From assembly GCF_004217495.1 (NCBI RefSeq), contig NZ_SHLC01000001.1, forward strand, positions 1,736,001 through 1,800,000: a stretch of DNA of 64,000 nt, in the 5' to 3' direction. This stretch comes from Microterricola gilva. Its GTDB lineage: Bacteria; Actinomycetota; Actinomycetes; Actinomycetales; Microbacteriaceae. The notes under the pieces were generated by a model, which saw only the letters and a program-made list of their open reading frames with translations, made no database searches and was not told the origin of the DNA. The translations under genes were made by a program, and so were the position numbers. Below are positions 1-64,000 of this stretch, piece after piece (position 1 is the stretch's first letter; every line of letters begins with the position of its first letter).

Positions 1-297
1 GGCCGTACGATCCCCGACGTTGTCTCCCTCTTCGCCCGCCATGGTGTCGCCGTCGACGGCGAGAACGCGATGATGTTCGGCGAGAACATCGTGGCCTGGT
101 ACGGCCTCAGCGACGATGCGGTCGCTGCGCTCAACGCCCTCATCGCGGATGATCGGGCCGAGGTCGTTCCGAGCAGTGAGGCCGCGTATCAGGCGGCCGG
201 CTTCGAGGGCCCGTTCCCCGCGATCGGGCCGGCTGGAATCAGCGGCCGCTACGATTCCCCGCGCTGGCTCCCCACCGAGATCATCGTTCGGCGCTAG
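1..297 (+). CDS. C-terminal fragment of an unrecognised protein
   Basis: The reading frame is open from the first base and ends at a TAG at 295-297, so the window cuts off the start. The visible 98 residues are acidic and Ala-rich, with a stretch GENAMMFGENIVAWYGLSDD near the middle and a basic end (TEIIVRR). I see no membrane segment and no catalytic motif I can name. Its 3' end overlaps the 3' end of the MFS gene on the other strand by 17 bases. The protein-like composition supports a real gene, but I assign no function. Confidence 0.6.
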   Translation, partial: GRTIPDVVSLFARHGVAVDGENAMMFGENIVAWYGLSDDAVAALNALIADDRAEVVPSSEAAYQAAGFEGPFPAIGPAGISGRYDSPRWLPTEIIVRR

Positions 298-1930
298 GCT
301 CCCCCGCGCTCGTCCGTCGGGCGACCACCCAGACGCGCACGGCGCCGAGCACACCGAGCGCGAGGAACACCACCGCGACGAGCATTGCCGCTCTCGTTCC
401 GTCGCTGAATCCCTCGGCCAGCGCCTTGACGACCGTGTCTGTGTCGGAGCCGAATGGGCTCGACGAGCCCTGCTGCCGAAGGATCTCGATCGTCGTTCCC
501 GCACTCTGCCTGGTTTCCTCCGCCGCCTGCGTCGCAGCGTCGCCGGTGATGCCGTCCTGCGCGAGCGCGTTCGGCAGAGTGAAGGCCAGCGCCATGGAGA
601 GGGCCGCACCGGAGAACGCCGTGCCGAGGGCGGAGCCGACCTGTCGCACGGTGCTCTGGGTTGCGGAGCCCTGACCGGACTGCTTCGGCGGAACGTCGCG
701 CAGCACGGTGCTGGTGAGCTGGGCCGATGCCAGGCCGAGGCCGAGGCCGTAGACCGCGAGAATCGCCGCGATCGCCCAGCCGGAGGTCGTCGAGCTGATG
801 AAGAGCGCCAGGACGAGGACTCCGGCGACCTCGAGGAAGAGTCCGAGGAGCACGACGCCTGGCGCGCCGAACCGCGCGGCCAGGTGGCGGGCAGATGCTC
901 CGGAGAGGAAGGCGCCGACGGCCATCGCCGCCAGGATCAGGCCGGCGATCATCACATCGAGCCCGAGCACGTTCATCAGGTACAGCGGCAGCACGAAGAT
1001 GATCGCGAACTCGCCGACGGCCACCATCGCCGCCGTCACATTGCCCCAGGCGAAGGTCGGCAGGCTGAACAGGGTCAGGTCGAGGATCGCCGAGCGACCG
1101 TTGTGCGCGCGGTGACGCTCCCACAGCACGAACAGGACCAGCGCCACGATGCCGATCAGCAGCAGGACGGGCACGATCGAGATCGGCGCGGTCGCCGGCC
1201 AGGTCAGGCCGAAAATCGTGAAGTCCATCGTGGGGGTCCACCAGCCGAGGTTGGGCCCCTCGATGATGGCGAAGACGAGCGCACCGAAACCGATGCCGCT
1301 GAGCAGGGCCCCGTCGACGTCGACGCCCGGGCGGTTGTCGCCTCCGCGCGTCTCACGCACCCACAGCACCGTCGCGACCATGACGATCAGGCCGAGAGGG
1401 ATGTTCACGATGAAGATCCACTCCCACGACGCGTACTGCGTGAGTGCGCCACCGGCGAGCGGGCCGACGGCAGCCGCGCCGGAGATCACCGCTCCCCAGA
1501 CTCCGAACGCCGCGGCCCGGTAGCGCCCGCGGAACGTCGCGTTCACCGTCGACAGCGTTGCGGGCATGATGAGCGCGGCGCCGAGCGCCTGCACGACACG
1601 CGCCCAGATCAGTGGGCTCGCGGCATCCGAGAGCGCGGCCAGAATGCTGCCGATCATGAAGAGCACGAGGCCGACGAGGAGCATCCGGCGCCGGCCGAGC
1701 CGGTCGGACAAGCGCCCGGAGGAGAGCAGCAGCGCCGCCAGGACGACGGCGTAGATGCTGTTCACCCACTGGGCGTCGGTGAGGTCGAGGTTCAGATCGC
1801 GGATGATCGTCGGCAGCGCGACACCGACGATCGTGCCGTCGAGCACAATCATGCCAAGCGCTGTGGACAGAGCGGCGAGCCCCAGCCATTCACGACGCGT
1901 CGGTGGCGTCGTCTCCTCAGTGTCAGTCAT
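281..1930 (-). CDS. DHA2-type MFS drug:proton antiporter
   Basis: 549 residues, the usual size of 14-helix DHA2 (EmrB/QacA) exporters, which expel hydrophobic or cationic compounds using the proton gradient. The first helix holds the family signature LDGTIVGVALPTI and the loop after helix 2 carries motif A as GRLSDRLGRRR. A long extracytoplasmic loop (around residues 440-500, TQAAEETRQSAGTT) precedes the last helix. The ATG at 1930 has a good ribosome site (GAGGGGGATTCC). It lies 30 bases downstream of the AbgT transporter gene on the same strand, so the two are probably cotranscribed. Substrate unknown. Confidence 0.9.
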   Translation of the reverse strand: MTDTEETTPPTRREWLGLAALSTALGMIVLDGTIVGVALPTIIRDLNLDLTDAQWVNSIYAVVLAALLLSSGRLSDRLGRRRMLLVGLVLFMIGSILAALSDAASPLIWARVVQALGAALIMPATLSTVNATFRGRYRAAAFGVWGAVISGAAAVGPLAGGALTQYASWEWIFIVNIPLGLIVMVATVLWVRETRGGDNRPGVDVDGALLSGIGFGALVFAIIEGPNLGWWTPTMDFTIFGLTWPATAPISIVPVLLLIGIVALVLFVLWERHRAHNGRSAILDLTLFSLPTFAWGNVTAAMVAVGEFAIIFVLPLYLMNVLGLDVMIAGLILAAMAVGAFLSGASARHLAARFGAPGVVLLGLFLEVAGVLVLALFISSTTSGWAIAAILAVYGLGLGLASAQLTSTVLRDVPPKQSGQGSATQSTVRQVGSALGTAFSGAALSMALAFTLPNALAQDGITGDAATQAAEETRQSAGTTIEILRQQGSSSPFGSDTDTVVKALAEGFSDGTRAAMLVAVVFLALGVLGAVRVWVVARRTSAGEPSAER

Positions 1931-1960
1931 GGAATCCCCCTCTGTGCGGCCGCGCCGCTG

Positions 1961-3610
1961 CTACAAGCTCACCGGTGAATCGGGGCCCCACGGGATCCCG
2001 AGCAGGAACCAGCCCGCATAGAGCACGATCCAGCCGACGAGAATCCAGACGGTGTACGGCACCATCAGCGCGATGATCGTGCCGATGCCGGCATCCTTCT
2101 TGTAGCGCTGCGCGATCGTGACGATGAACGGGAGATAGACCATCAACGGGGTCAGCACGTTCATGGGCGAATCGCCGACGCGGTAGGCGGCGAGCAACGT
2201 CTGCGGGGCGACGTCGAGCGCCGCGAAGATCGGCACGAAGATCGGCGCGAAGATCGCCCACTTCGGCACAACGCCGGGCAGGATCATGTCGAGGACGAAG
2301 ATCACGAGCACGAAGGCGACGAGCAGGACGACGGCTGGAACGTTGGCCTGTTCGAGCAGGTGAGCGGCCTCGACGGCTGCGACGGTCGGCAGGTGGGTCC
2401 AGTTGAAGAGGGCGATGAACTGGGAGATCATCAGGAACATCAGCAGCAGGCCGCCGAGGCTGCCGAAAGTCTTGCCGATGGCGCCGACGACGGCGTTGCC
2501 GCCGCGCATGGTGTTGGCGCCGATGCCGTAGCAGGCGCCGCAGACGAGAAAGCCGAGCGAGATGATGAAGATCAGGCTGGCCATGAACGGCGTCGCGCCG
2601 ATGAGTTCGCCGGTCTCGTTGTCGCGCAGGGGCGCTCCTGGCGGCAGGGTGAGTGCGAGCACGATGACCACGACGACGAGCAGACCCCACAGGGAGAAGC
2701 GAAGGCCGCGTGCCTCGCCCTTCTCGTCGACCGCCTCGCCGGTGGTCGCGTCGACGGGTTCGACCATCGTGTAGCTGCCGAGGCGGGGCTCGACGATGCG
2801 CACGGTCACGACGACGGCGATGAGCGCCATCAACACGGAGGACACGATGGCGAAGAACAGGTTCGCCGTCACGGTGAGCGGTTGCAGTCCCAGGCTGCCG
2901 AGCGCCTCGTTGGTGATCTCGGTCAGCATCGAGTCCACAGGGGTGATCAGCACGTTCACCGAGAAGATCGCGCCGACGCCGGCGAACGCCGCGGCCATGC
3001 CGGCCAGCGGGTGGCGCCCGACCGAGAGGAACGCGGCTGCGGCCAACGGGATGAGGATGAGGTAGCCGGCATCCGAGGCGACGGAGGAGAGAACGCCGAC
3101 GAAGATCAGGATGAAGGCGAGCGACCAGCGCGGGGCGACCTTGACGATCTTGCGGATGAGCGCGCCCATGAGGCCCGCGTGTTCGGCAACACCGACGCCG
3201 GCCATGGCGACGAGCGTCACAGCGACGACACCGAATCCGGCGAAGTTGTCGACGAAGGACGAGAAGAAGAACTCGATGCCGTCCGGGGAGAGCAGGCTGC
3301 GCACCGCGAAGGTCTGCTCGCTTGTCGTGAACTCTGGCAGATCGACGAACGCCCCGGTGGAGGTGTCGTACGGCATGATCGTTCCGCCGAGGGCGTTGTT
3401 GAGCTGTTCGAGCTGCTCGATCGGAACCGGGGTGATCACCTCATCGGTGACGCTGACGCCGATCCACGAGAGCACCGCGGAGAGCAGCGCGATGAAGGCA
3501 ATCAGGTAGACGAACATGATCGTCGGGTTGGGCACCTTGTTGCCGAGCGTCTCGATGGCGTTGAGGAATCGGCCGGATTCCTTGACCTTTGGCGCTTCTG
3601 TTGATGACAT
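1961..3610 (-). CDS. AbgT family transporter
   Basis: 549 residues with about a dozen hydrophobic segments. The N-terminal stretch LNAIETLGNKVPNPTIMFVY and the later SSVASDAGYLILIPLAA and FSVNVLITPVDSMLTEITNE are typical of the AbgT family (E. coli AbgT, Neisseria MtrF). E. coli AbgT imports p-aminobenzoyl-glutamate, a folate breakdown product; MtrF-type members have been reported to export sulfonamides. Sequence alone does not say which applies. No abgA/abgB hydrolase lies next to it, although an M20 peptidase is encoded 20 kb away. The DHA2 exporter follows 30 bases downstream, which slightly favours an efflux role. Confidence 0.92.
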   Translation of the reverse strand: MSSTEAPKVKESGRFLNAIETLGNKVPNPTIMFVYLIAFIALLSAVLSWIGVSVTDEVITPVPIEQLEQLNNALGGTIMPYDTSTGAFVDLPEFTTSEQTFAVRSLLSPDGIEFFFSSFVDNFAGFGVVAVTLVAMAGVGVAEHAGLMGALIRKIVKVAPRWSLAFILIFVGVLSSVASDAGYLILIPLAAAAFLSVGRHPLAGMAAAFAGVGAIFSVNVLITPVDSMLTEITNEALGSLGLQPLTVTANLFFAIVSSVLMALIAVVVTVRIVEPRLGSYTMVEPVDATTGEAVDEKGEARGLRFSLWGLLVVVVIVLALTLPPGAPLRDNETGELIGATPFMASLIFIISLGFLVCGACYGIGANTMRGGNAVVGAIGKTFGSLGGLLLMFLMISQFIALFNWTHLPTVAAVEAAHLLEQANVPAVVLLVAFVLVIFVLDMILPGVVPKWAIFAPIFVPIFAALDVAPQTLLAAYRVGDSPMNVLTPLMVYLPFIVTIAQRYKKDAGIGTIIALMVPYTVWILVGWIVLYAGWFLLGIPWGPDSPVSL

Positions 3611-3656
3611 CGTGCTCGCCTTCGTGCATTCCGACTCACGGTGATGAATCGATTCC

Positions 3657-3680
3657 CCGACAGTCGGACGCGGCTGTCGG
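3657..3680. promoter_or_regulatory. Inverted repeat upstream of the AbgT gene
   Basis: Perfect 7-base arms CCGACAG and CTGTCGG separated by 10 bases, ending 46 bases before the AbgT start codon (minus strand). The position suits an operator or a leader hairpin. No adjacent regulator gene is visible, so the partner is unknown. Confidence 0.35.
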
Positions 3681-3791
3681 TCTCAACATAGCGGGCAGGA
3701 GGCCGAAATCGTGGCAATCAGCGTCGCAATGCGTCGGCCTCGACACCCGCGCTCGGTCGAGCTAGGCTCGCGGCAACCGAGGGGGCTCACG

Positions 3792-3980
3792 ATGACTGGA
3801 CTTGTTGCGGCGATGGTGGCAAGCGGCGGCGTAGTGCTGGCCGGAATTCTGATCACCGCGCTGGTCGTGAGCAGGCGACCGTTCCGCCGCGTGAGTGCCG
3901 TGGTGGGCGACGATGAGGGCGCGCGTGCGGCCGCTGAGATTCAGGCGCAGATCGATCGCGGACGCTCGGCCTCGTTCTAG
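3792..3980 (+). CDS. Small single-span membrane protein
   Basis: 62 residues from an ATG at 3792 that follows a purine-rich GAGGGGG. One hydrophobic helix (residues about 4-26, VAAMVASGGVVLAGILITAL) is followed by a basic RRPFRR and a charged tail with GARAAAEIQAQIDRGR. This is an N-out/C-in or signal-anchor layout. An upstream in-frame start at 3711 would add 27 Arg/Pro-rich residues without a ribosome site and is less likely. No known family. It is followed directly by a stem-loop. Confidence 0.55.
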   Translation: MTGLVAAMVASGGVVLAGILITALVVSRRPFRRVSAVVGDDEGARAAAEIQAQIDRGRSASF

Positions 3981-4021
3981 CCGAGGTCACGCCGCTGCGG
4001 CGTGAACCGCCTTGACCTCGG
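3981..4021. terminator. Nested stem-loop between convergent genes
   Basis: Two inverted repeats: outer arms CCGAGGTCA (3981-3989) and TGACCTCGG (4013-4021), inner arms CACGCCG (3988-3994) and CGGCGTG (3998-4004). It starts at the stop codon of the small membrane protein gene and lies 34 bases from the 3' end of the convergent HNH gene. There is no T-run on either side, so it may be a Rho-assisted or bidirectional terminator rather than a classical intrinsic one. Confidence 0.45.
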
Positions 4022-4054
4022 TGAGGACCAGACGTATGAGGGCAGCGCCGGTGC

Positions 4055-5461
4055 CTAGAACGGCGGGGTGTCCGGGTAGTTCGTTGGGGTTTCGACAGGA
4101 TCAACCAGCGGGGGCGGCTCAACCGGCTGGGACGGCGGCGGGGCTGGCGGCGGGTCCGGTGGGGGTCTTCGGCTGCCGGGTGGGGCCGGGTGGGTGTCGT
4201 AGATGCGGCCGGCCGGGCTGACCCAGCGGAGGCCGCCCTGCCCCAGCTGTCGGACCCGCCAGCGGGAGTTGTGCTTGAGCCGGTGATGCTTCTTACACAG
4301 CACCGCCAGGTTGTCCTCTTCGCTGAGGCCGTCGTACCCGAAGGGGTGGGTGTGGTCGATCTCGGACCGTTCGGCCTTCCGGGTGCACCCGGGGAATCGG
4401 CAGATCTGGTCGCGGTAGAGGATCCAGCGGCGCAGCGCTTTCGTGAGCGGGTACTTCCGCGGGTCCAGTTGAAGTGGGGTGCCGTCGACCGGGTCGACGA
4501 GGATCCGGTGCAGTGTCGGGGCTGCGGCGACGAGCCGGCGGGCGGTGTCGGCGTCGATCGGCCCATAGCCGTGCAGCTCCGCCGGGTCGTCGGACTGCCC
4601 GATCAGGGTCGCGTACGGGATCGTCAGTTTCGGCACGGCGACGAAGACCTCGGGGCGGGAGAACGCCAGCCCGGGCATCCGCGACTTTGAAGTGCCGCCT
4701 GCGGGTGGACTGAGCAGCAGTTCGGCGGCGATGTCTGCCTCCAGTTGGGCGTGCGTCCCCGAGGTCAGCGCGGTCCGCGTGTCGGGCAGGTCGGCGGTAT
4801 CGAGGGCCTCAGCCTGGGCCTGGTCGGCGAGTTGACTGATCCGTTCGGTGATTGCGATCGCTCTCTCCGCCTCCAAGTGCAGGTGCAGCCACGCCATGCT
4901 GTCAGCGGCGGGTTCGAACCAGAGTCGGCGTTCCGCCCGGCCCTTCGCCGCCCGCACAGTCAACGAATCGGGGTGGAGGCGTTCCCGGATCCTCGCCGCC
5001 GTCCGTCGGAACGCGGTCGGGGTTTGTGTGGCCGCCTTGGTCAAGGCTTCGGCTTCGAAGCGGGCGTGGAGCTCCGGTGGGAGGGTGACGGCCTGGGCGA
5101 GGATCTCCCGCACGTGGCGTTGGCCGACCGTGCCGGCGGCGAGGGCGGCCAGCGAGTTCTGAAACACGGTGCCGAGTTGCTTGGCCTCGTAGATGAGCCC
5201 GGTCATGGTCCGCTCGTGCACCCGGAGGACGAGTGCGAGTTCGGCGGTGATGCTGCGAAGCGCGAAGTCCTCCTCGATCCGCCGCGACTTACCCATCGGA
5301 TCCGCCGTGGCGATCGCGTGGGCGCGGGCCGTTTCGATGAAGCGGTACTGCTCGGCCTGGGCGGATCCGATCGAGGACTGGACCGCGGCGAGGCCGTTCA
5401 GGCATCCAGTGATGACCGGGTCGGCGGCCGATCCGGGGAGCTGCAACAGTGCTTCGCTCAT
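4055..5461 (-). CDS. DUF222-HNH endonuclease-like protein
   Basis: 468 residues. The N-terminal 290 or so residues resemble DUF222, the helical domain found in many actinobacterial HNH proteins. The C-terminal HNH zinc-finger nuclease domain spans about residues 354-397: Cys354 and Cys359 (CRFPGC), the catalytic pair in EIDHTHP (His370), Asn384 (EDNL), and Cys389 with His393 (CKKHHRLKH). A Pro-rich tail of about 40 residues follows. These genes exist in many copies per genome in Microbacteriaceae; their function is unsettled (putative mobile or selfish nucleases). The last codons contain a copy of a dispersed repeat also present in the adjoining intergenic DNA. Confidence 0.9.
   Translation of the reverse strand: MSEALLQLPGSAADPVITGCLNGLAAVQSSIGSAQAEQYRFIETARAHAIATADPMGKSRRIEEDFALRSITAELALVLRVHERTMTGLIYEAKQLGTVFQNSLAALAAGTVGQRHVREILAQAVTLPPELHARFEAEALTKAATQTPTAFRRTAARIRERLHPDSLTVRAAKGRAERRLWFEPAADSMAWLHLHLEAERAIAITERISQLADQAQAEALDTADLPDTRTALTSGTHAQLEADIAAELLLSPPAGGTSKSRMPGLAFSRPEVFVAVPKLTIPYATLIGQSDDPAELHGYGPIDADTARRLVAAAPTLHRILVDPVDGTPLQLDPRKYPLTKALRRWILYRDQICRFPGCTRKAERSEIDHTHPFGYDGLSEEDNLAVLCKKHHRLKHNSRWRVRQLGQGGLRWVSPAGRIYDTHPAPPGSRRPPPDPPPAPPPSQPVEPPPLVDPVETPTNYPDTPPF
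4089..4113. repeat. Dispersed 25-bp repeat inside the HNH gene 3' end
   Basis: Bases 4089-4113 begin GGTTTCGACAGGATCAACCA and match 5567-5591 (beginning GGTTTCGACAAGCTCAACCA) at 22 of 25 positions. Here the repeat is translated as part of the Pro-rich tail (PLVDPVETP on the minus strand). Similar GGTTTCGACAAGCTCAACCAACGG sequences are, to my knowledge, common dispersed repeats in Microbacteriaceae. Confidence 0.6.
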
Positions 5462-5566
5462 GCCTAAATCGTCTCACCGACCACCGACACGACTTCTCGC
5501 AAAGAGGCCCTGAGTCAGGGGTTGTCCACAGGCAACCGTGGACCGTGACATAACCGAGGCCTGCGG

Positions 5567-5591
5567 GGTTTCGACAAGCTCAACCAACGGG
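5567..5591. repeat. Dispersed 25-bp repeat, intergenic copy
   Basis: Starts GGTTTCGACAAGCTCAACCA and matches the copy in the HNH gene tail at 22 of 25 positions, same orientation. It sits about 105 bases upstream of the HNH start codon, so the two copies bracket the HNH gene. Confidence 0.6.
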
Positions 5592-5603
5592 TTTTCCGGC
5601 CAA

Positions 5604-5778
5604 GGCTCAGGGCTTCGGTCGCTGGCGCTCCCTCAAGTCAGCGTGGGCGGTGGACGATTCACGAGGGGTCGCCAGGGGGGGCGGGAGTGCCCGGCGAGGG
5701 CTCGGGGCTTCGGTCGCTGGCGCTCCCTCAAGCCAGCGTGGGAGGTGGACGATTCACGAGGGTCGTCAGCGTGGGAGG
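5604..5778. repeat. Tandem repeat, 95-base period, in a 530-base gene-free stretch
   Basis: The gap 5462-5995 holds no convincing gene. Bases 5604-5667 and 5699-5762 are 64-base copies with only three differences, spaced exactly 95 bases apart. Each copy contains CTTCGGTCGCTGGCGCTCCC and TGGACGATTCACGAGGG. A third partial copy begins with TCAGCGTGGGAGGCGG at about 5766. All open frames here carry low-complexity Arg/Gly/Ser composition that mirrors the repeat, so I read this as non-coding repeat DNA rather than a gene. Confidence 0.75.
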
Positions 5779-5947
5779 CGGCGGGCCACGAGTCGGCGCC
5801 TCCCCCGGCGCGTCCCCGGCTACGCTGGCTCACGCCGGAACTGTCGAAAGGCCTCGAGTTCGATCTCGTCGTGCTGAGTGATCCCGAGAGCGTCGGCACG
5901 GGCATCGAAGGGGCTGTAGCTATGTCGCCATGACCCGCTCGAGCCGA

Positions 5948-5970
5948 CGGCTCGTGAGCCTCACGAGCCG
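5948..5970. promoter_or_regulatory. Near-perfect 23-base palindrome upstream of the GyrI-like gene
   Basis: Arms CGGCTCGTGAG (5948-5958) and CTCACGAGCCG (5960-5970) with a single central base. It ends 25 bases before the TTG start of the GyrI-like gene, where an operator or a 5' leader hairpin would lie. Confidence 0.5.
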
Positions 5971-5995
5971 ATGACCGCGAGGTGAGGGGACCCTG

Positions 5996-6613
5996 TTGGA
6001 GAAGTACGACATCAAGCGGGCGCACAAAGCGCTCTACGCACCGTCATCCGCCGACTTCGCGATCGTCGACGTGCCCGAGATGCATTACCTCGCCGTGGAC
6101 GGCCACGGCGATCCGAACACGGCGCAGGCCTACGCGGACGCGATCGAGGCGCTCTACGGCGTCTCGTACACACTGAAGTTCGAGAGCAAAAACGCGCTCG
6201 GGCGCGACTTCGTCGTCGGGCCTTTGGAGGCGCTGTGGCGAGCCGCCGACATGATGGCGTTCACTTCACGCGACAAGGATTCCTGGGACTGGACGGCGAT
6301 GATCATCCAACCGGAGTGGATCACCGCCGAGATGGTGGACGCCGCGATCGTCACGCTCCGCGCGAAGAGGCCCCTTGCGGCCATCGAGAAGGTGCGCCTG
6401 ATGACGCTCAACGAGGGAGGGTGCGTCCAGATCCTGCACATCGGCTCATACGACGACGAGGCGCCGACCCTTGACCGGCTGCACCACGAGTACCTGCCCG
6501 CCCACAACCTCGACTTCAACGGCGACCACCATGAGATCTACCTCAGCGATGCGCGTCGCACAGACCCCGCCAAGCTCAAGACCGTTCTGAGGCAGCCGGT
6601 CAAGGCACTCTGA
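5996..6613 (+). CDS. GyrI-like small-molecule-binding protein
   Basis: 205 residues starting at a TTG preceded by a strong ribosome site (GAGGTGAGGGGA, 5979-5990). The body (FAIVDVPEMHYLAVDGHGDPN, then EALYGVSYTLKFESK, and WDWTAMIIQPEWIT) resembles GyrI-like/SOUL-type domains that bind hydrophobic or cationic small molecules and occur either as effector domains of AraC/MerR regulators or alone, as here. There is no DNA-binding domain. A role in sequestering or sensing a toxic compound is inference from the family. A 23-base palindrome lies just upstream. Confidence 0.85.
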   Translation: MEKYDIKRAHKALYAPSSADFAIVDVPEMHYLAVDGHGDPNTAQAYADAIEALYGVSYTLKFESKNALGRDFVVGPLEALWRAADMMAFTSRDKDSWDWTAMIIQPEWITAEMVDAAIVTLRAKRPLAAIEKVRLMTLNEGGCVQILHIGSYDDEAPTLDRLHHEYLPAHNLDFNGDHHEIYLSDARRTDPAKLKTVLRQPVKAL

Positions 6614-6651
6614 GCGGCTCGGATCTCGCGTTCCCCAACTACACTTCCACC

Positions 6652-7032
6652 ATGTCCGCGGGAGCTCGGGTATCGGCGACAACTTCTGTGGCGTGGACCG
6701 CCACGGCGGCTGCGCTGGCCGTTGGCGGATTTCTTGTCCTGGGCTTGAGCCTCGCAACGCACTACTGGTTCAACGTTCGCACCCACGCCGGCGAAACATG
6801 CCTGCACATTGATGTGCCGGAAGAAGCCGCCTTTGACGCGACGCCCTACAACACGAAGGTGATCTGGTGGCCGATGGGTGTGGAGTGCACCTTCGACGAT
6901 GAAGGCGACAACAGCGCCATCACCGTCCAGTCTGACTGGGGCCTCACCACCGCCGCGTTGATCGGGGCCGCAGCCATTGCTTTGTCCATTGCCATCCCGG
7001 TCGTCCGGAACACACGAGCCAAGCGTTCGTGA
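6652..7032 (+). CDS. Two-helix membrane protein of unknown function
   Basis: 126 residues. Hydrophobic helices at about residues 11-34 and 96-117 bracket an extracytoplasmic segment with two cysteines (ETCLHID and VECTFDD) that could form a disulfide. The C-terminus is basic (RNTRAKRS), consistent with a cytoplasmic end. It lies 38 bases after the GyrI-like gene on the same strand and just before the tRNA terminator region. I recognise no family. Confidence 0.65.
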   Translation: MSAGARVSATTSVAWTATAAALAVGGFLVLGLSLATHYWFNVRTHAGETCLHIDVPEEAAFDATPYNTKVIWWPMGVECTFDDEGDNSAITVQSDWGLTTAALIGAAAIALSIAIPVVRNTRAKRS

Positions 7033-7063
7033 ATCGTCTGTCGAAATCCGGCCGCAAACAAGA

Positions 7064-7089
7064 AAAGCCGCCGCATGCGCGGGGGCTTT
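7064..7089 (-). terminator. Intrinsic terminator of tRNA-Val
   Basis: On the minus strand a GC-rich hairpin (arms AAAGCC and GGCTTT extended inward by CCGC/GCGG with one mismatch) is followed by TTTTCTTGTTT. It starts 8 bases past the tRNA 3' end, as expected for a tRNA terminator. Confidence 0.75.
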
Positions 7090-7096
7090 CTTTCTG

Positions 7097-7169
7097 TGGG
7101 CCCTACCGGGCTCGAACCGATGACATCCACGGTGTAAACGTGGCGCTCTACCAACTGAGCTAAAGGCCC
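7097..7169 (-). tRNA. tRNA-Val (anticodon UAC)
   Basis: 73 bases fold as a standard cloverleaf: acceptor GGGCCTT/AGGGCCC with one G-U pair, D-arm GCTCAGTTGGTAGAGC, anticodon stem CCACG/CGTGG around loop TTTACAC giving anticodon UAC, and T-arm CCGGT/ATCGG around TTCGAGC. The discriminator base is A. The CCA end is not encoded (the genome reads CAG next), so it is added after transcription. Confidence 0.95.
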
Positions 7170-7202
7170 ATTACGAACTACCGCTCGCAACGACTCATTT
7201 AT

Positions 7203-7208
7203 CTTATA
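7203..7208 (-). promoter_or_regulatory. Possible -10 box for tRNA-Val
   Basis: TATAAG on the minus strand lies 34 bases upstream of the tRNA 5' end. No good -35 hexamer is visible at the usual distance, so this is tentative. Confidence 0.35.
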
Positions 7209-7269
7209 GGGATTTCCGGATGCCGCGCGCCGCCGCCCCGCCGCCCGGGCGCGTCCATACACTCGGCTC

Positions 7270-7983
7270 ATGAGCAGATCGCCAGCGGTGGCCGATGACC
7301 GCGACGCCCAGGAGCGCCGCTCCGAGACACGCTGGCCTGCCTTCGCCGGTCTCGTCGTCGCCCTGGTGCTCTACATCCTCGTGCCGAACCCGGACACGGC
7401 CGTGCTGCGACAGGTTGCGACCGTCATCCTGATCCTGATGTTCCTGCCGCTGCTCGTCGAGAATCCGCACCGCCTCACCCGGCAGTCCGAGTGGTCGCGC
7501 TGGCTCTCGATCACCTTCACGGTGGCGCTCGTCGTCGCCAATCAGGTGAACGTCGCGTTCGTCATCCGCTCGCTCATCGAGGGATCGGCCAACGGCGCGC
7601 AGATCCTGCTGACGGCGCTGCAGGTCTGGATCACGAACGTCATCGCCTTCGGGCTGCTCTATTGGGACATCGACCGCGGCGGCCCCGTTGCACGCGGCAA
7701 CCTGACCAGAAGCGAGCTGCGCACGGCCGACTTCAAGTTCCCGCAGGATGAGAGCGGCGACGACGTCGACGAAATCAGCCGCATATCCTCGAGCCGCTCC
7801 GATTGGCGCCCCGGCTTCGTCGACTACCTCTACGTCTCGCTGACAAACATGATGGCGTTCAGCCCGACGGATGCCATGCCGATGCGTTCCCGCACGAAGC
7901 TGATCATGGGCGTACAAGGGGTCACCGGTTTTGTCCTGCTCGCCCTCGTGATCTCCCGCGCCGTGAACATCCTGGGCGGTTGA
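7270..7983 (+). CDS. Multi-pass membrane protein (DUF1345-like)
   Basis: 237 residues with about six hydrophobic segments (residues 25-45, 48-64, 77-95, 100-112, 119-137 and 212-232). A soluble loop of about 50 acidic/Ser residues separates helix 5 from the conserved-looking C-terminal part FVDYLYVSLTNMMAFSPTDA. The end resembles DUF1345 proteins, where a DYLYFS-type segment precedes the last helix, but this is from memory and unconfirmed. It faces the peroxiredoxin gene tail to tail with 13 bases between them. The long open frame on the opposite strand is a high-GC shadow. Confidence 0.75.
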   Translation: MSRSPAVADDRDAQERRSETRWPAFAGLVVALVLYILVPNPDTAVLRQVATVILILMFLPLLVENPHRLTRQSEWSRWLSITFTVALVVANQVNVAFVIRSLIEGSANGAQILLTALQVWITNVIAFGLLYWDIDRGGPVARGNLTRSELRTADFKFPQDESGDDVDEISRISSSRSDWRPGFVDYLYVSLTNMMAFSPTDAMPMRSRTKLIMGVQGVTGFVLLALVISRAVNILGG

Positions 7984-7996
7984 GGAGCGGAACGGC

Positions 7997-8461
7997 CTAG
8001 ACGCGGAGCGTCTCCAGCGCGGCCCGGTAGTCCGAGAGAGGGCGGGCCCCGCCCGGGGCGGCGTGGAACGAGGCCCGAATGACGCCATCCCGGTCAATCA
8101 GCACGGTCAGCCGGGTCGCGTAGCCGCGCTCCTCGGAGAACGCGCCGTACTCGCGCGCGACGGCACCGTGCGGCCAGAAGTCGGCGAGCAGCTGGAAGCC
8201 GTAGCCCTCCTGCTCCCCCCACGCCCGCAGCGAGTACTTCGAGTCGACGGAGATGCCGAGCAGCACCACATCCTCGTCATCGAAGATCGCCAGGTTGTCG
8301 CGCAGCTCGCAGAGCTCCCCCGTGCACGTGCCGGAGAAGGCGAGCGGGAAGAACACGATCGCGACGGCCTTCTCGCCACGGAACTGACTGAGCCGCACCG
8401 ATTCACCCCACTGATTCAGCAGCTCGAAATCGGGGGCGGTTGTGCCGATCTGCAGCGTCAT
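7997..8461 (-). CDS. Peroxiredoxin, AhpE type
   Basis: 154 residues from the ATG at 8461, matching the length of mycobacterial AhpE (about 153). Peroxiredoxins reduce hydrogen peroxide and organic hydroperoxides in the cytoplasm through a peroxidatic cysteine. The motif PLAFSGTC gives Cys46 in the P-x3-S/T-x2-C arrangement. Other family signatures are PDFELLNQWG, LLADFWPHGAVAREYGAF and a late Arg in IRASFHA. An additional Cys51 lies five residues after Cys46 (TCTGELC), which could act as a resolving thiol. Longer starts upstream lack a ribosome site and family similarity. The gene is divergent from aceE. Confidence 0.93.
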   Translation of the reverse strand: MTLQIGTTAPDFELLNQWGESVRLSQFRGEKAVAIVFFPLAFSGTCTGELCELRDNLAIFDDEDVVLLGISVDSKYSLRAWGEQEGYGFQLLADFWPHGAVAREYGAFSEERGYATRLTVLIDRDGVIRASFHAAPGGARPLSDYRAALETLRV

Positions 8462-8682
8462 TGTGCGACTCCTGTTCCGATTCGACGGCGAGTCGTCGAA
8501 TGCCAGCATCGATCGTAACGGCCCCGGTGCACACACGGTCGAAATAGAATCAATAGGATGACTGATTGTGCCCGGTCGCGACCCGACCAGGTCTTCGCAT
8601 GTGTGAAGTTCGACTTTTGAGCACGCCGACACGGCTTGGTCTGCACACGCGATCGGTTCTAACACATAGAGAGAGGTCGACT

Positions 8683-11409
8683 GTGACTGTCAACGACCAG
8701 GACCCGTACTCGGTCAACAACCTGGACTCCGATCCGGAGGAAACAGCAGAGTGGGCCGAATCACTCAATGCGCTCGTCGCCGCTCACGGGCACGAACGTG
8801 GTCGCGAGATCATGCTGAGCTTGTTGAAGCGCTCGAAAGAGCTGCACCTGGGTGTTCCCATGGTTCCGACCACCGACTACATCAACACCATTGCCCCCGA
8901 GAACGAGGCTCCGTTCCCCGGCAATGAGGAGATCGAGCGCCGTTACCGCGCCTGGCTGCGCTGGAACGCCGCCGTCATGGTGCACCGCGCACAGCGCCCC
9001 GGCATCTCGGTCGGCGGACACATCTCCACCTACGCCGGCGCCGCCTCTCTCTACGAGGTCGGCTTCAACCACTTCTTCCGCGGCCAGGACCACCCGGGCG
9101 GCGGAGACCAGATCTTCATCCAGGGTCACGCCTCGCCCGGCACCTACGCCCGCGCCTACCTCGAGGGCCGCCTGAGCGAGAAGCAGCTCGACGGATTCCG
9201 CCAGGAGAAGTCACAGGCCCCGTACGGTCTCTCCTCGTACCCTCACCCTCGCCTGATGCCGGAGTTCTGGCAGTTCCCGACCGTGTCGATGGGTCTCGGA
9301 CCGATCAACGCGATCTACCAGGCTCAGACGAACAAGTACCTCACCAACCGCGGCATCAAGGATGCAAGCGACCAGCAGGTCTGGGCGTTCCTCGGCGACG
9401 GCGAGATGGACGAGGTCGAGAGCCGCGGCCAGCTGCAGGTCGCAGCCAACGAGGGCCTCGACAACCTCAACTTCGTGATCAACTGCAACCTGCAGCGCCT
9501 CGACGGCCCCGTCCGCGGCAACGGCAAGATCGTCCAGGAGCTCGAGAGCTTCTTCCGTGGCGCCGGTTGGAACGTCATCAAGGTCGTCTGGGGCCGCGAG
9601 TGGGACGACCTCCTCGCCCGCGACACCGACGGCGCACTGCGCACCCTCATGAACGTCACCCCCGACGGTGACTACCAGACCTACAAGGCCGAGAACGGCG
9701 CATACGTGCGCGAGAACTTCTTCGGTCGCGACCCGCGTGCACTCGAGCTCGTCAAGGACCTGTCCGACGACCAGATCTGGGGCCTCAAGCGCGGTGGCCA
9801 CGACTACCGCAAGATCTACGCGGCGTTCAAGGCGGCATCCGAGCACAAGGGCCAGCCCACCGTCATCCTGGCGAAGACCGTCAAGGGCTACGGCCTCGGA
9901 CCGAGCTTCGAGGGCCGCAACGCGACCCACCAGATGAAGAAGATGACGCTGGACAACCTCAAGACGTTCCGCGACGCCATGCACATCCCGGTCACCGACG
10001 CACAGCTCGAAGAGAACCCGTACCTGCCGCCGTACTACAAGCCGGCAGACAACGACGAGGCGATCGAGTACCTGCACGAGCGTCGTCGCGAGCTCGGCGG
10101 CTACCTGCCGGAGCGTCGCACCGCCCACACCGCGATCTCGCTGCCGGATGACTCCGCGTACGCGATCGCGAAGAAGGGCTCAGGCACGCAGGAGATCGCC
10201 ACCACCATGGCGTTCGTGCGTCTGCTGAAGGACCTGATCCGCAGCAAGGGCTTCGGCCACCGCATCGTGCCGATCATCCCCGACGAGGCCCGCACCTTCG
10301 GTATCGACGCCTTCTTCCCGACGGCGAAGATCTACAACCCGAACGGCCAGCACTACACCTCGGTCGACCGCGAACTGCTGCTCGCCTACAAGGAGAGCCC
10401 GCAGGGCCAGATCATCCACGTCGGCATCAACGAGGCCGGCGCGCTCGCGTCGTTCACGAACATCGGAACCAGCTACTCCACCCACGGCGAGCCGCTGATC
10501 CCGGTCTACGTGTTCTACTCGATGTTCGGCTTCCAGCGCACCGGCGACGCCATCTGGGCCGCCGGTGACCAGATGGCCCGCGGTTTCATGATTGCGGCGA
10601 CCGCCGGTCGTACCACGCTGACCGGTGAGGGCCTGCAGCACGCCGACGGCCACTCGCTCGTTCTCTCCGCCACCAACCCGGCCGTCGTCTCGTACGACCC
10701 GGCATACGGCTACGAGATCGGCCACATCATCCGCAGCGGCCTCGAGCGCATGTACGGCGGCGAGCACGAAGACCCGAACGTCATGTACTACGTCACCGTG
10801 TACAACGAGCCGATCATCCACCCGGCCGAGCCGGAGAACCTCGACGTCGACGGCATCGTGCGCGGCATCTACAAGCTCAAGGACGGCACGATCGCCGGCC
10901 CGAAGGCTCAGCTGCTGGCATCCGGTGTCTCGATTGCGTGGGCCCTCGAGGCGCAGGAACTGCTCGCGAACGACTGGGGTGTCTCGGCCGATGTCTGGTC
11001 GGTCACCTCGTGGAGCGAGCTGCGCCGCGACGGCCTGGCCGCCGACGAGCACAACTTCCTGAACCCGGATGCCGAGCCGCGCACGCCGTACGTCTGGGAG
11101 AAGCTGGGCACCGCTCAGGGCCCGTTCATCGCCGTGACCGACTACTCGCACAGCGTCCCCGACCAGATTCGCCCCTTCGTTCCCGGAACGTACGCGACCC
11201 TGGGTGCCGACGACTTCGGTTTCAGCGACACCCGCGCCGCTGCCCGTCGCTTCTTCAAGATCGACGGCCCGTCGATGGTCGTCCGCACGCTGCAGGCGCT
11301 CGCCGCCCGCGGCGAGGTGGACCGCAACGCTCCGGCGCAGGCAATCGAGAAGTACCGTCTGCACGATGTGAACGCCGGTACGACGGGCTCAGCCGGGGGC
11401 GAGAGCTAA
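8683..11409 (+). CDS. aceE: Pyruvate dehydrogenase E1 component, homodimeric
   Basis: 908 residues from a GTG with ribosome site GAGAGGT. AceE decarboxylates pyruvate using thiamine diphosphate and passes the acetyl group to lipoylated E2, giving acetyl-CoA. The thiamine-binding motif starts at [15 protein letters not shown] and ends near [33 protein letters not shown] and [12 protein letters not shown]-like segments ([20 protein letters not shown]) are typical of the single-chain alpha2 enzyme of actinobacteria and enterobacteria. The start is set by the ribosome site; an in-frame ATG at 8566 would add a 39-residue extension not seen in the family. The acetyl-CoA link fits the fatty acid genes that follow. 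Confidence 0.96.
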
Positions 11410-11415
11410 CACACC

Positions 11416-12633
11416 GTGGCGACGAGGCCGAAGACAAGAGAAGAGACGCTGGCGTGGCTGCGCACCATTTCTGGTGAGCTGTCCACGACCACGTTGAAAC
11501 GTCTCGAGGAGACGCTGCCCTGGTATGGCGACATGCCACCGGGGCGGCGCTCCGCCGTCGGCCTCGTCGCGCAGGCGGGCATCACCTCGTTCATCTCCTG
11601 GTATGACGACCCGGCCTCGACGCCGTGGATCGCCGCGGACGTGTTCGGGGCCGCCCCGCGCGAGCTGCTGCGCTCGGTGAGCCTGCAGCAGACGCTCCAG
11701 CTGATCCGCGTCGTCGTCGAGGTCGTCGAGGAGCGCGTGAAGGACCGCGGCGAAGGTCTGCACGAAGCGATCCTGCTGTACTCCCGCGAGATCGCCTTCG
11801 GCGCGGCCGACGTCTACGCTCGTGCCGCCGAGGCCCGCGGCCTTTGGGACGCCCGCCTCGAAGCCCTGGTCGTCGACTCGATCCTCGCCGGGGAATACGA
11901 CGACGAACTTCCGAGCCGCATCGCGGCACTCGGCTGGCACGGCCACGGCGAGGTCGCCGTGCTCGTCGGAACGACCCCGCGCATGCTCGACGTCGACCAG
12001 CTGCGCCGCGCAGCCAGGCACATGGCGGCCGACGTCCTCATCGGCGTGCAGGGCAACCGCCTCGTGCTCGTGATCGGACGCTCGCAGCCCTCCCCCGGAG
12101 CCAATCCCGAGAGCGAGGACGAGCCGGCGCCTGCAGAGGACGTCATCAGCTTCCTCGACATGGCCGTGCAGCTCGAGCCGCACTTCGGGCAGGGCCATCT
12201 CGTGCTCGGCCACGAGGTCCCCAATCTCGTCGACGCGTCCAAGAGCGCCAAGGCCGCACTGGCCGGATTCGCCGTCGCGCACTCCTGGCGCCACGCCCCG
12301 CGCCCGGTGCAGGCAGACGATCTGCTCCCGGAGCGCGCCCTGGCCGGAGACCCGCTCGCCCGCGCCACCCTGATCCACCGGATCTACCGCCCGCTGCAGG
12401 CCCACTCCACCGAGCTGCTCACCACGCTCTGGTGCTACCTCGACAACGGACGCTCGCTCGAGGCGACGGCGCGCGAACTCTTCGTGCACCCGAACACGGT
12501 CCGCTACCGCTTGAAGCGTGTCTCCGAGGTCATCGGCTGGGATGCCACAGGCGCCAGGGAGGCGCTCATCCTGCAGGCCGCGCTCATCATCGGGTCCATC
12601 AGCGATCACGACGGGCTCCGCCGGCGCCGTTGA
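11416..12633 (+). CDS. fasR: PucR-type transcriptional regulator, FasR-like
   Basis: 405 residues, GTG start 6 bases after aceE. The C-terminal HTH_30 helix-turn-helix reads LEATARELFVHPNTVRYRLK (about residues 352-371), typical of PucR/CdaR-type regulators. The N-terminal part matches the layout of Streptomyces FasR, an activator of the fabD-fabH-acpP-fabF operon that lies directly downstream of its own gene, the same arrangement as here. It is unrelated to the TetR-type FasR of mycobacteria. Name assigned from family plus position, so moderately sure. Confidence 0.85.
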   Translation: MATRPKTREETLAWLRTISGELSTTTLKRLEETLPWYGDMPPGRRSAVGLVAQAGITSFISWYDDPASTPWIAADVFGAAPRELLRSVSLQQTLQLIRVVVEVVEERVKDRGEGLHEAILLYSREIAFGAADVYARAAEARGLWDARLEALVVDSILAGEYDDELPSRIAALGWHGHGEVAVLVGTTPRMLDVDQLRRAARHMAADVLIGVQGNRLVLVIGRSQPSPGANPESEDEPAPAEDVISFLDMAVQLEPHFGQGHLVLGHEVPNLVDASKSAKAALAGFAVAHSWRHAPRPVQADDLLPERALAGDPLARATLIHRIYRPLQAHSTELLTTLWCYLDNGRSLEATARELFVHPNTVRYRLKRVSEVIGWDATGAREALILQAALIIGSISDHDGLRRRR

Positions 12634-12653
12634 GCATCACAGGCGCTACTTTC

Positions 12654-12668
12654 TGTGCATGCCGCACA
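12654..12668. promoter_or_regulatory. Inverted repeat upstream of fabD, possible FasR site
   Basis: TGTGC (12654-12658) and GCACA (12664-12668) with a 5-base spacer, 68 bases before the fabD start. It is the clearest dyad in the 102-base gap between the FasR-like gene and fabD. Assignment to FasR is by position only. Confidence 0.3.
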
Positions 12669-12735
12669 AGAGATTCGCCGATACGCTGTTTGTCATCCAC
12701 ATTCGTCCTCGGACCCAGATTGGCAAACTAGAGAA

Positions 12736-13653
12736 GTGATCGTCGTCGTCTGCCCTGGACAGGGCTCCCAAACCCCCGGCTTCCTCGAACCCTGGCTCGC
12801 AGAGCCACGCTTCGCCGAGCGCCTCCGCTCCATCTCGGATGCCGCAGGCATCGACCTCGTCGCGCACGGCACGACGAGTGACGCCGACACGATCCGCGAC
12901 ACGGCCGTCGCCCAGCCGCTCATCGTCGCGGCCGGCATCCTTACCCTTGAGGCGCTGCTCGACGGTGGCCGCCGCGAGAAGATCGGCGCGATCGCCGGGC
13001 ACTCCGTCGGTGAGATCACCGCAGCCGCCGGTGCCGGAATCCTGAACGACGCCGACGCGATGCGCTTCGTGCGCGAACGCGGAACGGCCATGGCCGCCGC
13101 CGCAGCACTGGAGCCGACCGGCATGAGCGCCGTCCTCGGCGGTGACGAGGCCGAGCTGCTCGCCCGCCTCGACGAGCTGGGCCTGGAGCCGGCCAACTAC
13201 AACGGTGGCGGCCAGATCGTCGTCGCCGGAGCGCTCGACGCCCTCGCGGCACTCGCCGAGAACCCGCCGGCCAAGACCCGCGTCGTTCCGCTGCAGGTCG
13301 CCGGCGCATTCCACACCCGGTACATGAAGCCGGCCGTCGCCCACCTCAGCGAGGTCGCGGCCTCGCTCACCCCCGCCGACCCCACGCTTCCGATCTGGAC
13401 GAACAACGACGGCACGCAGGTCGCCAGCGGCGCCCGCTTCGTCGAGCTGCTCGTCGGCCAGGTCTCCTCCCCCGTACGCTGGGATCTCTGCATGGAGTCC
13501 TTCCTGGCAGCCGGCGTGACCGGCATCATCGAGCTCGCTCCTGCCGGCGCGCTCACCGGCCTCGCCAAGCGCGCCATGCGCGGCATCCCGAGCGTCGCCA
13601 TCAAGACGCCGGACGACCTCGCCGCCGCCTTCGAGCTCATCGACCAGGCTTAA
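12736..13653 (+). CDS. fabD: Malonyl-CoA:ACP transacylase
   Basis: 305 residues. FabD moves malonyl groups from CoA to acyl carrier protein for each elongation round. The N-terminal motif CPGQGSQTPGF, the nucleophile elbow GHSVGE with Ser90, and the catalytic His in AFHTRYM are all present. The GTG at 12736 is chosen because GQGSQ should begin within the first 10 residues. It heads the fabD-fabH-acpP-fabF cluster, with 26 bases to fabH. Confidence 0.95.
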   Translation: MIVVVCPGQGSQTPGFLEPWLAEPRFAERLRSISDAAGIDLVAHGTTSDADTIRDTAVAQPLIVAAGILTLEALLDGGRREKIGAIAGHSVGEITAAAGAGILNDADAMRFVRERGTAMAAAAALEPTGMSAVLGGDEAELLARLDELGLEPANYNGGGQIVVAGALDALAALAENPPAKTRVVPLQVAGAFHTRYMKPAVAHLSEVAASLTPADPTLPIWTNNDGTQVASGARFVELLVGQVSSPVRWDLCMESFLAAGVTGIIELAPAGALTGLAKRAMRGIPSVAIKTPDDLAAAFELIDQA

Positions 13654-13679
13654 CCCTCACCTCAGAAGAACGGCAGAAC

Positions 13680-14684
13680 ATGACCCGTCCCACCCTGCAG
13701 CAGTCGCACGGCCCCGCGTACACCCGCATCTACGCGGTCGGTGCGGCGCGCGGCTCGGTCGCCGTGCCCAACGACGACATCGTCGGACCGATCGACTCCT
13801 CCGACGAGTGGATCCAGCAGCGCACCGGCATCATCACCCGCACCCGTGCGACGAGTGACGTCTCGGCGCTCGACCTCGCGACGGATGCCGCCCGCGAGGC
13901 GATCGAGCGCAGCGGGATCGCCCCCGAGCTCATCGACGCCGTCATCATCGCCACGATCAGCAATGTGCAGCAGTCTCCGTCGATGGCCGCCGTCGTCGCC
14001 GACCGTGTCGGTGCGAACCCCGCCGCCGCCTACGACGTCAACGCCGCCTGCGCCGGATACGCATACGCCGTCGCCCAGGCCGACGCGCTCGTGCGCACCG
14101 GTGTCGCCCACTACGCGCTCGTCATCGGCGCCGAGAAGCTCTCGGACATCGTCGACCCGACCGATCGCAGCATCTCCTTCCTGCTCGGCGACGGCGCCGG
14201 CGCCGTCGTCATCGGCCCGAGCGACTACGCGGGCATCTCCAGCACCGTCTGGGGTTCCGACGGCTCCAAGGCTCACGCGGTCGGCATGAACAACACCCTC
14301 GTGGAGTACCGCGACGGCGCCGCCGAGTGGCCGACCCTCCGCCAGGAGGGCCAGACCGTCTTCCGCTGGGCCGTCTGGGACATGGCCAAGGTCGCCAAGC
14401 AGGCCCTCGCGGCCGCCGGCATCACCGCCGACGACCTCGCCGCCTTCATCCCGCACCAGGCGAACATGCGCATCATCGACGAGTTCGCCAAGCAGCTGAA
14501 GCTGCCGGAGAGCGTCGTGATCGCCCGCGACATCGCGACAACCGGCAACACCTCTGCCGCATCCATTCCGCTGGCAACGCACCGCCTGCTCGAGGAGAAC
14601 CCCGAGCTGAGCGGCGGCCTCGCGCTGCAGATCGGCTTCGGTGCCGGCCTCGTGTTCGGCGCGCAGGTCGTCGTCCTTCCCTAA
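13680..14684 (+). CDS. fabH: 3-oxoacyl-ACP synthase III
   Basis: 334 residues. FabH starts fatty acid synthesis by condensing an acyl-CoA primer with malonyl-ACP. The catalytic triad is visible: Cys124 in DVNAACAG, His in FIPHQANMRI and Asn in TGNTSAASIP. In actinobacteria this enzyme commonly prefers branched-chain primers, consistent with iso/anteiso lipids, but primer choice cannot be read here. The ATG lies after GAAGAACGGCAGA, a usable ribosome site. Confidence 0.96.
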   Translation: MTRPTLQQSHGPAYTRIYAVGAARGSVAVPNDDIVGPIDSSDEWIQQRTGIITRTRATSDVSALDLATDAAREAIERSGIAPELIDAVIIATISNVQQSPSMAAVVADRVGANPAAAYDVNAACAGYAYAVAQADALVRTGVAHYALVIGAEKLSDIVDPTDRSISFLLGDGAGAVVIGPSDYAGISSTVWGSDGSKAHAVGMNNTLVEYRDGAAEWPTLRQEGQTVFRWAVWDMAKVAKQALAAAGITADDLAAFIPHQANMRIIDEFAKQLKLPESVVIARDIATTGNTSAASIPLATHRLLEENPELSGGLALQIGFGAGLVFGAQVVVLP

Positions 14685-14752
14685 CAAAGTCCTGCCGCAC
14701 CCCTAAACTGGGTGGCGGTCAAACGAAACACCCCCCTCAAGGAGAAAACAAC

Positions 14753-15001
14753 ATGGCATTGTCCACCGAAGAAGTTCTTGCCGGCCTGGCCGAGCTCATC
14801 AACGACGAGACTGGCATCGCGACCGACACGGTTGAGCTGGGCAAGTCGTTCACCGACGACCTCGACATCGACTCCATCTCGATGATGACGATCGTCGTCA
14901 ACGCTGAAGAGAAGTTCGACGTCAAGATTCCGGACGAAGAGGTCAAGAACCTCAAGACCGTTGGTGACGCTGTCACCTTCATCGTCGGAGCCCAGGCTTA
15001 A
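14753..15001 (+). CDS. acpP: Acyl carrier protein
   Basis: 82 acidic residues preceded by a strong AAGGAG. ACP carries growing acyl chains on 4'-phosphopantetheine. The attachment serine is Ser41 in DLDIDSISMM, so the usual DSL reads DSI here. Helix II and the EEKFDVKIPDEE segment are typical. It lies between fabH and fabF, as in Streptomyces. Confidence 0.96.
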   Translation: MALSTEEVLAGLAELINDETGIATDTVELGKSFTDDLDIDSISMMTIVVNAEEKFDVKIPDEEVKNLKTVGDAVTFIVGAQA

Positions 15002-15093
15002 GACCCCTTTCCCGCTCTGGCGGGTCGACACCAGTCGGCTCGCCGGGCCGGGCATGCCCGCTTGATCCCTCACTGCGTGGAGAGTTTGACGTT

Positions 15094-16329
15094 ATGACCA
15101 AAAAGATTGTGATCACCGGTATCGGCGCGACGTCGCCGCTCGGTGGCAACGCCCAGGACACCTGGTCGGCCCTGCTCGCCGGTGAGTCCGGTGCGAGCGC
15201 CCTCGACTACCCCTGGGTCGAAGAGACTCAGATCCCCATTACTTTCGCCGCTCAGGCGCGCGTGAAGCCGAGCGAGGTGCTGGAGCGTCACGAGACCAAG
15301 CGTCTCGACCCCTCCAGCCAGTTCGCCCTCATCGCCGGGCGTGAGGCCTGGGCGGATGCCGGCTCCCCCGAGGTCGCCCCCGAGCGTCTGGCCGTCGACT
15401 GGTCCACCGGCATCGGCGGCGTCTGGACGCTGCTCGACGCCTGGGACACCCTGCGCGAGCGCGGCCCCCGCCGCGTGCTGCCGATGACCGTCCCGATGCT
15501 CATGCCCAACGGCCCGGGAGCGGCCATCGGAATGGACCTGCACGCTCGTGCCGGCATCCGTACCGTCGTCTCCGCCTGCGCCTCCAGCACCGAGGCCCTC
15601 GCCAACGCCTACGACCACCTGCAGCGCGGCCTGGCCGACATCGTCATCGCCGGTGGTTCCGAGGCGGCGATCCACCCACTGCCCATCGCGTCCTTCGCGG
15701 CCATGCAGGCACTCTCCAAGCGCAACGACGACCCACAGACGGCCTCGCGCCCCTACGACGTCAGCCGCGACGGCTTCGTGCTCGGTGAGGGCGCTGCCGC
15801 GCTCGTCGTCGAGACCGAGGAGCACGCACTGGCCCGTGGCGCTCGCATCTACGCCGAGCTGCTCGGCGGCACGGTCACGAGCGACGCGTACCACATCACG
15901 GCTCCGGACCCCGAGGGTTCCGCGGCCGCCAGGGCGATGCTCACGACGCTGGAGAACGCCGGTGTCTCGCTGAGCGAGGTCTCGCACATCAACGCGCACG
16001 CCACCAGCACGCCCGTCGGCGACATTGCCGAGTACAACGCGCTGCGCCGTGTCTTCGGTGACCTCCTCGACGGCATCCCGGTGTCGGCAACCAAGGCATC
16101 GACCGGTCACCTCCTCGGTGGTGCCGGCGCGATCGAGGCGCTGTTCACGGTGAAGGCCCTGCACGAACGTGTCGCCCCGCCGACGATCAACCTCACCGAG
16201 CAGGACCCGGCCATCGCGCTCGACGTCGTCACGTCGCCGCGTGCGCTCGGCGACGGCCCGCTGACGGCGATCAGCAACTCCTTCGGTTTCGGCGGACACA
16301 ACGCCGTCATCGCATTCCGGAGCGTCTGA
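15094..16329 (+). CDS. fabF: 3-oxoacyl-ACP synthase II
   Basis: 411 residues. FabF elongates acyl-ACP with malonyl-ACP. The Cys-His-His triad is present: Cys162 in TVVSACASSTEA, His in NAHATSTPVGD and His in KASTGHLLGGAGA. The Gly-rich C-terminal SNSFGFGGHNA is also typical. The ribosome site is GGAGAG before ATG 15094. A strong terminator follows 28 bases after the stop, closing the fab cluster. Confidence 0.96.
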   Translation: MTKKIVITGIGATSPLGGNAQDTWSALLAGESGASALDYPWVEETQIPITFAAQARVKPSEVLERHETKRLDPSSQFALIAGREAWADAGSPEVAPERLAVDWSTGIGGVWTLLDAWDTLRERGPRRVLPMTVPMLMPNGPGAAIGMDLHARAGIRTVVSACASSTEALANAYDHLQRGLADIVIAGGSEAAIHPLPIASFAAMQALSKRNDDPQTASRPYDVSRDGFVLGEGAAALVVETEEHALARGARIYAELLGGTVTSDAYHITAPDPEGSAAARAMLTTLENAGVSLSEVSHINAHATSTPVGDIAEYNALRRVFGDLLDGIPVSATKASTGHLLGGAGAIEALFTVKALHERVAPPTINLTEQDPAIALDVVTSPRALGDGPLTAISNSFGFGGHNAVIAFRSV

Positions 16330-16357
16330 TCCCGCTCGACACCCTCGTGTGAACGCT

Positions 16358-16393
16358 CAGAAGGCCCGCTCGGTATTCCGTGCGGGCCTTCTG
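16358..16393. terminator. Strong hairpin terminator after fabF
   Basis: Perfect 12-base arms CAGAAGGCCCGC and GCGGGCCTTCTG around a 12-base loop, placed between the convergent fabF and DUF3145 genes. It can serve both strands. Confidence 0.8.
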
Positions 16394-16427
16394 CGTCTCA
16401 TGGGGCTGAACCAGCCGGGCTGACTGC

Positions 16428-16949
16428 TCAGCCGGTCTTGTGCAGCCAGATCACCGGGGAGTGGTCGCTCGCGTGGCGGAAGACGTCGAGCTCGTCGTCC
16501 CACTCCTGGCCGAGCGCGAGCCGCAGCTCTCGGTGGAGTTCGAGCACATTGGTTCCGGCGTGATGCATGGCTGCGCGGATCCGATCTTCCGGCACAACCA
16601 TGTTGCCGACGCTGTCGACCTGCGCACAGAAGATGCCGAGGTCGGGCGTGTGCATCCAGCGGGCGCCGTCGGAACCGTTACTCGGATCCTCTGTCACCTC
16701 GAAACGCAGGTGCTCCCAGCCGTGCAGGGCGGAGGCGATGGCCGCCCCCGTGCCGCGCTCGCCCTCCCAGTAGAACTCGGCGCGCTGGCATCCATCGAGC
16801 ACGGGCTGTTCCGCCCAATCGAAGTTCACCGCGCGCCCGAGGGCGCGACCAGCAGCCCACTCGACGTGCGGGCAGAGTGCACGCGGTGCCGAGTGCACAT
16901 AAATTACTCCCCGTGCGGCAGGCGCCAGACGGGCAGGTGTTGCCGTCAT
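16428..16949 (-). CDS. DUF3145 family protein
   Basis: 173 residues from ATG 16949 with ribosome site GGAGAG. The stretch GVIYVHSAPRALCPHVEWA at the N-terminus and WEHLRFEVTEDPS in the middle identify DUF3145, an actinobacterial family that is regularly encoded beside fabF. Its role is unknown; the conserved position suggests a link to lipid synthesis. The gene is convergent with fabF across a shared terminator. Confidence 0.88.
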   Translation of the reverse strand: MTATPARLAPAARGVIYVHSAPRALCPHVEWAAGRALGRAVNFDWAEQPVLDGCQRAEFYWEGERGTGAAIASALHGWEHLRFEVTEDPSNGSDGARWMHTPDLGIFCAQVDSVGNMVVPEDRIRAAMHHAGTNVLELHRELRLALGQEWDDELDVFRHASDHSPVIWLHKTG

Positions 16950-17064
16950 GATCTCTCCGTTTCGTGTGAGGTGCGTCTTCCCCAACGACCTGTGAAACGG
17001 GTGCCATGACCGGCACTCACACGATTATGCCCCAGAAGCGGGGTTCACACAACGAATCCCGGGT

Positions 17065-18996
17065 TCACGGAGTGACCGCGAGGAGATCGTCGAAGCTCAC
17101 GACGATCGGAACGTTGGTGACCGAGCTCGAGAGGTAGCTCTTCAGCCCGATGCCACCTGCGGCCTGGATCGAGGCGGTGCTGTCGGTGGCCGTCAGCTGC
17201 CAGGCGGCCGGCTCCGCCGCGCTTGTCTTCCACACCTTGGCCTGAATGGTGCTCGGCGATGTGCCGGTCACGCGGACGCGCATGCTCAGCTTCTCCCCCG
17301 CTGCATACGTCACCCCGCCGGCCGTGCTCGTCGACGTCAGTGCCACCTCTGCGTTGCCGTTGGAGTCCGTTCTGACCAGGGAGAGTCGAACATCGCCGCC
17401 CGCGCGCAGGTTGAGTTTCGCCAGATACGCGCCGCCGCCGGAGATGCGGCGCCCGTATGCCCACACATAGGAGCCGCTCCCCGCCGGCACCTTGTCGGAG
17501 GCGATGGTGAGACTGAGGTCCGTCGCCGTCGACGACACTCCGTTCAGGAAGGCGTTGAGCGTTCCGTTGGCGGTCGGCAACCTGAACTTGCCGACCCCGT
17601 CGGCCACAGAGAAGCTGGATGTCGCGCCGCTCAGCTGCCAGGCGCCGCCGCTGTCGGCCGTGCCCCAGCCCGATGCCACCGTTCGCCCGAAGGTGTCTGC
17701 CGCCAGCGCCACCGGACCGGGTGGGTCGGTCGCCGTGACTGGCCGTGTCGTCGTGTTCGTTCCCCCGGCGTTGTCGGTCACGGTGAGCGTGATCGTGTAG
17801 TTTCCTGCTGCCGCGTAGCTGCGCGCGGCGGGGTTGCCCGTCCCCGTTGTGCTGTCACCGAAGTCCCAGGCATAGCCGGTGATCGTGCCGTCGCCATCCG
17901 TCGATCCGCTCGCGTCGACCGTGCAGTCACGGTTGGTGCAGGACGCCGTGAATGACGCCGTCGGCGGGGTGTTCGCCGCCGCCGCACCGATGGTGAAGGC
18001 ATCCGTGTACGTGCCGCCCGTCGCCCTACGGAAGTTCGCGGTCAGGCTGTCGGCATTCGCGACGACCTCAAGGTTGCCCCAACTCGGATTCTGGTTGGCA
18101 CCGGACGTTGCCGCGAAGTACGGCGCCTCGGCGTCGGTGGTGGAGACGTCGCGCAACGCGACGCCGCCGGTGCCGACGGTCGCGAACACGGTCCCGGCTC
18201 CCCTGACCAGGGTGCTGTCGGCATCCACGACACAGCCGGCCGTGTAGCTGCCAGGCGTGAGGCCGGAACAATTGGGCCCGGTCGCGAGCTGCTTTGTGCG
18301 CGCGTAGAGGTGCTCATGCCCGTTCAGCACGAGGTCGACGCGCTTGCTCATCATCAGGTTGTTGATGTCGACGCCGGACGCACAGGCGTACTCGCCGACC
18401 GAGAGACACGGCATGTGCATGCCGACGACGACCCACGGGATCCCGGCCGACCTGGCCTGGTCGATCGCGTTGACCGTCCACTGGTAGTGGGGCGTGCCCG
18501 ACGCATACGACCAGCTCCCGCCGGGAAAGGTCAGCCCGGGTGAGATCGCGATGAATCGCACCAGCGGCGCATCGGCGGGCACGTCGACGAAGTACTCGCG
18601 TCCGTAGGTGCCGACAGCGCCGGGCACTTGGTTCGGGAGACAGGCGGAGAAATCGTTGATGTTGCCGTTCTGACCGTTGCTCTCGTGGTTGCCCGAGATG
18701 AGCTCGAAGGGGAAGCCGGCCCCGACACGCGTGGTCACGAAGTCACACCACGTCGACTCCTGCCCCGTGACGCCATAGGAGAGGTCGCCGAGCGCGAGGT
18801 GCAGATCGGGATCGATTGCGCCGATCTGGTTGAGCACCGCGCTCGTCTCTGTGCGCGCGTCGAAGTCTCCGGAGGCCGTGAAGTGCACCTCGCCAGGCAC
18901 CGCCGCCATCTTCGGCTGCACGGCTCCCGCCGCGAATGCCGCGATCACGAGGGATGCCCCCGCCGCTCCGGCCAACATCGATCGCATTGCACGCAT
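17065..18996 (-). CDS. Secreted metallophosphoesterase with PKD and C-terminal jelly-roll-like domain
   Basis: 643 residues from ATG 18996 (AAGGAG ribosome site); the longer frame lacks a signal-compatible start. Residues 1-30 are a signal peptide. The calcineurin-like phosphoesterase core shows the metal ligands in order: SGDFD, ALGDLSYG, SGNHES, VVGMHMP and NGHEHLY. A PKD domain follows (PTASFTASCTNRDC through YAWDFGDSTTG), then about 210 residues starting DTFGRTVASGWG that look like the concanavalin-type repeat domain of actinobacterial secreted glycosidases. Probably an extracellular phosphatase or phosphodiesterase that binds a surface polymer. Substrate unknown. Confidence 0.88.
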   Translation of the reverse strand: MRAMRSMLAGAAGASLVIAAFAAGAVQPKMAAVPGEVHFTASGDFDARTETSAVLNQIGAIDPDLHLALGDLSYGVTGQESTWCDFVTTRVGAGFPFELISGNHESNGQNGNINDFSACLPNQVPGAVGTYGREYFVDVPADAPLVRFIAISPGLTFPGGSWSYASGTPHYQWTVNAIDQARSAGIPWVVVGMHMPCLSVGEYACASGVDINNLMMSKRVDLVLNGHEHLYARTKQLATGPNCSGLTPGSYTAGCVVDADSTLVRGAGTVFATVGTGGVALRDVSTTDAEAPYFAATSGANQNPSWGNLEVVANADSLTANFRRATGGTYTDAFTIGAAAANTPPTASFTASCTNRDCTVDASGSTDGDGTITGYAWDFGDSTTGTGNPAARSYAAAGNYTITLTVTDNAGGTNTTTRPVTATDPPGPVALAADTFGRTVASGWGTADSGGAWQLSGATSSFSVADGVGKFRLPTANGTLNAFLNGVSSTATDLSLTIASDKVPAGSGSYVWAYGRRISGGGAYLAKLNLRAGGDVRLSLVRTDSNGNAEVALTSTSTAGGVTYAAGEKLSMRVRVTGTSPSTIQAKVWKTSAAEPAAWQLTATDSTASIQAAGGIGLKSYLSSSVTNVPIVVSFDDLLAVTP

Positions 18997-19237
18997 GAGC
19001 CTGCTCCTTGCACGTCGGGTACGTAATCGTGGCAAGGCGGAGAATGGCCGGGATCCAGTGGGCCTGGGAATCGGCCTTCGGCGTCTTGGCTGCAGATTAC
19101 CGGATCGCACCAGCCCTGAACAGGGGGATTCGCCGAAAGCAGCGTGGCACCGTCGCGCCAGTGCGTCGCCTGATTATGCTCAAGCCCAGAGGCACTCGAT
19201 CGGAGCCGCCCCTGTCGGCGGTGCGAGAGGAGAATAC

Positions 19238-19795
19238 ATGTCGGTGCGCGAGAGCCTGCTCGCCGTGCTCACGCTCGGGCCCGCCTACGGGGCACAGCTG
19301 CACGCGGAACTCCTCTCCCGGCTCGGCCACCGCCGCGACATCAACGTCGGCCAGATCTACGCAACACTCGATCGGCTCGGCAAGAACGCCCTCGTGCGCG
19401 ACAGCGGCACGACGAGCGACGGCCTGCCGCTCTACGAACTCACCTCGGCCGGCCGTCTCGCCGCCAGGGAATGGCTGAGCGTCGTCGGTCCAGCGCAGCT
19501 GGACTGGAACGAGATGCTCGACCAGCTGTTGGTGGCGTCCTCGCTGCCAGGGGTCAACCTCGACACGCTGCTCGCGCAGCACCGCGAGCTGTGGGCGGCG
19601 CCGCTGCTGCAGCAGGTGGAGCCGGAATCGGTGCAGGACGTGCTGGCCACCGCGTCAGAAGACGAGTTGCGCGCTGCCGCGCTGCGCTGGCTCGATGCCT
19701 GCGAACGCGCCGCCACCGACACGACCGCTGGCACGGCGATCAGCCGGCCCCTCAGTGACGCGCGGCCTCGCCGTGGCCGTCGCCCTGCCGCCTGA
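19238..19795 (+). CDS. PadR-family transcriptional regulator
   Basis: 185 residues from ATG 19238 with ribosome site GAGAGGAGA. The N-terminal winged helix is typical of PadR: ESLLAVLTLGPAYGAQLHAEL, then GQIYATLDRLGKNALVRD and LYELTSAGRLAAREWL. A C-terminal helical half would mediate dimer formation. It is divergent from the phosphoesterase gene (241-base gap) and overlaps the TetR gene at the 3' end by 44 bases. Either neighbour could be the target. Confidence 0.9.
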   Translation: MSVRESLLAVLTLGPAYGAQLHAELLSRLGHRRDINVGQIYATLDRLGKNALVRDSGTTSDGLPLYELTSAGRLAAREWLSVVGPAQLDWNEMLDQLLVASSLPGVNLDTLLAQHRELWAAPLLQQVEPESVQDVLATASEDELRAAALRWLDACERAATDTTAGTAISRPLSDARPRRGRRPAA

Positions 19796-20354
19796 CAACC
19801 AGCGAGACGAGCGCGTCGACATCGGATGCCGCGGGTAGCCGCTGGCGGCCGAGGATCCGGTAGAGCAGGAAACCGATGAGCACGGCTGCGATCGTGCTGA
19901 CGTCGGCATCCGCCGGCAGCTGGTCAACCTCGCGCGCACGGGCAAGTCGTGCACGCAACTGTTCTTCGTGCGGGCCGGTGAACCGCTCGTAGAGCTGATC
20001 GGCGATCGCCTGGTTGTCGGAGGACGCTGCGGTGAGCGCCAACGTGAGGCTCGTGCCCTCTGGGGTCGCGACATGTGAGACCCACTCGTTCAGCCACGCA
20101 CGGAGATCGCCACGCAGATCCCCGCTGTCGGCGATCGGGCGGAGCTCAGTCGCGACACCACCGGCAAGCGCGGCGTCGGCGACGATCGCGCCCTTCGAGC
20201 CCCACCACCGGTAGAGGGTCTGCCGCCCGACCCCGGCCCGTGCCGCTATGGCGTCGAGCGTGATGCGCTCGTAGCCGAGTTCAACGAGGAGCGCGCGAGT
20301 TGCGGCGAGGGCGGCGAGCCGCGAGGTCTCGCTACGTTTGCGCCCGGCTGCCAT
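19752..20354 (-). CDS. TetR-family repressor
   Basis: 200 residues. The helix-turn-helix (ITLDAIAARAGVGRQTLYRW, about residues 31-50) is followed by GSKGAIV, a classical TetR N-terminus. The C-terminal ligand domain is of the TetR_C type with FLLYRIL near the end. It is divergent from an SDR gene with a palindrome in the 96-base gap, so it very likely represses the SDR gene and itself. Confidence 0.92.
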   Translation of the reverse strand: MAAGRKRSETSRLAALAATRALLVELGYERITLDAIAARAGVGRQTLYRWWGSKGAIVADAALAGGVATELRPIADSGDLRGDLRAWLNEWVSHVATPEGTSLTLALTAASSDNQAIADQLYERFTGPHEEQLRARLARAREVDQLPADADVSTIAAVLIGFLLYRILGRQRLPAASDVDALVSLVVRRQGDGHGEAARH

Positions 20355-20408
20355 CGCATCAGTCTATGTACTCGCCCGCCGTCGTCTGCGCGTGTAGATT
20401 CACATTAC

Positions 20409-20423
20409 GAGACAAATTGTCTC
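20409..20423. promoter_or_regulatory. TetR operator between divergent TetR and SDR genes
   Basis: Perfect palindrome GAGACAA-A-TTGTCTC, 28 bases before the SDR start and 55 bases before the TetR start. The site is the only strong dyad in the gap. Confidence 0.7.
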
Positions 20424-20450
20424 TCTTTACGAACGCACGGAGGTCGGCAG

Positions 20451-21284
20451 ATGCCGAATGAAGTTCTGGTGGTCATCGGTACCGGCGGCATGGGCGTTGC
20501 CGCGAGTCGACGATTGGGTGGAGGGAAGACGGTGCTGCTGGCCGACTTCAACGCGAGTGCATTGGATGCGCTCGCCGAGACGCTGCGCGACGAGGGCCAG
20601 CAGGTGGAGACGCAGCACGTCGACGTGTCGTCTCGCGAATCCGTGCGCGCGCTCGCTCGCGCGGCAGCCGCGCTCGGGCCCGTTGCCCAGGTGCTCCACA
20701 CGGCTGGGCTCTCCCCCGCACAGGCGCCGACCGAGGCCATCCTCGCCGTCGACCTGCTCGGCGTGGCGATCGTGCTCGAGGAGTTTGCAGAGGTGATCGC
20801 CCCCGGTGGTGCCGGAGTCGTGATCTCGAGCATGTCCGGACACTTCGTTCCGGCGCTGGACCGCGAACTCGAGGGCCAGCTGGCCATGACACCGGGCGAC
20901 CAGCTACTCAGCCTGCCTGCCACCTCGCCGGACGCCTTCGCGTCAGCAGGCCACGCCTACTCCTTCTCGAAGCGTGCCAACCAACTGCGCGTACGCGCCG
21001 CGAGCACGACGTGGGGAGCCAAGGGAGCACGCATCAACTCGATCAGCCCCGGTGTCATCTCGACCAGAATGGGCAGGCAGGAGCTGGCCAGCGAGTCCGG
21101 CGCGAACATGCGGGCCATGGTCGACGGCTCGGGAACCGGACGGCTCGGCACGCCGGATGACATCGCGGCGGCCGTCGCGTTCCTGTTCTCCGACGCGGCA
21201 TCCTTCATCACCGGCACCGACCTGCTCGTTGACGGCGGGGCAGTCGCCGCCGTGATGACGGGCGCCGTCCGGCTGTCGGCCTAG
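20451..21284 (+). CDS. SDR-family oxidoreductase
   Basis: 277 residues with ribosome site GGAGG. Short-chain dehydrogenases oxidise or reduce hydroxyl/keto groups with NAD(P). The cofactor loop is GTGGMGVA (residues 11-18), a shortened form of TGxxxGxG. The catalytic Ser lies in VVISSMSGH and the Tyr-Lys pair in YSFSKRAN, followed by the usual SPGVISTRMG and a C-terminal FITGTDLLVDGG. Control by the divergent TetR is expected from the palindrome upstream. Substrate unknown. Confidence 0.9.
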   Translation: MPNEVLVVIGTGGMGVAASRRLGGGKTVLLADFNASALDALAETLRDEGQQVETQHVDVSSRESVRALARAAAALGPVAQVLHTAGLSPAQAPTEAILAVDLLGVAIVLEEFAEVIAPGGAGVVISSMSGHFVPALDRELEGQLAMTPGDQLLSLPATSPDAFASAGHAYSFSKRANQLRVRAASTTWGAKGARINSISPGVISTRMGRQELASESGANMRAMVDGSGTGRLGTPDDIAAAVAFLFSDAASFITGTDLLVDGGAVAAVMTGAVRLSA

Positions 21285-21288
21285 CTCG

Positions 21289-23046
21289 CTACTTCGCGTC
21301 GGAGTAGCGTTCGACGGTGGCGATGCCCAGTGGGAAGTCCACAGGGAAGTCGCCGAAGAGCAGCCGGCCGGAGGTCGCGGCCGCCGCCGTGACGACCGCG
21401 GCCACCTCCTCGGCGTGCTCGGCCGGCGTGTGCACGATGATCTCGTCGTGCAGGAAGAAGACGAGGTGCGGGATCCGCTCGAAGACGGGGCCGGATGCCG
21501 CGGCACGGCGCCCTGGCGGCTGCGGGTTCATGCCCTCGATCGCGAGCAGCCCCTTGCGGAGCTCCGCCATCCAGCAGAGTGCCCATTCCGCCGCGCTCCC
21601 CTGCACGACGAAGTTGCGGGTGAAGCGACCCCAGTCCCGTGCCCGGCTGCGTGCCCTGGCCTCCTCGGCGGTGCTGGCGCCCGGCTGGCTCGCCCGCCAC
21701 TGCGCCTCGCGCCAGTCCTCGCCTGGGGCCGGAGAGGAGCGGCCAAGCCAGGTGGTGACGAGCTCGCCACGCTCGCCGGCACGGGCTGCCTGCTCGACGA
21801 GGCGGATCGCGCGCGGGTACGCCCGGGTGAGCTTCGGCATCAGGCGCCCGCTCTCCCCCGTCGTCGCGCCGTACATCGCCCCGAGCATGGCGACCTTCGC
21901 CTGATCACGCGTCTCGACGACCCCGCTGGCGACGATGCCCGCGTACATGTCGACGCCGCGGCCGGCCGCGGCCATGCTGGTGTCGGCCGAGAGCGCCGCG
22001 AGAATGCGCGGCTCGAGCTGGGCCGCATCCGCCACGACGAGCTTCCAGCCGGGGTCGGCCGTGACGGCCGCGCGGATCTGGCGCGGCAGCTGCAGGGCTC
22101 CGCCCCCGCTGGTGGCCCAGCGCCCGGTTGCGGCGCCGCCTGGGACATAGTCGGGGTGGAACCGACCGTCAACGATCCACTGGTCCATCCAGGTCCAGCC
22201 ATTGGCAGTGAGCAGGCGCGCCCGCTTCTTGTACTCGAGCAGCGGCGCGATCACCGGATGCGTGTACTCGGCGAGCTCCCAACGGCTCGTCGACGTGATC
22301 ATCAGACCGGCGCGATTCAGTGCCTTGAGCATGCTCTGCGGGGAGTCCGGGTTGACGGTGTTGTCACCGAGGATGCTCCGGATGCGGCCGGCCAGCACCT
22401 CGAGCTTGGCCGGCCGCGTGCCGTAGGGCACCCGCGGGCCGAGCTCTTCGGTCAGGATCGCGTCGTGCACCTCGGTGCGCCACGGCAGCCCGGCACTGCG
22501 CATCTCGGCGGCGATGAGCGCCCCGACGGACTCGGCCGCGAGGAGGAGCCGCAGCCTGCCTGCATCCGGCACCTCGGCGATCGCCCGCAGCTGGCGTCGG
22601 TACTCGGCGACGCTGTCGTCGGCGGCGGCAGCGCTGCGCCCGGACGCTATCGTGTCGCTGAGGTCGAACAGGGCGCTGTGCACGGGCGCGACGGCCGCGG
22701 TGAGCGGCTCGGCAGGCCGGCTCCATTCGCTGGGCGCCGAACGCGCGAACTCCGTGCCGGCGGAGAGGGTCGAATTGCGCAGGATCGCGTGGCTGAGACG
22801 CAGATCGTGGCATCGCTGCACCCGCACGCCGGCGGTGAGCAGGTCGCCGTACCAGCGGGAGCTGTCGCTCCACACCCAGCGTTCCGCGGCGTCGCCAGCC
22901 GCCCGGTGCGCGCGTTCGCGCTCGGTGACAAAGGCGGCCAATGCCGAGAACTCCAGCGCGAGGGGCGCGCCCACGAGCTCTCCGCGCTCGTCGACGGTGC
23001 TCGCCATCACCGAGGTCGGGTCTGTGCGAGAGAGAACGATGGCCAC
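21289..23046 (-). CDS. Family-A DNA polymerase with degenerate exonuclease domain
   Basis: 585 residues from the GTG at 23046 (ribosome site GGGGAGAA); PolA itself is about 900. The polymerase motifs are intact: motif A DAAQLEPR, motif B RDQAKVAMLGAMYG with its Lys, and motif C LHDEIIV. The N-terminal region aligns in position with a 3'-5' exonuclease fold but lacks the DxE metal pair. Actinobacteria carry this PolA paralogue, often named bifunctional 3'-5' exonuclease/DNA polymerase; a repair or damage-tolerance role is inference. It is convergent with the SDR gene (4-base gap). Confidence 0.9.
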   Translation of the reverse strand: MAIVLSRTDPTSVMASTVDERGELVGAPLALEFSALAAFVTERERAHRAAGDAAERWVWSDSSRWYGDLLTAGVRVQRCHDLRLSHAILRNSTLSAGTEFARSAPSEWSRPAEPLTAAVAPVHSALFDLSDTIASGRSAAAADDSVAEYRRQLRAIAEVPDAGRLRLLLAAESVGALIAAEMRSAGLPWRTEVHDAILTEELGPRVPYGTRPAKLEVLAGRIRSILGDNTVNPDSPQSMLKALNRAGLMITSTSRWELAEYTHPVIAPLLEYKKRARLLTANGWTWMDQWIVDGRFHPDYVPGGAATGRWATSGGGALQLPRQIRAAVTADPGWKLVVADAAQLEPRILAALSADTSMAAAGRGVDMYAGIVASGVVETRDQAKVAMLGAMYGATTGESGRLMPKLTRAYPRAIRLVEQAARAGERGELVTTWLGRSSPAPGEDWREAQWRASQPGASTAEEARARSRARDWGRFTRNFVVQGSAAEWALCWMAELRKGLLAIEGMNPQPPGRRAAASGPVFERIPHLVFFLHDEIIVHTPAEHAEEVAAVVTAAAATSGRLLFGDFPVDFPLGIATVERYSDAK

Positions 23047-23190
23047 CGCACCATTCTCCCCGCAGCCACCGACATCGCGCGCCACGACCCCGGATCATGC
23101 TGGCGCCCGCATCTCCGACGGGGCTAGGATCGACGGCGTCGAGAGGATCCGCCCCTGCCCCAGCCTGCCCCGCTTCCCACCTCCGAGCTC

Positions 23191-23934
23191 GTGCATGCAC
23201 TCCGCGCATCGGGTTCGGTGTTCGCCGAAGACGAGGCAGCGCTGCTGCTCGAGGCCTCGGCAGGGGATGCCGCGCATCTGCGCCAACTGCTCGACCGACG
23301 CCTCGCCGGCCTCCCGCTCGAGCAGGTGCTCGGCTGGGCCGAATTCGCCGGCCTGCGCGTCGCAGTGGCTCCGGGGGTCTTCGTGCCCAGGCGCCGCACG
23401 GAGTTCCTGGCCGAGCTCGCCATCGACGCGTGCTCCGCAGACGCCGTCGTCGTCGACCTGTGCTGCGGCTCTGGCGCCATCAGCGCCGCCGTCCTCGCCT
23501 CCGTCCCCACCGCGCGGCTCTGGGCGAGCGACGTGACGGCCGAAAGCGTGCGGTGCGCCAGGCACAACCTCGGTGACCGCGCGACCGTTGTGCGGGGTGA
23601 CCTGTTCGCAGCCCTCCCGAGCGCGCTGCGCGGCCAGATCGACGTTCTCGCCGTGAACGCGCCCTATGTGCCGAGCGCGTCGATCGCCCTGATGCCGCCA
23701 GAGGCCCGTGTGCACGAGCCGCGCAGCGCACTCGACGGCGGGCCAGACGGCCTCGACGTGCACCGGCGGGTTGCCGCGGATGCCGGCGGCTGGCTGCGTC
23801 CGGGCGGCACGTTGTTCATCGAGGCGAGCGCGGAACAGGCGCCGGCCTCGGCCGCGCTGTTCGAAGCCGTGGGCTTCGCCACGCGGGTCGAGCGCGACGA
23901 CAGTCGCGACGCCACCGTGGTTGTCGCGTGCTGA
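23191..23934 (+). CDS. PrmC-like class I SAM methyltransferase
   Basis: 247 residues. It resembles PrmC/HemK enzymes, which methylate the Gln of the GGQ motif in release factors: helical N-domain with EQVLGWAEFAGLRVAV and VPRRRTEFL, then the SAM loop VVDLCCGSGAIS. The catalytic NPPY motif reads NAPY here (AVNAPYVPS). This fits the known group of putative PrmC paralogues in actinobacteria rather than PrmC itself, so the substrate may differ. The GTG start at 23191 lacks a clear ribosome site. It is convergent with the M20 gene with one base between. Confidence 0.85.
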   Translation: MHALRASGSVFAEDEAALLLEASAGDAAHLRQLLDRRLAGLPLEQVLGWAEFAGLRVAVAPGVFVPRRRTEFLAELAIDACSADAVVVDLCCGSGAISAAVLASVPTARLWASDVTAESVRCARHNLGDRATVVRGDLFAALPSALRGQIDVLAVNAPYVPSASIALMPPEARVHEPRSALDGGPDGLDVHRRVAADAGGWLRPGGTLFIEASAEQAPASAALFEAVGFATRVERDDSRDATVVVAC

Positions 23935-23935
23935 G

Positions 23936-25282
23936 CTAACCGCGCAGGGTGGCGAATCGTTGCAGGAAGAGGGCGATGGTGAGGGCCAGCGCCTGGATCT
24001 CGGACGGATCGACGCTCTCGTTCGGTGCGTGGATGAGCGCGAGGGGCTCTTCGACCCCTAACAGAATGACCTCGGCCTGCGGGTACGTGTCGGCGAACAC
24101 GGTGCAGAGCGGGATCGATCCGCCCTGCCCCAACAGGCTCATCGGCGTTCCGTAGGCCTCCTGCATTGCGGCGGCCATTGCGCCATAGGCTGGGCCGTCG
24201 GTTGTCGCCTGGAACGGAGATCCGATGGCCTCGGTCTTCGTTGTGACGTGAACACCCCACGGTGCCGCGGCCGCGAGATGCTCGACGAGCGCGTCGTGCG
24301 CCTCGGTGGGAGACATTCCCGGCGGCACGCGAAGGTTGAGGCGCGCTGCCGCCCGCGGCGTGATGGCGGCCGTCGATCCCGTCACCGATGCGCAGTCGAT
24401 CCCGAGGACGGTGATTGCCGGACGGGCCCAGATCATGTCGGAGACCGTGCCGTCGCCGAGCAGCGCGACCCCGTCGAGCACGGCCGCGTCGGCGCGGAAC
24501 TGCTCGGGAGAATACGGCTCCCCACTCCAGCTCTGGGTGTTGTCCAGGCCGGTCACGGTGGTGTTGCCCTGGCTGTCGCGAAGCGAAGCCAACATGGCGA
24601 CGAGCGCCGCGAGGGCGTCGGGGGCAGCACCGCCGAACATACCGGAGTGGAGCTCGGTGGCCATGGCCTCCACGGTGACCACGACATTCACCATGCCACG
24701 AAGGGACGCCGTCACCGCAGGACGCCCCACCGCCGCGTTGCCCGTGTCGCAGACGAGGATGGCGTCGGCGCGGAATGTGTCCGGGTTGCTCGCTACGAAG
24801 GCCTCAAGCCCTCCGGTTCCCTGCTCCTCCGAGCCTTCGACGACGAGTTTGAGGTTCACCGGCACGTCGCCGTCGAGCCCCCGGATGGCGAGGAGTTGAG
24901 CAAGGATGTTTCCCTTGCAGTCCGCGGAGCCCCTGCCGAACCAGCGCCCAGCCACCTCGGTCAGCTCGAATGGCGGCGTGCGCCATGCGGAATCGTCGAG
25001 CGGCGGCTGAACGTCGTAGTGGGAGTACAGCAACACCGTCGGGGCGTTTGGGTCGGCGCACGGCCGGGTCCCGACAACGGCGAAGCTGCCGTCCGGCGTC
25101 TCCTCGAGACGAGCATCGGCGAATCCGAGTGCGGCGAACTTGTCGAGCACCCAGTGCGCTGCCCGTGAGCACTCCTCCGTCGGGTACTGGCGCGGATCCG
25201 CGACCGAGCGGAACGCAACGAGCTCCGCGAGCTCCTCCCGCGCCCCCGTCATCCGATCGGCGATTGTCGAACGCAGATCCAC
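23936..25282 (-). CDS. M20-family metallodipeptidase
   Basis: 448 residues. M20 peptidases use two zinc ions to cleave dipeptides or acyl amino acids. The expected residues are present: His88 and Asp90 (YSHYDVQPP), bridging Asp121 (GRGSADCKG), catalytic Glu152 with ligand Glu153 (EGSEEQG), Asp179, and the dimerisation-domain His in TELHSGMFGG. GTG start 3 bases after the stop of the small membrane protein gene. It ends an operon headed by an APC permease, so it probably hydrolyses imported peptides or conjugates. Confidence 0.94.
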   Translation of the reverse strand: MDLRSTIADRMTGAREELAELVAFRSVADPRQYPTEECSRAAHWVLDKFAALGFADARLEETPDGSFAVVGTRPCADPNAPTVLLYSHYDVQPPLDDSAWRTPPFELTEVAGRWFGRGSADCKGNILAQLLAIRGLDGDVPVNLKLVVEGSEEQGTGGLEAFVASNPDTFRADAILVCDTGNAAVGRPAVTASLRGMVNVVVTVEAMATELHSGMFGGAAPDALAALVAMLASLRDSQGNTTVTGLDNTQSWSGEPYSPEQFRADAAVLDGVALLGDGTVSDMIWARPAITVLGIDCASVTGSTAAITPRAAARLNLRVPPGMSPTEAHDALVEHLAAAAPWGVHVTTKTEAIGSPFQATTDGPAYGAMAAAMQEAYGTPMSLLGQGGSIPLCTVFADTYPQAEVILLGVEEPLALIHAPNESVDPSEIQALALTIALFLQRFATLRG

Positions 25283-25285
25283 GGT

Positions 25286-25732
25286 TCACCCGCCGTTGGC
25301 GTCGGACGTGTTCAAGGTGTTCACGAACTCCTGGAACTCGGCCAGTTCGTCTGGGCAATAGACGTCCATTATCAGGAGTTGCCCTTGAACGAGCCGGTTC
25401 TCGGCGATGATCGGACGGCTTCCCGTCCCGCCTGCCCCGGTCGTCAGCTGCCCCAGGAACGTCGCCCGGGTCAAGGCCTCGTTCGGGTTCGCACAGACCG
25501 CCCCGCCGTCCTCGCCGAGGACGCGCACGATCTGCTCGCTGGACGGCGCCGTCGCCCCCGTCGCCTCGATGTTCGAGATCAACTGATCGGCCTTCTCCTG
25601 CGCCTGCTGCGTCTCTCTCGCCGACCTGAACGTGAGCAGGCCGACAACGGCCAGGACCACGAGCACGACAACACTCACGATGTAGAGAACCGAGCGCTCT
25701 CGCTTGGTCGACGACTCCATCTGCGTGCTCAT
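25286..25732 (-). CDS. Single-span membrane-anchored protein of unknown function
   Basis: 148 residues: a short basic N-terminus, one helix (about residues 15-35, VLYIVSVVVLVVLAVVGLLT), then an extracytoplasmic domain of about 110 residues. Two cysteines (VCANPNEAL and VYCPDEL) could form a disulfide. It overlaps the APC permease stop by 4 bases (ATGA) and is followed after 3 bases by the M20 gene, so it is translationally coupled to both. It may be an accessory subunit of the permease; this is inference from position. Confidence 0.8.
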   Translation of the reverse strand: MSTQMESSTKRERSVLYIVSVVVLVVLAVVGLLTFRSARETQQAQEKADQLISNIEATGATAPSSEQIVRVLGEDGGAVCANPNEALTRATFLGQLTTGAGGTGSRPIIAENRLVQGQLLIMDVYCPDELAEFQEFVNTLNTSDANGG

Positions 25733-27177
25733 GGCGCTGCACCCCCTGCCTGGTTGGTCTGCTCAGGCTGCTTCCAGGACGGTTTGCGGAACCGGTAGAA
25801 GAGGAATGGCACGAGCAGGCCGAGCCCCAGTGCGCCACCACCAACGATGAGGAAGTAGACGGCGGGGTTCTCACCGCCGAACTGGGACGGCGGGATGAAG
25901 CCGACGAGCAGTGCGGCCAGCGAGGCAGCGAACCCGACTCCGGCCAGGCCGATCAGCATCGGCGCCCGGTAGCCACGCGGGTGGTCCGGGTCATTTCGAC
26001 GCAACCGGATCGCCGCAATGAACATCAGCAGGTACATGATCAGGTACACCTGCGTGGTGATCACGGAGAAGATCCAGTACGCGCTCGACACATCCGGGAT
26101 CAGGGCGTAGCCGAGTGCGATCACGGTCGTGACGAGCCCCTGCACCACCAGCAGGTTCTGCTGCACGCCCTTCTTGTTGAGCTTCTGCAGGAAGGGCGGG
26201 AGGTATCCCTCCTCGCGCGAGATCAGCAGCAGGCCCTTCGACGGGCCCGCCAACCAGGTCAGCATGCCACCCAATGATGCGGCCACCAGCATGATCCCGA
26301 TGATCGGGGTGAGGCCCTGCATGCCGAACTGTGCGAGCACGGCGTCAAAAGCCTGCATGACGCCGGCGGTGAGTGAGAGCTCCTCGGCCGGCACGATCCA
26401 GCTGATCGCGAGCGCCGGCAGGATGAAGATCAGCAGAACGAGTCCCATCGCCAGGAAGATCGACCTCGGGTACTCCTTGGCCGGGTTCTTCAGCGAGGAC
26501 ACGTGCACCGCATTCATCTCCATGCCGCTGTAGGAGAGGAAGTTGTTCACGATCAGCACCAGGCTGGCCAACCCCGCCCACTCTGGAAAGAAGTTCGCGG
26601 CCGTCATCGGAGCGGCAGATGGGTTGCCCTGGCCCAGGAACACGGCGCCCAGGATGACGAGGAACGCGCCGGGGATCAGGGTACCGATGATGAGGCCGCC
26701 GCTGGCCAGACCGGAGACGCCCTTGGTGCCGCGGGAGGACACGAACACGCCGGACCAGTAGAACACGACGATCACGAGCGCGGTCCAGACCCCGTTGCTG
26801 GCAAGCGCCGGATTGAACACGTAGGCGAGCGTGCTCGCCACGAAGCCAAGCAAGGTCGGGTAGTAGAAGATCGTCATGGCGAACTGGCACCACACGGCCA
26901 GGAAGCCCATCGGCTTCGAGATTCCCGCCGCAACCCACTTGTAGATTCCGCCCTCCCAGCCGGAGGCCAGCTCCGCCGCCACGAGCGAGGTCGGAAGCAG
27001 GAAGACGATGGCGGGGACGAGGTAGAGGAAGACCGCGGCCAGACCGTAGACCGCCATGGTGGGGGCTGGCCGCAGGCTTGCGACCGAACTCGTCGTCATC
27101 AAGGCGAGGGCCAGCCACGAGATCACGACGGCCGGTGGCGCCTTCGGTCGTGCGAGAGCGGCATCCGCGGTGCTCAT
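25729..27177 (-). CDS. APC-superfamily amino acid permease, GadC-like
   Basis: 482 residues with 12 predicted helices. The N-terminal LALMTTSSVASLRPAPTMAV and the GWEGGIYKWVAAGIS loop resemble the glutamate:GABA antiporter branch (GadC). The later GMEMNAVHVSSLKNPAKEYP and PSKGLLLISREEGYLPP are also typical of APC exchangers. ATG 27177 is chosen because the family starts a few residues before helix 1; the longer frame adds 31 residues with no ribosome site. First gene of a permease-membrane protein-M20 operon, divergent from an M24 peptidase. Likely imports an amino acid or small conjugate. Confidence 0.9.
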   Translation of the reverse strand: MSTADAALARPKAPPAVVISWLALALMTTSSVASLRPAPTMAVYGLAAVFLYLVPAIVFLLPTSLVAAELASGWEGGIYKWVAAGISKPMGFLAVWCQFAMTIFYYPTLLGFVASTLAYVFNPALASNGVWTALVIVVFYWSGVFVSSRGTKGVSGLASGGLIIGTLIPGAFLVILGAVFLGQGNPSAAPMTAANFFPEWAGLASLVLIVNNFLSYSGMEMNAVHVSSLKNPAKEYPRSIFLAMGLVLLIFILPALAISWIVPAEELSLTAGVMQAFDAVLAQFGMQGLTPIIGIMLVAASLGGMLTWLAGPSKGLLLISREEGYLPPFLQKLNKKGVQQNLLVVQGLVTTVIALGYALIPDVSSAYWIFSVITTQVYLIMYLLMFIAAIRLRRNDPDHPRGYRAPMLIGLAGVGFAASLAALLVGFIPPSQFGGENPAVYFLIVGGGALGLGLLVPFLFYRFRKPSWKQPEQTNQAGGAAP

Positions 27178-27203
27178 TGCAACCACGCTCGAGTGCGGCC
27201 TCC

Positions 27204-27218
27204 GGCACGTGTTGTGCC
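27204..27218. promoter_or_regulatory. Inverted repeat upstream of the APC permease gene
   Basis: GGCAC and GTGCC separated by 5 bases, 26 bases before the permease start. Candidate operator; no regulator gene lies adjacent. Confidence 0.3.
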
Positions 27219-27356
27219 ATCCCATCCGGTCGTGAAACGAAGGTCTAACATACGCGCCACCCCACCCCAAAGGGATAACTGAGAGGATTCCTCATCTTAG
27301 CAATGTCGTGTTTGGTTGGAAAGGTGCGATCCTGAGAGGAACACTGAGGAGGCGCC

Positions 27357-28493
27357 GTGACGGCAGGAATGAACGCTGTACCCATCCCATTCACGAGCGG
27401 GGACTACGCGGCCCGCATGGCGCGGCTGGTCGACGACGCGCTTGAGGCGGGACTCGACGGCGTCATCGTGACTCCAGGGCCGGACCTGGTCTGGCTCACC
27501 GGCTACCGCCCCACCGCCATGACCGAGCGCCTGACGATGTTGCTGGTCGCCCCTCACACGCACCCGACGCTGCTTGTGCCCATTCTGGAGCGACCGGATG
27601 CCGAAGCAGCCGACGGCGCTACGGCGGTCGGGATCGCCGATTGGACCGATGGCACAGACCCCTATGAGGCCGCGAGTCGTCTGCTGCGGCCCGATGGGCG
27701 GTTCGGCATCTCCGACTCGGCGTGGGCGATGCACCTGCTCGGCCTCCAAGCCGCGCTGCCAGACACCCGCTTCGCTTCGTTGAGCCACAGCCTTCCGATG
27801 ATGCGTGCGCTCAAGGACGACAACGAGCTCGGCCGGCTCGCCGCGGCGGGTGCCGCCGCCGATGCGACATACGCCGAGATCCTGAAGGTACGGTTCGCCG
27901 GTCGGCGCGAGACGGATGTCGCGGCAGACCTGGCCAGGCTCCTGCGAGAGTTCGGGCACGAGCAGGTCGATTTCACCGTCGTCGGCTCTGGCCCCAACGG
28001 CGCCAATCCCCACCACGAGGCGGGCGATCGCGTGATCGAACATGGCGACGCGGTGGTGCTCGACTTCGGCGGGCTCATGCACGGCTACGGATCGGACACC
28101 ACCCGCACAGTCTGCGTCGGCGAACCGTCGGCCGAGGTGCTGGAGGTCCACGAGATCGTCAGGCAGGCACAACAGGCGGCATTCGAGGCGGTCCGACCGG
28201 GCGTGACCTGCCAGGAGATCGACCGGGTCGCCAGAGCGGTGATCACCGAGGCCGGATACGGCGAGCAGTTCATCCACCGCACCGGCCACGGGATCGGCGT
28301 GACGACCCACGAACCGCCGTACATGGTCGAGGGCGAGGAGCGGCTCCTCCAGCCGCGGATGTGCTTCTCGATCGAGCCCGGAATCTACCTCAAGGGACGC
28401 TTCGGCGTGCGCATCGAAGACATCGTCACGGTCACCGACGACGGCGGCGCGCGCTTCAACAACACCGATCACGCCCTGCAGATCGTCGAGTAG
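27357..28493 (+). CDS. M24-family metallopeptidase (Xaa-Pro peptidase type)
   Basis: 378 residues, GTG start with AGGAGG upstream. The creatinase-like N-domain precedes a pita-bread catalytic domain with all five metal ligands: Asp236 (VVLDFGG), Asp247 (YGSDTTRT), His311 (HRTGHGIG), Glu340 (FSIEPGIYL) and Glu354 (VRIEDI). Such enzymes release N-terminal residues before proline or cleave related C-N bonds. It is divergent from the permease/M20 operon, suggesting joint use of peptides. Confidence 0.95.
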   Translation: MTAGMNAVPIPFTSGDYAARMARLVDDALEAGLDGVIVTPGPDLVWLTGYRPTAMTERLTMLLVAPHTHPTLLVPILERPDAEAADGATAVGIADWTDGTDPYEAASRLLRPDGRFGISDSAWAMHLLGLQAALPDTRFASLSHSLPMMRALKDDNELGRLAAAGAAADATYAEILKVRFAGRRETDVAADLARLLREFGHEQVDFTVVGSGPNGANPHHEAGDRVIEHGDAVVLDFGGLMHGYGSDTTRTVCVGEPSAEVLEVHEIVRQAQQAAFEAVRPGVTCQEIDRVARAVITEAGYGEQFIHRTGHGIGVTTHEPPYMVEGEERLLQPRMCFSIEPGIYLKGRFGVRIEDIVTVTDDGGARFNNTDHALQIVE

Positions 28494-28498
28494 CCGGA

Positions 28499-30217
28499 TC
28501 AGATCGCGCCGGGCCCACGCCGCACGCGCCCGGTGATCGCGGTGCCGGCGAGGACGCCGAGTGCGATGGCGACCATCGTCGACACCGTCGTCACGAGGGA
28601 GCTGACTCCCCCGGTATCCCCTCCGAGAAGGCTGGCAACGCCGACGAGACCGAGCGCGCCGGGAACGAGCAGCCAGAACGCGGGCAGGAAGCTCACGATC
28701 GCCGGAGGCCCGGACCGTTGCCGCGCGACGATGACGGCCACCGGGGTCATCGCCAGGGCCCCGACGAAGGCCGACAGCACGCCGCCGAGGAACACATCGG
28801 CGAGCACCTGCGCCCCGTACGCGACGTAGAGGACCAGCAGGATCCAGCCCAGCGAGGCGGGTCTGGCGCACTGATACACGACGATCCCCACACCGAACAC
28901 CGCCACACCGAGCCACGGGCCCAGGGCGCCGAGTGGTTCCTGCGCCGAGGTGATTTCACGTGCTGGAATCCCGACGACCCCGGCAGCCGCAACGATTCCA
29001 ACCGCGAGGAGGATCAGTTGCATCGATCCGGCCGCGAGACGACCGGCCCCGGCCATCATCTGCCCGGTCGACAGCTCCACGACGCCGGTCGTCAGCAACG
29101 CACCGGGTAGCAGGATGATCAGCGGGGCGATCAGGGACGGGAGGACACCGGGATCGATATCGGTGCGGATCAGGAGGAACACGGACACCCCCACGAGGAA
29201 GGACGCCCCAACGGTGATCAGCGCCTGATACCGCCTGGCCGTTCCCGCACCGGCCAGAAGGAGCGAGCCCACGACAGCACCCAGTACCGCCGAGAGGAGC
29301 ACGCCCGCCCAGGACGCACCGAGCAGCATCGAGATTCCGCTGGAGAGGAACATGTACGCGATCAGGCGCTGTGCTGTGTTGTAGGGACGCGGCAGTCGGC
29401 GGATCGCCACGATGCGTGATGGAACCGCGGCGGCTGGCAGTGCCCCGCTCTGCGCCGATTCAATCGCGTCATCGAGCTCCTCCACCTGATGGAGCAGCAG
29501 CGCACTGTGCCCGCTGGAGACCACTCCGGTTCGGAGTTGCCCGTCGGCGCTCGCGGAGATGAACAGCGCCGTAGGGAAGACGACGATCTCCGCCGTCGGG
29601 TATCCGTTCGCGGCGGCGATGTCCACCAGCGCCTCCGTCACGCTCACCACCGAGTAGCCGGCATCGATCATCGCCTCGCCACTCGACTCCAGGGCGGCCA
29701 GCACGACGGCCGGTTCGGCGTGAGTCTGCGGTTCTGCCTGCGCCGGCATCACCTCGTTTACACGCCGACGCGGCGCCCTGCGGCGGATCAGGAACAGGAC
29801 CGCAATGCCCACGAGCAGGACGGCGATGGCGATGATCCACGACACCGGGTCGACGTCCGGGTCGGCATACGCCGGTTCGATCGGGGCGAGCTCGGTGTTG
29901 TCCGGCTCGTCCACGGGCGCCTCGTCGGGCACGGGTACCTCCGTCGGAGCAGGTGCTTCCTCCGTGGGGGTCGGCTCGGCTGTCGGGGGCACGCCGGTCT
30001 CGGTGGGGACCGGCTCGGGCTCGTCAGTGGGCGGCACCGGGGTGGCGGCGTCGGTGGGTGCCGGCGTCTCTGGTGCGGGCTCCGTGGACACGGGCGTGGG
30101 GACCTGAGGCCGCGTGATGCCGGATCCCTCGGCGGCAACGGCAGCCGCTACCGGGCTCACGGCGAAAGCGAGTGCAACCGTGAGGACGACTGCGGCAACG
30201 CCACGCTCCACACTCAT
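28499..30217 (-). CDS. ThrE-family exporter with Pro/Thr/Glu-rich N-terminal ectodomain
   Basis: 572 residues, longer than typical ThrE (about 490). ThrE of Corynebacterium exports threonine and serine. Residues 1-28 look like a signal sequence. Residues about 35-120 are a low-complexity Pro/Thr/Glu segment. One helix follows (about 124-143, VSWIIAIAVLLVGIAVLFLI) before the cytoplasmic DUF1212 domain (ALESSGEAMIDAGYSVVSV) and about 10 helices ending SFLPAFWLLVPGALGLVGV. The gene ends 5 bases from the M24 gene, convergent. Confidence 0.88.
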   Translation of the reverse strand: MSVERGVAAVVLTVALAFAVSPVAAAVAAEGSGITRPQVPTPVSTEPAPETPAPTDAATPVPPTDEPEPVPTETGVPPTAEPTPTEEAPAPTEVPVPDEAPVDEPDNTELAPIEPAYADPDVDPVSWIIAIAVLLVGIAVLFLIRRRAPRRRVNEVMPAQAEPQTHAEPAVVLAALESSGEAMIDAGYSVVSVTEALVDIAAANGYPTAEIVVFPTALFISASADGQLRTGVVSSGHSALLLHQVEELDDAIESAQSGALPAAAVPSRIVAIRRLPRPYNTAQRLIAYMFLSSGISMLLGASWAGVLLSAVLGAVVGSLLLAGAGTARRYQALITVGASFLVGVSVFLLIRTDIDPGVLPSLIAPLIILLPGALLTTGVVELSTGQMMAGAGRLAAGSMQLILLAVGIVAAAGVVGIPAREITSAQEPLGALGPWLGVAVFGVGIVVYQCARPASLGWILLVLYVAYGAQVLADVFLGGVLSAFVGALAMTPVAVIVARQRSGPPAIVSFLPAFWLLVPGALGLVGVASLLGGDTGGVSSLVTTVSTMVAIALGVLAGTAITGRVRRGPGAI

Positions 30218-30235
30218 CGGCGGCGTGCTCAGGGC

Positions 30236-31078
30236 CTAGTCATCCGCTGCGAGGAACGGCTCGTGGTGATATCCGGAGGACTCAACCACCAGCGCCGTCG
30301 ATTCTGGTACCTCCTGGAAGACGCCGGGCAGATCATTGAGTGGCTCGGAGACGATGAGTCTGGCGTTCGGCCCGAACAGTTTGAACCGCTCCGCGTCGGG
30401 GTACATCTCCCACAGCGTCTCGACGTCCGTGGAGTGGAACAGCGTTCGACTGCGCATCTGCGAGGAGTAGCGGAACGCCCACATCGTCGCGCCATCGGTC
30501 ACGGCGACCGTGCCCTGCATGGGAAACGCCACTCCATGATCGCGCCCAACGGACTCGACCTTGCGGATCGTCGCCGCCATCGCCGCGATGGGGTCGTCCT
30601 TGAGACCGAGCGTCAGAGCGAGGTTGAACAGCACCTCTGAGTCGGTCGTGCCCAGGATGTTCGGGTAGAGCGAGGGGTCAACGGCATAGGTCAGATCGCG
30701 CTTCACCTTCGAGAATTCGGTGAGGAAGCCGTTGTGCATGAACATCCAGTTCTCATGGCGGAACGGGTGGCAGTTGGTCTGCTGGATCGGCGGCCCACCG
30801 GCCGCGCGAACATGGCTGAAGAACAGCGGGCTGCGGATGCTGCGGGTCAGCTCGCGGAGGTTCTGATCGTTCCACGCCGGCTCGATGCTGTGAAAAAAGG
30901 CGGGTTGGGAGCCCGGTTCATTGTTCTCGGGGTACCAACCGAAACCGAAGCCGTCACCGTTGACGGTCTCGTTGCCGAGCGGCGAGTTCAGCGATTGGGC
31001 GACCAGTGAATGCTGGGCATCCAGGATCACCAAGGAGGGTTGGAGCGCTTCGCCTGAGTAGGCCAGCCATCGACACAT
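30236..31078 (-). CDS. Class II glutamine amidotransferase family protein
   Basis: 280 residues beginning MCRWLAYSG, so the catalytic Cys2 becomes N-terminal after Met removal, as in Ntn-type glutamine amidotransferases. NGDGFGFGWYP, FFSHVRAAGGPP and NCHPFRHENWMFMHNG match the EgtC/YafJ-like branch. EgtC hydrolyses a gamma-glutamyl intermediate of ergothioneine synthesis, but no other egt genes are near, so the substrate is open. It is encoded 18 bases upstream of the ThrE exporter on the same strand. Confidence 0.9.
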   Translation of the reverse strand: MCRWLAYSGEALQPSLVILDAQHSLVAQSLNSPLGNETVNGDGFGFGWYPENNEPGSQPAFFHSIEPAWNDQNLRELTRSIRSPLFFSHVRAAGGPPIQQTNCHPFRHENWMFMHNGFLTEFSKVKRDLTYAVDPSLYPNILGTTDSEVLFNLALTLGLKDDPIAAMAATIRKVESVGRDHGVAFPMQGTVAVTDGATMWAFRYSSQMRSRTLFHSTDVETLWEMYPDAERFKLFGPNARLIVSEPLNDLPGVFQEVPESTALVVESSGYHHEPFLAADD

Positions 31079-31167
31079 CTCTGCACCTGTCTTTCCTTGC
31101 GCGGATGGTTTTGCCCTGACCCTAACCCCGTGTCACCGCGGTCGACGTCACCCCGATGGGATGAAGC

Positions 31168-31935
31168 TCACTCCACGGCGACGCCGGACTCACGCACAGC
31201 GGCGCTGAGTAGCTCACGCGTCGCACATACGGTCTCAACGAGCGACTCCGGATCCGCGCTCAGCCCGAGCACCAGATCGTCGACGCCGTCGACGCCCGCC
31301 TGGGCGAGCAGCCCCTTCTCGTTTGTCACCCACTCGCCTCGTGCGGCGAGGATCGCGTGCGCTGCGCGGCACGCGGCCTCGCTCATGAGGCCAGCGCACT
31401 GCGCGACGCGCCCGCGGCGGGCGTGCCCGTCTGCGTACACGAGCGTCATATCCGCCGTCGCCCACCACTCCGCGCTCGCGCTCTCCCGGAGCGCCTCCGG
31501 GTACTCCCACTGCGGCACCTCGCCCCACAGCGGTCGGTTGATGCCGAGCTCCGCCAGGAGGATGTAACTGGGGATCCCGGCCTGGTGAAAGAGCAGCCCG
31601 TCGATGTAGAAGCGCCCATGTTCGGCATCCTCGTGGATCCGTTCGATCACGCTGAGGTCGCGGTAGTGGATGTCGACGTCCCTCCCGTCGACCGTGACCT
31701 TGCCGCCGCCGTTGAAGAGGCTCCCCCAGCCCTCGAGCTCCGTCAGCTCACCCGGCCAGCCGAGTGCACGAATCTGCTCGACGTCCAGTGCATCGCGGTA
31801 GTAGACGGCCAGATCCCAGTCGCTGTCTGGCCGTTGGACGCCGCGCGCCTGTGAACCGCCGAGGGCAACGCCCCGCACGCCGGGAACGGCTGAGAGCGCG
31901 GCAGTCACCGATTCCAGGAACACGTCATCATGCAT
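31168..31935 (-). CDS. Nucleotidyltransferase-domain protein
   Basis: 255 residues. The pol-beta-type nucleotidyltransferase motif is clear: GGSQARGVQRPDSDWDLAVY (about residues 26-45), with a third acidic residue in DGRDVDIHYRD. The C-terminal half is helical and resembles substrate domains of small-molecule nucleotidyltransferases such as aminoglycoside adenylyltransferases, but no family specific enough to name a substrate. A much longer frame upstream is the antisense shadow of the amine oxidase gene. It is divergent from that gene with an 87-base gap. Confidence 0.85.
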   Translation of the reverse strand: MHDDVFLESVTAALSAVPGVRGVALGGSQARGVQRPDSDWDLAVYYRDALDVEQIRALGWPGELTELEGWGSLFNGGGKVTVDGRDVDIHYRDLSVIERIHEDAEHGRFYIDGLLFHQAGIPSYILLAELGINRPLWGEVPQWEYPEALRESASAEWWATADMTLVYADGHARRGRVAQCAGLMSEAACRAAHAILAARGEWVTNEKGLLAQAGVDGVDDLVLGLSADPESLVETVCATRELLSAAVRESGVAVE

Positions 31936-32022
31936 CCGCTCAGCATAGTGTCGCCCGGGGGCGGCAAGCTCGATAGTGTCGGAGCGCACGGGCGGAGCGG
32001 CCGCTGTGGTGGAAGGTTGGGG

Positions 32023-33351
32023 ATGGACCACTTCGAGACGATCGTGATCGGAGCGGGTGTGTCCGGCCTCACCGCCGCGCGCCTTTTGATGAAGGCCGGC
32101 CGGAGGGTCGTGGTGCTCGAAGCACGTGACCGCATCGGCGGCAGGGTCCACACCGATCGACACGACGGGCTCGTCACCGACCTCGGCGCATCGTGGATCC
32201 ACGGCATCACCGACGAACCCGTCGCCGCTGCCATCGAGGCATTCGGCATGCGCACCGTGGAGTTCTCTGTCGGTGGATTTCAGCCAGACAGCCGCCCGAT
32301 CGCGTACTACGGTCCAGATGGGGAGAGACTCTCGGCGGCCGCTGCGCACGGCTTCGCGAGCGACATCCGCGCGCTCGACGCCACCCTCGTCGAAAGGATC
32401 GCCGCATCGGATGCCGGCGCCTCCTACCGCGATGTGACCGAGACCGCCATCGCCGCCCAGGGCTGGGACGGCGAGCGTGCCGAGCGGGTTCGCGAGTTCC
32501 TGCAACACCGGACGGAGGAACAGTACGGGGCGTGGATCGACGATCTCGCCGCGCACGGTCTCGATGACGACAATGTCGCCGGGGACGAGGTCGTGTTCCC
32601 GGACGGCTACGACCACCTCCCTGAGCGTCTGGCAGCGGGGCTCGACGTGCGTCTCGAGCACGTCGTCGGCCAGGTGAGCTGGTCGGCGGAGGGCGTCACT
32701 GTCGCGACGGAACGCTCCACTCTGACGGCCGACACCGCGGTGGTGACGGTGCCGATCGGCGTTCTCCAGTCCGCTGACTTCGTCGTCTCGCCGCCGCTGC
32801 CCGAACCCATCAGCGGCGCCCTGGGCAGGCTCGAGATGAACGCCTTCGAGAAGGTCATCATGCGGTTCGAGTCGACGTTCTGGGACGACGAGGTCTACGC
32901 GATCCGGCAGCAGGGACCAGAGGGTCGGTGGTGGCACTCCTGGTACGACCTGACTCCGCTGCACGGGACGCCGACGCTCCTGACCTTCGCGGCCGGGCCG
33001 GCGGCGCGCGAAACACGCAACTGGACCGAGGACGAGGTCGTCGACTCGATCCTGGCGCAGCTGCGGCGCCTCTACGGAGATCGCGTGCAGCGCCCGACAC
33101 GCGTGCACATCACCAAGTGGCAGGACGACCCATTCGCCCGGGGCTCGTACGCGTTCATGACGGTCGGTTCGACGACCGCCGATCACGACGACCTCGCGAC
33201 ACCCGTCGGCGGAGTCCTGCACATCGCCGGTGAGGCGACCTGGACGGACGATCCAGCAACGGTCCCAGCAGCGATGCACTCCGGCCACCGTGCGGCGTCG
33301 AACATCCTGCAACGGGACATCCCGATCGAGGAGCTCTGGGCCGAGCACTAG
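32023..33351 (+). CDS. Flavin monoamine oxidase family protein
   Basis: 442 residues from ATG 32023 with GGAAGG upstream. The FAD-binding loop VIGAGVSGLTAARLL is followed by VLEARDRIGGRVHT, then DLGASWIHG and the C-terminal FAD contact HIAGEATW. Such enzymes oxidise primary or secondary amines, polyamines or amino acids to aldehydes with hydrogen peroxide. The Lys that contacts the flavin N5 through water probably lies in NAFEKVIMRF. Polyamine oxidation would fit the deiminase island 20 kb away, but no direct link is seen. Confidence 0.92.
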   Translation: MDHFETIVIGAGVSGLTAARLLMKAGRRVVVLEARDRIGGRVHTDRHDGLVTDLGASWIHGITDEPVAAAIEAFGMRTVEFSVGGFQPDSRPIAYYGPDGERLSAAAAHGFASDIRALDATLVERIAASDAGASYRDVTETAIAAQGWDGERAERVREFLQHRTEEQYGAWIDDLAAHGLDDDNVAGDEVVFPDGYDHLPERLAAGLDVRLEHVVGQVSWSAEGVTVATERSTLTADTAVVTVPIGVLQSADFVVSPPLPEPISGALGRLEMNAFEKVIMRFESTFWDDEVYAIRQQGPEGRWWHSWYDLTPLHGTPTLLTFAAGPAARETRNWTEDEVVDSILAQLRRLYGDRVQRPTRVHITKWQDDPFARGSYAFMTVGSTTADHDDLATPVGGVLHIAGEATWTDDPATVPAAMHSGHRAASNILQRDIPIEELWAEH

Positions 33352-33378
33352 GCGGAGCGTTGCCGGCGCGGCATCCGT

Positions 33379-34569
33379 TCACCCCTCGGGGATCGGCTCC
33401 TTGGGCAGCTTGCGCACCCGCGCCCGCCGCCGGCGCCGCTCCGGCACCATCGACCGCATGTCCTCGAGCTTGCCGAAACAGAGCAGCCTGTCGTTGGCTT
33501 CGAGCACGACGTCGCGCTTGGGGTTCGGGATGACGGTGGTGCCGCGGTGCACGGTGAGCACCGTGATGTCGAGGTCGCTCAGCATCGAGTCCGCCAGGCG
33601 CCTACCGACCAGGCCGGCGTCGCTGTGCACGACGATCTCGGCCACGCCGTAGCCGGTGGAGATGCTGAGCCGCTGCCGCACATCGATCTCGGGGAAGGCG
33701 ACCTGCCCCGCGATGTAGTCGATGATCGCACCGGCCACGTCCAGCCCGGTCGCCCGCTCGATGCCCTCGAGGCCCGGCGAGGAGTTGACCTCCATCACGA
33801 GCGGACCGTCGTTGCCCTCGAGCATGTCGACGCCGGCAACACGCAGACCCATGATCTGCGCGGCACGCACCGCCGCGCGCGTGTACTCGGGCGTCAGCTC
33901 GACCGCCTCGACACTGCCGCCGCGGTGCACATTCGAGCGGAACTCGTCGCCGGTCGCGACCCGGCGCATGGCGGCAACGACGCGGTCGCCGACGACGAGG
34001 GCGCGGATGTCGCGGCCCCGGCTCTCCGAGACGAAACTCTGGATCAGCACGTTCTGTTTGGTGGAGTGCAGCGTCTCGATGATGGCCTCGGCGATCTTCA
34101 CCTCGGGGGCGAGGATGACGCCGATGCCCTGGGTGCCCTCGAGCAGCTTGATGACGACGGGCGCGCCGCCGACGCGTTCGATGGCCATGCGCACGTCGGC
34201 GCGGGCGTGGACGAAGGCCGTCGCCGGCATCGCGATGTCGTGGCGAGAGAGGATCTGGGTGGCGCGCAGCTTGTCACGCGAGTTCGTGATGCCCGTTGCC
34301 GTGTTGGGTGTGTACACGTCCATCTGCTCGAACTGGCGCACAACGGCGGTGCCGAAGTAGGTGATCGAGTTGCCGATGCGGGGCAGGATCGCGTCGTAAT
34401 CGGAGAGCAGCTTGCCCCGATACTGCAGGTCCGGCTCTGGGCCAGACAGATCGATGGCGAATCGCAGAGTGTTCAGAACTTTTACCCGGTGGCCCCGCTG
34501 GAGTGCGGCTGCGCGCAACCGCTGCGTGGAATATGCCTGTGGCGCGCGCGAGAGAATAGCCAGTTTCAT
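33379..34569 (-). CDS. rimK: RimK-family glutamate ligase fused to a TrkA-C domain
   Basis: 396 residues from ATG 34569, against about 300 for E. coli RimK. Residues 1-290 are a RimK-type ATP-grasp ligase (MKLAILSRAP start, SITYFGTAVVRQFEQM, ATP-binding VVIKLLEGTQGIGV, metal site VMEVNSSPGLEGIE). RimK adds glutamate to ribosomal protein S6. Residues about 305-375 match a TrkA-C (RCK_C) domain: GYGVAEIVVHSDAGLVGRRL and ANDRLLCFGKLEDM; in potassium-transport regulators this domain binds small ligands, including cyclic di-AMP in some. A basic tail ends the protein. Divergent from a RimB-like protease gene. Confidence 0.9.
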   Translation of the reverse strand: MKLAILSRAPQAYSTQRLRAAALQRGHRVKVLNTLRFAIDLSGPEPDLQYRGKLLSDYDAILPRIGNSITYFGTAVVRQFEQMDVYTPNTATGITNSRDKLRATQILSRHDIAMPATAFVHARADVRMAIERVGGAPVVIKLLEGTQGIGVILAPEVKIAEAIIETLHSTKQNVLIQSFVSESRGRDIRALVVGDRVVAAMRRVATGDEFRSNVHRGGSVEAVELTPEYTRAAVRAAQIMGLRVAGVDMLEGNDGPLVMEVNSSPGLEGIERATGLDVAGAIIDYIAGQVAFPEIDVRQRLSISTGYGVAEIVVHSDAGLVGRRLADSMLSDLDITVLTVHRGTTVIPNPKRDVVLEANDRLLCFGKLEDMRSMVPERRRRRARVRKLPKEPIPEG

Positions 34570-34593
34570 CGATGACCCTGCCAAGATAAAGGA

Positions 34594-35076
34594 GTGAGAG
34601 AACCTACCTATTCAAGCACTGTCGCTGGCTGGCGTGAGTGGGTTGGCCTTCCCGGCATCGGCATTCCGTGGATCAAGGCGAAACTCGACACCGGCGCCCG
34701 CAGCTCTGCACTGCACGCCTTCGACGTCGAGGAGTTCGTCGACGCAGACGGCGTCGACCACGTGCGATTCCAGGTTCGCCCCTGGCAGCACACCGACAAC
34801 GGCGCGATCACCGTTGAGTGCCCCGTGCACGACCGGCGTTCTGTGCGCAGCTCATCCGGCCACAGCGAGGAGCGCATCGTCGTGCTCATCGATGTGCAGC
34901 TGTTCGGCCGCACCGTCACGGCCGAGACCACCCTGAGCAACCGCGATCAGATGGGGTTCCGGATGCTGATCGGCCGCGAGGCCCTCAGGCAGGGTTTCCT
35001 CGTGGACTCCGACAAGTCATTCCTCGGCGGTCGCGCCCCGCAGGAGATTCGACGCCGCAACCGCGGGCGCGCGTAG
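34594..35076 (+). CDS. RimB-like retropepsin-type protease (Zn_protease/DUF785 family)
   Basis: 160 residues. The aspartic protease-type motif LDTGARSSAL gives Asp32; GWREWVGLPGIGIPWIKAK before it and MGFRMLIGREALRQGFLVD near the end are family hallmarks. In pseudomonads the related RimB is encoded with RimK and controls its activity; the divergent pairing here, with 24 bases between starts, supports the same partnership. An in-frame stop at 34573-34575 leaves GTG 34594 as the only start before the domain, yet the GGAG overlaps that GTG, so the gene may be read from a leaderless transcript. Confidence 0.85.
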   Translation: MREPTYSSTVAGWREWVGLPGIGIPWIKAKLDTGARSSALHAFDVEEFVDADGVDHVRFQVRPWQHTDNGAITVECPVHDRRSVRSSSGHSEERIVVLIDVQLFGRTVTAETTLSNRDQMGFRMLIGREALRQGFLVDSDKSFLGGRAPQEIRRRNRGRA

Positions 35077-35086
35077 CCGCGTTCGC

Positions 35087-35896
35087 TCAATCCGGCTGGC
35101 CGAGTGGGCCGGTCCCTGCGCCGTCCGGAACCTGTTCGATGCTGATGAGCGCCTCACGGCCGCCCGAGCCACCCGAGATGTCGAGGGTGAGCACCGGTCC
35201 CACGCCGGGGGCGTAGAGCTTGTACTCCAGCGCGTCTGGCTCGATCGTGACCGTGTCCTTGGTCAGCAGCACGTCGGAGTACTGTCCGGCCGGGACGTCC
35301 GCGATCTCTCGTACGCTCAGCACCTCGCCGTTGTCCTCGGCCTCGCCGCGATAGTACTCCTGGCGATAGGCCATGCCAGGCTGCGGATCGGCCGGGACCG
35401 CGATGCCCGGAAGCGCGCCGTCGACACCGGCCTCGAACGAGCCCTCCGTGGAGACGACCGCGCCGTCCTGAAACTCGGCGGTGTCCTCGCCGAGGTACCA
35501 GATCGAGCCGCTCGCATCCTGCGCGTACCAGTCGAAGGTGTCCTCGATGATCGCTCCCCCGTCCCAGACCGTGTCACGCACGACCCTGGCTGTCACCCCG
35601 TTGGCGATGAGCTTCGTGTCGCTCGTGACGGTGACGACGACCGTGAGCGCTGCGCCGGCGGCATCCGTCTCACTGAACGTCCAGCGGGTGCCAGGCACCA
35701 TCGGCCAGTACGGATTGTCGATCGTGGTGCTGAACTCGGCGGGGTCCAGCTGGACCTGTTCGTCACCCTGCGGCAGGGCGGAGGTCTTGTCAGTGGGCGT
35801 TGGCTGCTGCGCGCCGGTCGAACACCCGGTGCCGAGCCCGGCGAAGGCAGCGGCGGCGAGCAGCAAGGCTGCCGTGCGCGCGCTGTGCGCATTCAT
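35087..35896 (-). CDS. Predicted lipoprotein of unknown function
   Basis: 269 residues from ATG 35896. A signal peptide ends in a lipobox-like LGTGC, so Cys25 would be lipidated. The mature part starts with a Pro/Thr linker and then NPYWPMVPGTRWTFSETD, followed by beta-rich segments (VVVTVTSDTKLIANGVTARV, SIWYLGEDTAEF). The NPYWPLxPGTxWxY pattern is seen in other secreted actinobacterial proteins of unknown role. The ribosome site GAGAGG (35905-35910) can pair with CCTCTC 6 bases further upstream, a short hairpin. It may be the last gene of the HSP90 operon (73-base gap). Confidence 0.8.
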   Translation of the reverse strand: MNAHSARTAALLLAAAAFAGLGTGCSTGAQQPTPTDKTSALPQGDEQVQLDPAEFSTTIDNPYWPMVPGTRWTFSETDAAGAALTVVVTVTSDTKLIANGVTARVVRDTVWDGGAIIEDTFDWYAQDASGSIWYLGEDTAEFQDGAVVSTEGSFEAGVDGALPGIAVPADPQPGMAYRQEYYRGEAEDNGEVLSVREIADVPAGQYSDVLLTKDTVTIEPDALEYKLYAPGVGPVLTLDISGGSGGREALISIEQVPDGAGTGPLGQPD

Positions 35897-35969
35897 GGTG
35901 ATGTCCTCTCGATAAGGAGAGGATGCTCGCCGGATGCTGAAGACAGGCTGAACCCGGCGGTTCCGGCTT

Positions 35970-36659
35970 TCAGTAGCGCGCGGAGAACGCTCCGTCGGCG
36001 TGGAGGAGCTGCCCGGAAATCCAGCGCCCCTGCGGCGAGACCAGGAACGCGACGACGTCCGCGATGTCTGTCGGCAGCCCAAGGCGACCACCTGGCTGTT
36101 GGGCGGCCAGTGCGGTCCGTACGCCCTCGTCCATCCAACCGGTGTCGATCGGTCCCGGGTTGAGCACGTTGGCGGAGATGCCCAGCGGCCCGAGCTCGCG
36201 TGCCGCGGAGATGACGATGCGGTCCAGTGCGCCCTTCGACGCCCCGTACGGCAGGTTCCCCGTGGTGTGATCACTGGTCAACGCCACGATCGCGCCGCCG
36301 CTTTCTGGCACGCGTCTGGCGAACTCCGCGATGAGCAGGAGGCTTGCCCGCGCGTTGACCGCGACGTGCATGTCGAAGCTCTCAGCCGTCGTGTCCAGGA
36401 TCCCCGACTCGACGCCGTGGGCGTGGCTGAGGATGAGCGCGCTGATCGCGCCATGGTCGCGGATGACGGCATCCACGAGTTCCGCGGGCCCGGTCCGAGT
36501 CGACAGATCACAGCCGTAGTCGGCCCCCTGGAGATCGCTGGTGACAACGTCCCAGCCCTCCGCGACCAGGCGGGGCACAATCCCTGCAGCGATGCTGTTG
36601 GCGCGGGCGGCCCCGGTGATCAGGGCAAGAGGCTTCGCCCGAGTGGACGCTGCCGTCAT
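35970..36659 (-). CDS. SDR-family oxidoreductase
   Basis: 229 residues. The cofactor region reads ALITGAARANSIAAGI, spaced like the enoyl-ACP-reductase-type SDRs rather than classical TGxxxGIG. The active-site Tyr-Lys is in YGASKGALD, preceded by VALTSDHT, and the end has WISGQLLHADGAFSARY. The start codon overlaps the stop of the TPR-YbjN gene (TGATG), so translation is coupled. Its place in an HSP90 operon is unusual; substrate unknown. Confidence 0.88.
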   Translation of the reverse strand: MTAASTRAKPLALITGAARANSIAAGIVPRLVAEGWDVVTSDLQGADYGCDLSTRTGPAELVDAVIRDHGAISALILSHAHGVESGILDTTAESFDMHVAVNARASLLLIAEFARRVPESGGAIVALTSDHTTGNLPYGASKGALDRIVISAARELGPLGISANVLNPGPIDTGWMDEGVRTALAAQQPGGRLGLPTDIADVVAFLVSPQGRWISGQLLHADGAFSARY

Positions 36660-38296
36660 CAGGCGGGATCCTCCGCGGCGGCGCGCGATGCGGCGCGGTA
36701 CTCCTCTGCCGCCGCGACCGCGGTCGGGAAGCGCTCCTCCAGGAACTCGAAGAACTGGAGCCCGGCGCGGATCGTGGTGCTGAGCTCGTTTCGCAGCTGG
36801 GCATCGGTGATCCCGAACTCGAGGTCGACGTTGCGGTCGATGCCCAAGAAGACATCACCGTCGGCATCCGTGCTGAGCAGCACACGCGGGAACAGCCGGG
36901 AGTTGTGCCACTCGTTGACCGCGTCCGTGGCGGCGGCCTGGTTCGCAGCGGGCAGCCACGCCTTCCACTTCGCGCTGATGCGCAGGATGGGGCTCTCGGT
37001 GCCGATCAGCAGGAACCAGAACGGGTTCTCATCCCACACGGAGATGATGTCTCCGTCGCTGTCGTTGCCGAAGTTGACTCCATCGGCGCTGAGCGCGGCT
37101 TCGATGCGCTGCGTGCTGAGCGCGCCCAGCGTTGCGGCATCCGCGGTGAAGTCGTGCGATGCGGTCATGGTGTCTTCTCCGGTTGTACTGGGCTCCGCGT
37201 GGACGGGCAGGGGCTGGTGTGGAAGCGGTTCGGGCGCCGGCCGTGCCGTGAGCGCGCGGTCGATGAGTCCGTCGTAAAAGCCGTTGCCGTTGCGCTCGTC
37301 GAATCGTCCGGCGAGGTCTCTGGCCCTGCCGAGAACCTGGGTGTGCAGCTCGGACAGGGTTACACCGTGCGGCGCAGGCAACGCGGTGCTGTCGCCTGCG
37401 TGCTGGTCGCGGGCCGAGGACAAGCCAGCAAGGAGCGAGATGAGGAAGCTGAGGTGTGCGAGCGGGGTCTTCGCTCCGTCGAGCAACACGATGTCGGCCG
37501 TTCGCAGCCGTTTGAGTGCCTCGTCGATCTGCCCACCGCGGAGCAGCACCTCGAGCTGTTGCCCGCGTGCTCCGGCCGCATCGGTGGGCACATCCAGCGT
37601 CATGCGGCGGTGAGCCTCACCCAGAATCGATGCCGCCTGAGGGGCCTCGCCCCGCATCAGGTGGGCAACGGCCAGGGCTGAGAGGCCGCGCGTGGGTTCG
37701 AGGTTGCAGGATCCGTGGAGCTTCCCCGCGAGTGCGGCGAGCTCATCGTATTGGCCGGTGACGTACAGGTAGTCGGCTTGCTCGCCCGGTTCGCAGGCCT
37801 CACAATTCGAGAACTCGTCACGCGGGGTGGCGCGCCAGAGTGAGCGGACGTCTTCAACGGCGGGATCACCGGTCAGGAAGGCGAACCGGAACCGGGCGGC
37901 GAGGTACCCGCTCGCTCCGTGACCGGCGAGGTCGTAGCGGCGTTGCATGTCCTCCAGAACCGCGAGAGCTTGCGGGCGGGACACCTGCAGCCAGGCCGGG
38001 AGGTGACCGGCGACCCACTTGAATTGCCAGAACAGCGCGAACTCATCGGACTTGTCGAAGAGGTCTGGGCGCTCATCCCACAGTCTCAGCAGTCTGGCCA
38101 TCACGGGGAACGACTTGTAGGCCTCATCGCTTGAGGTGTACGCGTCGATGAGATCGAGCAGGGCCTCCGCCAGACAATCGGCGGGTCCTTCGTTCTCGAT
38201 CCGCTGGGCGAGATCCTCGGCGCGGGCGTTGCGTGCCAGCCCGTCCGGCATGCTGTACACCTCGGCCAGCTCGTTTCGTGCTTCCGCATCGTTCAC
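36659..38296 (-). CDS. TPR-like/YbjN two-domain protein
   Basis: 545 residues in two halves. Residues 1-360 are helical with TPR-like pairs (GYLAARFRFAFLTGDP, LYVTGQYDELAALAGKL, LLRGGQIDEALKRLR). In the middle sits NCEACEPGEQAD followed by a third Cys in GSCNLEP, a possible metal site that I recall as conserved in Streptomyces relatives. Residues 375-545 form a YbjN domain (LGALSTQRIEAAL, FGNDSDGDIISVWDENPFWF, VLLSTDADGDVFLGIDRNVD), a fold related to type III secretion chaperones. GTG start overlaps the HSP90 stop by 4 bases. Likely a cochaperone or client adaptor; this is inference. Confidence 0.85.
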   Translation of the reverse strand: MNDAEARNELAEVYSMPDGLARNARAEDLAQRIENEGPADCLAEALLDLIDAYTSSDEAYKSFPVMARLLRLWDERPDLFDKSDEFALFWQFKWVAGHLPAWLQVSRPQALAVLEDMQRRYDLAGHGASGYLAARFRFAFLTGDPAVEDVRSLWRATPRDEFSNCEACEPGEQADYLYVTGQYDELAALAGKLHGSCNLEPTRGLSALAVAHLMRGEAPQAASILGEAHRRMTLDVPTDAAGARGQQLEVLLRGGQIDEALKRLRTADIVLLDGAKTPLAHLSFLISLLAGLSSARDQHAGDSTALPAPHGVTLSELHTQVLGRARDLAGRFDERNGNGFYDGLIDRALTARPAPEPLPHQPLPVHAEPSTTGEDTMTASHDFTADAATLGALSTQRIEAALSADGVNFGNDSDGDIISVWDENPFWFLLIGTESPILRISAKWKAWLPAANQAAATDAVNEWHNSRLFPRVLLSTDADGDVFLGIDRNVDLEFGITDAQLRNELSTTIRAGLQFFEFLEERFPTAVAAAEEYRAASRAAAEDPA

Positions 38297-40095
38297 TGTT
38301 CGGTCCCCCTCAGGCTGGCACTCAGCAGGACGCTGAGTGCGTTGTTCATCGCGTCGATCTCGCTGGGCCGGAGCCCCTCCCCGGCGAGCATCACTGCGGA
38401 CAGATACAAACTCTTCAGACCGGCGTCGAACACCTCGCCCGTGGCATCGAGCAGTTGACGCGCGACCGGGGCGGAGTCGTTCAAGACCAGTGTGCGCGTC
38501 GGCACGGCTTCGGGCTCCGCGAGCGATCCGAGCAGGTCACCCCACGCGCCGCCGTGTTGCGCGCGCTCGGAGCGCAGACCGCGCTGGAAATCGCCCTCCC
38601 GGTCGCGCAGCAGGATCGACGGCACCCCGCGCGGCTCGAACTCCCGGACGATCACGTCGCAGTCTTCGCTGGCGAGGACGAGGCGAGCGGCAACAGTGGC
38701 CTCCGCGACCTCGGCGGTGCGGGACGGCTCGAGCTCCCCCAGCACCTGGACCAGGTCGCCGGAGCCGAGCTCGCGCACCACCCAGCCACTCTGCCCGAGC
38801 TTCTGGATGATCTCCGCGTCGTAGACATAACCGGCGTTGACCACGATGAGACCCTGCGCTCTGGCTACGGTCGCCACACGGCGGTACGCCTCGGTGGTGG
38901 TCGTGTAGAGCAGCTCACCCTGACGGGAGACGTCGGCGAGGGTCAGCAGACCATCGGTCGTCTCGTAGGGCAGGATCTGTGCGACCAGTTCCAGCATCTC
39001 GGCATCGCTGACCGCGAGCGAACGCAGTGCGAGGTGGTGAGTCGAGATGAACGTCCGAGCCGTCTCTGAGCCGTTCGTGAGGGTGCGGCGGGCCCAGGCT
39101 CGCAACTGTGCGCCAAGCTGCTCGCGCGTGGCCTCGAGGATCTCGTCGTCGTGGAGGGCTTCACGCGAGGCGGTCGGGCTGAGCGCGGTGTCGGCCACCA
39201 CGCGGACGAAGAACGCCCACTCGGGCAGCAGGCCCTCGGTCCTGGCGTTGAGCAGGATCCGCTTGACGTAGACCCGGTGGGCATGGGAGCCGGCCGTGAC
39301 CGACTGCGGGAGGACGAAGGCCACGCCGGATACCCCGGCGAGCGGAACCTCCAGATCGATGTGTGCAAGCGGAGTGAACCCCAGTTCTTGCTCACAGTAG
39401 GCACGCAGCGCGGCGGCCCTGGCGGCATCCGAGGCGTATGTCGCCTTCCACGGCAGCTCCGGCCGTGACACCGCCACCGGATCATGGTCGGGCGCCTCGA
39501 TCACCACGGGGAACGGCAGGAACGAACCGTACTCCCGCGCGAGAGCGGAGACGGTCTCCAGCGACACCCATTCGGCCATGTCCGGCCGAGCGACGAGCCG
39601 GACCCGCGTGCCGGAGTCGGGCGCATCCGCATCGGCGATCTCCTCGACCTCGAAGGTGCCGTCGTCGTGACCGACCCACCGGATCGGAACAGCGCCGTCA
39701 CTCGTCGAACGCGACGTGACCTCGATGCGCGAGGCGATCATGAACGCCGCAAGCATGCCGATCCCGAACTGACCGATGTACTCTGTCCGACCCAAGCCGA
39801 GCATCGGATCCCGCTTTGAGGAGCGCCCGATCGTTGCGAGCAGCTCTCGCGCCTCAGTGACGGTCAGCCCGGCACCGGTGTCATGCACCTCAACCAGCCC
39901 GTCTGACACGGTGATCGTGATGCGTGCAGCCGCCGTCGGGTCGGACTTCCGACGCGCCGTGATCGCATCCACACCGTTCTGCAGCAGCTCCCGCACGTAG
40001 ACCTGAGGGCCGGAGTACAGGTGCCGAGACAGCAAATCGACCATGCCGGACAGGTCGACCTGGAAGCGCTGGACAGCGGCCGTCTCGTCGCTCAT
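38293..40095 (-). CDS. HSP90-family ATPase/chaperone
   Basis: 600 residues, slightly shorter than HtpG (about 630). The GHKL ATP site is complete: ELLQNGVDAI (Glu36, Asn40, Asp43), VHDTGAGLT, and the lid GQFGIGMLAAFM. The middle domain has the family-typical VKRILLNARTEGLLPEWAFF, VVADTALSPTASRE. The C-terminal dimer region is divergent from HtpG and there is no charged linker, marking a distinct actinobacterial branch. It is translationally coupled to an upstream 22-codon ORF and to the TPR-YbjN gene downstream. Confidence 0.92.
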   Translation of the reverse strand: MSDETAAVQRFQVDLSGMVDLLSRHLYSGPQVYVRELLQNGVDAITARRKSDPTAAARITITVSDGLVEVHDTGAGLTVTEARELLATIGRSSKRDPMLGLGRTEYIGQFGIGMLAAFMIASRIEVTSRSTSDGAVPIRWVGHDDGTFEVEEIADADAPDSGTRVRLVARPDMAEWVSLETVSALAREYGSFLPFPVVIEAPDHDPVAVSRPELPWKATYASDAARAAALRAYCEQELGFTPLAHIDLEVPLAGVSGVAFVLPQSVTAGSHAHRVYVKRILLNARTEGLLPEWAFFVRVVADTALSPTASREALHDDEILEATREQLGAQLRAWARRTLTNGSETARTFISTHHLALRSLAVSDAEMLELVAQILPYETTDGLLTLADVSRQGELLYTTTTEAYRRVATVARAQGLIVVNAGYVYDAEIIQKLGQSGWVVRELGSGDLVQVLGELEPSRTAEVAEATVAARLVLASEDCDVIVREFEPRGVPSILLRDREGDFQRGLRSERAQHGGAWGDLLGSLAEPEAVPTRTLVLNDSAPVARQLLDATGEVFDAGLKSLYLSAVMLAGEGLRPSEIDAMNNALSVLLSASLRGTEQ

Positions 40096-40160
40096 GCCGA
40101 GAACCCCCGCCGCGCCACGCGCGCGGCCGGCCTGCCATCGAGACGCCGAAGACTGGGCAT
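40092..40160 (-). CDS. 22-residue leader ORF coupled to the HSP90 gene
   Basis: ATG 40160 has the best ribosome site in the leader (GAGGAG, 6 bases upstream). It encodes 22 residues starting MPSLRRLDGR and ending RRGFSA, very Arg-rich, and its TGA overlaps the HSP90 ATG (ATGA). The HSP90 start has only a G-rich stretch upstream, so its translation probably depends on ribosomes finishing this ORF. Too short for composition tests; conservation would decide. Confidence 0.5.
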   Translation of the reverse strand: MPSLRRLDGRPAARVARRGFSA

Positions 40161-40283
40161 GTGTAGCTCCTCATCAGTGAATCGTGGGCGACCGCCGCGA
40201 TCTCGCAGGGGCGCGCACGTCGAAACGGTGCATCGATGCGGCTTCATAGTGACACAGGCAGCAGGCGAAGGGTTCTCACTTAC

Positions 40284-40952
40284 TCAGAGGGGGTTCGGGA
40301 TGCGCCCGGTCTGATGCGCCCAGATGGCGATCTCGACCCGATTCCGCGCGCCGAGTTTCGCCATCAGGCTGGCGAGGTGGGTCTTCACCGTGCTGAGTGT
40401 GATGAACAACTCACTCGCGATCTCGCTGTTGCTGAGCCCGATCGCCACCTTGGCGAGCACCTCTTCTTCGCGGTGGGTGAGCGGTTCGATCGGCTGTGCC
40501 GGTGGCGCGGCTTTCGCCGGCGCCGCCCCGGCGAATGCCTCCAGCAGCCGCACGGTCACATTCGGGGCGATCAGGGCATCGCCGTCGGCGGCCGCGCGCA
40601 CTGCCTGACCGAGCAGTGCCGAGCCGGCATCCTTGAGCAGGAATCCGCGGGCGCCGGCCCGGAGCGCCGCGTACACGTACTCGTCGAGGTCGAAGGTGGT
40701 GATGATCACGACCGCCATCGGGTTCTCAACGCCGGGACCGGCGATGGCCGTGGTGGCCTCGATGCCGTCGAGGCCCGGCATCCGAATGTCGAAGAGGCAC
40801 ACATCGGGGCGCAGGCTGCGGGCGAGTGCCACAGCCTCGTTGCCGTCCGCGGCCTGCCCGACCACCTCGATGTCGGGCTGCGCGCCGAGGATCATGCTGA
40901 GTCCGGTGCGCACGAGCTCCTGGTCGTCGGCGATGAGCACGCGGATGGTCAT
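40284..40952 (-). CDS. NarL/LuxR-type response regulator
   Basis: 222 residues. The receiver domain has the acidic pair Asp9-Asp10, phospho-acceptor Asp55 (CLFDIRMPG), Thr/Ser in VIITTFD and Lys in FLLKDAG. A C-terminal LuxR-type helix-turn-helix reads LTHREEEVLAKVAIGLSNSE through STVKTHLASLMAKLGA. The start overlaps the histidine kinase stop by 4 bases (ATGA), so they form a cognate pair. Target genes are not evident, although DUF2306 is in the same operon. Confidence 0.94.
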   Translation of the reverse strand: MTIRVLIADDQELVRTGLSMILGAQPDIEVVGQAADGNEAVALARSLRPDVCLFDIRMPGLDGIEATTAIAGPGVENPMAVVIITTFDLDEYVYAALRAGARGFLLKDAGSALLGQAVRAAADGDALIAPNVTVRLLEAFAGAAPAKAAPPAQPIEPLTHREEEVLAKVAIGLSNSEIASELFITLSTVKTHLASLMAKLGARNRVEIAIWAHQTGRIPNPL

Positions 40953-42097
40953 GAGGTCCATCCAACACGAGGAAGCACCGCGATGACCCTCCACCCGCCG
41001 CCCGGCGCTGGACCGGCCTGGCAGGTGCCGCCGAGCAGAGCAGCGCGCTCGATCATGCCGGTGATGCCATAGCCCGGCGTCGCTGACAGCGCGACCTCAC
41101 CGTCATTGGCCACCGCGATCTGCACCCCTCCGGCATCCGCCTGCACGGTCACGTCGATGCGGGTGACCTTGCGCGCGTGGCGGAGTGCGTTGGTCACAGA
41201 CTCCTGGACGAGGCGGTAGACGGCGGCGGCCACCGTCGGCGGGACGCTCTCGGCGTCGCCGCCGACCCGCACGGCGACGGTTGCGCTGCCCGGCCTGGTA
41301 CCCGCGAGCTGCTCGAGATCGGCCAGCCGCGGGCTGGGCGCGAGATCGGCCGACTCCCCCTGGCGCAGCACACGCACCATCGAGCGCATCTCGCCCAGGG
41401 TCTTCGCCGCCTCGGCCTCGATCACCTCGAGCGCGGCCGTCGCGGCATCCGGATCGTGTGCAGCCATGGCGAGCCCGGCCTGCGCGCGGATCGCAATGGC
41501 CGAGACGTGGTGGGCGACGGTGTCGTGCAGGTCGCGCGCCAGGCCCTCGCGCTCCAGCACCTTGATGCGCTCGAGCTGGCGCTGCCGGGAGCTCGCCCGG
41601 TAGCGGAAGGCCATGCCGAGGATCGCCACCGAGAGCAGCAGCGCGAATCCGCCGATGAGGTCGTCGAGGCCGCCTCCGCGGATGAAGCTCAACCCGAGGC
41701 TGCCGAGGATGACGCACGACCCGATCACCAGCTCGCGCCCCGATGCCCAGCGGAAGAGCGCGTAGGGCAGCACGATGGCGACCACGCCCGTGTACAGGAT
41801 CGAATCGGGAAGGAACACCTCGATGGGCGCCATCGCGACGAACACGATGACGAGCATGAGGAGGGGCTTGGTGCGGCGCCAGAGGAAGGCCGGGGTGACG
41901 GCGAGCAGGATGACAACGGAGAGCAGCGGCCGCGGCAGCTCGGCGGCCCGGATCAACACCTCTGTGATCGCGCAGGCGGCGACGATCGCCACGAGGGCCC
42001 AGTCCCGCCACACCCGGCGCGGCGGCAGGGGGACGGCACTCGGCAGGTTCCACGCGGAGCGCAGGAGTCCGATCACCCCTTCATGATACGAGTCCAT
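40949..42097 (-). CDS. Sensor histidine kinase, HisKA_3 type
   Basis: 382 residues. Five to six hydrophobic segments occupy residues 32-165 with almost no extracytoplasmic loop, suggesting intramembrane sensing. The dimerisation/phospho-acceptor motif LARDLHDTVAHHVSAIAI gives His191. The ATPase part has ESVTNALRHA (N-box) and GYGITGMIERAALLGG (G-box). Start codon overlaps the DUF2306 stop (TGATG). Such kinases without a large sensor domain often respond to envelope-active antibiotics; here that is only a possibility. Confidence 0.93.
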   Translation of the reverse strand: MDSYHEGVIGLLRSAWNLPSAVPLPPRRVWRDWALVAIVAACAITEVLIRAAELPRPLLSVVILLAVTPAFLWRRTKPLLMLVIVFVAMAPIEVFLPDSILYTGVVAIVLPYALFRWASGRELVIGSCVILGSLGLSFIRGGGLDDLIGGFALLLSVAILGMAFRYRASSRQRQLERIKVLEREGLARDLHDTVAHHVSAIAIRAQAGLAMAAHDPDAATAALEVIEAEAAKTLGEMRSMVRVLRQGESADLAPSPRLADLEQLAGTRPGSATVAVRVGGDAESVPPTVAAAVYRLVQESVTNALRHARKVTRIDVTVQADAGGVQIAVANDGEVALSATPGYGITGMIERAALLGGTCQAGPAPGGGWRVIAVLPRVGWTS

Positions 42098-42804
42098 CAC
42101 GGCACGGCGGGGTGGCTGGGCGAGCGCGCCACGCCCGCACCCCGGGAGCGCCGGCGGATGACGAGCTCGGCCACCGCGGCGTTGATCACCCACGCCGTTC
42201 CCATCAGCACGGCACCGGTCAGCTCGTCGGTTGCGCCACCGCCGATGATCCAGATGGCGAACACGATCGCCTGGGTTCCGGCGGCGACGCCGAGCGCGTA
42301 GGCGCGGGTCATCCACGCGCCGTGGCTGCCGAAGTCGCGCCTGCGGATCGCGACGACACCGAGAATGATGCACGCTGCCAGGGCGGAGCCGAAGGCCAGT
42401 CGCAGGGCGAGGAGGAGCGTGCCGCCTGCACCCGGTGCGGGGGTCACGAAGACGGCCATCCACAGCCCGGAGAGTGCGGCGATCAGCCCGGCGGGGATCA
42501 GGATGAGTCCGGCGATGCGATGCCACGCACGCCTCCCCCGCAGCGCGGGCACGAACTGGAATGCGCCGAGCAGGCAGTACACGGTTGCGCCGACGATGTG
42601 CGCGACGATCGGGACAGGCGCGGCGAAGAACCGCGCGTTGTCCGCGGTGATGGCCGCGCCGCCGCCCAGCTCGCTGAGGCGGAAGGCACCGCCGAGCACG
42701 GGGATGAGGCTGAGGAGGATCAGTCCGGTGGGCACGAGCCATCCGCCGGGTCGGCGCGGCGGTCGGTCGGTGCTGCTGCGGGTGATGGCGGTGACAGAGG
42801 TCAT
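42097..42804 (-). CDS. DUF2306 membrane protein
   Basis: 235 residues with about seven helices. Helices with histidines (VAHIVGATVYCLLGAFQFVP, RAWHRIAGLILIPAG, GSHGAWMTRAYAL) are typical of DUF2306 and resemble heme-binding cytochrome-type bundles. ATG 42804 follows a usable ribosome site. First gene of the operon with the kinase and regulator; it may sense or respond to the same signal. Divergent from the dehydrogenase gene. Confidence 0.85.
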   Translation of the reverse strand: MTSVTAITRSSTDRPPRRPGGWLVPTGLILLSLIPVLGGAFRLSELGGGAAITADNARFFAAPVPIVAHIVGATVYCLLGAFQFVPALRGRRAWHRIAGLILIPAGLIAALSGLWMAVFVTPAPGAGGTLLLALRLAFGSALAACIILGVVAIRRRDFGSHGAWMTRAYALGVAAGTQAIVFAIWIIGGGATDELTGAVLMGTAWVINAAVAELVIRRRSRGAGVARSPSHPAVP

Positions 42805-42935
42805 GATTCGATGCTCGCCCGAACCACACCGCGCGTCATCGGTGGAGCGGATGACGGGTAGACCGTACTTTCGGCCGAGCCGGTTCCGGCCGTTCCGCCG
42901 ATGCCCGCTGGCGACGCCGCGACGAGCATCGAGGC

Positions 42936-43955
42936 ATGACAACCACAACCGGCATCCGCCTCGCCATGACCGCGGCCGTGTATCGCCATTTCGGCGCACC
43001 GGACGTCGTCCGTCTCGAACAGCTCCCGATCCCCGCGCCTGGCCCAGGCGACGTGCTCATCAGGGTGCACGCCAGCACCGTCAGCGTCGCCGACCACCGG
43101 GCCCGCAGCCGCGACATCCCGGCCGGCCTCGGGCCGCTCGCCGCCGTCGGGCTCGGCGTGTTCCGGCCGAGCCGGCGCATCCTCGGCATGGACGCCGCTG
43201 GCGTCGTCGAGGCCGTCGGCGCCGGTGTCACCCGCTTCGCCCCTGGCGACCGGGTGATCGCCATGACCGGCGGGGCATTCGGCGGACACGCCGAGTACGT
43301 CCGCGTGCCCGAGGACGGCGCGATCGCCCGTGCCCCAGAGAAGATGAGCTTCGAGGAGGCGGTCACACTGGTGTTCGGCGGCGTCACCGCCCACGGATTC
43401 TTCCGGAACGTCACCATCGGCTCGGGCACCACGGTGCTCGTCAACGGTGCGTCCGGCGCCGTCGGCACCGCCGCCGTCCAGCTCGCGAAGGAGCTCGGCG
43501 CCGATGTCACCGCCGTGACGAGCGGGGCCAACGCCGAACTGGTCACCTCACTCGGGGCCGACCGCGTGATCGACTACACGAAGCAGGACTTCGCGGCATC
43601 CGGCCCCTCATTCGACGTGATCGTCGAGTGCGTCGGCAACGCGCCGTTCGACAGGGTCAGTGCTGCCATCAACCCGGGCGGGGCCCTCCTCCTGATCATC
43701 GCGGACCTCAGGGGGATGCTCCGAAGCCGGGGGCAGAGCCGCCGCTCGGGAAAGCTCGTGACCTTCGACGTTGGAAAGCCCGCCGCCGAGGATCTCGCGT
43801 ATCTCGTCAGCCTCGCGGACGCGGGGCGCTTCCGGGCCGTCATCGACCGCAGCTATGACCTCAGCGACATCGTCGAGGCGCATCGTTACGTCGACACCGG
43901 ACGCAAGCGAGGCAACGTCGTGTTGCGCGTCGCCGCAGTGCGGGACGAGCAGTAG
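42936..43955 (+). CDS. MDR-family NAD(P)-dependent dehydrogenase/quinone reductase
   Basis: 339 residues. GroES-like N-domain (VLIRVHASTVSVADHRAR, ILGMDAAGVVEAVGAGV) then a Rossmann domain with VLVNGASGAVGTAAVQLAKE. The catalytic-zinc Cys of alcohol dehydrogenases is absent at the usual place, which fits quinone-oxidoreductase-type or enone reductases using NADPH. The C-terminal 37 codons are part of a direct repeat with a second copy 2.1 kb downstream (45902-46021), flanking a foreign nuclease gene. The protein is full length, so it is probably functional. Confidence 0.9.
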   Translation: MTTTTGIRLAMTAAVYRHFGAPDVVRLEQLPIPAPGPGDVLIRVHASTVSVADHRARSRDIPAGLGPLAAVGLGVFRPSRRILGMDAAGVVEAVGAGVTRFAPGDRVIAMTGGAFGGHAEYVRVPEDGAIARAPEKMSFEEAVTLVFGGVTAHGFFRNVTIGSGTTVLVNGASGAVGTAAVQLAKELGADVTAVTSGANAELVTSLGADRVIDYTKQDFAASGPSFDVIVECVGNAPFDRVSAAINPGGALLLIIADLRGMLRSRGQSRRSGKLVTFDVGKPAAEDLAYLVSLADAGRFRAVIDRSYDLSDIVEAHRYVDTGRKRGNVVLRVAAVRDEQ

Positions 43956-43964
43956 TCGGGCCCA
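43827..43964 (+). repeat. Direct repeat copy 1: 3' end of the dehydrogenase gene
   Basis: Bases 43827-43938 match 45902-46013 at 110 of 112 positions; the two differences are synonymous third bases (His and Arg codons). After an 18-base insertion in this copy, homology resumes with CGGGCCCA (43957-43964 against 46014-46021). This copy gives the dehydrogenase the end VAAVRDEQ. Confidence 0.95.
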
Positions 43965-44331
43965 AGTTCACTCCTACGAAGTCCTCGTGCTCTGGGACCC
44001 ACTCGCCCCTGTAAGGGTCCATACATACTGGGCTTCCGGAGGAAAAGGGGATTCGTGCGCGCACGCAACCAAGGGGCGGCGCACTTTGTGACGAGAAACG
44101 CGGTTGGCTAGCGCGCTCCTCGCCTGCACGGTAGTCCGACCGAGACTCCCCATTGCGCAAGAGAAGTCGAGCGTCAAGCATCAACGACTGAGGGACTTCC
44201 TCGTGTGGATTCTGCAGCAGTAGCGTTCGCAGTGAAATCAATCTCACGCTTCAAGCCTTAGTGTTGCAAGGGCGGCTGACATCACCTTGGAATCCGCACC
44301 AAGGGTGAATACGACGGCAACGGGGGCGTAC
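43956..44331. other. Gene-free left part of the inserted nuclease element
   Basis: 376 bases between the dehydrogenase stop and the nuclease start. Base composition shifts to lower GC along it. I see no integrase, transposase, tRNA or terminal inverted repeats. The decamer AGTAGTCGGG (43951-43960) recurs with one change as AGGAGTCGGG at 45891-45900, one base before repeat copy 2. The promoter of the nuclease gene should lie in this stretch. Confidence 0.6.
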
Positions 44332-45741
44332 ATGAACTTGAGTAGAGCACGTAGACAAGTCCAAGAATTCATAGATGCCATCGTGGCGGCAGATGAGCAT
44401 GCAGACGTTGGAGACGTCGAGCACGTAGCGGCGAGGATTGATTCGGATTGGGCGGTACCGATCCTCGTCGGCCTTTGGTCTGCGTCATTGGGAGCGGACC
44501 AGTTAGAACTCGCTCGATATCGCCCTGCAGTCAAACGCGCGCTCGTTGCGCTTCGCACGTCGAATCATGGCGACCCGGGTCGATCTGTCTCAGCGCTGGT
44601 TGGGCTTGTGACGGCGTGTGCCAACGACCACTCCGACTATCTGGCAAGCGTGTTACCTGAGTTTGAGACGGCCGACACCGAGAATTCTGGCGAGTTGATC
44701 TCCGTTGGGGAAGGCCTGCAGCTTGCGCCGGATGCCAACAGGCTAGCGGCGTCACCTTCGATGGCGCGACTAGCCCGCCTTGCCAATGGCGCGGACCCCG
44801 CCCGGCTATTGCCTGATACGACCCATCTTCGAAACGTTCCGCAGGGGCCGCGTTATGCAGAGCTATGGCGCGGCCTCTATTTGCGGCTGGCCGCGGTGAT
44901 ATGGCTCCAGCGATTTGATTTCAGAACAGCCGTCCCAAATGCGATTATCTTCTTGCCCAAACAGTTCTACACACAGTTCCATCTCGTCCCCGAATTCAGC
45001 ACCCGATCTGGCAAGTCAACTTCCTTAGTGTTTGGGTCTGCGGATATCGGTTTGTTGTTGGACAGCGCTGCGGTAGACGGCAAACCTGGAAGCAACGACA
45101 TGCAGCTCACCGCTTACCCGCTGCATCCCGTCTCCGGCGGCTACGTTACATCGCTTGCCCTCCTGTACGACTCCGTTGCGCCTTGGGCGCAGCTCTGGCT
45201 CCACAGGATGGATCTCTGGAAGGTAGCGGTTAGCGATCCATTTGAGGCGGAAGTGATCTCCCGCTTCGAGAGCTGTGGATTCATAGCCGGTAGCGTGAGC
45301 GAGTCGGGCCATTGGTCTCTCGGCGCCATCGATCTCCGCCCAAACAGTTCCGGAACGGTACTTGAGATCAGCCAATCTCTCGCCAATGCCGGTCGCAGCC
45401 CCGGCGAGATAGACGTCCTAGCCTGGAACGACGCGGAGGGTCTCCTCATGTTGTGCGAATGCAAGTCGATCAACGCTACTCACAACTTGCAGACTGCCGC
45501 GACGAAATTGTCGGCCACCGACGCAGCTGGCTGGCGCAAGAAGCTCATAAAGAAGAAGGAGTGGATCGAAGCCGCGTGCGGTCGACCGGTCGACTTTACG
45601 TTCATTGCATTAGAGGGTATTAGCTATTACATGTCTAGCGAGGATCAGGATCCGATGATCTTGGATCGCGAACGACTGCAGCATCTTCTGGCCGACATTT
45701 TCACTCCTGATGGCACGTTGCGCATTCAAGAAGGCGCGTGA
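44332..45741 (+). CDS. Putative PD-(D/E)XK nuclease, foreign origin
   Basis: 469 residues from ATG 44332 (GGGGG upstream; TTG 44287 and GTG 44305 are possible longer starts). The C-terminal third has the nuclease pattern: a helix FEAEVISRFESCGF, then GEIDVLAWND with Asp361, then LLMLCECKS with Glu376 and Lys378, the D-(x)n-E-x-K core of restriction-type nucleases. The first 320 residues are a helical region of no known family. Codon use is visibly AT-richer than neighbours (for example TTA, ATA and AAA codons). It sits between duplicated copies of the dehydrogenase 3' end. A defence or homing role is inference. Confidence 0.8.
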   Translation: MNLSRARRQVQEFIDAIVAADEHADVGDVEHVAARIDSDWAVPILVGLWSASLGADQLELARYRPAVKRALVALRTSNHGDPGRSVSALVGLVTACANDHSDYLASVLPEFETADTENSGELISVGEGLQLAPDANRLAASPSMARLARLANGADPARLLPDTTHLRNVPQGPRYAELWRGLYLRLAAVIWLQRFDFRTAVPNAIIFLPKQFYTQFHLVPEFSTRSGKSTSLVFGSADIGLLLDSAAVDGKPGSNDMQLTAYPLHPVSGGYVTSLALLYDSVAPWAQLWLHRMDLWKVAVSDPFEAEVISRFESCGFIAGSVSESGHWSLGAIDLRPNSSGTVLEISQSLANAGRSPGEIDVLAWNDAEGLLMLCECKSINATHNLQTAATKLSATDAAGWRKKLIKKKEWIEAACGRPVDFTFIALEGISYYMSSEDQDPMILDRERLQHLLADIFTPDGTLRIQEGA

Positions 45742-45898
45742 GCCCATCCGTTGCCATTTGGAAGTGGCGCATGTCGAATCCACCGGCATCAGTTGTAGCG
45801 CGGACGGCGCGTGAATCGTTGACTGGCGGGCACCGTCAGATCCTAACCGCAAGGTGCATGACCTAGGAGACTCACCCGACGCGGTCTGCGAGGAGTCG
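45742..45898. other. Gene-free right part of the inserted element
   Basis: 157 bases between the nuclease stop and repeat copy 2. No gene, no tRNA and no inverted repeat of note. It contains the near-copy AGGAGTCGGG of a decamer found at the left junction. Confidence 0.5.
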
Positions 45899-46030
45899 GG
45901 ACGCTTCCGGGCCGTCATCGACCGCAGCTATGACCTCAGCGACATCGTCGAGGCGCACCGCTACGTCGACACCGGACGCAAGCGAGGCAACGTCGTGTTG
46001 CGCGTCGCCGCAGCGGGCCCAGCCGCGTGA
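45899..46030 (+). pseudogene. Direct repeat copy 2: orphan 3' fragment of the dehydrogenase gene
   Basis: The dehydrogenase frame resumes at GRFRAVIDRSYDLSDIVE and runs to a TGA at 46028-46030 with a different end (VAAAGPAA). There is no start codon or N-terminal part, so this is a fragment of about 43 codons. The fragment is 98 percent identical to copy 1 over 112 bases. It probably represents either the original gene end displaced by the insertion, or an end carried in by the element. Confidence 0.9.
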
Positions 46031-46039
46031 CCGTCCGCC

Positions 46040-46522
46040 TCAGGCGGGCAGGCTCGCCTCGATCGCGGCCAGGACGGCCGGGGCGTCTGGCACGGTGCGC
46101 GGGCGGAAACGCTGGACAGTGCCGGAAGGAGTCACCAGGAACTTCTCGAAGTTCCACTGCACCTTGCCCGCTTTGCCGTCCGCATCCGCGGTCTTCTTCA
46201 GCTCGGTGTACAGAGGGTGTTCGTGACGCCCGTTCACCCGCACACGATCGAAGATCGGGAACGTGATGCCGTACTTCGCGGAGCAGAGTTCGATGATGGC
46301 GTCGTTGGAACCCAGTTCCTGCAGGAACTGGTTACTCGGGAACCCGAGCACTTGAAGACCGCGTTCGCCGTACTGCTCCTGGAGCTTCTCGAGCGTCGCG
46401 TACTGCGGGGCGAGGCCGCACCGGGATGCGACGTTGACGATCAACAACGCCTTGCCCTCGAATGCGGCGAGCGAGATTTCCTTGCCATCCATGGTCATGA
46501 ACGGGATGTCGCGAATACCCAT
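46040..46522 (-). CDS. Glutathione peroxidase family protein (Cys type)
   Basis: 160 residues from ATG 46522. The peroxidatic Cys35 is in VNVASRCGLAPQY, with Gln65 (FPSNQF) and Trp in VQWNFEKFLV completing the catalytic set. It uses Cys, not selenocysteine. Cys80 (IIELCSAKYG) is placed like the resolving cysteine of thioredoxin-dependent members, so the reductant is probably thioredoxin or mycothiol-linked rather than glutathione. Divergent from a ThrE gene. It lies 9 bases after the orphan dehydrogenase fragment, convergent. Confidence 0.93.
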   Translation of the reverse strand: MGIRDIPFMTMDGKEISLAAFEGKALLIVNVASRCGLAPQYATLEKLQEQYGERGLQVLGFPSNQFLQELGSNDAIIELCSAKYGITFPIFDRVRVNGRHEHPLYTELKKTADADGKAGKVQWNFEKFLVTPSGTVQRFRPRTVPDAPAVLAAIEASLPA

Positions 46523-46679
46523 GCCGACTACAACCTCGGGCGACGGCTCGGCATTCCGCAATCCCGGCGGCGCATCCCCGCGCTTGATACCGTGAGACCC
46601 AACCGTTGCCGTTTGGCCGGGTGAGCTGGTGCGACTGAGGGGGGAAGCGTGGCGCGGGTAGTGGCAACAGGGGCGGGCA

Positions 46680-48095
46680 ATGCCCGATGAGGTAGTCGAC
46701 CCGGCGGTGCTCCGCAGATTCATGCTGGGGCTGGCCGAGGGAATGAACGCCGCCGAGGAGTCCGTCGACCGCATCCGCGACACCATGGTCGCGGTCGCCC
46801 AGAGCTATGGTCGCAGTGACACCGAGTTCGTGGTGTTGCCCACCGTCATCATCGTGCAGACACGGGCCGTTGAGGAGGGGCGCGTCGAGATCCGTTCGAC
46901 GGGCGCGTCGTTCCGCTTCGATCAGATCGCGGCGCTCTACACGCTCGTCGAAGAAGCCCGGCGGGGCGAGGTCGACCCCCTCGACGGCATCCACAGGCTG
47001 AACGACATCGGCTCGATGAAGCCGCGACACGCCTGGGCCGTACGCACCTTCGGTCACGCGTTGCTCGCGGCCGGGCTCTCACTTCTCCTCGCGCCGACCT
47101 GGCAGGGTTTGCTGGTGGCGTTCGTGCTTGGTGCCTTCATCGGCGTCGCAAAGCTCGTGCGCTCGCCAACGCTGCAGATCGTGTTCCCCGTGTTCGTAGC
47201 GTTCGCGTGCGCGCTAGCCGTGTTCCTCATCGCACCGTACGTCGCCATCGGCGACCCGATCCGGTTGCTCGTCGCCCCACTCGTCACGTTCCTTCCCGGA
47301 GGGGTCTTGACGACCGCGACGGTGGAGCTTGCCGCCGGGCAGATGATTGCCGGGGCATCGCGGCTCGTCTTCGGTCTCGTCCAGCTCTCCCTCCTCGCGT
47401 TCGGCATCCTCGCCGCTGGCACCGTCGTCGGTGTTGACAGCTCGAGTTATGTGCCGGAGGCGGCGACCGGAGCATTCCCGTGGTGGGCGGCGATCGGCGG
47501 TGTGCTGCTGTTCGCGATCGGCAACTACCTGCACTTCTCCGCGCCCGCCTCAACTTTCGGCTGGGTGTTGCTCGTGCTGGTCGTCGCGTACATCGGTCAG
47601 GCGCTCGGCACGGCATTCGTCGGATCGACCGTGAGCGGGTTCGTCGGCGCGCTCGCCATGACACCGGTCGTGCTGTGGATCGCGAGCCTCCGCGGCGGCG
47701 CACCGTCGCAGTTGACGTTCCTCCCCGCATTCTGGCTGCTGGTTCCTGGCGCAGCCGGCTTGGTGGGGCTCACCGAGGCCGTTGGGACAACGAAGGGGTT
47801 CGAAGACTTCGTCACCGCGCTCACCTCGGTGATGTCCATCGCCCTCGGCGTGCTCATCGGCACGGCGCTGTACCGCACGGTGCACCGTGGCGCGGAGGAG
47901 CTCGCCGAGTTCCACATCGATGTGCCCGCCGCGCTCACCGAGGAGAAGGCGCCACCGTTCTGGGCGAAGTTGATCCCCGGCACTCCCCGATCGTTCTGGC
48001 GACGACCGCATCGCGAGCCGGCGGTACGGCCCGCTGCTGGGGCCCCGGCGCTGACCGAAGCCAGCGCCAGCCAGAGTGCGCCAAGCCGAGACTGA
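46680..48095 (+). CDS. ThrE-family threonine/serine exporter
   Basis: 471 residues. The cytoplasmic N-domain (RFMLGLAEGMNAAEESVDRI, FVVLPTVIIVQT) is followed by ten helices, with the repeated signature LLVAPLVTFLPGGVLTTATVELAAGQMIAGASRL and TFLPAFWLLVPGAAGLVGL near the end. This is the normal ThrE layout, unlike the paralogue at 28499 with its long ectodomain. A charged cytoplasmic tail of about 75 residues ends the protein. It is divergent from the peroxidase gene, 157 bases apart. Confidence 0.9.
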   Translation: MPDEVVDPAVLRRFMLGLAEGMNAAEESVDRIRDTMVAVAQSYGRSDTEFVVLPTVIIVQTRAVEEGRVEIRSTGASFRFDQIAALYTLVEEARRGEVDPLDGIHRLNDIGSMKPRHAWAVRTFGHALLAAGLSLLLAPTWQGLLVAFVLGAFIGVAKLVRSPTLQIVFPVFVAFACALAVFLIAPYVAIGDPIRLLVAPLVTFLPGGVLTTATVELAAGQMIAGASRLVFGLVQLSLLAFGILAAGTVVGVDSSSYVPEAATGAFPWWAAIGGVLLFAIGNYLHFSAPASTFGWVLLVLVVAYIGQALGTAFVGSTVSGFVGALAMTPVVLWIASLRGGAPSQLTFLPAFWLLVPGAAGLVGLTEAVGTTKGFEDFVTALTSVMSIALGVLIGTALYRTVHRGAEELAEFHIDVPAALTEEKAPPFWAKLIPGTPRSFWRRPHREPAVRPAAGAPALTEASASQSAPSRD

Positions 48096-48125
48096 TCACA
48101 CGGGCTGCGGCGTCGCCGCCCGGTG

Positions 48126-48734
48126 TCAGCGCTTCTTCGCGAGTCGCAGGTCGAGCCCGCTCCGAACCTGCGGCCACTCCGAGGCGATGATTGAGAAGAC
48201 GACGGTGTCGCGGAGCGAACCGTCTGGCATGCGACTCGTCGCACGCAGCACCCCGTCCTGTTTCGCCCCCAACCGCGCAATCGCCTCGCGGGACTGCATG
48301 TTCATCCAGTGCGTGCTGAACTCGACAGCGACGCAGTCAAGAGTTTCGAACGCGTGTCCGAGCAGCAGTCGCTTGCTGTCAGGATTCGTTCCCGTTCCCT
48401 GCGCGCTCGCTGCGTTCCAGGTGTAGCCGATCTCCACGCGTGGCAGTTCGGCGTTGATGTCGCAGTACGAGGTCATGCCGATGATCGTGCCGGGGCCGCC
48501 TGAAACGGAGTCGTTCAGACGCGTCGTGAACGGAACCATCGAGCCGTCTTCCTGCCTGGCCAGTCGCCGCTGGATCTCGGTGAGCATGTCCTCTGGGCGC
48601 GGCACCGAGGTGTACCAGAGGTTCCACAACTCGCCATCGGATGCCGCCTCGACCAGCCCGTCGTGGTGCTCCTCGCTCAGAGGTTCGAGGGTGACAAACT
48701 TTCCACGGAGAGTTACTGGGGAGATCCGAGCCAT
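48126..48734 (-). CDS. GNAT-family N-acetyltransferase (RimJ/RimL type)
   Basis: 202 residues. The opening ISPVTLRGKFVTLEPLSEEH and the core EIGYTWNAASAQGTGTNPDS resemble RimJ/RimL-type acetyltransferases. The acetyl-CoA loop normally reads Q/RxxGxG/A; here it is AQGTGTN. VAVEFSTHWMNMQSREAIARLGA matches the typical V-x-F-x(3)-NxxSxxaiekLG region. Substrate (protein N-terminus or small amine) unknown. Convergent with the ThrE gene. Confidence 0.88.
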   Translation of the reverse strand: MARISPVTLRGKFVTLEPLSEEHHDGLVEAASDGELWNLWYTSVPRPEDMLTEIQRRLARQEDGSMVPFTTRLNDSVSGGPGTIIGMTSYCDINAELPRVEIGYTWNAASAQGTGTNPDSKRLLLGHAFETLDCVAVEFSTHWMNMQSREAIARLGAKQDGVLRATSRMPDGSLRDTVVFSIIASEWPQVRSGLDLRLAKKR

Positions 48735-48789
48735 TGGGCAACTCTAGTTGGCGGCACCCTCAGCACCCTCAGGCTGAACTCCGAACGTC

Positions 48790-48954
48790 TCAGTACCCGG
48801 GGATGACAAGCACCATCTTGCAGCGCGGACAACGGTGACAGGATTCGAGCCCCTCAACGGTGTCGACGCCGTCCGGCTGCATCTCAACGCCGCAGGCAGG
48901 GCACGGCGGACCGTCGAAGAGATCGCTGCCGTCATCCGCCCATTCATCCCGCAC
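48790..48954 (-). CDS. Zinc-ribbon mini-protein
   Basis: 54 residues from GTG 48954, which follows GGGGGA. Acidic N-terminus (EWADDGSDLFDG) then PPCPACGVEMQPDG and SCHRCPRCKMVLVIPGY: a CxxC pair and a CxxCxxC/HRC cluster suited to bind one zinc. A longer form from 48984 is possible. It is divergent from the MFS exporter gene and ends 55 bases from the GNAT start on the same strand. Function unknown. Confidence 0.55.
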   Translation of the reverse strand: MRDEWADDGSDLFDGPPCPACGVEMQPDGVDTVEGLESCHRCPRCKMVLVIPGY

Positions 48955-49012
48955 TCCCCCAGTCTGCAACAGATTCGGACGCACGTCGCCGCCGCGGACG
49001 TCGGGGCGCGTC

Positions 49013-49046
49013 TGATAATCTGGTCACCTGATTGGCCACGTGGCCA
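49013..49046 (+). promoter_or_regulatory. Promoter and 14-base palindromic operator of the MFS gene
   Basis: TGATAAT (49013-49019) is a good extended -10 element. Fourteen bases downstream of it is the perfect palindrome TGGCCACGTGGCCA (49033-49046), covering the region just after the expected transcript start. No convincing -35 is visible. The arrangement fits a repressed efflux promoter; the repressor gene is not adjacent. Confidence 0.5.
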
Positions 49047-49086
49047 CTGTGGTCGACCGCACATCGTGCGTTCGGTCCGAGGCTTG

Positions 49087-49120
49087 AAACCTCCGGCATC
49101 CTTTTGATAACCGGAGGTTT
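49087..49120 (+). promoter_or_regulatory. Leader hairpin that sequesters the MFS ribosome binding site
   Basis: Perfect 10-base arms AAACCTCCGG (49087-49096) and CCGGAGGTTT (49111-49120) with a 14-base loop that can form a further 3-bp stem. The Shine-Dalgarno GGAGG (49113-49117) lies wholly inside the 3' arm and the ATG is at 49125. Folding would block translation, so this is a candidate attenuator or RNA switch. Confidence 0.65.
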
Positions 49121-49124
49121 CTCC

Positions 49125-50573
49125 ATGTCTACCCCTGTTCGCTCACCCAACCGCTGGTTGGCACTCGTCGTGCTCTCGCTCACGCAGCTCGTCGTCGTTC
49201 TTGACGGAACGATCGTGAACATCGCCCTGCCGCAAGCGCAGATCGAGCTCGGTCTCTCCGATAGCGAGCGGCAGTGGGTCGTCACCGCCTATGCCCTGGC
49301 GTTCGGCGCACTGTTGCTGCTCGGCGGCAGAATCGCCGACTACTGGGGACGGAAGCGCACCTTCCTCGTCGGCATGGTCGGGTTCGGCGCGGCATCCGTC
49401 TTCGGCGGCCTGGCTCAGAACGGGACGGAACTCATCGCCGCGCGCGGTCTGCAGGGCCTGTTCGCCGCGATGCTCGCACCCGCTGCCCTCGCGCTCCTCA
49501 CGATGACGTTCACACACGGCAAGGACCGCAACACCGCATTCGCCGTCTTCGGCACGATCGCCGGGGCTGGCGCGGCCATCGGTCTCCTCCTCGGCGGCGC
49601 ACTCACCGAGTTCGCCGACTGGCGGTGGTGCCTGCTCGTGAACATGTTCTTCGTGATCCTCGGCCTCATCGGTGGCCTCCTCTTCCTGAGCGAGAGCAAG
49701 GCCGACGGCGACAACCGCTACGACGTCTGGGGCGCCATCACGGTGATCCTCGGCCTCGGTTCGCTGGTGTACGGCTTCAGCCTCGCCGAAGGCGGATGGG
49801 GCTCAGCCGACACCATCGGATTCCTCTTCGGCGGCATCGTGCTCCTCGCAGCGTTCGTGTGGATCGAATCGCGGGTCGCCCAGCCGCTGCTGCCGCTGAA
49901 CATCGTGGCGAACAGAGTGCGCGGAGGGGCATTCCTGATTCAGGCCGTCTCCGGCAGCGTGATGATCGGGGCGACTCTGTACCTCACGTTCCACCTGCAG
50001 ATCGTGCTGGGCATGGCGCCGTTCGCTTCAGGACTGGCCAGCCTGCCCCTCACCGTCGCCATCATGCTCGTCGCGCCCATCGCCACGAAATTGCTTCCGC
50101 TCAGTGGTCCACGCCCGATGATGGTCGGTGGCCCGCTGCTGGTCGCGGTCGGGCTCGCCTACCTCAGCCGGATCACCGCCGACGGGGACTACTTCGTGCA
50201 GGTGCTTCCCGCACTCGTGCTGATGGGTTTCGGCATGGGCTTCGTCTTCGTGCCGCTGCAGAACCTCGCGCTCAGCGGTGTCGCCCCGCACGATGCCGGC
50301 GCGGCATCCGCCACCGCGAACTCCGCCATGCAGATCGGTGGCTCGATCGGCCTCTCGATCTTCACGGCGATCTACGCGGCCACGGCGGGGACGACGAACG
50401 GGTTGACCGGCACGCCGCTGCTCGAGGCCTTCACGAGCGGCTACTCCGCGACATTCCTCGCCGCCGCGGTCGGAATGGTCCTGGCCTCGGTCATCGCCGC
50501 CGTGTTCATTCGAGGAACGAAGACGGAGTTGCTCCCGCAGGGTGACGCCGCCGCGATGGTGCACGTGGGCTAA
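49125..50573 (+). CDS. DHA2-type MFS efflux transporter
   Basis: 482 residues from ATG 49125. Helix 1 carries LDGTIVNIALPQAQ and the following loop the motif A form GRIADYWGRKR, both typical of DHA2 exporters; 14 helices are predicted. Helix 5 has the antiporter motif C-like GAGAAIGLLLGGALTE. Likely exports a drug or metabolite in exchange for protons. Expression is probably controlled twice, by a palindromic operator and by a hairpin over the ribosome site. Confidence 0.92.
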   Translation: MSTPVRSPNRWLALVVLSLTQLVVVLDGTIVNIALPQAQIELGLSDSERQWVVTAYALAFGALLLLGGRIADYWGRKRTFLVGMVGFGAASVFGGLAQNGTELIAARGLQGLFAAMLAPAALALLTMTFTHGKDRNTAFAVFGTIAGAGAAIGLLLGGALTEFADWRWCLLVNMFFVILGLIGGLLFLSESKADGDNRYDVWGAITVILGLGSLVYGFSLAEGGWGSADTIGFLFGGIVLLAAFVWIESRVAQPLLPLNIVANRVRGGAFLIQAVSGSVMIGATLYLTFHLQIVLGMAPFASGLASLPLTVAIMLVAPIATKLLPLSGPRPMMVGGPLLVAVGLAYLSRITADGDYFVQVLPALVLMGFGMGFVFVPLQNLALSGVAPHDAGAASATANSAMQIGGSIGLSIFTAIYAATAGTTNGLTGTPLLEAFTSGYSATFLAAAVGMVLASVIAAVFIRGTKTELLPQGDAAAMVHVG

Positions 50574-50597
50574 CGCTCGAACGCGAGCACTGGCGTG

Positions 50598-51062
50598 TCA
50601 TGGCATCAGCGTTGAGGGCCGCAAGGCGTTAGCGACCGCGTGGATGAGGTAAGAGGTCCTCACCGCCAGCTCGTATTTCCTCTCCACCGGAACGCTCGTG
50701 GGGTCGCGCAAGAAGTTCTCAAGGTGCTCGACCCGGACCCGCGTCAACAGGGCGACGTTCTGGAGGGTCAACCCGCACTGGGCCGTCAGCGTCTCGATGA
50801 TCGCTCTGAGGCGCACGTCATCGTCAATCTGAAACCCTCCTGTCAGCTGCGCCACGAGGCTGGAGAGGCGTGCACTCTCGTCACCCGAGAGCACCGCAGG
50901 CGACGTGGAAAGCCCAGGGTCTCCGCTCGGAGTCACTCTCAGGTACATCGCGAGCGCATCGTCGGAGATTCCCGTGATCGTCTGTAGGGCCTTGTTCGAG
51001 ATGTGCCCGTCTCCGATGATGCGTCTCAACTCATCCGCTGTGTTCAATATGCGCGGCGCCAT
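50598..51062 (-). CDS. Small helix-rich protein with HTH-like segments
   Basis: 154 residues from ATG 51062 (AAGGG ribosome site). Two segments look like helix-turn-helix units: ISNKALQTITGISDDALAMY (about residues 21-40) and LTLQNVALLTRVRVEHLENF (about 102-121). The rest is helical and acidic. It could be a XRE-like regulator or phage-type DNA-binding protein, but I know no family. It is divergent from an unknown 118-residue protein gene, 161 bases apart. Confidence 0.65.
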   Translation of the reverse strand: MAPRILNTADELRRIIGDGHISNKALQTITGISDDALAMYLRVTPSGDPGLSTSPAVLSGDESARLSSLVAQLTGGFQIDDDVRLRAIIETLTAQCGLTLQNVALLTRVRVEHLENFLRDPTSVPVERKYELAVRTSYLIHAVANALRPSTLMP

Positions 51063-51223
51063 GGCAACCCTTCTTGTTTCTCGCTCTGAGTGTTGAGGAA
51101 AGGCTATGCGACACCTGATCGCCTCGCGGCGCTGCCCAGTGAGCCATCGCGCGATGCCCGCGCATGCGCATACTGTTAACTGTGTGCGCGCGAACGCACC
51201 GTGAGCATCTTCAGGAGCAAGCC

Positions 51224-51577
51224 ATGTCCACCCTCCCCCAGCCGATTCGTGTTGACGTCGATATGTGGGTCTGTATGCGAAACGATGCTGTGCTCCCCAA
51301 AGCCTCGATTCAACGGGTACACACCCCGGAGGGCGACCGCTTTCTGCTCTACCAGTGGGACGTCGATCCGGCCAAGCGCGTGCTGCGAGGGATGCACGAT
51401 TCGTTGGACAAGGCCAACTCGCTCGTACGCTTCGATGCACCACAGAACGCCACGCCGGCTGCTCCGCCTGCGGCCCCTCCTGCGGCCCCTCCGGTCCCGC
51501 AACGTGAACCGCTCACCGAGTCCGAACGCGACGCGCTCGCCGCAATGCGCGGTGCCGGCGCACTGATCAAGCGCTGA
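51224..51577 (+). CDS. Unknown 117-residue protein with Ala-Pro linker
   Basis: 117 residues from ATG 51224 with ribosome site CAGGAG. The N-terminal 70 residues (IRVDVDMWVCMRNDAVLPKA, FLLYQWDVDPAKRVLRGMHD) look like a small beta-rich domain. A repeated AAPPAAPP linker (about residues 78-90) leads to a short helix LTESERDALAAMRGAGALIK. Its 3' end overlaps the amidase gene by 11 bases, convergent. No family recognised. Confidence 0.7.
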   Translation: MSTLPQPIRVDVDMWVCMRNDAVLPKASIQRVHTPEGDRFLLYQWDVDPAKRVLRGMHDSLDKANSLVRFDAPQNATPAAPPAAPPAAPPVPQREPLTESERDALAAMRGAGALIKR

Positions 51578-53324
51578 GCGGAGGTGTGCGCGGCGGAATG
51601 GTGCGCCGTGCACCAGTCGCCTCGAACGCCGCTGCCAGCGTGAGCAGTGCGCTGTCGTCGTAGGCGCGTCCGGCGAACGTGAGCCCAACCGGCATCCCGA
51701 TGTCGGCCATCGTGCCCATCGGCACCGTCACGGTCGGGATGCCCAGGTGGCGTGGCACGAGGTTCCCGTTCGCAACCCACACGCCGTTGCGCCAGCCGAG
51801 ATCAGCGGATGCCTCATTGACGTCCATATCGGCCGGGCCGACATCCGCGACCGCGGGAAAGACAACCGCCGCGAGGCCCAGCGCGTCCATCCACTGCTCG
51901 AGGTCGACGCGTCGGGTCTCCTCGAGCCCGCGCAGCCCGTCTTCGAGCTCGGGCATGTCGGCGAATGTCGCACCGGGGTTGGAACGCACCCACTCGGGAT
52001 ACTCGGCGACATCGTCGTCGAATCCCGTGTACCTCTCTGGCAACGTGCCCTCATCCGCTGGGAAGATCCGGGAGCCATCGACATCCGCCAGCGACCGCAG
52101 TGCTGGGTCACCGTTCGCCTCGAGAAAGTCATTCCACGCCCAGGCGGACAGATCGACGATCTCTCGCCGGAGAAATGCTGGGCTCACCAGCCCGCGCGTT
52201 GCGATCGTTGGCGCGCCGGGGCGGTCGCCCTCGTAGTTGGTGACAACGGGGAAATCAACCGGGACGACCTCCGCACCCGCCGCCTCGAGATCACGGCGGG
52301 CGGCCTCCCACAGCTCGATGACGGACGCCCGGGTGTGGATGCCGCGGCCCGTTGAGCCGCCAATGCCCGGCTCGTGCCCGGGCAGAGCGGTGCCGAGCTC
52401 AGGGTCCGCATTGATGTACATGCGCGGCACTCCGAACCGTTTTCCGGCGAGGGCTCCACGGGCCGCGCTGGGGTCTGCCGCTCGGAGTGCGGCGTACGAC
52501 AGTGGACGAACGGCCGAGGCCGCGGGGATCCGCACCCAGGGCTGCACGCGCCAGAAGTCACCTCGTGTCTCGACGTCGTCAGACACAATCACATCGAGCA
52601 CCTCGAACAGGTCAGCCATGCTGCGGGTATGGGGAACGACCACATCCATGGTCGGCACGAGCGGCCAGTTGCCGCGCACCGAGATCACCCCGCGCGACGG
52701 TGTGTAGGCGCACAGCGCGTTGTTCGATGCGGGGGCACGTCCCGACGACCACGTCTCTTCCCCGAGACCGAACGCCGCAAAGCTTGCAGCGGTCGCGGTG
52801 CCGGAGCCGTTCGACGAGCCAGAGCCGAATGCCGCCGTGAGGTAGTCGGCGTTGTATGGGCTCTCGGCACGGCCGTAGACGCCACGTTGCATGCCGCCGT
52901 TCGCCATGGGTGGCATGTTCGTGAGGCCGATGAGGACGGCGCCAGCGGCGCGCAGCCGTTCGATGGTGAAGGCGTCGCGCTGGGCGACCAGGCGCTCGAA
53001 GGCCGGGCTGCCGGCCGCCGCGGTGAGCCCGGTCGCCAGGTAGCTGTCCTTCGCGGTGTACGGGATGCCATCGAGTGGACCCAGCGTCTCGCCCCGGTCG
53101 CGGCGCTCATCGGATGCCCGGGCGTCGAGGAGAGCGCTCGGGTTCATCACCACGAGCGCGTTCAGCGCGGTCGCGGTGCCGTGCCGGTCGTACGCCTCGA
53201 TGCGATCGAGGTACGCGCGCGTGAGTGACTCGCTCGTCGTCCGCCCGTCCTCGAGCGCCGCACGGAGCTCGGCGATCGACGCCTCCACGACGTCGAATGC
53301 CGCGTTCGCGGCGCGCACACTCAT
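51567..53324 (-). CDS. Amidase-signature enzyme
   Basis: 585 residues. Amidase-signature hydrolases use a Ser-cisSer-Lys triad. The Lys is Lys92 in GIPYTAKDSYL; the serine stretch is GSGSSNGSGTATAASF (about residues 168-183), with SN in place of the usual SG. ATG 53324 overlaps the stop of the agmatine-deiminase-family gene by 4 bases, so the two are cotranslated. The pair would deiminate a guanidine and then hydrolyse an amide, ureido or similar bond. N-carbamoylputrescine is a possible substrate, though the usual enzyme for it is of the nitrilase family. Confidence 0.92.
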   Translation of the reverse strand: MSVRAANAAFDVVEASIAELRAALEDGRTTSESLTRAYLDRIEAYDRHGTATALNALVVMNPSALLDARASDERRDRGETLGPLDGIPYTAKDSYLATGLTAAAGSPAFERLVAQRDAFTIERLRAAGAVLIGLTNMPPMANGGMQRGVYGRAESPYNADYLTAAFGSGSSNGSGTATAASFAAFGLGEETWSSGRAPASNNALCAYTPSRGVISVRGNWPLVPTMDVVVPHTRSMADLFEVLDVIVSDDVETRGDFWRVQPWVRIPAASAVRPLSYAALRAADPSAARGALAGKRFGVPRMYINADPELGTALPGHEPGIGGSTGRGIHTRASVIELWEAARRDLEAAGAEVVPVDFPVVTNYEGDRPGAPTIATRGLVSPAFLRREIVDLSAWAWNDFLEANGDPALRSLADVDGSRIFPADEGTLPERYTGFDDDVAEYPEWVRSNPGATFADMPELEDGLRGLEETRRVDLEQWMDALGLAAVVFPAVADVGPADMDVNEASADLGWRNGVWVANGNLVPRHLGIPTVTVPMGTMADIGMPVGLTFAGRAYDDSALLTLAAAFEATGARRTIPPRTPPLSA

Positions 53325-54382
53325 CGGGTTGGCTCCGCGTTCGGCTGCTGCACGCGACCGCCGAAGTCTCCCGCGGGAACCTGTTGCGTGATGCAATGCG
53401 GGCCGCCGCCGCCGAAGGCGATCGTCGTGCCGGGAACGCCGACGATCTCGCGGTCGGGGTACAGCCCGCCGAGAACGTCGAGCACGGCCGCGTCGTGGTC
53501 GCCGCCGTCGACGGGAACGATGACGGCCCCGTTGGCGATGTAGTGGTTTGCGTACGACACATCGGCGTCGCGGTGCGGATCGAGAATGCTGATGTCGAGG
53601 GAGCGACCGGCCGCATCGGGCGTCTCGGCGAGTCGGGCGAGGTTGGCGCGTGCACGCTCATACTCGGATGACGCCCGATCGGACGGCACCTCAAGCAGCA
53701 CGCGCCCCGGGGCGATGTACTGCGCCACCCCGTCGATGTGCCCGTCGGTGCCTGCCGGGCCAACATCGAGGCTGTGCCCGTAGGGCAGCCAGGTGACGGT
53801 CGTGACGCCGAGGTAGTCCTTGAGACCCTGTTCGATCTCCTCCTTCGTCATGTGGGGGTTGCGGTTCGGGTTGAGCAGGCACTGCTCGGTTGTGATCAGC
53901 GCGCCCTCGCCGTCGACGAGGAACGCCCCGCCCTCGAGCACGAACGGGGCGCGGAAGAGCGGAACGCCAAAGTGCGCGGCGAGACGGTCGGGCACCAGCG
54001 CGTCCTGGTCGTGCGGATGCCACCGATTGCCCCATGCGTTGAAGCCGAACTTGACGGCCGCGACGTTGCCCGCGGCATTCGTCACGAACGCCGGGCCGCT
54101 GTCGCGGGCCCAGGAATCGTCGACCGGCACCTCAAGCGGTTCGACTCCGCTGCCACAGAAGTCGATGACCTCGGCGGCGAGGCCGGGGTTGCACAGCATG
54201 ACGACCGGCTCAAATGCGGCGATCGCGCGGGCGACAGCTGCGTAGTCGCGCTTGGCCTCATCGAAGCGGTCGCTCCAGAGCTCGCGACGGGCCGGCCAGA
54301 TCATCACACAGGCGGCGTGTCGCGACCATTCGGCCGGCATCGAGTAACCGGCTTCGGCCGGTGTTTGCATCAGTTCAGTCAC
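53321..54382 (-). CDS. Agmatine deiminase family protein, cytoplasmic
   Basis: 353 residues, close to AguA (about 365). The enzyme family hydrolyses guanidine groups to ureido groups plus ammonia. Signature residues: VDDSWARDSGPAF, FNAWGNRW, the His-Asp in TDGHIDGVAQYIAPG, and catalytic Cys330 in GGGGPHCITQQ (AguA has GGGNIHCITQQ). No signal peptide. A TetR-type operator half-matched TTGGAT-N3-AACCAA overlaps a TTGACA promoter box 39 bases upstream. First gene of a two-gene unit with the amidase. Confidence 0.92.
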   Translation of the reverse strand: MTELMQTPAEAGYSMPAEWSRHAACVMIWPARRELWSDRFDEAKRDYAAVARAIAAFEPVVMLCNPGLAAEVIDFCGSGVEPLEVPVDDSWARDSGPAFVTNAAGNVAAVKFGFNAWGNRWHPHDQDALVPDRLAAHFGVPLFRAPFVLEGGAFLVDGEGALITTEQCLLNPNRNPHMTKEEIEQGLKDYLGVTTVTWLPYGHSLDVGPAGTDGHIDGVAQYIAPGRVLLEVPSDRASSEYERARANLARLAETPDAAGRSLDISILDPHRDADVSYANHYIANGAVIVPVDGGDHDAAVLDVLGGLYPDREIVGVPGTTIAFGGGGPHCITQQVPAGDFGGRVQQPNAEPTR

Positions 54383-54420
54383 GACGGACCTCCATTGGTT
54401 ACGTGGCGTATCCGACTATC

Positions 54421-54435
54421 TTGGATGTCAACCAA
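54421..54435 (-). promoter_or_regulatory. Operator A at the deiminase-amidase promoter
   Basis: On the minus strand TTGGTT-GAC-ATCCAA, an inverted repeat with one mismatch, matching the perfect sites at 60627 and 61959. It contains a consensus TTGACA -35 hexamer (54426-54431), so a bound repressor would block RNA polymerase. Confidence 0.7.
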
Positions 54436-54523
54436 TTAAATAGCAAGAGGAAGATTCTCGGCCGCGGCTCCCGGTTTTCGGGCGCGCCGAAGCGGGCCGG
54501 TGCGCTGGCCGTTGCCGCGCGAC

Positions 54524-55144
54524 TCAGCTCGCGTCGGCCTGCAGTGCTACCGGCGCGGCAAGGAATGCAGCGCTCGCCTGCATGCACAGGTCGAGCATTC
54601 GCGCTCGAGCGAGTTTCGGCGCTCCGACCGTGAGCTGAATCGACAGGCCGTCGATCGTGGCGGAGATGAGCTGGGCGGCGTCGTCGAGGTCGGTGTACGC
54701 GAACACTCCGCGCTCGCCGCCGTAGGCGATGACGTCGATCAGGATCTGCCGCCACCGCTCGTCGAGTTCGTTGTGCACCTCGGCGACGGTGTCATTGGTC
54801 GCGGCATCCGACCAGACCTGGAACCACAGGATCCAGCCGGTGTCGCCGCGCCCGTCCGATGCCGAGAGGTCGATGAGCCGCTCCAACCGAGCCCACGGGT
54901 CATCGATGCCGCCGAGTTCGGCCTCGACCTGTTCGACGAGTGCCTCCTCGCTCTGGCGAATGGCGAGCATGAGCAGCTCGGTCTTCGACGGGAAGTAGTA
55001 GGTGACGTGGCCCGGCGTCATGCCTGCACGCTCGGCGATGTCAGACACCCGCACATTTGCGAGCCCAAGATCGGCGATCGCCTTGGCGGCAGCGTCGACG
55101 ACGAGCTCCTCGCGTTCCTTGCCTTTCGCGCGCCGACCCGTCAT
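54524..55144 (-). CDS. TetR-family regulator of the island
   Basis: 206 residues from ATG 55144 (GAGGGG ribosome site). HTH: VRVSDIAERAGMTPGHVTYY followed by FPSKTELL, typical of the BetI-like branch (TetR_C_6). It is the last gene of the ABC importer operon, 16 bases after the OppF-like gene, and is followed by the deiminase-amidase unit. It is the only regulator gene in the island, so it is the best candidate to bind the TTGGAT-N3-ATCCAA sites, making the operon self-regulated. Confidence 0.9.
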   Translation of the reverse strand: MTGRRAKGKEREELVVDAAAKAIADLGLANVRVSDIAERAGMTPGHVTYYFPSKTELLMLAIRQSEEALVEQVEAELGGIDDPWARLERLIDLSASDGRGDTGWILWFQVWSDAATNDTVAEVHNELDERWRQILIDVIAYGGERGVFAYTDLDDAAQLISATIDGLSIQLTVGAPKLARARMLDLCMQASAAFLAAPVALQADAS

Positions 55145-55160
55145 TTCGTCATCCCCTCGC

Positions 55161-56276
55161 TCATTGCGACACCATCCTATTCTTCGGCTGCAGATTCTCT
55201 GGGCCCCGACTCGTCTGCGCCTCACTTTCCGGCGCTTGGGGCGAGTTTCCGCGCTCGTTGCGCTTCGCCCGATCCGACAGCTCCGTCCAGGCGAAGTGGC
55301 ACGCCGCCCGGTCCGTCTCGGTCTGGCAGTCATGCGCGGATTCGGATGGCCCACGTAAGAGTGGCTCCTCCTCCCGGCAGATGTCCTGCGCGATCGGGCA
55401 TCGAGGGTGGAAACGGCATCCAGAGGCGAGATTGTGCAGGCTCCCCGGCTCGCCACGCAGCACCGAACCGCCGGGCTGCTTCATGACGCCCATTTGCGGC
55501 GCGGCCTCGAGCAGGGCCGCGGTGTATGGATGCCGCGGATCTCGGAAGAGGTCTTCTGTCGGCCGATCCTCGACGATTGTGCCGAGATACATGACGACGA
55601 CGCGGTCGCTGATGTGGCGCACGACTGCCAGATCGTGCGAGATGAACAACAGGGTCAGCCCGAGTTCTGTCCGCAGCTTCTGCAGCAGGTTGAGGATGGC
55701 AGCTTGCACGGACACGTCGAGCGCGGCGACGGACTCGTCGGCGACGAGGATCTCCGGTTCGAGCGCGAGGGCGCGGGCGATGCCAACGCGTTGGCGTTGT
55801 CCGCCCGAGAGTCGGCGTGGGTACGCATTCAGCAGCGACGCGGGCAGCTCCACGAGCTCGAGGAGTTCCTCGGCCCGCCGTTGCACCGACCCAGCCGGAA
55901 CCATGTCGTGCACGCGGAGCAGCTCGCGCAGCGTCTGCCCGATCGTCATCGAGGGGTTGAGTGAGGCGCTCGGGTCCTGGAACACGATCTGGATGTGCCG
56001 GGTCTGCGCCCGGGTGCGTCGATTGCCCAGCGGCTCGCCTGCGAACGCGACGGTGCCGGCCGAGAGCGGGGCGAGGCCGACGAGCGCCTTGGCCAGCGTG
56101 GACTTGCCGCAGCCGGACTCCCCGACGATGCCGACCGCCGAGCCGCGTTCGACGACGAGGTCGATTCCGTCGATGGCGTGCACGATCGGAGCGGGACGGC
56201 GGCGCAGTCGCGCCACCAGCCTGGACCCGACGGCATAGCTCACGCGGAGCCCGCGGGCGTCGAGGATCGCGCTCAT
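55161..56276 (-). CDS. ABC transporter ATPase, OppF/DppF type
   Basis: 371 residues. Walker A GESGCGKST, Q-loop FQDPSASLNP, signature LSGGQRQRVG, Walker B EILVADES and H-loop ISHDLAVV are complete. The C-terminal oligopeptide-transporter motif with clustered Cys (LASGCRFHPRCPIAQDIC) marks the OppF/DppF group, where it can hold an iron-sulfur cluster in some members. ATG overlaps the preceding OppD stop by 4 bases. It powers import with the other four genes of the operon. Confidence 0.95.
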   Translation of the reverse strand: MSAILDARGLRVSYAVGSRLVARLRRRPAPIVHAIDGIDLVVERGSAVGIVGESGCGKSTLAKALVGLAPLSAGTVAFAGEPLGNRRTRAQTRHIQIVFQDPSASLNPSMTIGQTLRELLRVHDMVPAGSVQRRAEELLELVELPASLLNAYPRRLSGGQRQRVGIARALALEPEILVADESVAALDVSVQAAILNLLQKLRTELGLTLLFISHDLAVVRHISDRVVVMYLGTIVEDRPTEDLFRDPRHPYTAALLEAAPQMGVMKQPGGSVLRGEPGSLHNLASGCRFHPRCPIAQDICREEEPLLRGPSESAHDCQTETDRAACHFAWTELSDRAKRNERGNSPQAPESEAQTSRGPENLQPKNRMVSQ

Positions 56277-57259
56277 GCGCTCGCCTCCGCCAGCACCTCG
56301 GGATGGATGCATGCTGTTGCATGGCGCGCGTTGCCGTCGAGTTCGTAGGGGGCGATGCGGCAGTCGTCACGGGCGAAGGCACACCGTGGAGCGAAACGGC
56401 AGCCACTGGGGAACTGGCGCGGGTCTGGCGGTGAACCCGGGATCGTCGCGAGCGCTGCGCTGCCGCCGTGGAAGGAGGGTGCGGAGGCGAGCAGCGCCGC
56501 GGTGTACGGATGCCGCGGCGCGCGGAGCACCTCGTCGACCGGGCCGGTCTCCACGATTCGGCCGGCGTACATCACGGCGATACGGTCGCACACCTCAGCG
56601 ACGACGGCGAGATCGTGCGAGACGAACACCATCGCCATCCCCCGCTCGGCACGTAGCCGCTGGAGCAGGCCGAGGATCTGATCCTGGATCGTCACGTCGA
56701 GCGCGGTGGTCGGCTCATCGCACAGCAGCAGTTCGGGCTCGCTGGCCAGCGCTGCGGCGATTATGACACGCTGCCGCAGGCCCCCGGAGAGTTCGTGCGG
56801 CCACATCCTGGCCCTGCGCGCTGGGTCTGGGATGCCGGTGCTCGCCATCAACTCGAGCACCCGCGCCCGGGCGGCCCGGCGCGACATCCCGCTGTGCACC
56901 CGGACAGCCTCGGCGATGAGATCCCCGACCCGCATGGTCGGGTTGAGTGCCGTCATCGGCTCCTGAAAGATCATCGCAACGCCGTGACCGCGAACACGCT
57001 CGGGGTCGCCGATGATCGTTTCGCGCTGGAACGCGAACCGGATCGGCCCCCTGGATTCGCCGCCGGGCGGCAGCAGACCGAGCACCGCGCGGAGCGAGAG
57101 GCTCTTGCCCGAGCCGGACTCGCCGACGATTCCGAGCGATTCACCGGCAGCGACGTGGAACGAGACGCCGTCGACGGGGTTCAGTGTGCGGCCACCGACG
57201 GTGAGCTGCACCTGGAGTTCGTTGACGCTCAACACGGTCCGGCTCATTTCCTGGTCCAT
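56273..57259 (-). CDS. ABC transporter ATPase, OppD/DppD type
   Basis: 328 residues from ATG 57259 (AAGGA 8 bases upstream; ATG 57247 overlaps the permease stop but has a poorly spaced site). Walker A GESGSGKS, Q-loop FQEPMTALNP, signature LSGGLRQRV, Walker B ELLLCDEPT and H-loop VSHDLAVV are present. The OppD C-terminal motif FPSGCRFAPRCAFARDDC carries the same Cys cluster as its partner. Confidence 0.95.
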   Translation of the reverse strand: MDQEMSRTVLSVNELQVQLTVGGRTLNPVDGVSFHVAAGESLGIVGESGSGKSLSLRAVLGLLPPGGESRGPIRFAFQRETIIGDPERVRGHGVAMIFQEPMTALNPTMRVGDLIAEAVRVHSGMSRRAARARVLELMASTGIPDPARRARMWPHELSGGLRQRVIIAAALASEPELLLCDEPTTALDVTIQDQILGLLQRLRAERGMAMVFVSHDLAVVAEVCDRIAVMYAGRIVETGPVDEVLRAPRHPYTAALLASAPSFHGGSAALATIPGSPPDPRQFPSGCRFAPRCAFARDDCRIAPYELDGNARHATACIHPEVLAEASA

Positions 57260-58113
57260 TCTTCGATTCCTTCTCCGATGAGGCTGAGACCGAGGCCGAA
57301 GCCGACCACGACCAGCCCCGGCACAGTCGAGAGCCACCACTGCTCGCGGATATAGGGTTGGCCAGCCGCGATCATTGCCCCCCATTCCGGCGTTGGCGCT
57401 TGGATGCCGAGTCCGAGGAACGACAGCGCCGCCAAACCCAGCGTTGCGCCGACAATGTCGGACGGCAGGTACACCAATGTCTGCCCGACCGAGTTCGGGA
57501 AGACGTGGCGCCAGAGGATCCGCCGCGTTGGCAAACCAGAGGCGCGCGCCGCCGCGACATAGTCGAGGCTGCGCACCCGGAGAACCTCGGTGCGGATCAG
57601 GCGCGCGTATGCCACCCAGGCGATCAGGGTGAACGCGACCAGGATCGAGGTGACGCCGGGACCGAGCACGAAGACGAGCGCGATGATCAGGATGTAGGTG
57701 GGGAACGCCTGCACCACATCCGAGACGCGCATGATCGCCCCGTCGACCCAGCCGCCACGGAATCCGGCCACGGCGCCCAGAACGGTGCCGACCACGGCCG
57801 GCAGCACGGCGCCGAGAAATCCGACGAGCAAGTCAACGCGCGAGGCGAAGATCAACCGGGAGAGCACATCGCGGCCGAGCTCGTCCGTTCCGAGCCAGTG
57901 CACCCAGCTCGGCGATGCCAGCGCGTTCACGACGTCCTGCTCGAGCGGGTCGAATGGGGCGATGAGCGGGGCGAAGACGGCAAAGAGCACGTAGGCGGTT
58001 ACGATCGCGGCACCGACCCAGACCCGGCGTGGCATCCGTACCCGTTCGACCCCGGTGATCTCGTGACCCGTTGTTGCTGCGGCCGCGATCGCGGCGGCTG
58101 ATTCGATGCTCAC
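57244..58113 (-). CDS. ABC transporter permease, OppC/DppC type
   Basis: 289 residues from GTG 58113. An N-terminal OppC-type segment (LFAVFAPLIAPFDP, then HWLGTDELGRDVLSRL) precedes five helices. The EAA loop that contacts the ATPase is in AARASGLPTRRILWRHVFPN. The start overlaps the DppB stop by 4 bases (GTGA). It pairs with the DppB-type permease to form the channel. Confidence 0.95.
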   Translation of the reverse strand: MSIESAAAIAAAATTGHEITGVERVRMPRRVWVGAAIVTAYVLFAVFAPLIAPFDPLEQDVVNALASPSWVHWLGTDELGRDVLSRLIFASRVDLLVGFLGAVLPAVVGTVLGAVAGFRGGWVDGAIMRVSDVVQAFPTYILIIALVFVLGPGVTSILVAFTLIAWVAYARLIRTEVLRVRSLDYVAAARASGLPTRRILWRHVFPNSVGQTLVYLPSDIVGATLGLAALSFLGLGIQAPTPEWGAMIAAGQPYIREQWWLSTVPGLVVVGFGLGLSLIGEGIEEWTRK

Positions 58114-59054
58114 GACTCCACCTCCAACCGCGGGTCTGCGATGGATGTGAGGATGTCGGCGATCAGGAACACCAGCACGACGACAACGGCGAAGAGCAGC
58201 GTGTAACCCTGGATCGTGGGAATGTCGCGTTGCCGTGCCGCCAGAACGATGCCCTGGCCGATCCCGGGCAGTGCGAAGGTCGTCTCGACCACGACCGCTC
58301 CGAACAGGAGGTACCCGATGTTCAGCGCGAGGATGGAAACGGTCGGCGGTGCCGCGTTGCGGAGCACGAACTTCGACATGATGCGGGAACGCGGCACGCC
58401 CAGCGACTTCGCCGTCGTCACATGCTCGGTGCCGAGCACCGCGATGATGCTGGCCCGGAGGCTCCGCACCTGCAACGGCGCGATGGACAGGGCGAGCGTG
58501 AACGCGGGCAACGCGATCGAGCGCAGGTGCTCCGCCGGAGTCTCGCCGAAGCCACCCACCGGGAACCATCCGGTCGGCAGGGCGACGGTGAGGATGAGGA
58601 TGATGCCGACCCAGAATGACGGCATCGCGAGTGCGACGAGACTGAATCCGCGGGTCGCGTGATCGAACGGCCGGTCGGGAGCGCGAGCGGAGAGGATCGC
58701 GAGCGGCACGGAGATCACGAGCGAGAGCAGGGCGCCGAAGCCCAGCAGCCAGATGGTGACCGGCAGGCGCTCGGCGATGATGCTCGACACCGCCTCCCGT
58801 GATTTGAAGGAGTATCCGAGATTGCCGCTGAACACGTCTCCGACGTAACGGAAGTACTGCACGATCGCTGGATCATTGAGCCCGAGCTGCTCGCGCACGA
58901 GTTGCAGCTCGGGCTCGGAGGCCCGCAGGCCGACGATGAGACGCGCCGGGTCCCCCGGTGTGATCTTCAGGATGAGGAACACCAGCAGCACGATGCCGAA
59001 GAGCAGTGGGATCGCGAGCGCCAATCGCTTGGCGATGAACAGGTAACGACCCAC
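58110..59054 (-). CDS. ABC transporter permease, OppB/DppB type
   Basis: 314 residues from GTG 59054, 3 bases after the binding-protein stop. First helix ALAIPLLFGIVLLVFLILKI is followed by the family motif TPGDPARLIVG. The EAA loop reads TAKSLGVPRSRIMSKFVLRN. Six helices are predicted. Substrate class (peptide, opine or polyamine-conjugate) cannot be told from the permease. Confidence 0.95.
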   Translation of the reverse strand: MGRYLFIAKRLALAIPLLFGIVLLVFLILKITPGDPARLIVGLRASEPELQLVREQLGLNDPAIVQYFRYVGDVFSGNLGYSFKSREAVSSIIAERLPVTIWLLGFGALLSLVISVPLAILSARAPDRPFDHATRGFSLVALAMPSFWVGIILILTVALPTGWFPVGGFGETPAEHLRSIALPAFTLALSIAPLQVRSLRASIIAVLGTEHVTTAKSLGVPRSRIMSKFVLRNAAPPTVSILALNIGYLLFGAVVVETTFALPGIGQGIVLAARQRDIPTIQGYTLLFAVVVVLVFLIADILTSIADPRLEVES

Positions 59055-59057
59055 CGC

Positions 59058-60584
59058 CTACTCGCCGACCTTGATCGTGTCCCAGTAGTACATTCCCCAA
59101 GGGGCGGCGGCGAAACCAGAGATCCTCGGGCTCACCGCGTGCAACACCTGGAACTCGGAAAGACTGATCGCCTGCGCATTCTCAAGCGCCTCGTCCTGCA
59201 CGGCGGTCACGATCTGCTGCTTCTCCTCTGGCGACTCCGTCGCGGTGTACGCGAAGAACTGCTGTTGGATCGTGTCCGTCTCGAAACCGGTGAACAACCA
59301 GGACGTGCCCTGAATCCAGCCGAGCGGGTCGATCACGTCCGGCGACACCGCGCCATACGACCAGAGCACCATGTCGGCGTCCAGTCCGTAGGCGCGGCTG
59401 AGGAACGCTCCCGTCTCGAGAGCGGTGAGCGTGACGTCGATGCCGATCTCGGCGAGGTTCGCCTTGATGACCTGGGCAACAAGGTGGTCGGTCGAGTTGC
59501 CGGCGTCGTAGACGACTTCGAGGGCATCGACATCCGCGCTCTCGGACTTGTCGAGCAGTTCCTTGGATCGATCGAGGTCCAGAGCGAATGGCGCTTCGCT
59601 CGGCGGCGCCCAGTTCGCCAGATTCGGCGGGATGATCCCCCTGGGCGCGGATCCGTATCCACGGAAGGCGCCATCGGTGATCGCGTCGTAGTCGATGGCG
59701 TAGGCGATGGCCTTGCGCAGTTGCGGGTCGTCGAGCGGTGCACGCGTGGTGTTGAAGCTGAGGTGCTCGACCTGGCCGGCCGGGAGCGCGACCAGCGAAT
59801 CGCCGTATTGTTTGGCGTCGGAGGCGCCGACGTACTCCGAGATGTCGATCTGACCGGCCTGGAACTGCGCGCCCCGCTCGGTGGCATCCGGCAGGACATC
59901 GATGACGACCTTTTCCAGGTACGGTCGCCCGGGCTGGTAGTAATGCTCGTTCTTCTCCAGCGTGATCTGCCCGCCCGGTGACCAATCGGCGATCACGAAG
60001 GCACCGGCTGCGACCGGCTTGGCGAAGTACTCATCTCTCGTCTTCCCGCCGAAGTCTGTCGGGAAGATCGCCGACGACGACCAGGTCATCAACACGGGAA
60101 GCGTCGTGTCGGGAGTTGCCAGCGCGAACACCGCGGTGCGGTCATCGGGGGTGCTCACTCCGGTGATGTTCGCGTACAGGCTGCCGTAGTTTGACCCGTC
60201 TGCCCAGACGCCCGCCGAGAAGGCCACATCGGCCGAGGTGAGCGGCGTGCCGTCGCTGAATTGGGTGTCGTCCTGCAGCACAAAGGTCCACGTCAGCGCG
60301 GCGGGGTCATACGACCACGACTTCGCCAGCCCCGCCTCAACCGCCGTGCCGTCTGGGCTGAAGCGCAGCAGCGGCTCAAGCACGCCCTGAAGAGTCTGGT
60401 AGCTGGAATAGGCCGCGGCCTTGTCGGGGTCCCAGCCGTCGAACGATTCGGACCGGGCCACGTGGAGCGTCCCGTCGGCGTCTGCCGGCTGTGCCGAGTC
60501 GCCTCCGGTGCTGCACGCGGACAATGCGGCGACCATGAGAGCGGCCGTCAACACTGACAGTGCCTGTGTCACGGAGCGGGGCAT
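59058..60584 (-). CDS. ABC transporter substrate-binding lipoprotein, family 5 (OppA/DppA type)
   Basis: 508 residues from ATG 60584 with AGGAG upstream. Signal peptide with lipobox LSACS, so Cys is lipid-anchored outside the membrane. The mature protein shows the family-5 pattern: ESFDGWDPDKAAAYSSYQTL, EAGLAKSWSYDP, WTFVLQDDTQFSDGTPLTSADV and FNTTRAPLDDPQLRKAIAYA. These proteins bind peptides, opines, nickel or glutathione. First gene of the importer operon, preceded by operator B. Confidence 0.95.
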   Translation of the reverse strand: MPRSVTQALSVLTAALMVAALSACSTGGDSAQPADADGTLHVARSESFDGWDPDKAAAYSSYQTLQGVLEPLLRFSPDGTAVEAGLAKSWSYDPAALTWTFVLQDDTQFSDGTPLTSADVAFSAGVWADGSNYGSLYANITGVSTPDDRTAVFALATPDTTLPVLMTWSSSAIFPTDFGGKTRDEYFAKPVAAGAFVIADWSPGGQITLEKNEHYYQPGRPYLEKVVIDVLPDATERGAQFQAGQIDISEYVGASDAKQYGDSLVALPAGQVEHLSFNTTRAPLDDPQLRKAIAYAIDYDAITDGAFRGYGSAPRGIIPPNLANWAPPSEAPFALDLDRSKELLDKSESADVDALEVVYDAGNSTDHLVAQVIKANLAEIGIDVTLTALETGAFLSRAYGLDADMVLWSYGAVSPDVIDPLGWIQGTSWLFTGFETDTIQQQFFAYTATESPEEKQQIVTAVQDEALENAQAISLSEFQVLHAVSPRISGFAAAPWGMYYWDTIKVGE

Positions 60585-60626
60585 GATGACTCCTGTCTCC
60601 GACAACATCGTCGTCATCGGAAGTTA

Positions 60627-60643
60627 TTTGGATGATATCCAAA
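60627..60643. promoter_or_regulatory. Operator B at the ABC importer promoter
   Basis: Perfect inverted repeat TTTGGAT-GAT-ATCCAAA, same core as sites at 54421 and 61959. It covers the expected transcript start of the promoter at 60645-60673. Confidence 0.8.
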
Positions 60644-60644
60644 C

Positions 60645-60673
60645 ATGATCATCGGGATTCGCGCGGTTGTCAA
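60645..60673 (-). promoter_or_regulatory. Promoter of the ABC importer operon
   Basis: On the minus strand, TTGACA (60673-60668) lies 17 bases before GATCAT (60650-60645), which matches TATAAT at four of six positions. Operator B begins one base downstream of the -10 box. Confidence 0.6.
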
Positions 60674-60793
60674 CCCACGGTTTCGCCGCACCACGCCGAG
60701 GCGCGACGAAGGGCTCCGCGGCGCACTCGAGAACGCGCAGGTGACTGCACCGCAGCGCTCACGTGCGTCGGGAGCTCGGTGGCCCCGATGGCC

Positions 60794-61942
60794 TCACGCG
60801 TACTCTGGCACGCCCGGCATGTCGTGCGTCGCGCAGTGGATGCCACCGCCACCGGACGCGATCGTGTCGATTCGAAGCGGCACGATCTCCCGATCGGGGA
60901 ACTGGTCCTGCAGAATCCCCTGGGCGCGATCGTCGGCGACCCTGTCGCCGAACTCCGGCACGAACACGGCACCGTTTGCGACGTAGAAGTTCACGTAGGA
61001 CGCCAGGAAGTCGTCTCCGCTGCCACGGATCTTCGAGAAGTCGGGCTGGGGCAGCTCGATGACCTCGATCGCGTTGCCCCTGGCATCCGTCGCCTGGGAG
61101 AGCACCGAGCGGGCCTGATCGCTCGAACGGGACCACACATCCGCGGGCGCCCCGGCTCCAGGAGTGTCGAGCAGCACCAGGCCGGGCGCGACGAAGCGCG
61201 CGAGCGAGTCGACGTGCGCATCGGTGATGTCTTCGTCGTACACCCCGTCGAACCAGATGACCTTGCGCATGCCGAGCAGGTCCATCAAGCGGAGCTCGAT
61301 CTCGTCTCGGGAGAGCCCAGGGTTGCGGTTCTCGTTGACGATTGAGCTCTCCGTGATCATCAGAGTTCCGAGCCCGTCTGTCTCGAGCGAGCCACCCTCG
61401 GCAACGAGCGATGCAGCCACGCGGGGAATCTCGAACTGCCTGAGGAGCGCCGCGGCGACGGCGCCGTCATTCGCGTGCTCCTGCTTTCCGCCCCAACCGT
61501 TGAAATTGAAATCGATGCCCTCGCGGCCCCCTGCGCCCTCGACGAAGACCGGCACGGTGTCGCGAGCCCAGAGGTCGTCGACGGGCACCGTGACGACCTC
61601 GACGCTCGATCCGCACTCGTATGCGGCATCCTCTTCGTCACCCGGGGAAGCAAGCAGCACGACGGGCTCGAACTCTGCGACAGCACGCGCCAAGCTCGAG
61701 ATGTCGTCTCGCACATACGGGAGATCCTCGCCCCAGACCAGAGCGGTCGGCCATGACATCACCGTGAGTGCGTGGCTGTCCCACTCCGCTCCGAGTCGTC
61801 GCGGCATCCCCGCCTCACCTGGCGCAGGCGACGGTTGCGGACGGGACGCACCCGAAGCGGCGCATCCCGAGACCCCGAGGCCGAGTAGCCCGATGCCCGC
61901 GACGGTGAGCGCACCCCTGCGGGAGATCAGAAAATCAGCCAT
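60794..61942 (-). CDS. Agmatine deiminase family protein, predicted exported lipoprotein
   Basis: 382 residues from ATG 61942 (GAGGAG ribosome site). The N-terminus has a twin-arginine-like SRRGALTVAGIG followed by a lipobox VSGC, so the protein is probably exported, perhaps folded through Tat, and anchored by Cys27. Catalytic features of the deiminase family are kept: VDDLWARDTVPVF, FNFNGWGGKQ, the His-Asp in DAHVDSLARFVAPG, and Cys370 in GGGGIHCATHDMP. An extracytoplasmic guanidine deiminase acting before import is the likely role. Operator C lies 17 bases upstream. Confidence 0.9.
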   Translation of the reverse strand: MADFLISRRGALTVAGIGLLGLGVSGCAASGASRPQPSPAPGEAGMPRRLGAEWDSHALTVMSWPTALVWGEDLPYVRDDISSLARAVAEFEPVVLLASPGDEEDAAYECGSSVEVVTVPVDDLWARDTVPVFVEGAGGREGIDFNFNGWGGKQEHANDGAVAAALLRQFEIPRVAASLVAEGGSLETDGLGTLMITESSIVNENRNPGLSRDEIELRLMDLLGMRKVIWFDGVYDEDITDAHVDSLARFVAPGLVLLDTPGAGAPADVWSRSSDQARSVLSQATDARGNAIEVIELPQPDFSKIRGSGDDFLASYVNFYVANGAVFVPEFGDRVADDRAQGILQDQFPDREIVPLRIDTIASGGGGIHCATHDMPGVPEYA

Positions 61943-61958
61943 GTTGAGACTCCTCGTG

Positions 61959-61975
61959 ATTGGATGACATCCAAT
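61959..61975. promoter_or_regulatory. Operator C at the exported deiminase promoter
   Basis: Perfect inverted repeat ATTGGAT-GAC-ATCCAAT. It overlaps the end of a TATATT -10 box (minus strand, 61978-61973) and the likely transcript start. Confidence 0.8.
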
Positions 61976-62038
61976 ATACGCGATCCTCCCCGCCCGACCC
62001 GATGCCCCGCCCAACGCGAGCCTTCGTCGCAGGACACG

Positions 62039-62608
62039 TCAAGCCGTGGCTCGCGTTGGCCGGTACCGAAGGGCGACCGCCCCAGACCGGAACTCCTTCC
62101 GTTCCACGAGCTCGAGCTCGATGCGCTCGCGCAGACCGGCGAGCAACGTCGGCCCGTGTCCGGCAAGGACCGGCTGCACCAGGAACTCGTACTCGTCGAT
62201 CAGTCCCAGATCCGCCAACGCCAGGGGAAGCGTCACGCCACCGACCCACAGACCCTCGCCAGACTCCTGCTTGAGCTGCCGAACCGCTGGCCCCAGGTCG
62301 CCTCGCAGCAGCTCGGCGTTCCAATCGACCCCGCTCAGCGTGCTCGACACGACATACTTCTTCGCCCGGTCGATCGACTCGGCAAACGGCATCTGCCACT
62401 GGTCAACCCAGTCCGGCCACGTGCCCGTGGCTGGCTTCCGCCACGCCGACTCCATCATCTCGTAGGTCACCCGGCCGAAGATCAGGGCATCGGCTCGCTC
62501 CATCTCAGCGGCCCAGTAACGCATCGACTCCTTGTCTGGCGGGAGCCCCGCCTCGTGATGACAGCAGCCGTCGAGCGTGACGTTGATCGAGTATCGAAGT
62601 GCTCTCAT
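62039..62608 (-). CDS. Dihydrofolate-reductase-fold protein (RibD C-terminal type)
   Basis: 189 residues from ATG 62608. The start MRALRYSINVTLDG, then ADALIFGRVTYEMMESAW, KKYVVSST and LWVGGVTLPLALADLGLIDE match the RibD_C/DHFR-like family of NADPH-dependent reductases widespread in actinobacteria, mostly of unknown substrate. It lies beyond operator C and is not part of the deiminase unit (96-base gap with the operator between). Confidence 0.9.
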   Translation of the reverse strand: MRALRYSINVTLDGCCHHEAGLPPDKESMRYWAAEMERADALIFGRVTYEMMESAWRKPATGTWPDWVDQWQMPFAESIDRAKKYVVSSTLSGVDWNAELLRGDLGPAVRQLKQESGEGLWVGGVTLPLALADLGLIDEYEFLVQPVLAGHGPTLLAGLRERIELELVERKEFRSGAVALRYRPTRATA

Positions 62609-62772
62609 CCCGTTGCTCTCCCTTGATGCGCGCCCCACGTTCACCAGACCGGACGCAAATGTCGGCGCCACTCCCCCCGGCGCCCCGATCGCGCCCACTC
62701 TACGCCGGCTTGGGCAGCGGCACAGCGGCCGAATGGATACCGACTCCGCTTCGGACCCGCTAGCATCCAGGC

Positions 62773-63069
62773 ATGGAGACGGCGCGCAGGCCAGCGAGGA
62801 ACGTCTGGCGCGGGCGAGCCCTCTCCGGGGCATCGGCCGCGTTAGCCGTAGCCGCCGCACTGGTCTATGTCGGCGGCACATCGCTCCCGGCCGCTGTGGT
62901 GCTCGGCGGTACAGCAGCGCTCATTGTCGGCTCCACGATCCTCGGACTGATTTCGCTTTTCGGTGGAGAATCCTGGCTCGCAATCACGCTGACGCCGGCG
63001 GTGCTCATCTTCGATGCGCTGGCGATCTTCATTGTCTTGCTGATCTACGGCTCGATGATTTTCGGGTAA
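62773..63069 (+). CDS. Small three-helix membrane protein
   Basis: 98 residues from ATG 62773. A basic start (METARRPARNVWRGR) precedes hydrophobic helices at about residues 17-35, 38-62 and 68-95. No family recognised. It is divergent from the DHFR-family gene (164 bases between starts) and convergent with the oxidoreductase that follows. Confidence 0.6.
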   Translation: METARRPARNVWRGRALSGASAALAVAAALVYVGGTSLPAAVVLGGTAALIVGSTILGLISLFGGESWLAITLTPAVLIFDALAIFIVLLIYGSMIFG

Positions 63070-63106
63070 CTTTTCACGTCGCTATCGGCCACGACCGGGG
63101 TTTCAC

Positions 63107-64000
63107 TCACGGTGTGACGACCACCTTCCCGCGTGCGCGACCCTCGCCGACAGTAGCGAGTGCCAGGGGGACCTCGTCGAGAGGGAAGGTGTGGTCGATG
63201 TGGATACGGAGGTCGCCAGCGATGCAACGCTCGGCGGCGGGCGCGAAGTATTTCGGCCCCTGCCTCACAAGGAGGACCCCCAGCCGGCGCCCGGTCAGCA
63301 GGCCAAGCCCAGCCCCGACCGTGACGACCCCCAGCAGCGTTCGTACGGTTCCGCCAACGCAGAGATAGCGGCCACCGCGGGCCAGCGCTCGCCAGTACGG
63401 GAACACCGATCGGCGCGCGACGAGATCGAGTACGAGGTCGTACCGCCCGAGCCGGGTGAAGTCCTCGCGGCGATAGTCGACTACGTCGTCGGCGCCGAGC
63501 TCCCGCATGAAGTCGAGCTTGCCCGCGTTGTCGACGCCGGTAACGTGAGCCCCGGAAAGCCTGGCCAGCTGGATCGCGAACGAGCCCGCTCCGCCGCCCG
63601 CTCCGTTGATCAGCACGCGCTGCCCGCGTCCTGCGCGTGCGGTTCCCTGAAGCGCGATCGAGCCTGCCTGAGGCAGCGTCGAGGCTTCGGCGAACGTCAG
63701 CTCCTCAGGCTTGTGTGCGAGCGCCGCTTCAGGCGCCACCGCGTACTCGGCAAAACCGCCCATGAGGCCCAGATTGTCGCCGTACACCTCGTCGCCCAGG
63801 CGGAAACGGGTAACGCCGGAGCCGACGGCCGCGACGCGCCCGGCGATGTCGGAGCCCAGTATCCGGCGCGTCGGGGCGCGCAGCCCCCCGATTCGTGCGT
63901 ACCCCGGAGTTCCGGTCAGTCCCTCCCAGTCCGAGAGGTTGACGGATGTCGCGGCGACCTCAACGAGCACCTGATTCGCGCCCGGGGACGGCACCGGAAT
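63107..64000 (-). CDS. MDR-family quinone oxidoreductase, N-terminus outside the window
   Basis: 298 residues visible; the frame is open to the window edge (beginning IPVPSPGANQVLVEV), so about 20-30 N-terminal residues are missing. GroES-like domain (NLSDWEGLTG, RILGSDIAGRVAAVGSGV) and Rossmann loop VLINGAGGGAGSFAIQLAR identify a zinc-free NADPH:quinone reductase type. It is a distant paralogue of the dehydrogenase at 42936. Confidence 0.92.
   Translation of the reverse strand: MPVPSPGANQVLVEVAATSVNLSDWEGLTGTPGYARIGGLRAPTRRILGSDIAGRVAAVGSGVTRFRLGDEVYGDNLGLMGGFAEYAVAPEAALAHKPEELTFAEASTLPQAGSIALQGTARAGRGQRVLINGAGGGAGSFAIQLARLSGAHVTGVDNAGKLDFMRELGADDVVDYRREDFTRLGRYDLVLDLVARRSVFPYWRALARGGRYLCVGGTVRTLLGVVTVGAGLGLLTGRRLGVLLVRQGPKYFAPAAERCIAGDLRIHIDHTFPLDEVPLALATVGEGRARGKVVVTP

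Follow-up and report, generated by a model that had tools for sequence, protein, structure and literature searches.

A low-GC nuclease-like gene between two copies of a dehydrogenase gene end in Microterricola gilva

We analysed a 64,000-nucleotide stretch of the Microterricola gilva genome (the window; contig NZ_SHLC01000001.1, positions 1,736,001 to 1,800,000) in which the 3′ end of a metabolic gene occurs twice. The anchor is an intact zinc-type alcohol dehydrogenase/quinone reductase gene (ADH; 42936–43955, plus strand; Pfam ADH_N and ADH_zinc_N_2) whose product ends in VAAVRDEQ. Positions 43827–43938 within this gene (copy 1) recur as a direct repeat at 45902–46013 (copy 2, plus strand), where the ADH 3′ end stands without the remainder of the gene. 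As the preliminary description had it, the two differ by two synonymous changes: 110 of 112 positions are identical, and both mismatches (43883 and 43886) fall at third codon positions, with CAT and CGT in copy 1 and CAC and CGC in copy 2. A chance origin of the 112-bp repeat is excluded. In a scan of the whole window (16-base seeds, length of at least 40 nt), the one further direct repeat listed was a near-tandem 72-nt pair at 5596–5762, and the segment 43827–46030 had no second place in its own genome among 40 scored of 41 candidates.

The tail of copy 1 (43939–43964, plus strand) consists of 18 bases missing from copy 2, followed by CGGGCCCA (43957–43964), which in copy 2 stands directly behind the repeat (46014–46021). 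The resumption of homology past an 18-base indel, claimed previously, is therefore present, yet we regard it as suggestive, because matches of at least 8 bases arose in 4.9% of 2,000 random draws of 40 bases. The tail of copy 2 (46014–46030, plus strand) reads in frame to a TGA at 46028–46030 (ending VLRVAAAGPAA), 9 bp from the stop of a converging peroxidase gene, and is likely the resident's original ADH end. At the left edge of copy 2, matches fall sharply, from 98% to 8/12 and 10/18, and the bases directly beyond it encode, in frame, EESGRF, resembling ADH alleles of other genera. The closest agreement, with the allele of genome G149, is 9 of 12 bases, which 0.05% of insert positions reach, as the best of eight tests chosen after the sequence had been seen. 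This ADH-like stretch of 12–18 bp hints that copy 2 was perhaps once longer leftward and was homogenised by gene conversion. At the right border, a short CGGG is shared.

Between the copies lie 1,937 bp of low-GC DNA (43965–45901), absent from the nearest congener (G002) between its orthologous ADH and acetyltransferase genes. The expectation of about 1.94 kb of lower-GC DNA with one gene was borne out: a nuclease-like gene (44332–45741, plus strand) has a GC content of 57.6% (64% at third positions), compared with 70.7% (89%) for the dehydrogenase, and the non-coding DNA at both ends of the insert is GC-poor as well (58.6% left, 61.9% right). Of six other ORFs of at least 80 aa that reach into the region between the copies, five are on the minus strand and lacked a Pfam match at E 0.01; the sixth (43771–44091) overlaps the dehydrogenase, and the Pfam scan covered the minus-strand five. 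In agreement with the earlier claim, no transposase or integrase was recognised between the copies in the ORF list or in this Pfam scan. Small ORFs of at least 30 codons are present in the left flank (34 and 39 codons on the plus strand, 67 on the minus strand) and in the right flank (31, plus strand), and a promoter scan found none, with 0.5 expected by chance. We considered a transposon with terminal inverted repeats and rejected it, as no pairing of the borders appeared among the 25 listed of 50 inverted repeats at 43700–46200. An RNA or tRNA target was likewise set aside: a tRNA-Val at 7096–7169 was the sole RNA-family match in the window. These data support the view that the insert is foreign, arrived recently and is associated with the duplicated gene end.

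To the right lie a glutathione peroxidase gene (46040–46522, minus strand; Pfam GSHPx), an acquired second copy whose native counterpart is at G000:C1:1989824, and a ThrE-family exporter gene (46680–48095, plus strand; Pfam ThrE), which is divergent from the peroxidase gene both here and in genome G130 of the same family. A GNAT acetyltransferase gene (48126–48734, minus strand; Pfam Acetyltransf_3), 92.6% identical in G002, is the right syntenic marker. Three family matches from about 46000 onwards were dismissed as GC-rich fuzz downstream of the peroxidase gene, with no common ADH end.

We compared both copies with ADH alleles of 14 relatives. The ADH match in G002 is 87% identical, and copy 2 is 85.7% identical to it over 119 bp. 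At both differing sites, the G002 bases agree with copy 2 and not with copy 1. The histidine codon is CAC in 13 of 14 relatives, and the arginine codon is CGC, as in copy 2, in nine, CGG in three and CGT, as in copy 1, in two; the copy 1 pair of CAT and CGT occurs in none of the 14. Judged by these congener bases and by an end 9 bp from the next gene, copy 2 looks like the former end of the resident gene, pushed downstream, and copy 1 like a replacement end that arrived with the nuclease gene. Against an imported copy 1, both derived bases could be two mutations, and CGT is also found in two of the relatives. Because the copies differ at 2 of 112 positions, against 85.7% identity between G002 and copy 2, the event would be younger than the split from G002, gene conversion apart.

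The preliminary description had proposed a search for relatives in which ADH is followed directly by the peroxidase gene. This empty site was present in 0 of 14 relatives (one genome per species; about 1.5 kb downstream in 13, 198 bp in one), a weak failure at that sampling, and a different gene comes next in G002. There, the layout is ADH, a convergent gene for a 370-aa protein and the acetyltransferase gene, and the region downstream of ADH varies between the two closest congeners. Neither a donor form (ADH and nuclease without copy 2) nor a recipient form (ADH and peroxidase) was found at one genome per species, and none of the 14 has a repeated ADH end.

The inserted gene encodes 469 aa and contains, as previously claimed, a GEID...ECK core, in the C-terminal third (PGExD, residues 357–361; ECK, 376–378). 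Both motifs are invariant in six of six aligned family sequences and fit the sequence pattern of the PD-(D/E)XK superfamily, in which an acidic residue and then (D/E)-x-K lie on adjacent strands of a β-β-α core; a foreign gene of PD-(D/E)XK-like type is supported. A profile match links the protein to a solved restriction endonuclease (PDB 9wuf; E 0.00059), which, from its length and the matched position, is probably Upx or a close relative. A single-sequence structure model places a strand–strand–helix at PGExD/ECK, with a mean pLDDT of just 47.4 for the C-terminal 145 residues and 35.9 for the full-length model, values too low to justify searching by fold. Against the Upx family model NF042954, the protein scores 15.4 bits (cut-off 1,900) over residues 352–397 only, well short of full-length membership. 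Like Upx, the family carries a PG(D/E)ID...ECK core near the C terminus; unlike Upx (about 1,240–1,270 aa), its members have about 470–530 aa, and no similarity was detected beyond about 60 core residues. The resemblance of the protein's end to anti-phage Upx, as far as sequence comparison goes, is therefore weak, and it is the sole family resemblance found. The roughly 350 N-terminal residues have no family assignment. Four scanned members had no Pfam family over the cut-off, and two had no NCBIfam or PHROG family over the cut-off or at a convincing E-value, so that, for the members scanned, this is likely a small new protein family beyond those libraries. We consider the gene most likely to be a putative one-gene phage defence whose product would be a PD-(D/E)XK endonuclease resembling Upx.

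We found six further members: three on viral contigs, two on Lactococcus plasmids and one in another actinomycete. The gene is present once in its own genome, and the family occurs in 1 of 398 genomes of the host's family and 1 of 396 of its phylum (the own genome in both cases) and in 2 of 396 of its order (the own genome and one other), in samples that overlap. On viral contig L065, a decayed duplicate of a umuC 3′ end precedes the member by 65 bp, in the order umuC, ORF, decayed umuC end, nuclease; both copies of the repeat thus lie upstream of the nuclease gene, which they do not enclose. On L067, the ORF listed directly after umuC is the family member, and the third viral member stands beside integrase and terminase genes. 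One Lactococcus member adjoins AbiO/Nhi, and PADLOC returned nothing on the Lactococcus relative. That of the second plasmid (L044) lies between perfect 742-nt inverted repeats (4408–5149 and 8612–9353), the first overlapping an IS981 gene, and may therefore travel on IS elements. A NYN-domain gene precedes a further member. Across the window and the six others, contexts thus comprise ADH, umuC (two of the six), an integrase neighbour, two plasmids and a NYN-domain gene, with no recurrence at one cognate target gene of the kind that homing would predict.

By its own account, the preliminary description would have been refuted by nuclease homologues never flanked by gene-end duplications. L065 has such a duplicate beside the gene, with the nuclease outside the pair, so that "never" does not strictly apply; the other five, in differing contexts and with one ending at a contig edge, have no adjacent gene-end repeat. 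This frequency (one of six other members, against 0 of 14 ADH relatives) involves small numbers and a background scanned less sensitively. Sensitive self-comparison also gave shorter repeats, which we did not count as gene ends: a 35-nt repeat (86%) flanking the L066 member, with one copy in the integrase gene and the other in a later ORF; a 45-nt repeat (100%) in L044, with one copy within an IS6 gene; and, away from the nuclease, repeats of 52 nt in L067, 49 nt and 94 nt in L008 and 30 nt in L064.

We favour, with a probability of about 0.5, a model in which a DNA circle from a near relative, carrying an ADH end, integrated by a single crossover with the nuclease gene as passenger. A donor segment with ADH followed by the nuclease gene would have been taken into the cell, stripped of part of the ADH end and closed into a circle; through a single RecA-type crossover in the little ADH sequence that remained on the circle, the resident ADH would then have gained the donor 3′ end (copy 1) and the nuclease gene behind it, while its own 3′ end (copy 2) moved to the far side, with the peroxidase gene behind. 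We infer the arrangement of the donor, the circle and its crossover, and the putative defence activity. In favour of the model, the low-GC gene has nearly identical gene ends of 112 bp on both sides, and the frame of copy 2 stays open to a stop near the converging peroxidase gene, as in a former gene end. The defence- or phage-linked contexts of several relatives (AbiO/Nhi, umuC, integrase with terminase) speak for the passenger role. The genome encodes Ku (found in 1 of 14 control genomes) and a ComEC-type protein (matched in 10 of 14, hence not diagnostic), which permit end joining and uptake without showing either.

Similar scars have been described. In PMC3240628, 56 of 60 Escherichia coli recombinants yielded the PCR product that marks a lacZ-end duplication; sequencing of 14 of the 56 showed duplications of 109–950 bp adjoining foreign DNA, which were attributed to one crossover with a circle lacking part of the lacZ end. 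That system combined conjugation and an engineered plasmid with a resident lacZ; in our case natural DNA sits in an actinomycete and the donor is deduced. Rhs tip displacement, for which PMC2935791 proposes a circle, and T6SS immunity arrays, ascribed in PMC5361080 to homology-facilitated illegitimate recombination, also bring in a new end with cargo and shunt the old end downstream; their cargo is a toxin tip or an effector–immunity module, whereas here an unrelated metabolic anchor precedes a separate nuclease gene. The locus has the order of such a displaced gene-end array (intact anchor, new end with cargo, then the old end with G002 bases and an in-frame stop, and the peroxidase gene behind), and the umuC arrangement of L065 is similar. 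A linear variant, with homology on one side and illegitimate joining on the other, would leave nearly the same scar. The mechanism invoked for the T6SS arrays, the CGGG at the right border and Ku all suit it, but the E. coli account ascribes deletions (4 of 60 clones) to the linear route and duplications to circles, and we consider this variant, with its end-joined right border, improbable.

The copies might instead stem from an older partial duplication at the ADH end, or from a divergent piece of ADH brought in along with the peroxidase block; gene conversion would later have made the 112 bp alike, and the nuclease would have been acquired separately. The sharp left-edge drop next to readable ADH-like EESGRF fits this, as does the acquired status of the peroxidase gene beside copy 2. 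We nevertheless give this history only a small share of the probability: the leftward extension is short and was picked out afterwards, the non-coding flanks are GC-poor too, and one event accounts for repeat and insert together. Integrative elements usually insert at gene 3′ ends and restore the gene. The repeats could accordingly be attachment sites at the ADH 3′ end, with an integrase acting in trans or lost, as in a CIME-like remnant, and the variability downstream of ADH in the two closest congeners would suit that origin. It is improbable, as the insert holds a single long gene with no integrase recognised between the copies, and the 14 relatives, none with a repeated ADH end, give no sign of a common attachment site used by other elements.

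The preliminary description had further raised a single-gene mobile element, which would result if the nuclease cut uninterrupted dehydrogenase alleles. In this reading the nuclease would drive its own insertion, by cutting gene 3′ ends such as the uninterrupted ADH end and being copied in with a replacement end, either in the manner of homing or as an enzyme-driven insertion with long target duplication. A nuclease-core gene between gene-end duplicates and the positions of the L065 and L067 members behind umuC favour this, as do restriction–modification genes, described as inserting with long target duplications (Nobusato 2000 and Furuta 2010, as cited in PMC3031569 and PMC1643837). As in those insertions, a foreign restriction-type gene here lies between long direct host repeats without a transposase, so the proposed likeness stands in layout; unlike in those descriptions, no methyltransferase was recognised in the insert, the empty allele is missing from all 14 relatives and copy 1 behaves as if imported, not as a duplicate of the resident end. 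Self-mobilisation is unlikely in view of the differing contexts of the relatives and the single genomic copy; the rarity of the family, the L065 nuclease outside its repeat pair, the absence of adjacent gene-end repeats in five of six others, the likeness to Upx and the defence or prophage cargo settings likewise count against it. Still less probable is a preference of the whole family for gene 3′ ends, whereby cutting near ends and repair would install a new end plus nuclease, and ADH and viral umuC would be independent captures by a transposase-less one-gene element. The scar at the M. gilva locus bears the marks of ordinary homologous recombination more than those of a novel self-mobilising gene, and likely represents a defence gene carried along as a passenger in a known type of recombination.

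The gene-end displacement scar of Rhs, T6SS and restriction–modification loci is seen here in an actinomycete, behind an ordinary metabolic gene. This suggests that simple recombination between homologous sequences can place single defence genes downstream of conserved ones, with no mobile-element enzyme involved. The locus also draws attention to a small family of nucleases with a core related to Upx, whose members occur on viral contigs and Lactococcus plasmids.

The 3′ end of the zinc-type dehydrogenase gene (42936–43955, + strand) occurs twice, as the preliminary description held: copy 1 (43827–43938), within the gene, and copy 2 (45902–46013), which starts 2,075 bases further downstream, are identical at 110 of 112 positions. 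Both differences (43883 and 43886) are synonymous and lie at third codon positions. Also as described earlier, the 1,937-base segment between the copies is lower in GC and holds one gene of 469 codons (44332–45741, + strand), which encodes a protein with a PD-(D/E)XK-like nuclease core; its GC content is 57.6% (64% at third positions), against 70.7% (89%) in the dehydrogenase gene. None of the five minus-strand open reading frames (ORFs) of at least 80 amino acids between the copies matched Pfam. Homology had further been said to resume past an 18-base indel; an octamer common to both copies is present there, but an equally long match arose in 4.9% of 2,000 random draws. A search of the 3.67-Mb genome with the repeat and insert found them at no other position (40 of 41 candidates scored). 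Within the 64-kb window, a scan for direct repeats of at least 40 nt listed one more, a near-tandem pair at 5596–5762 (72 nt, 93% identity, spacing 95 bases).

Copy 2 carries the bases of the nearest congener (G002) at both differing sites. Among 14 relatives of the dehydrogenase (hits at E 1e-80 in three congeners, G002 among them, and at E 1e-115 in 11 other genomes of the family), the histidine codon is CAC in 13 and the arginine codon is CGC in nine, CGG in three and CGT in two, with CAT and CGT together in none. The histidine site therefore clearly favours copy 2 as the ancestral form; the arginine site does so less clearly. Copy 2 stays in frame up to a TGA at 46028–46030, and the stop of the converging peroxidase gene follows 9 bp on. 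Our interpretation is that the resident gene formerly ended with copy 2 and that copy 1 was imported. Because the copies differ at 2 of 112 positions, whereas copy 2 is 85.7% identical to G002 (119-bp match), the event is younger than the split from G002, gene conversion apart.

The dehydrogenase surroundings were already plastic. In G002, the interval between the dehydrogenase and acetyltransferase genes contains one unknown convergent gene and nothing else. The peroxidase beside copy 2 (46040–46522, − strand) is an additional copy that was acquired: its identity is 53–56% to the enzymes of four congeners and to the genome's own other peroxidase (at 1989824), a set whose members share 82–98% identity with one another. 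With the divergent ThrE-family gene (46680–48095, + strand), it forms a pair that is also found in a family genome of another genus (G130). An empty site, with the dehydrogenase followed directly by the peroxidase, had been anticipated in related genomes and was seen in 0 of the 14 relatives (one genome per species); their downstream stretches (around 1.5 kb for 13 of them and 198 bp for the other) contained neither peroxidase, nuclease nor a repeated dehydrogenase end.

The nuclease is rare and defence-like. It has no Pfam family above the cut-off. In the family libraries, matches under E 0.01 are confined to its C-terminal core and to Upx (E 0.001 in PADLOC; E 0.0019 in NCBIfam, where the score of 15.4 bits compares with a cut-off of 1900); the PHROG search yielded no E-value below 0.8. 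For a Lactococcus relative, NCBIfam gives a match to this stretch of Upx at E 0.029 and PADLOC gives none. The nuclease shares this core and nothing else with Upx, whose anti-phage role is an NCBIfam label, and is not Upx. Searched alone, the window protein matches 9wuf, a restriction endonuclease of solved structure, at E 0.049; the match strengthens to 0.0016 and 0.00059 with two- and three-member profiles. P-G-E-x-D and E-C-K are invariant across an alignment of six sequences (the window protein plus five relatives, leaving out the second Lactococcus copy). Our claim for the family is confined to its absence from the Pfam, NCBIfam and PHROG libraries.

Six relatives were found: two on Lactococcus plasmids (94% identical to each other), one in an actinomycete of the same order as Microterricola gilva and three on viral contigs, which two further scans returned again; the initial filter may miss remote relatives, as the viral contigs came up blank twice before yielding these matches. 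In overlapping samples, the family occurs in 1 of 398 family genomes and 1 of 396 phylum genomes (M. gilva itself in both) and in 2 of 396 order genomes. No relatives turned up in a genome contig collection, in phage records or in E. coli genomes probed with DNA of the viral L067 gene.

The contexts of these relatives fit cargo or defence genes. On plasmid p14B4 (L008, 5845–9294), the relative adjoins an AbiO/Nhi-type helicase gene; on pUCCL641A (L044, 4408–9353), it is flanked by IS981 and IS6-family transposase genes inside perfect 742-nt inverted repeats, arranged like composite transposon cargo. The actinomycete relative P0003 (L064, 5359–8175) lies a few hundred bases behind a gene for an NYN-domain protein, a possible partner, in the same direction. 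On viral contig IMGVR_UViG_2568526419_000001 (L067, 1910–5585), the relative comes 351 bp after an S24-peptidase (umuD-like) gene followed by a umuC-type gene, with no other ORF listed in between, and could be co-expressed with SOS genes. On L066, it sits near an integrase gene, upstream of a terminase gene. IMGVR_UViG_3300012243_000012 (L065, 1372–5600) carries umuC, a 220-amino-acid ORF on the other strand with no Pfam family, a decayed umuC 3′ end and, 65 bp on, the relative; the umuC end (2284–2637) and its decayed copy (3648–3947) are 68% identical with gaps. L065 is thus the one of the six other members with a gene-end repeat beside the nuclease, which there lies outside the repeat pair (for L064, whose right side ends with the contig, the count covers the left).

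The locus is a recent insertion of this nuclease, and a circle joined by one crossover is its most likely origin. DNA of a near relative, carrying part of the dehydrogenase end and the nuclease, would form a circle, and a single crossover would join it to the resident dehydrogenase, giving a hybrid intact dehydrogenase, the nuclease, the old dehydrogenase end and the old neighbour. In an E. coli test of homology-facilitated illegitimate recombination (PMC3240628), a duplicated-lacZ-end PCR product was obtained in 56 of 60 clones, the other 4 having deletions; 14 sequenced clones had lacZ-end duplications of 109–950 bp, ascribed to a circle and a single crossover. For Rhs tips, displacement by a circle has been proposed (PMC2935791), and for T6SS arrays a homology-assisted illegitimate event (PMC5361080); the scar at the dehydrogenase works alike. 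The genome encodes Ku and a ComEC-type gene, permissive only for such an origin; among the control genomes, matches occurred in 10 of 14 for the ComEC family and 1 of 14 for Ku. Counting against the circle, no donor or recipient form of the locus was seen, and both derived bases of copy 1 may be plain mutations. An older dehydrogenase fragment, later homogenised by gene conversion, would fit the 12–18 bases left of copy 2, which resemble dehydrogenase alleles of other genera above chance in tests chosen afterwards.

The preliminary description had raised a self-mobile single-gene element, should the nuclease cut uninterrupted dehydrogenase alleles; we consider such an element unlikely. The scar works as in the insertion with long target duplication outlined for restriction genes in PMC3031569 and PMC1643837; the long repeat is present here and an empty allele was not found among the 14 relatives. 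The simplest explanation for the nuclease is that it was carried along as a passenger of known recombination. The umuC array of L065 resembles an earlier instance of this stacking, in which the nuclease is the older cargo. Both this second gene-end case and the nuclease protein family are worth keeping.
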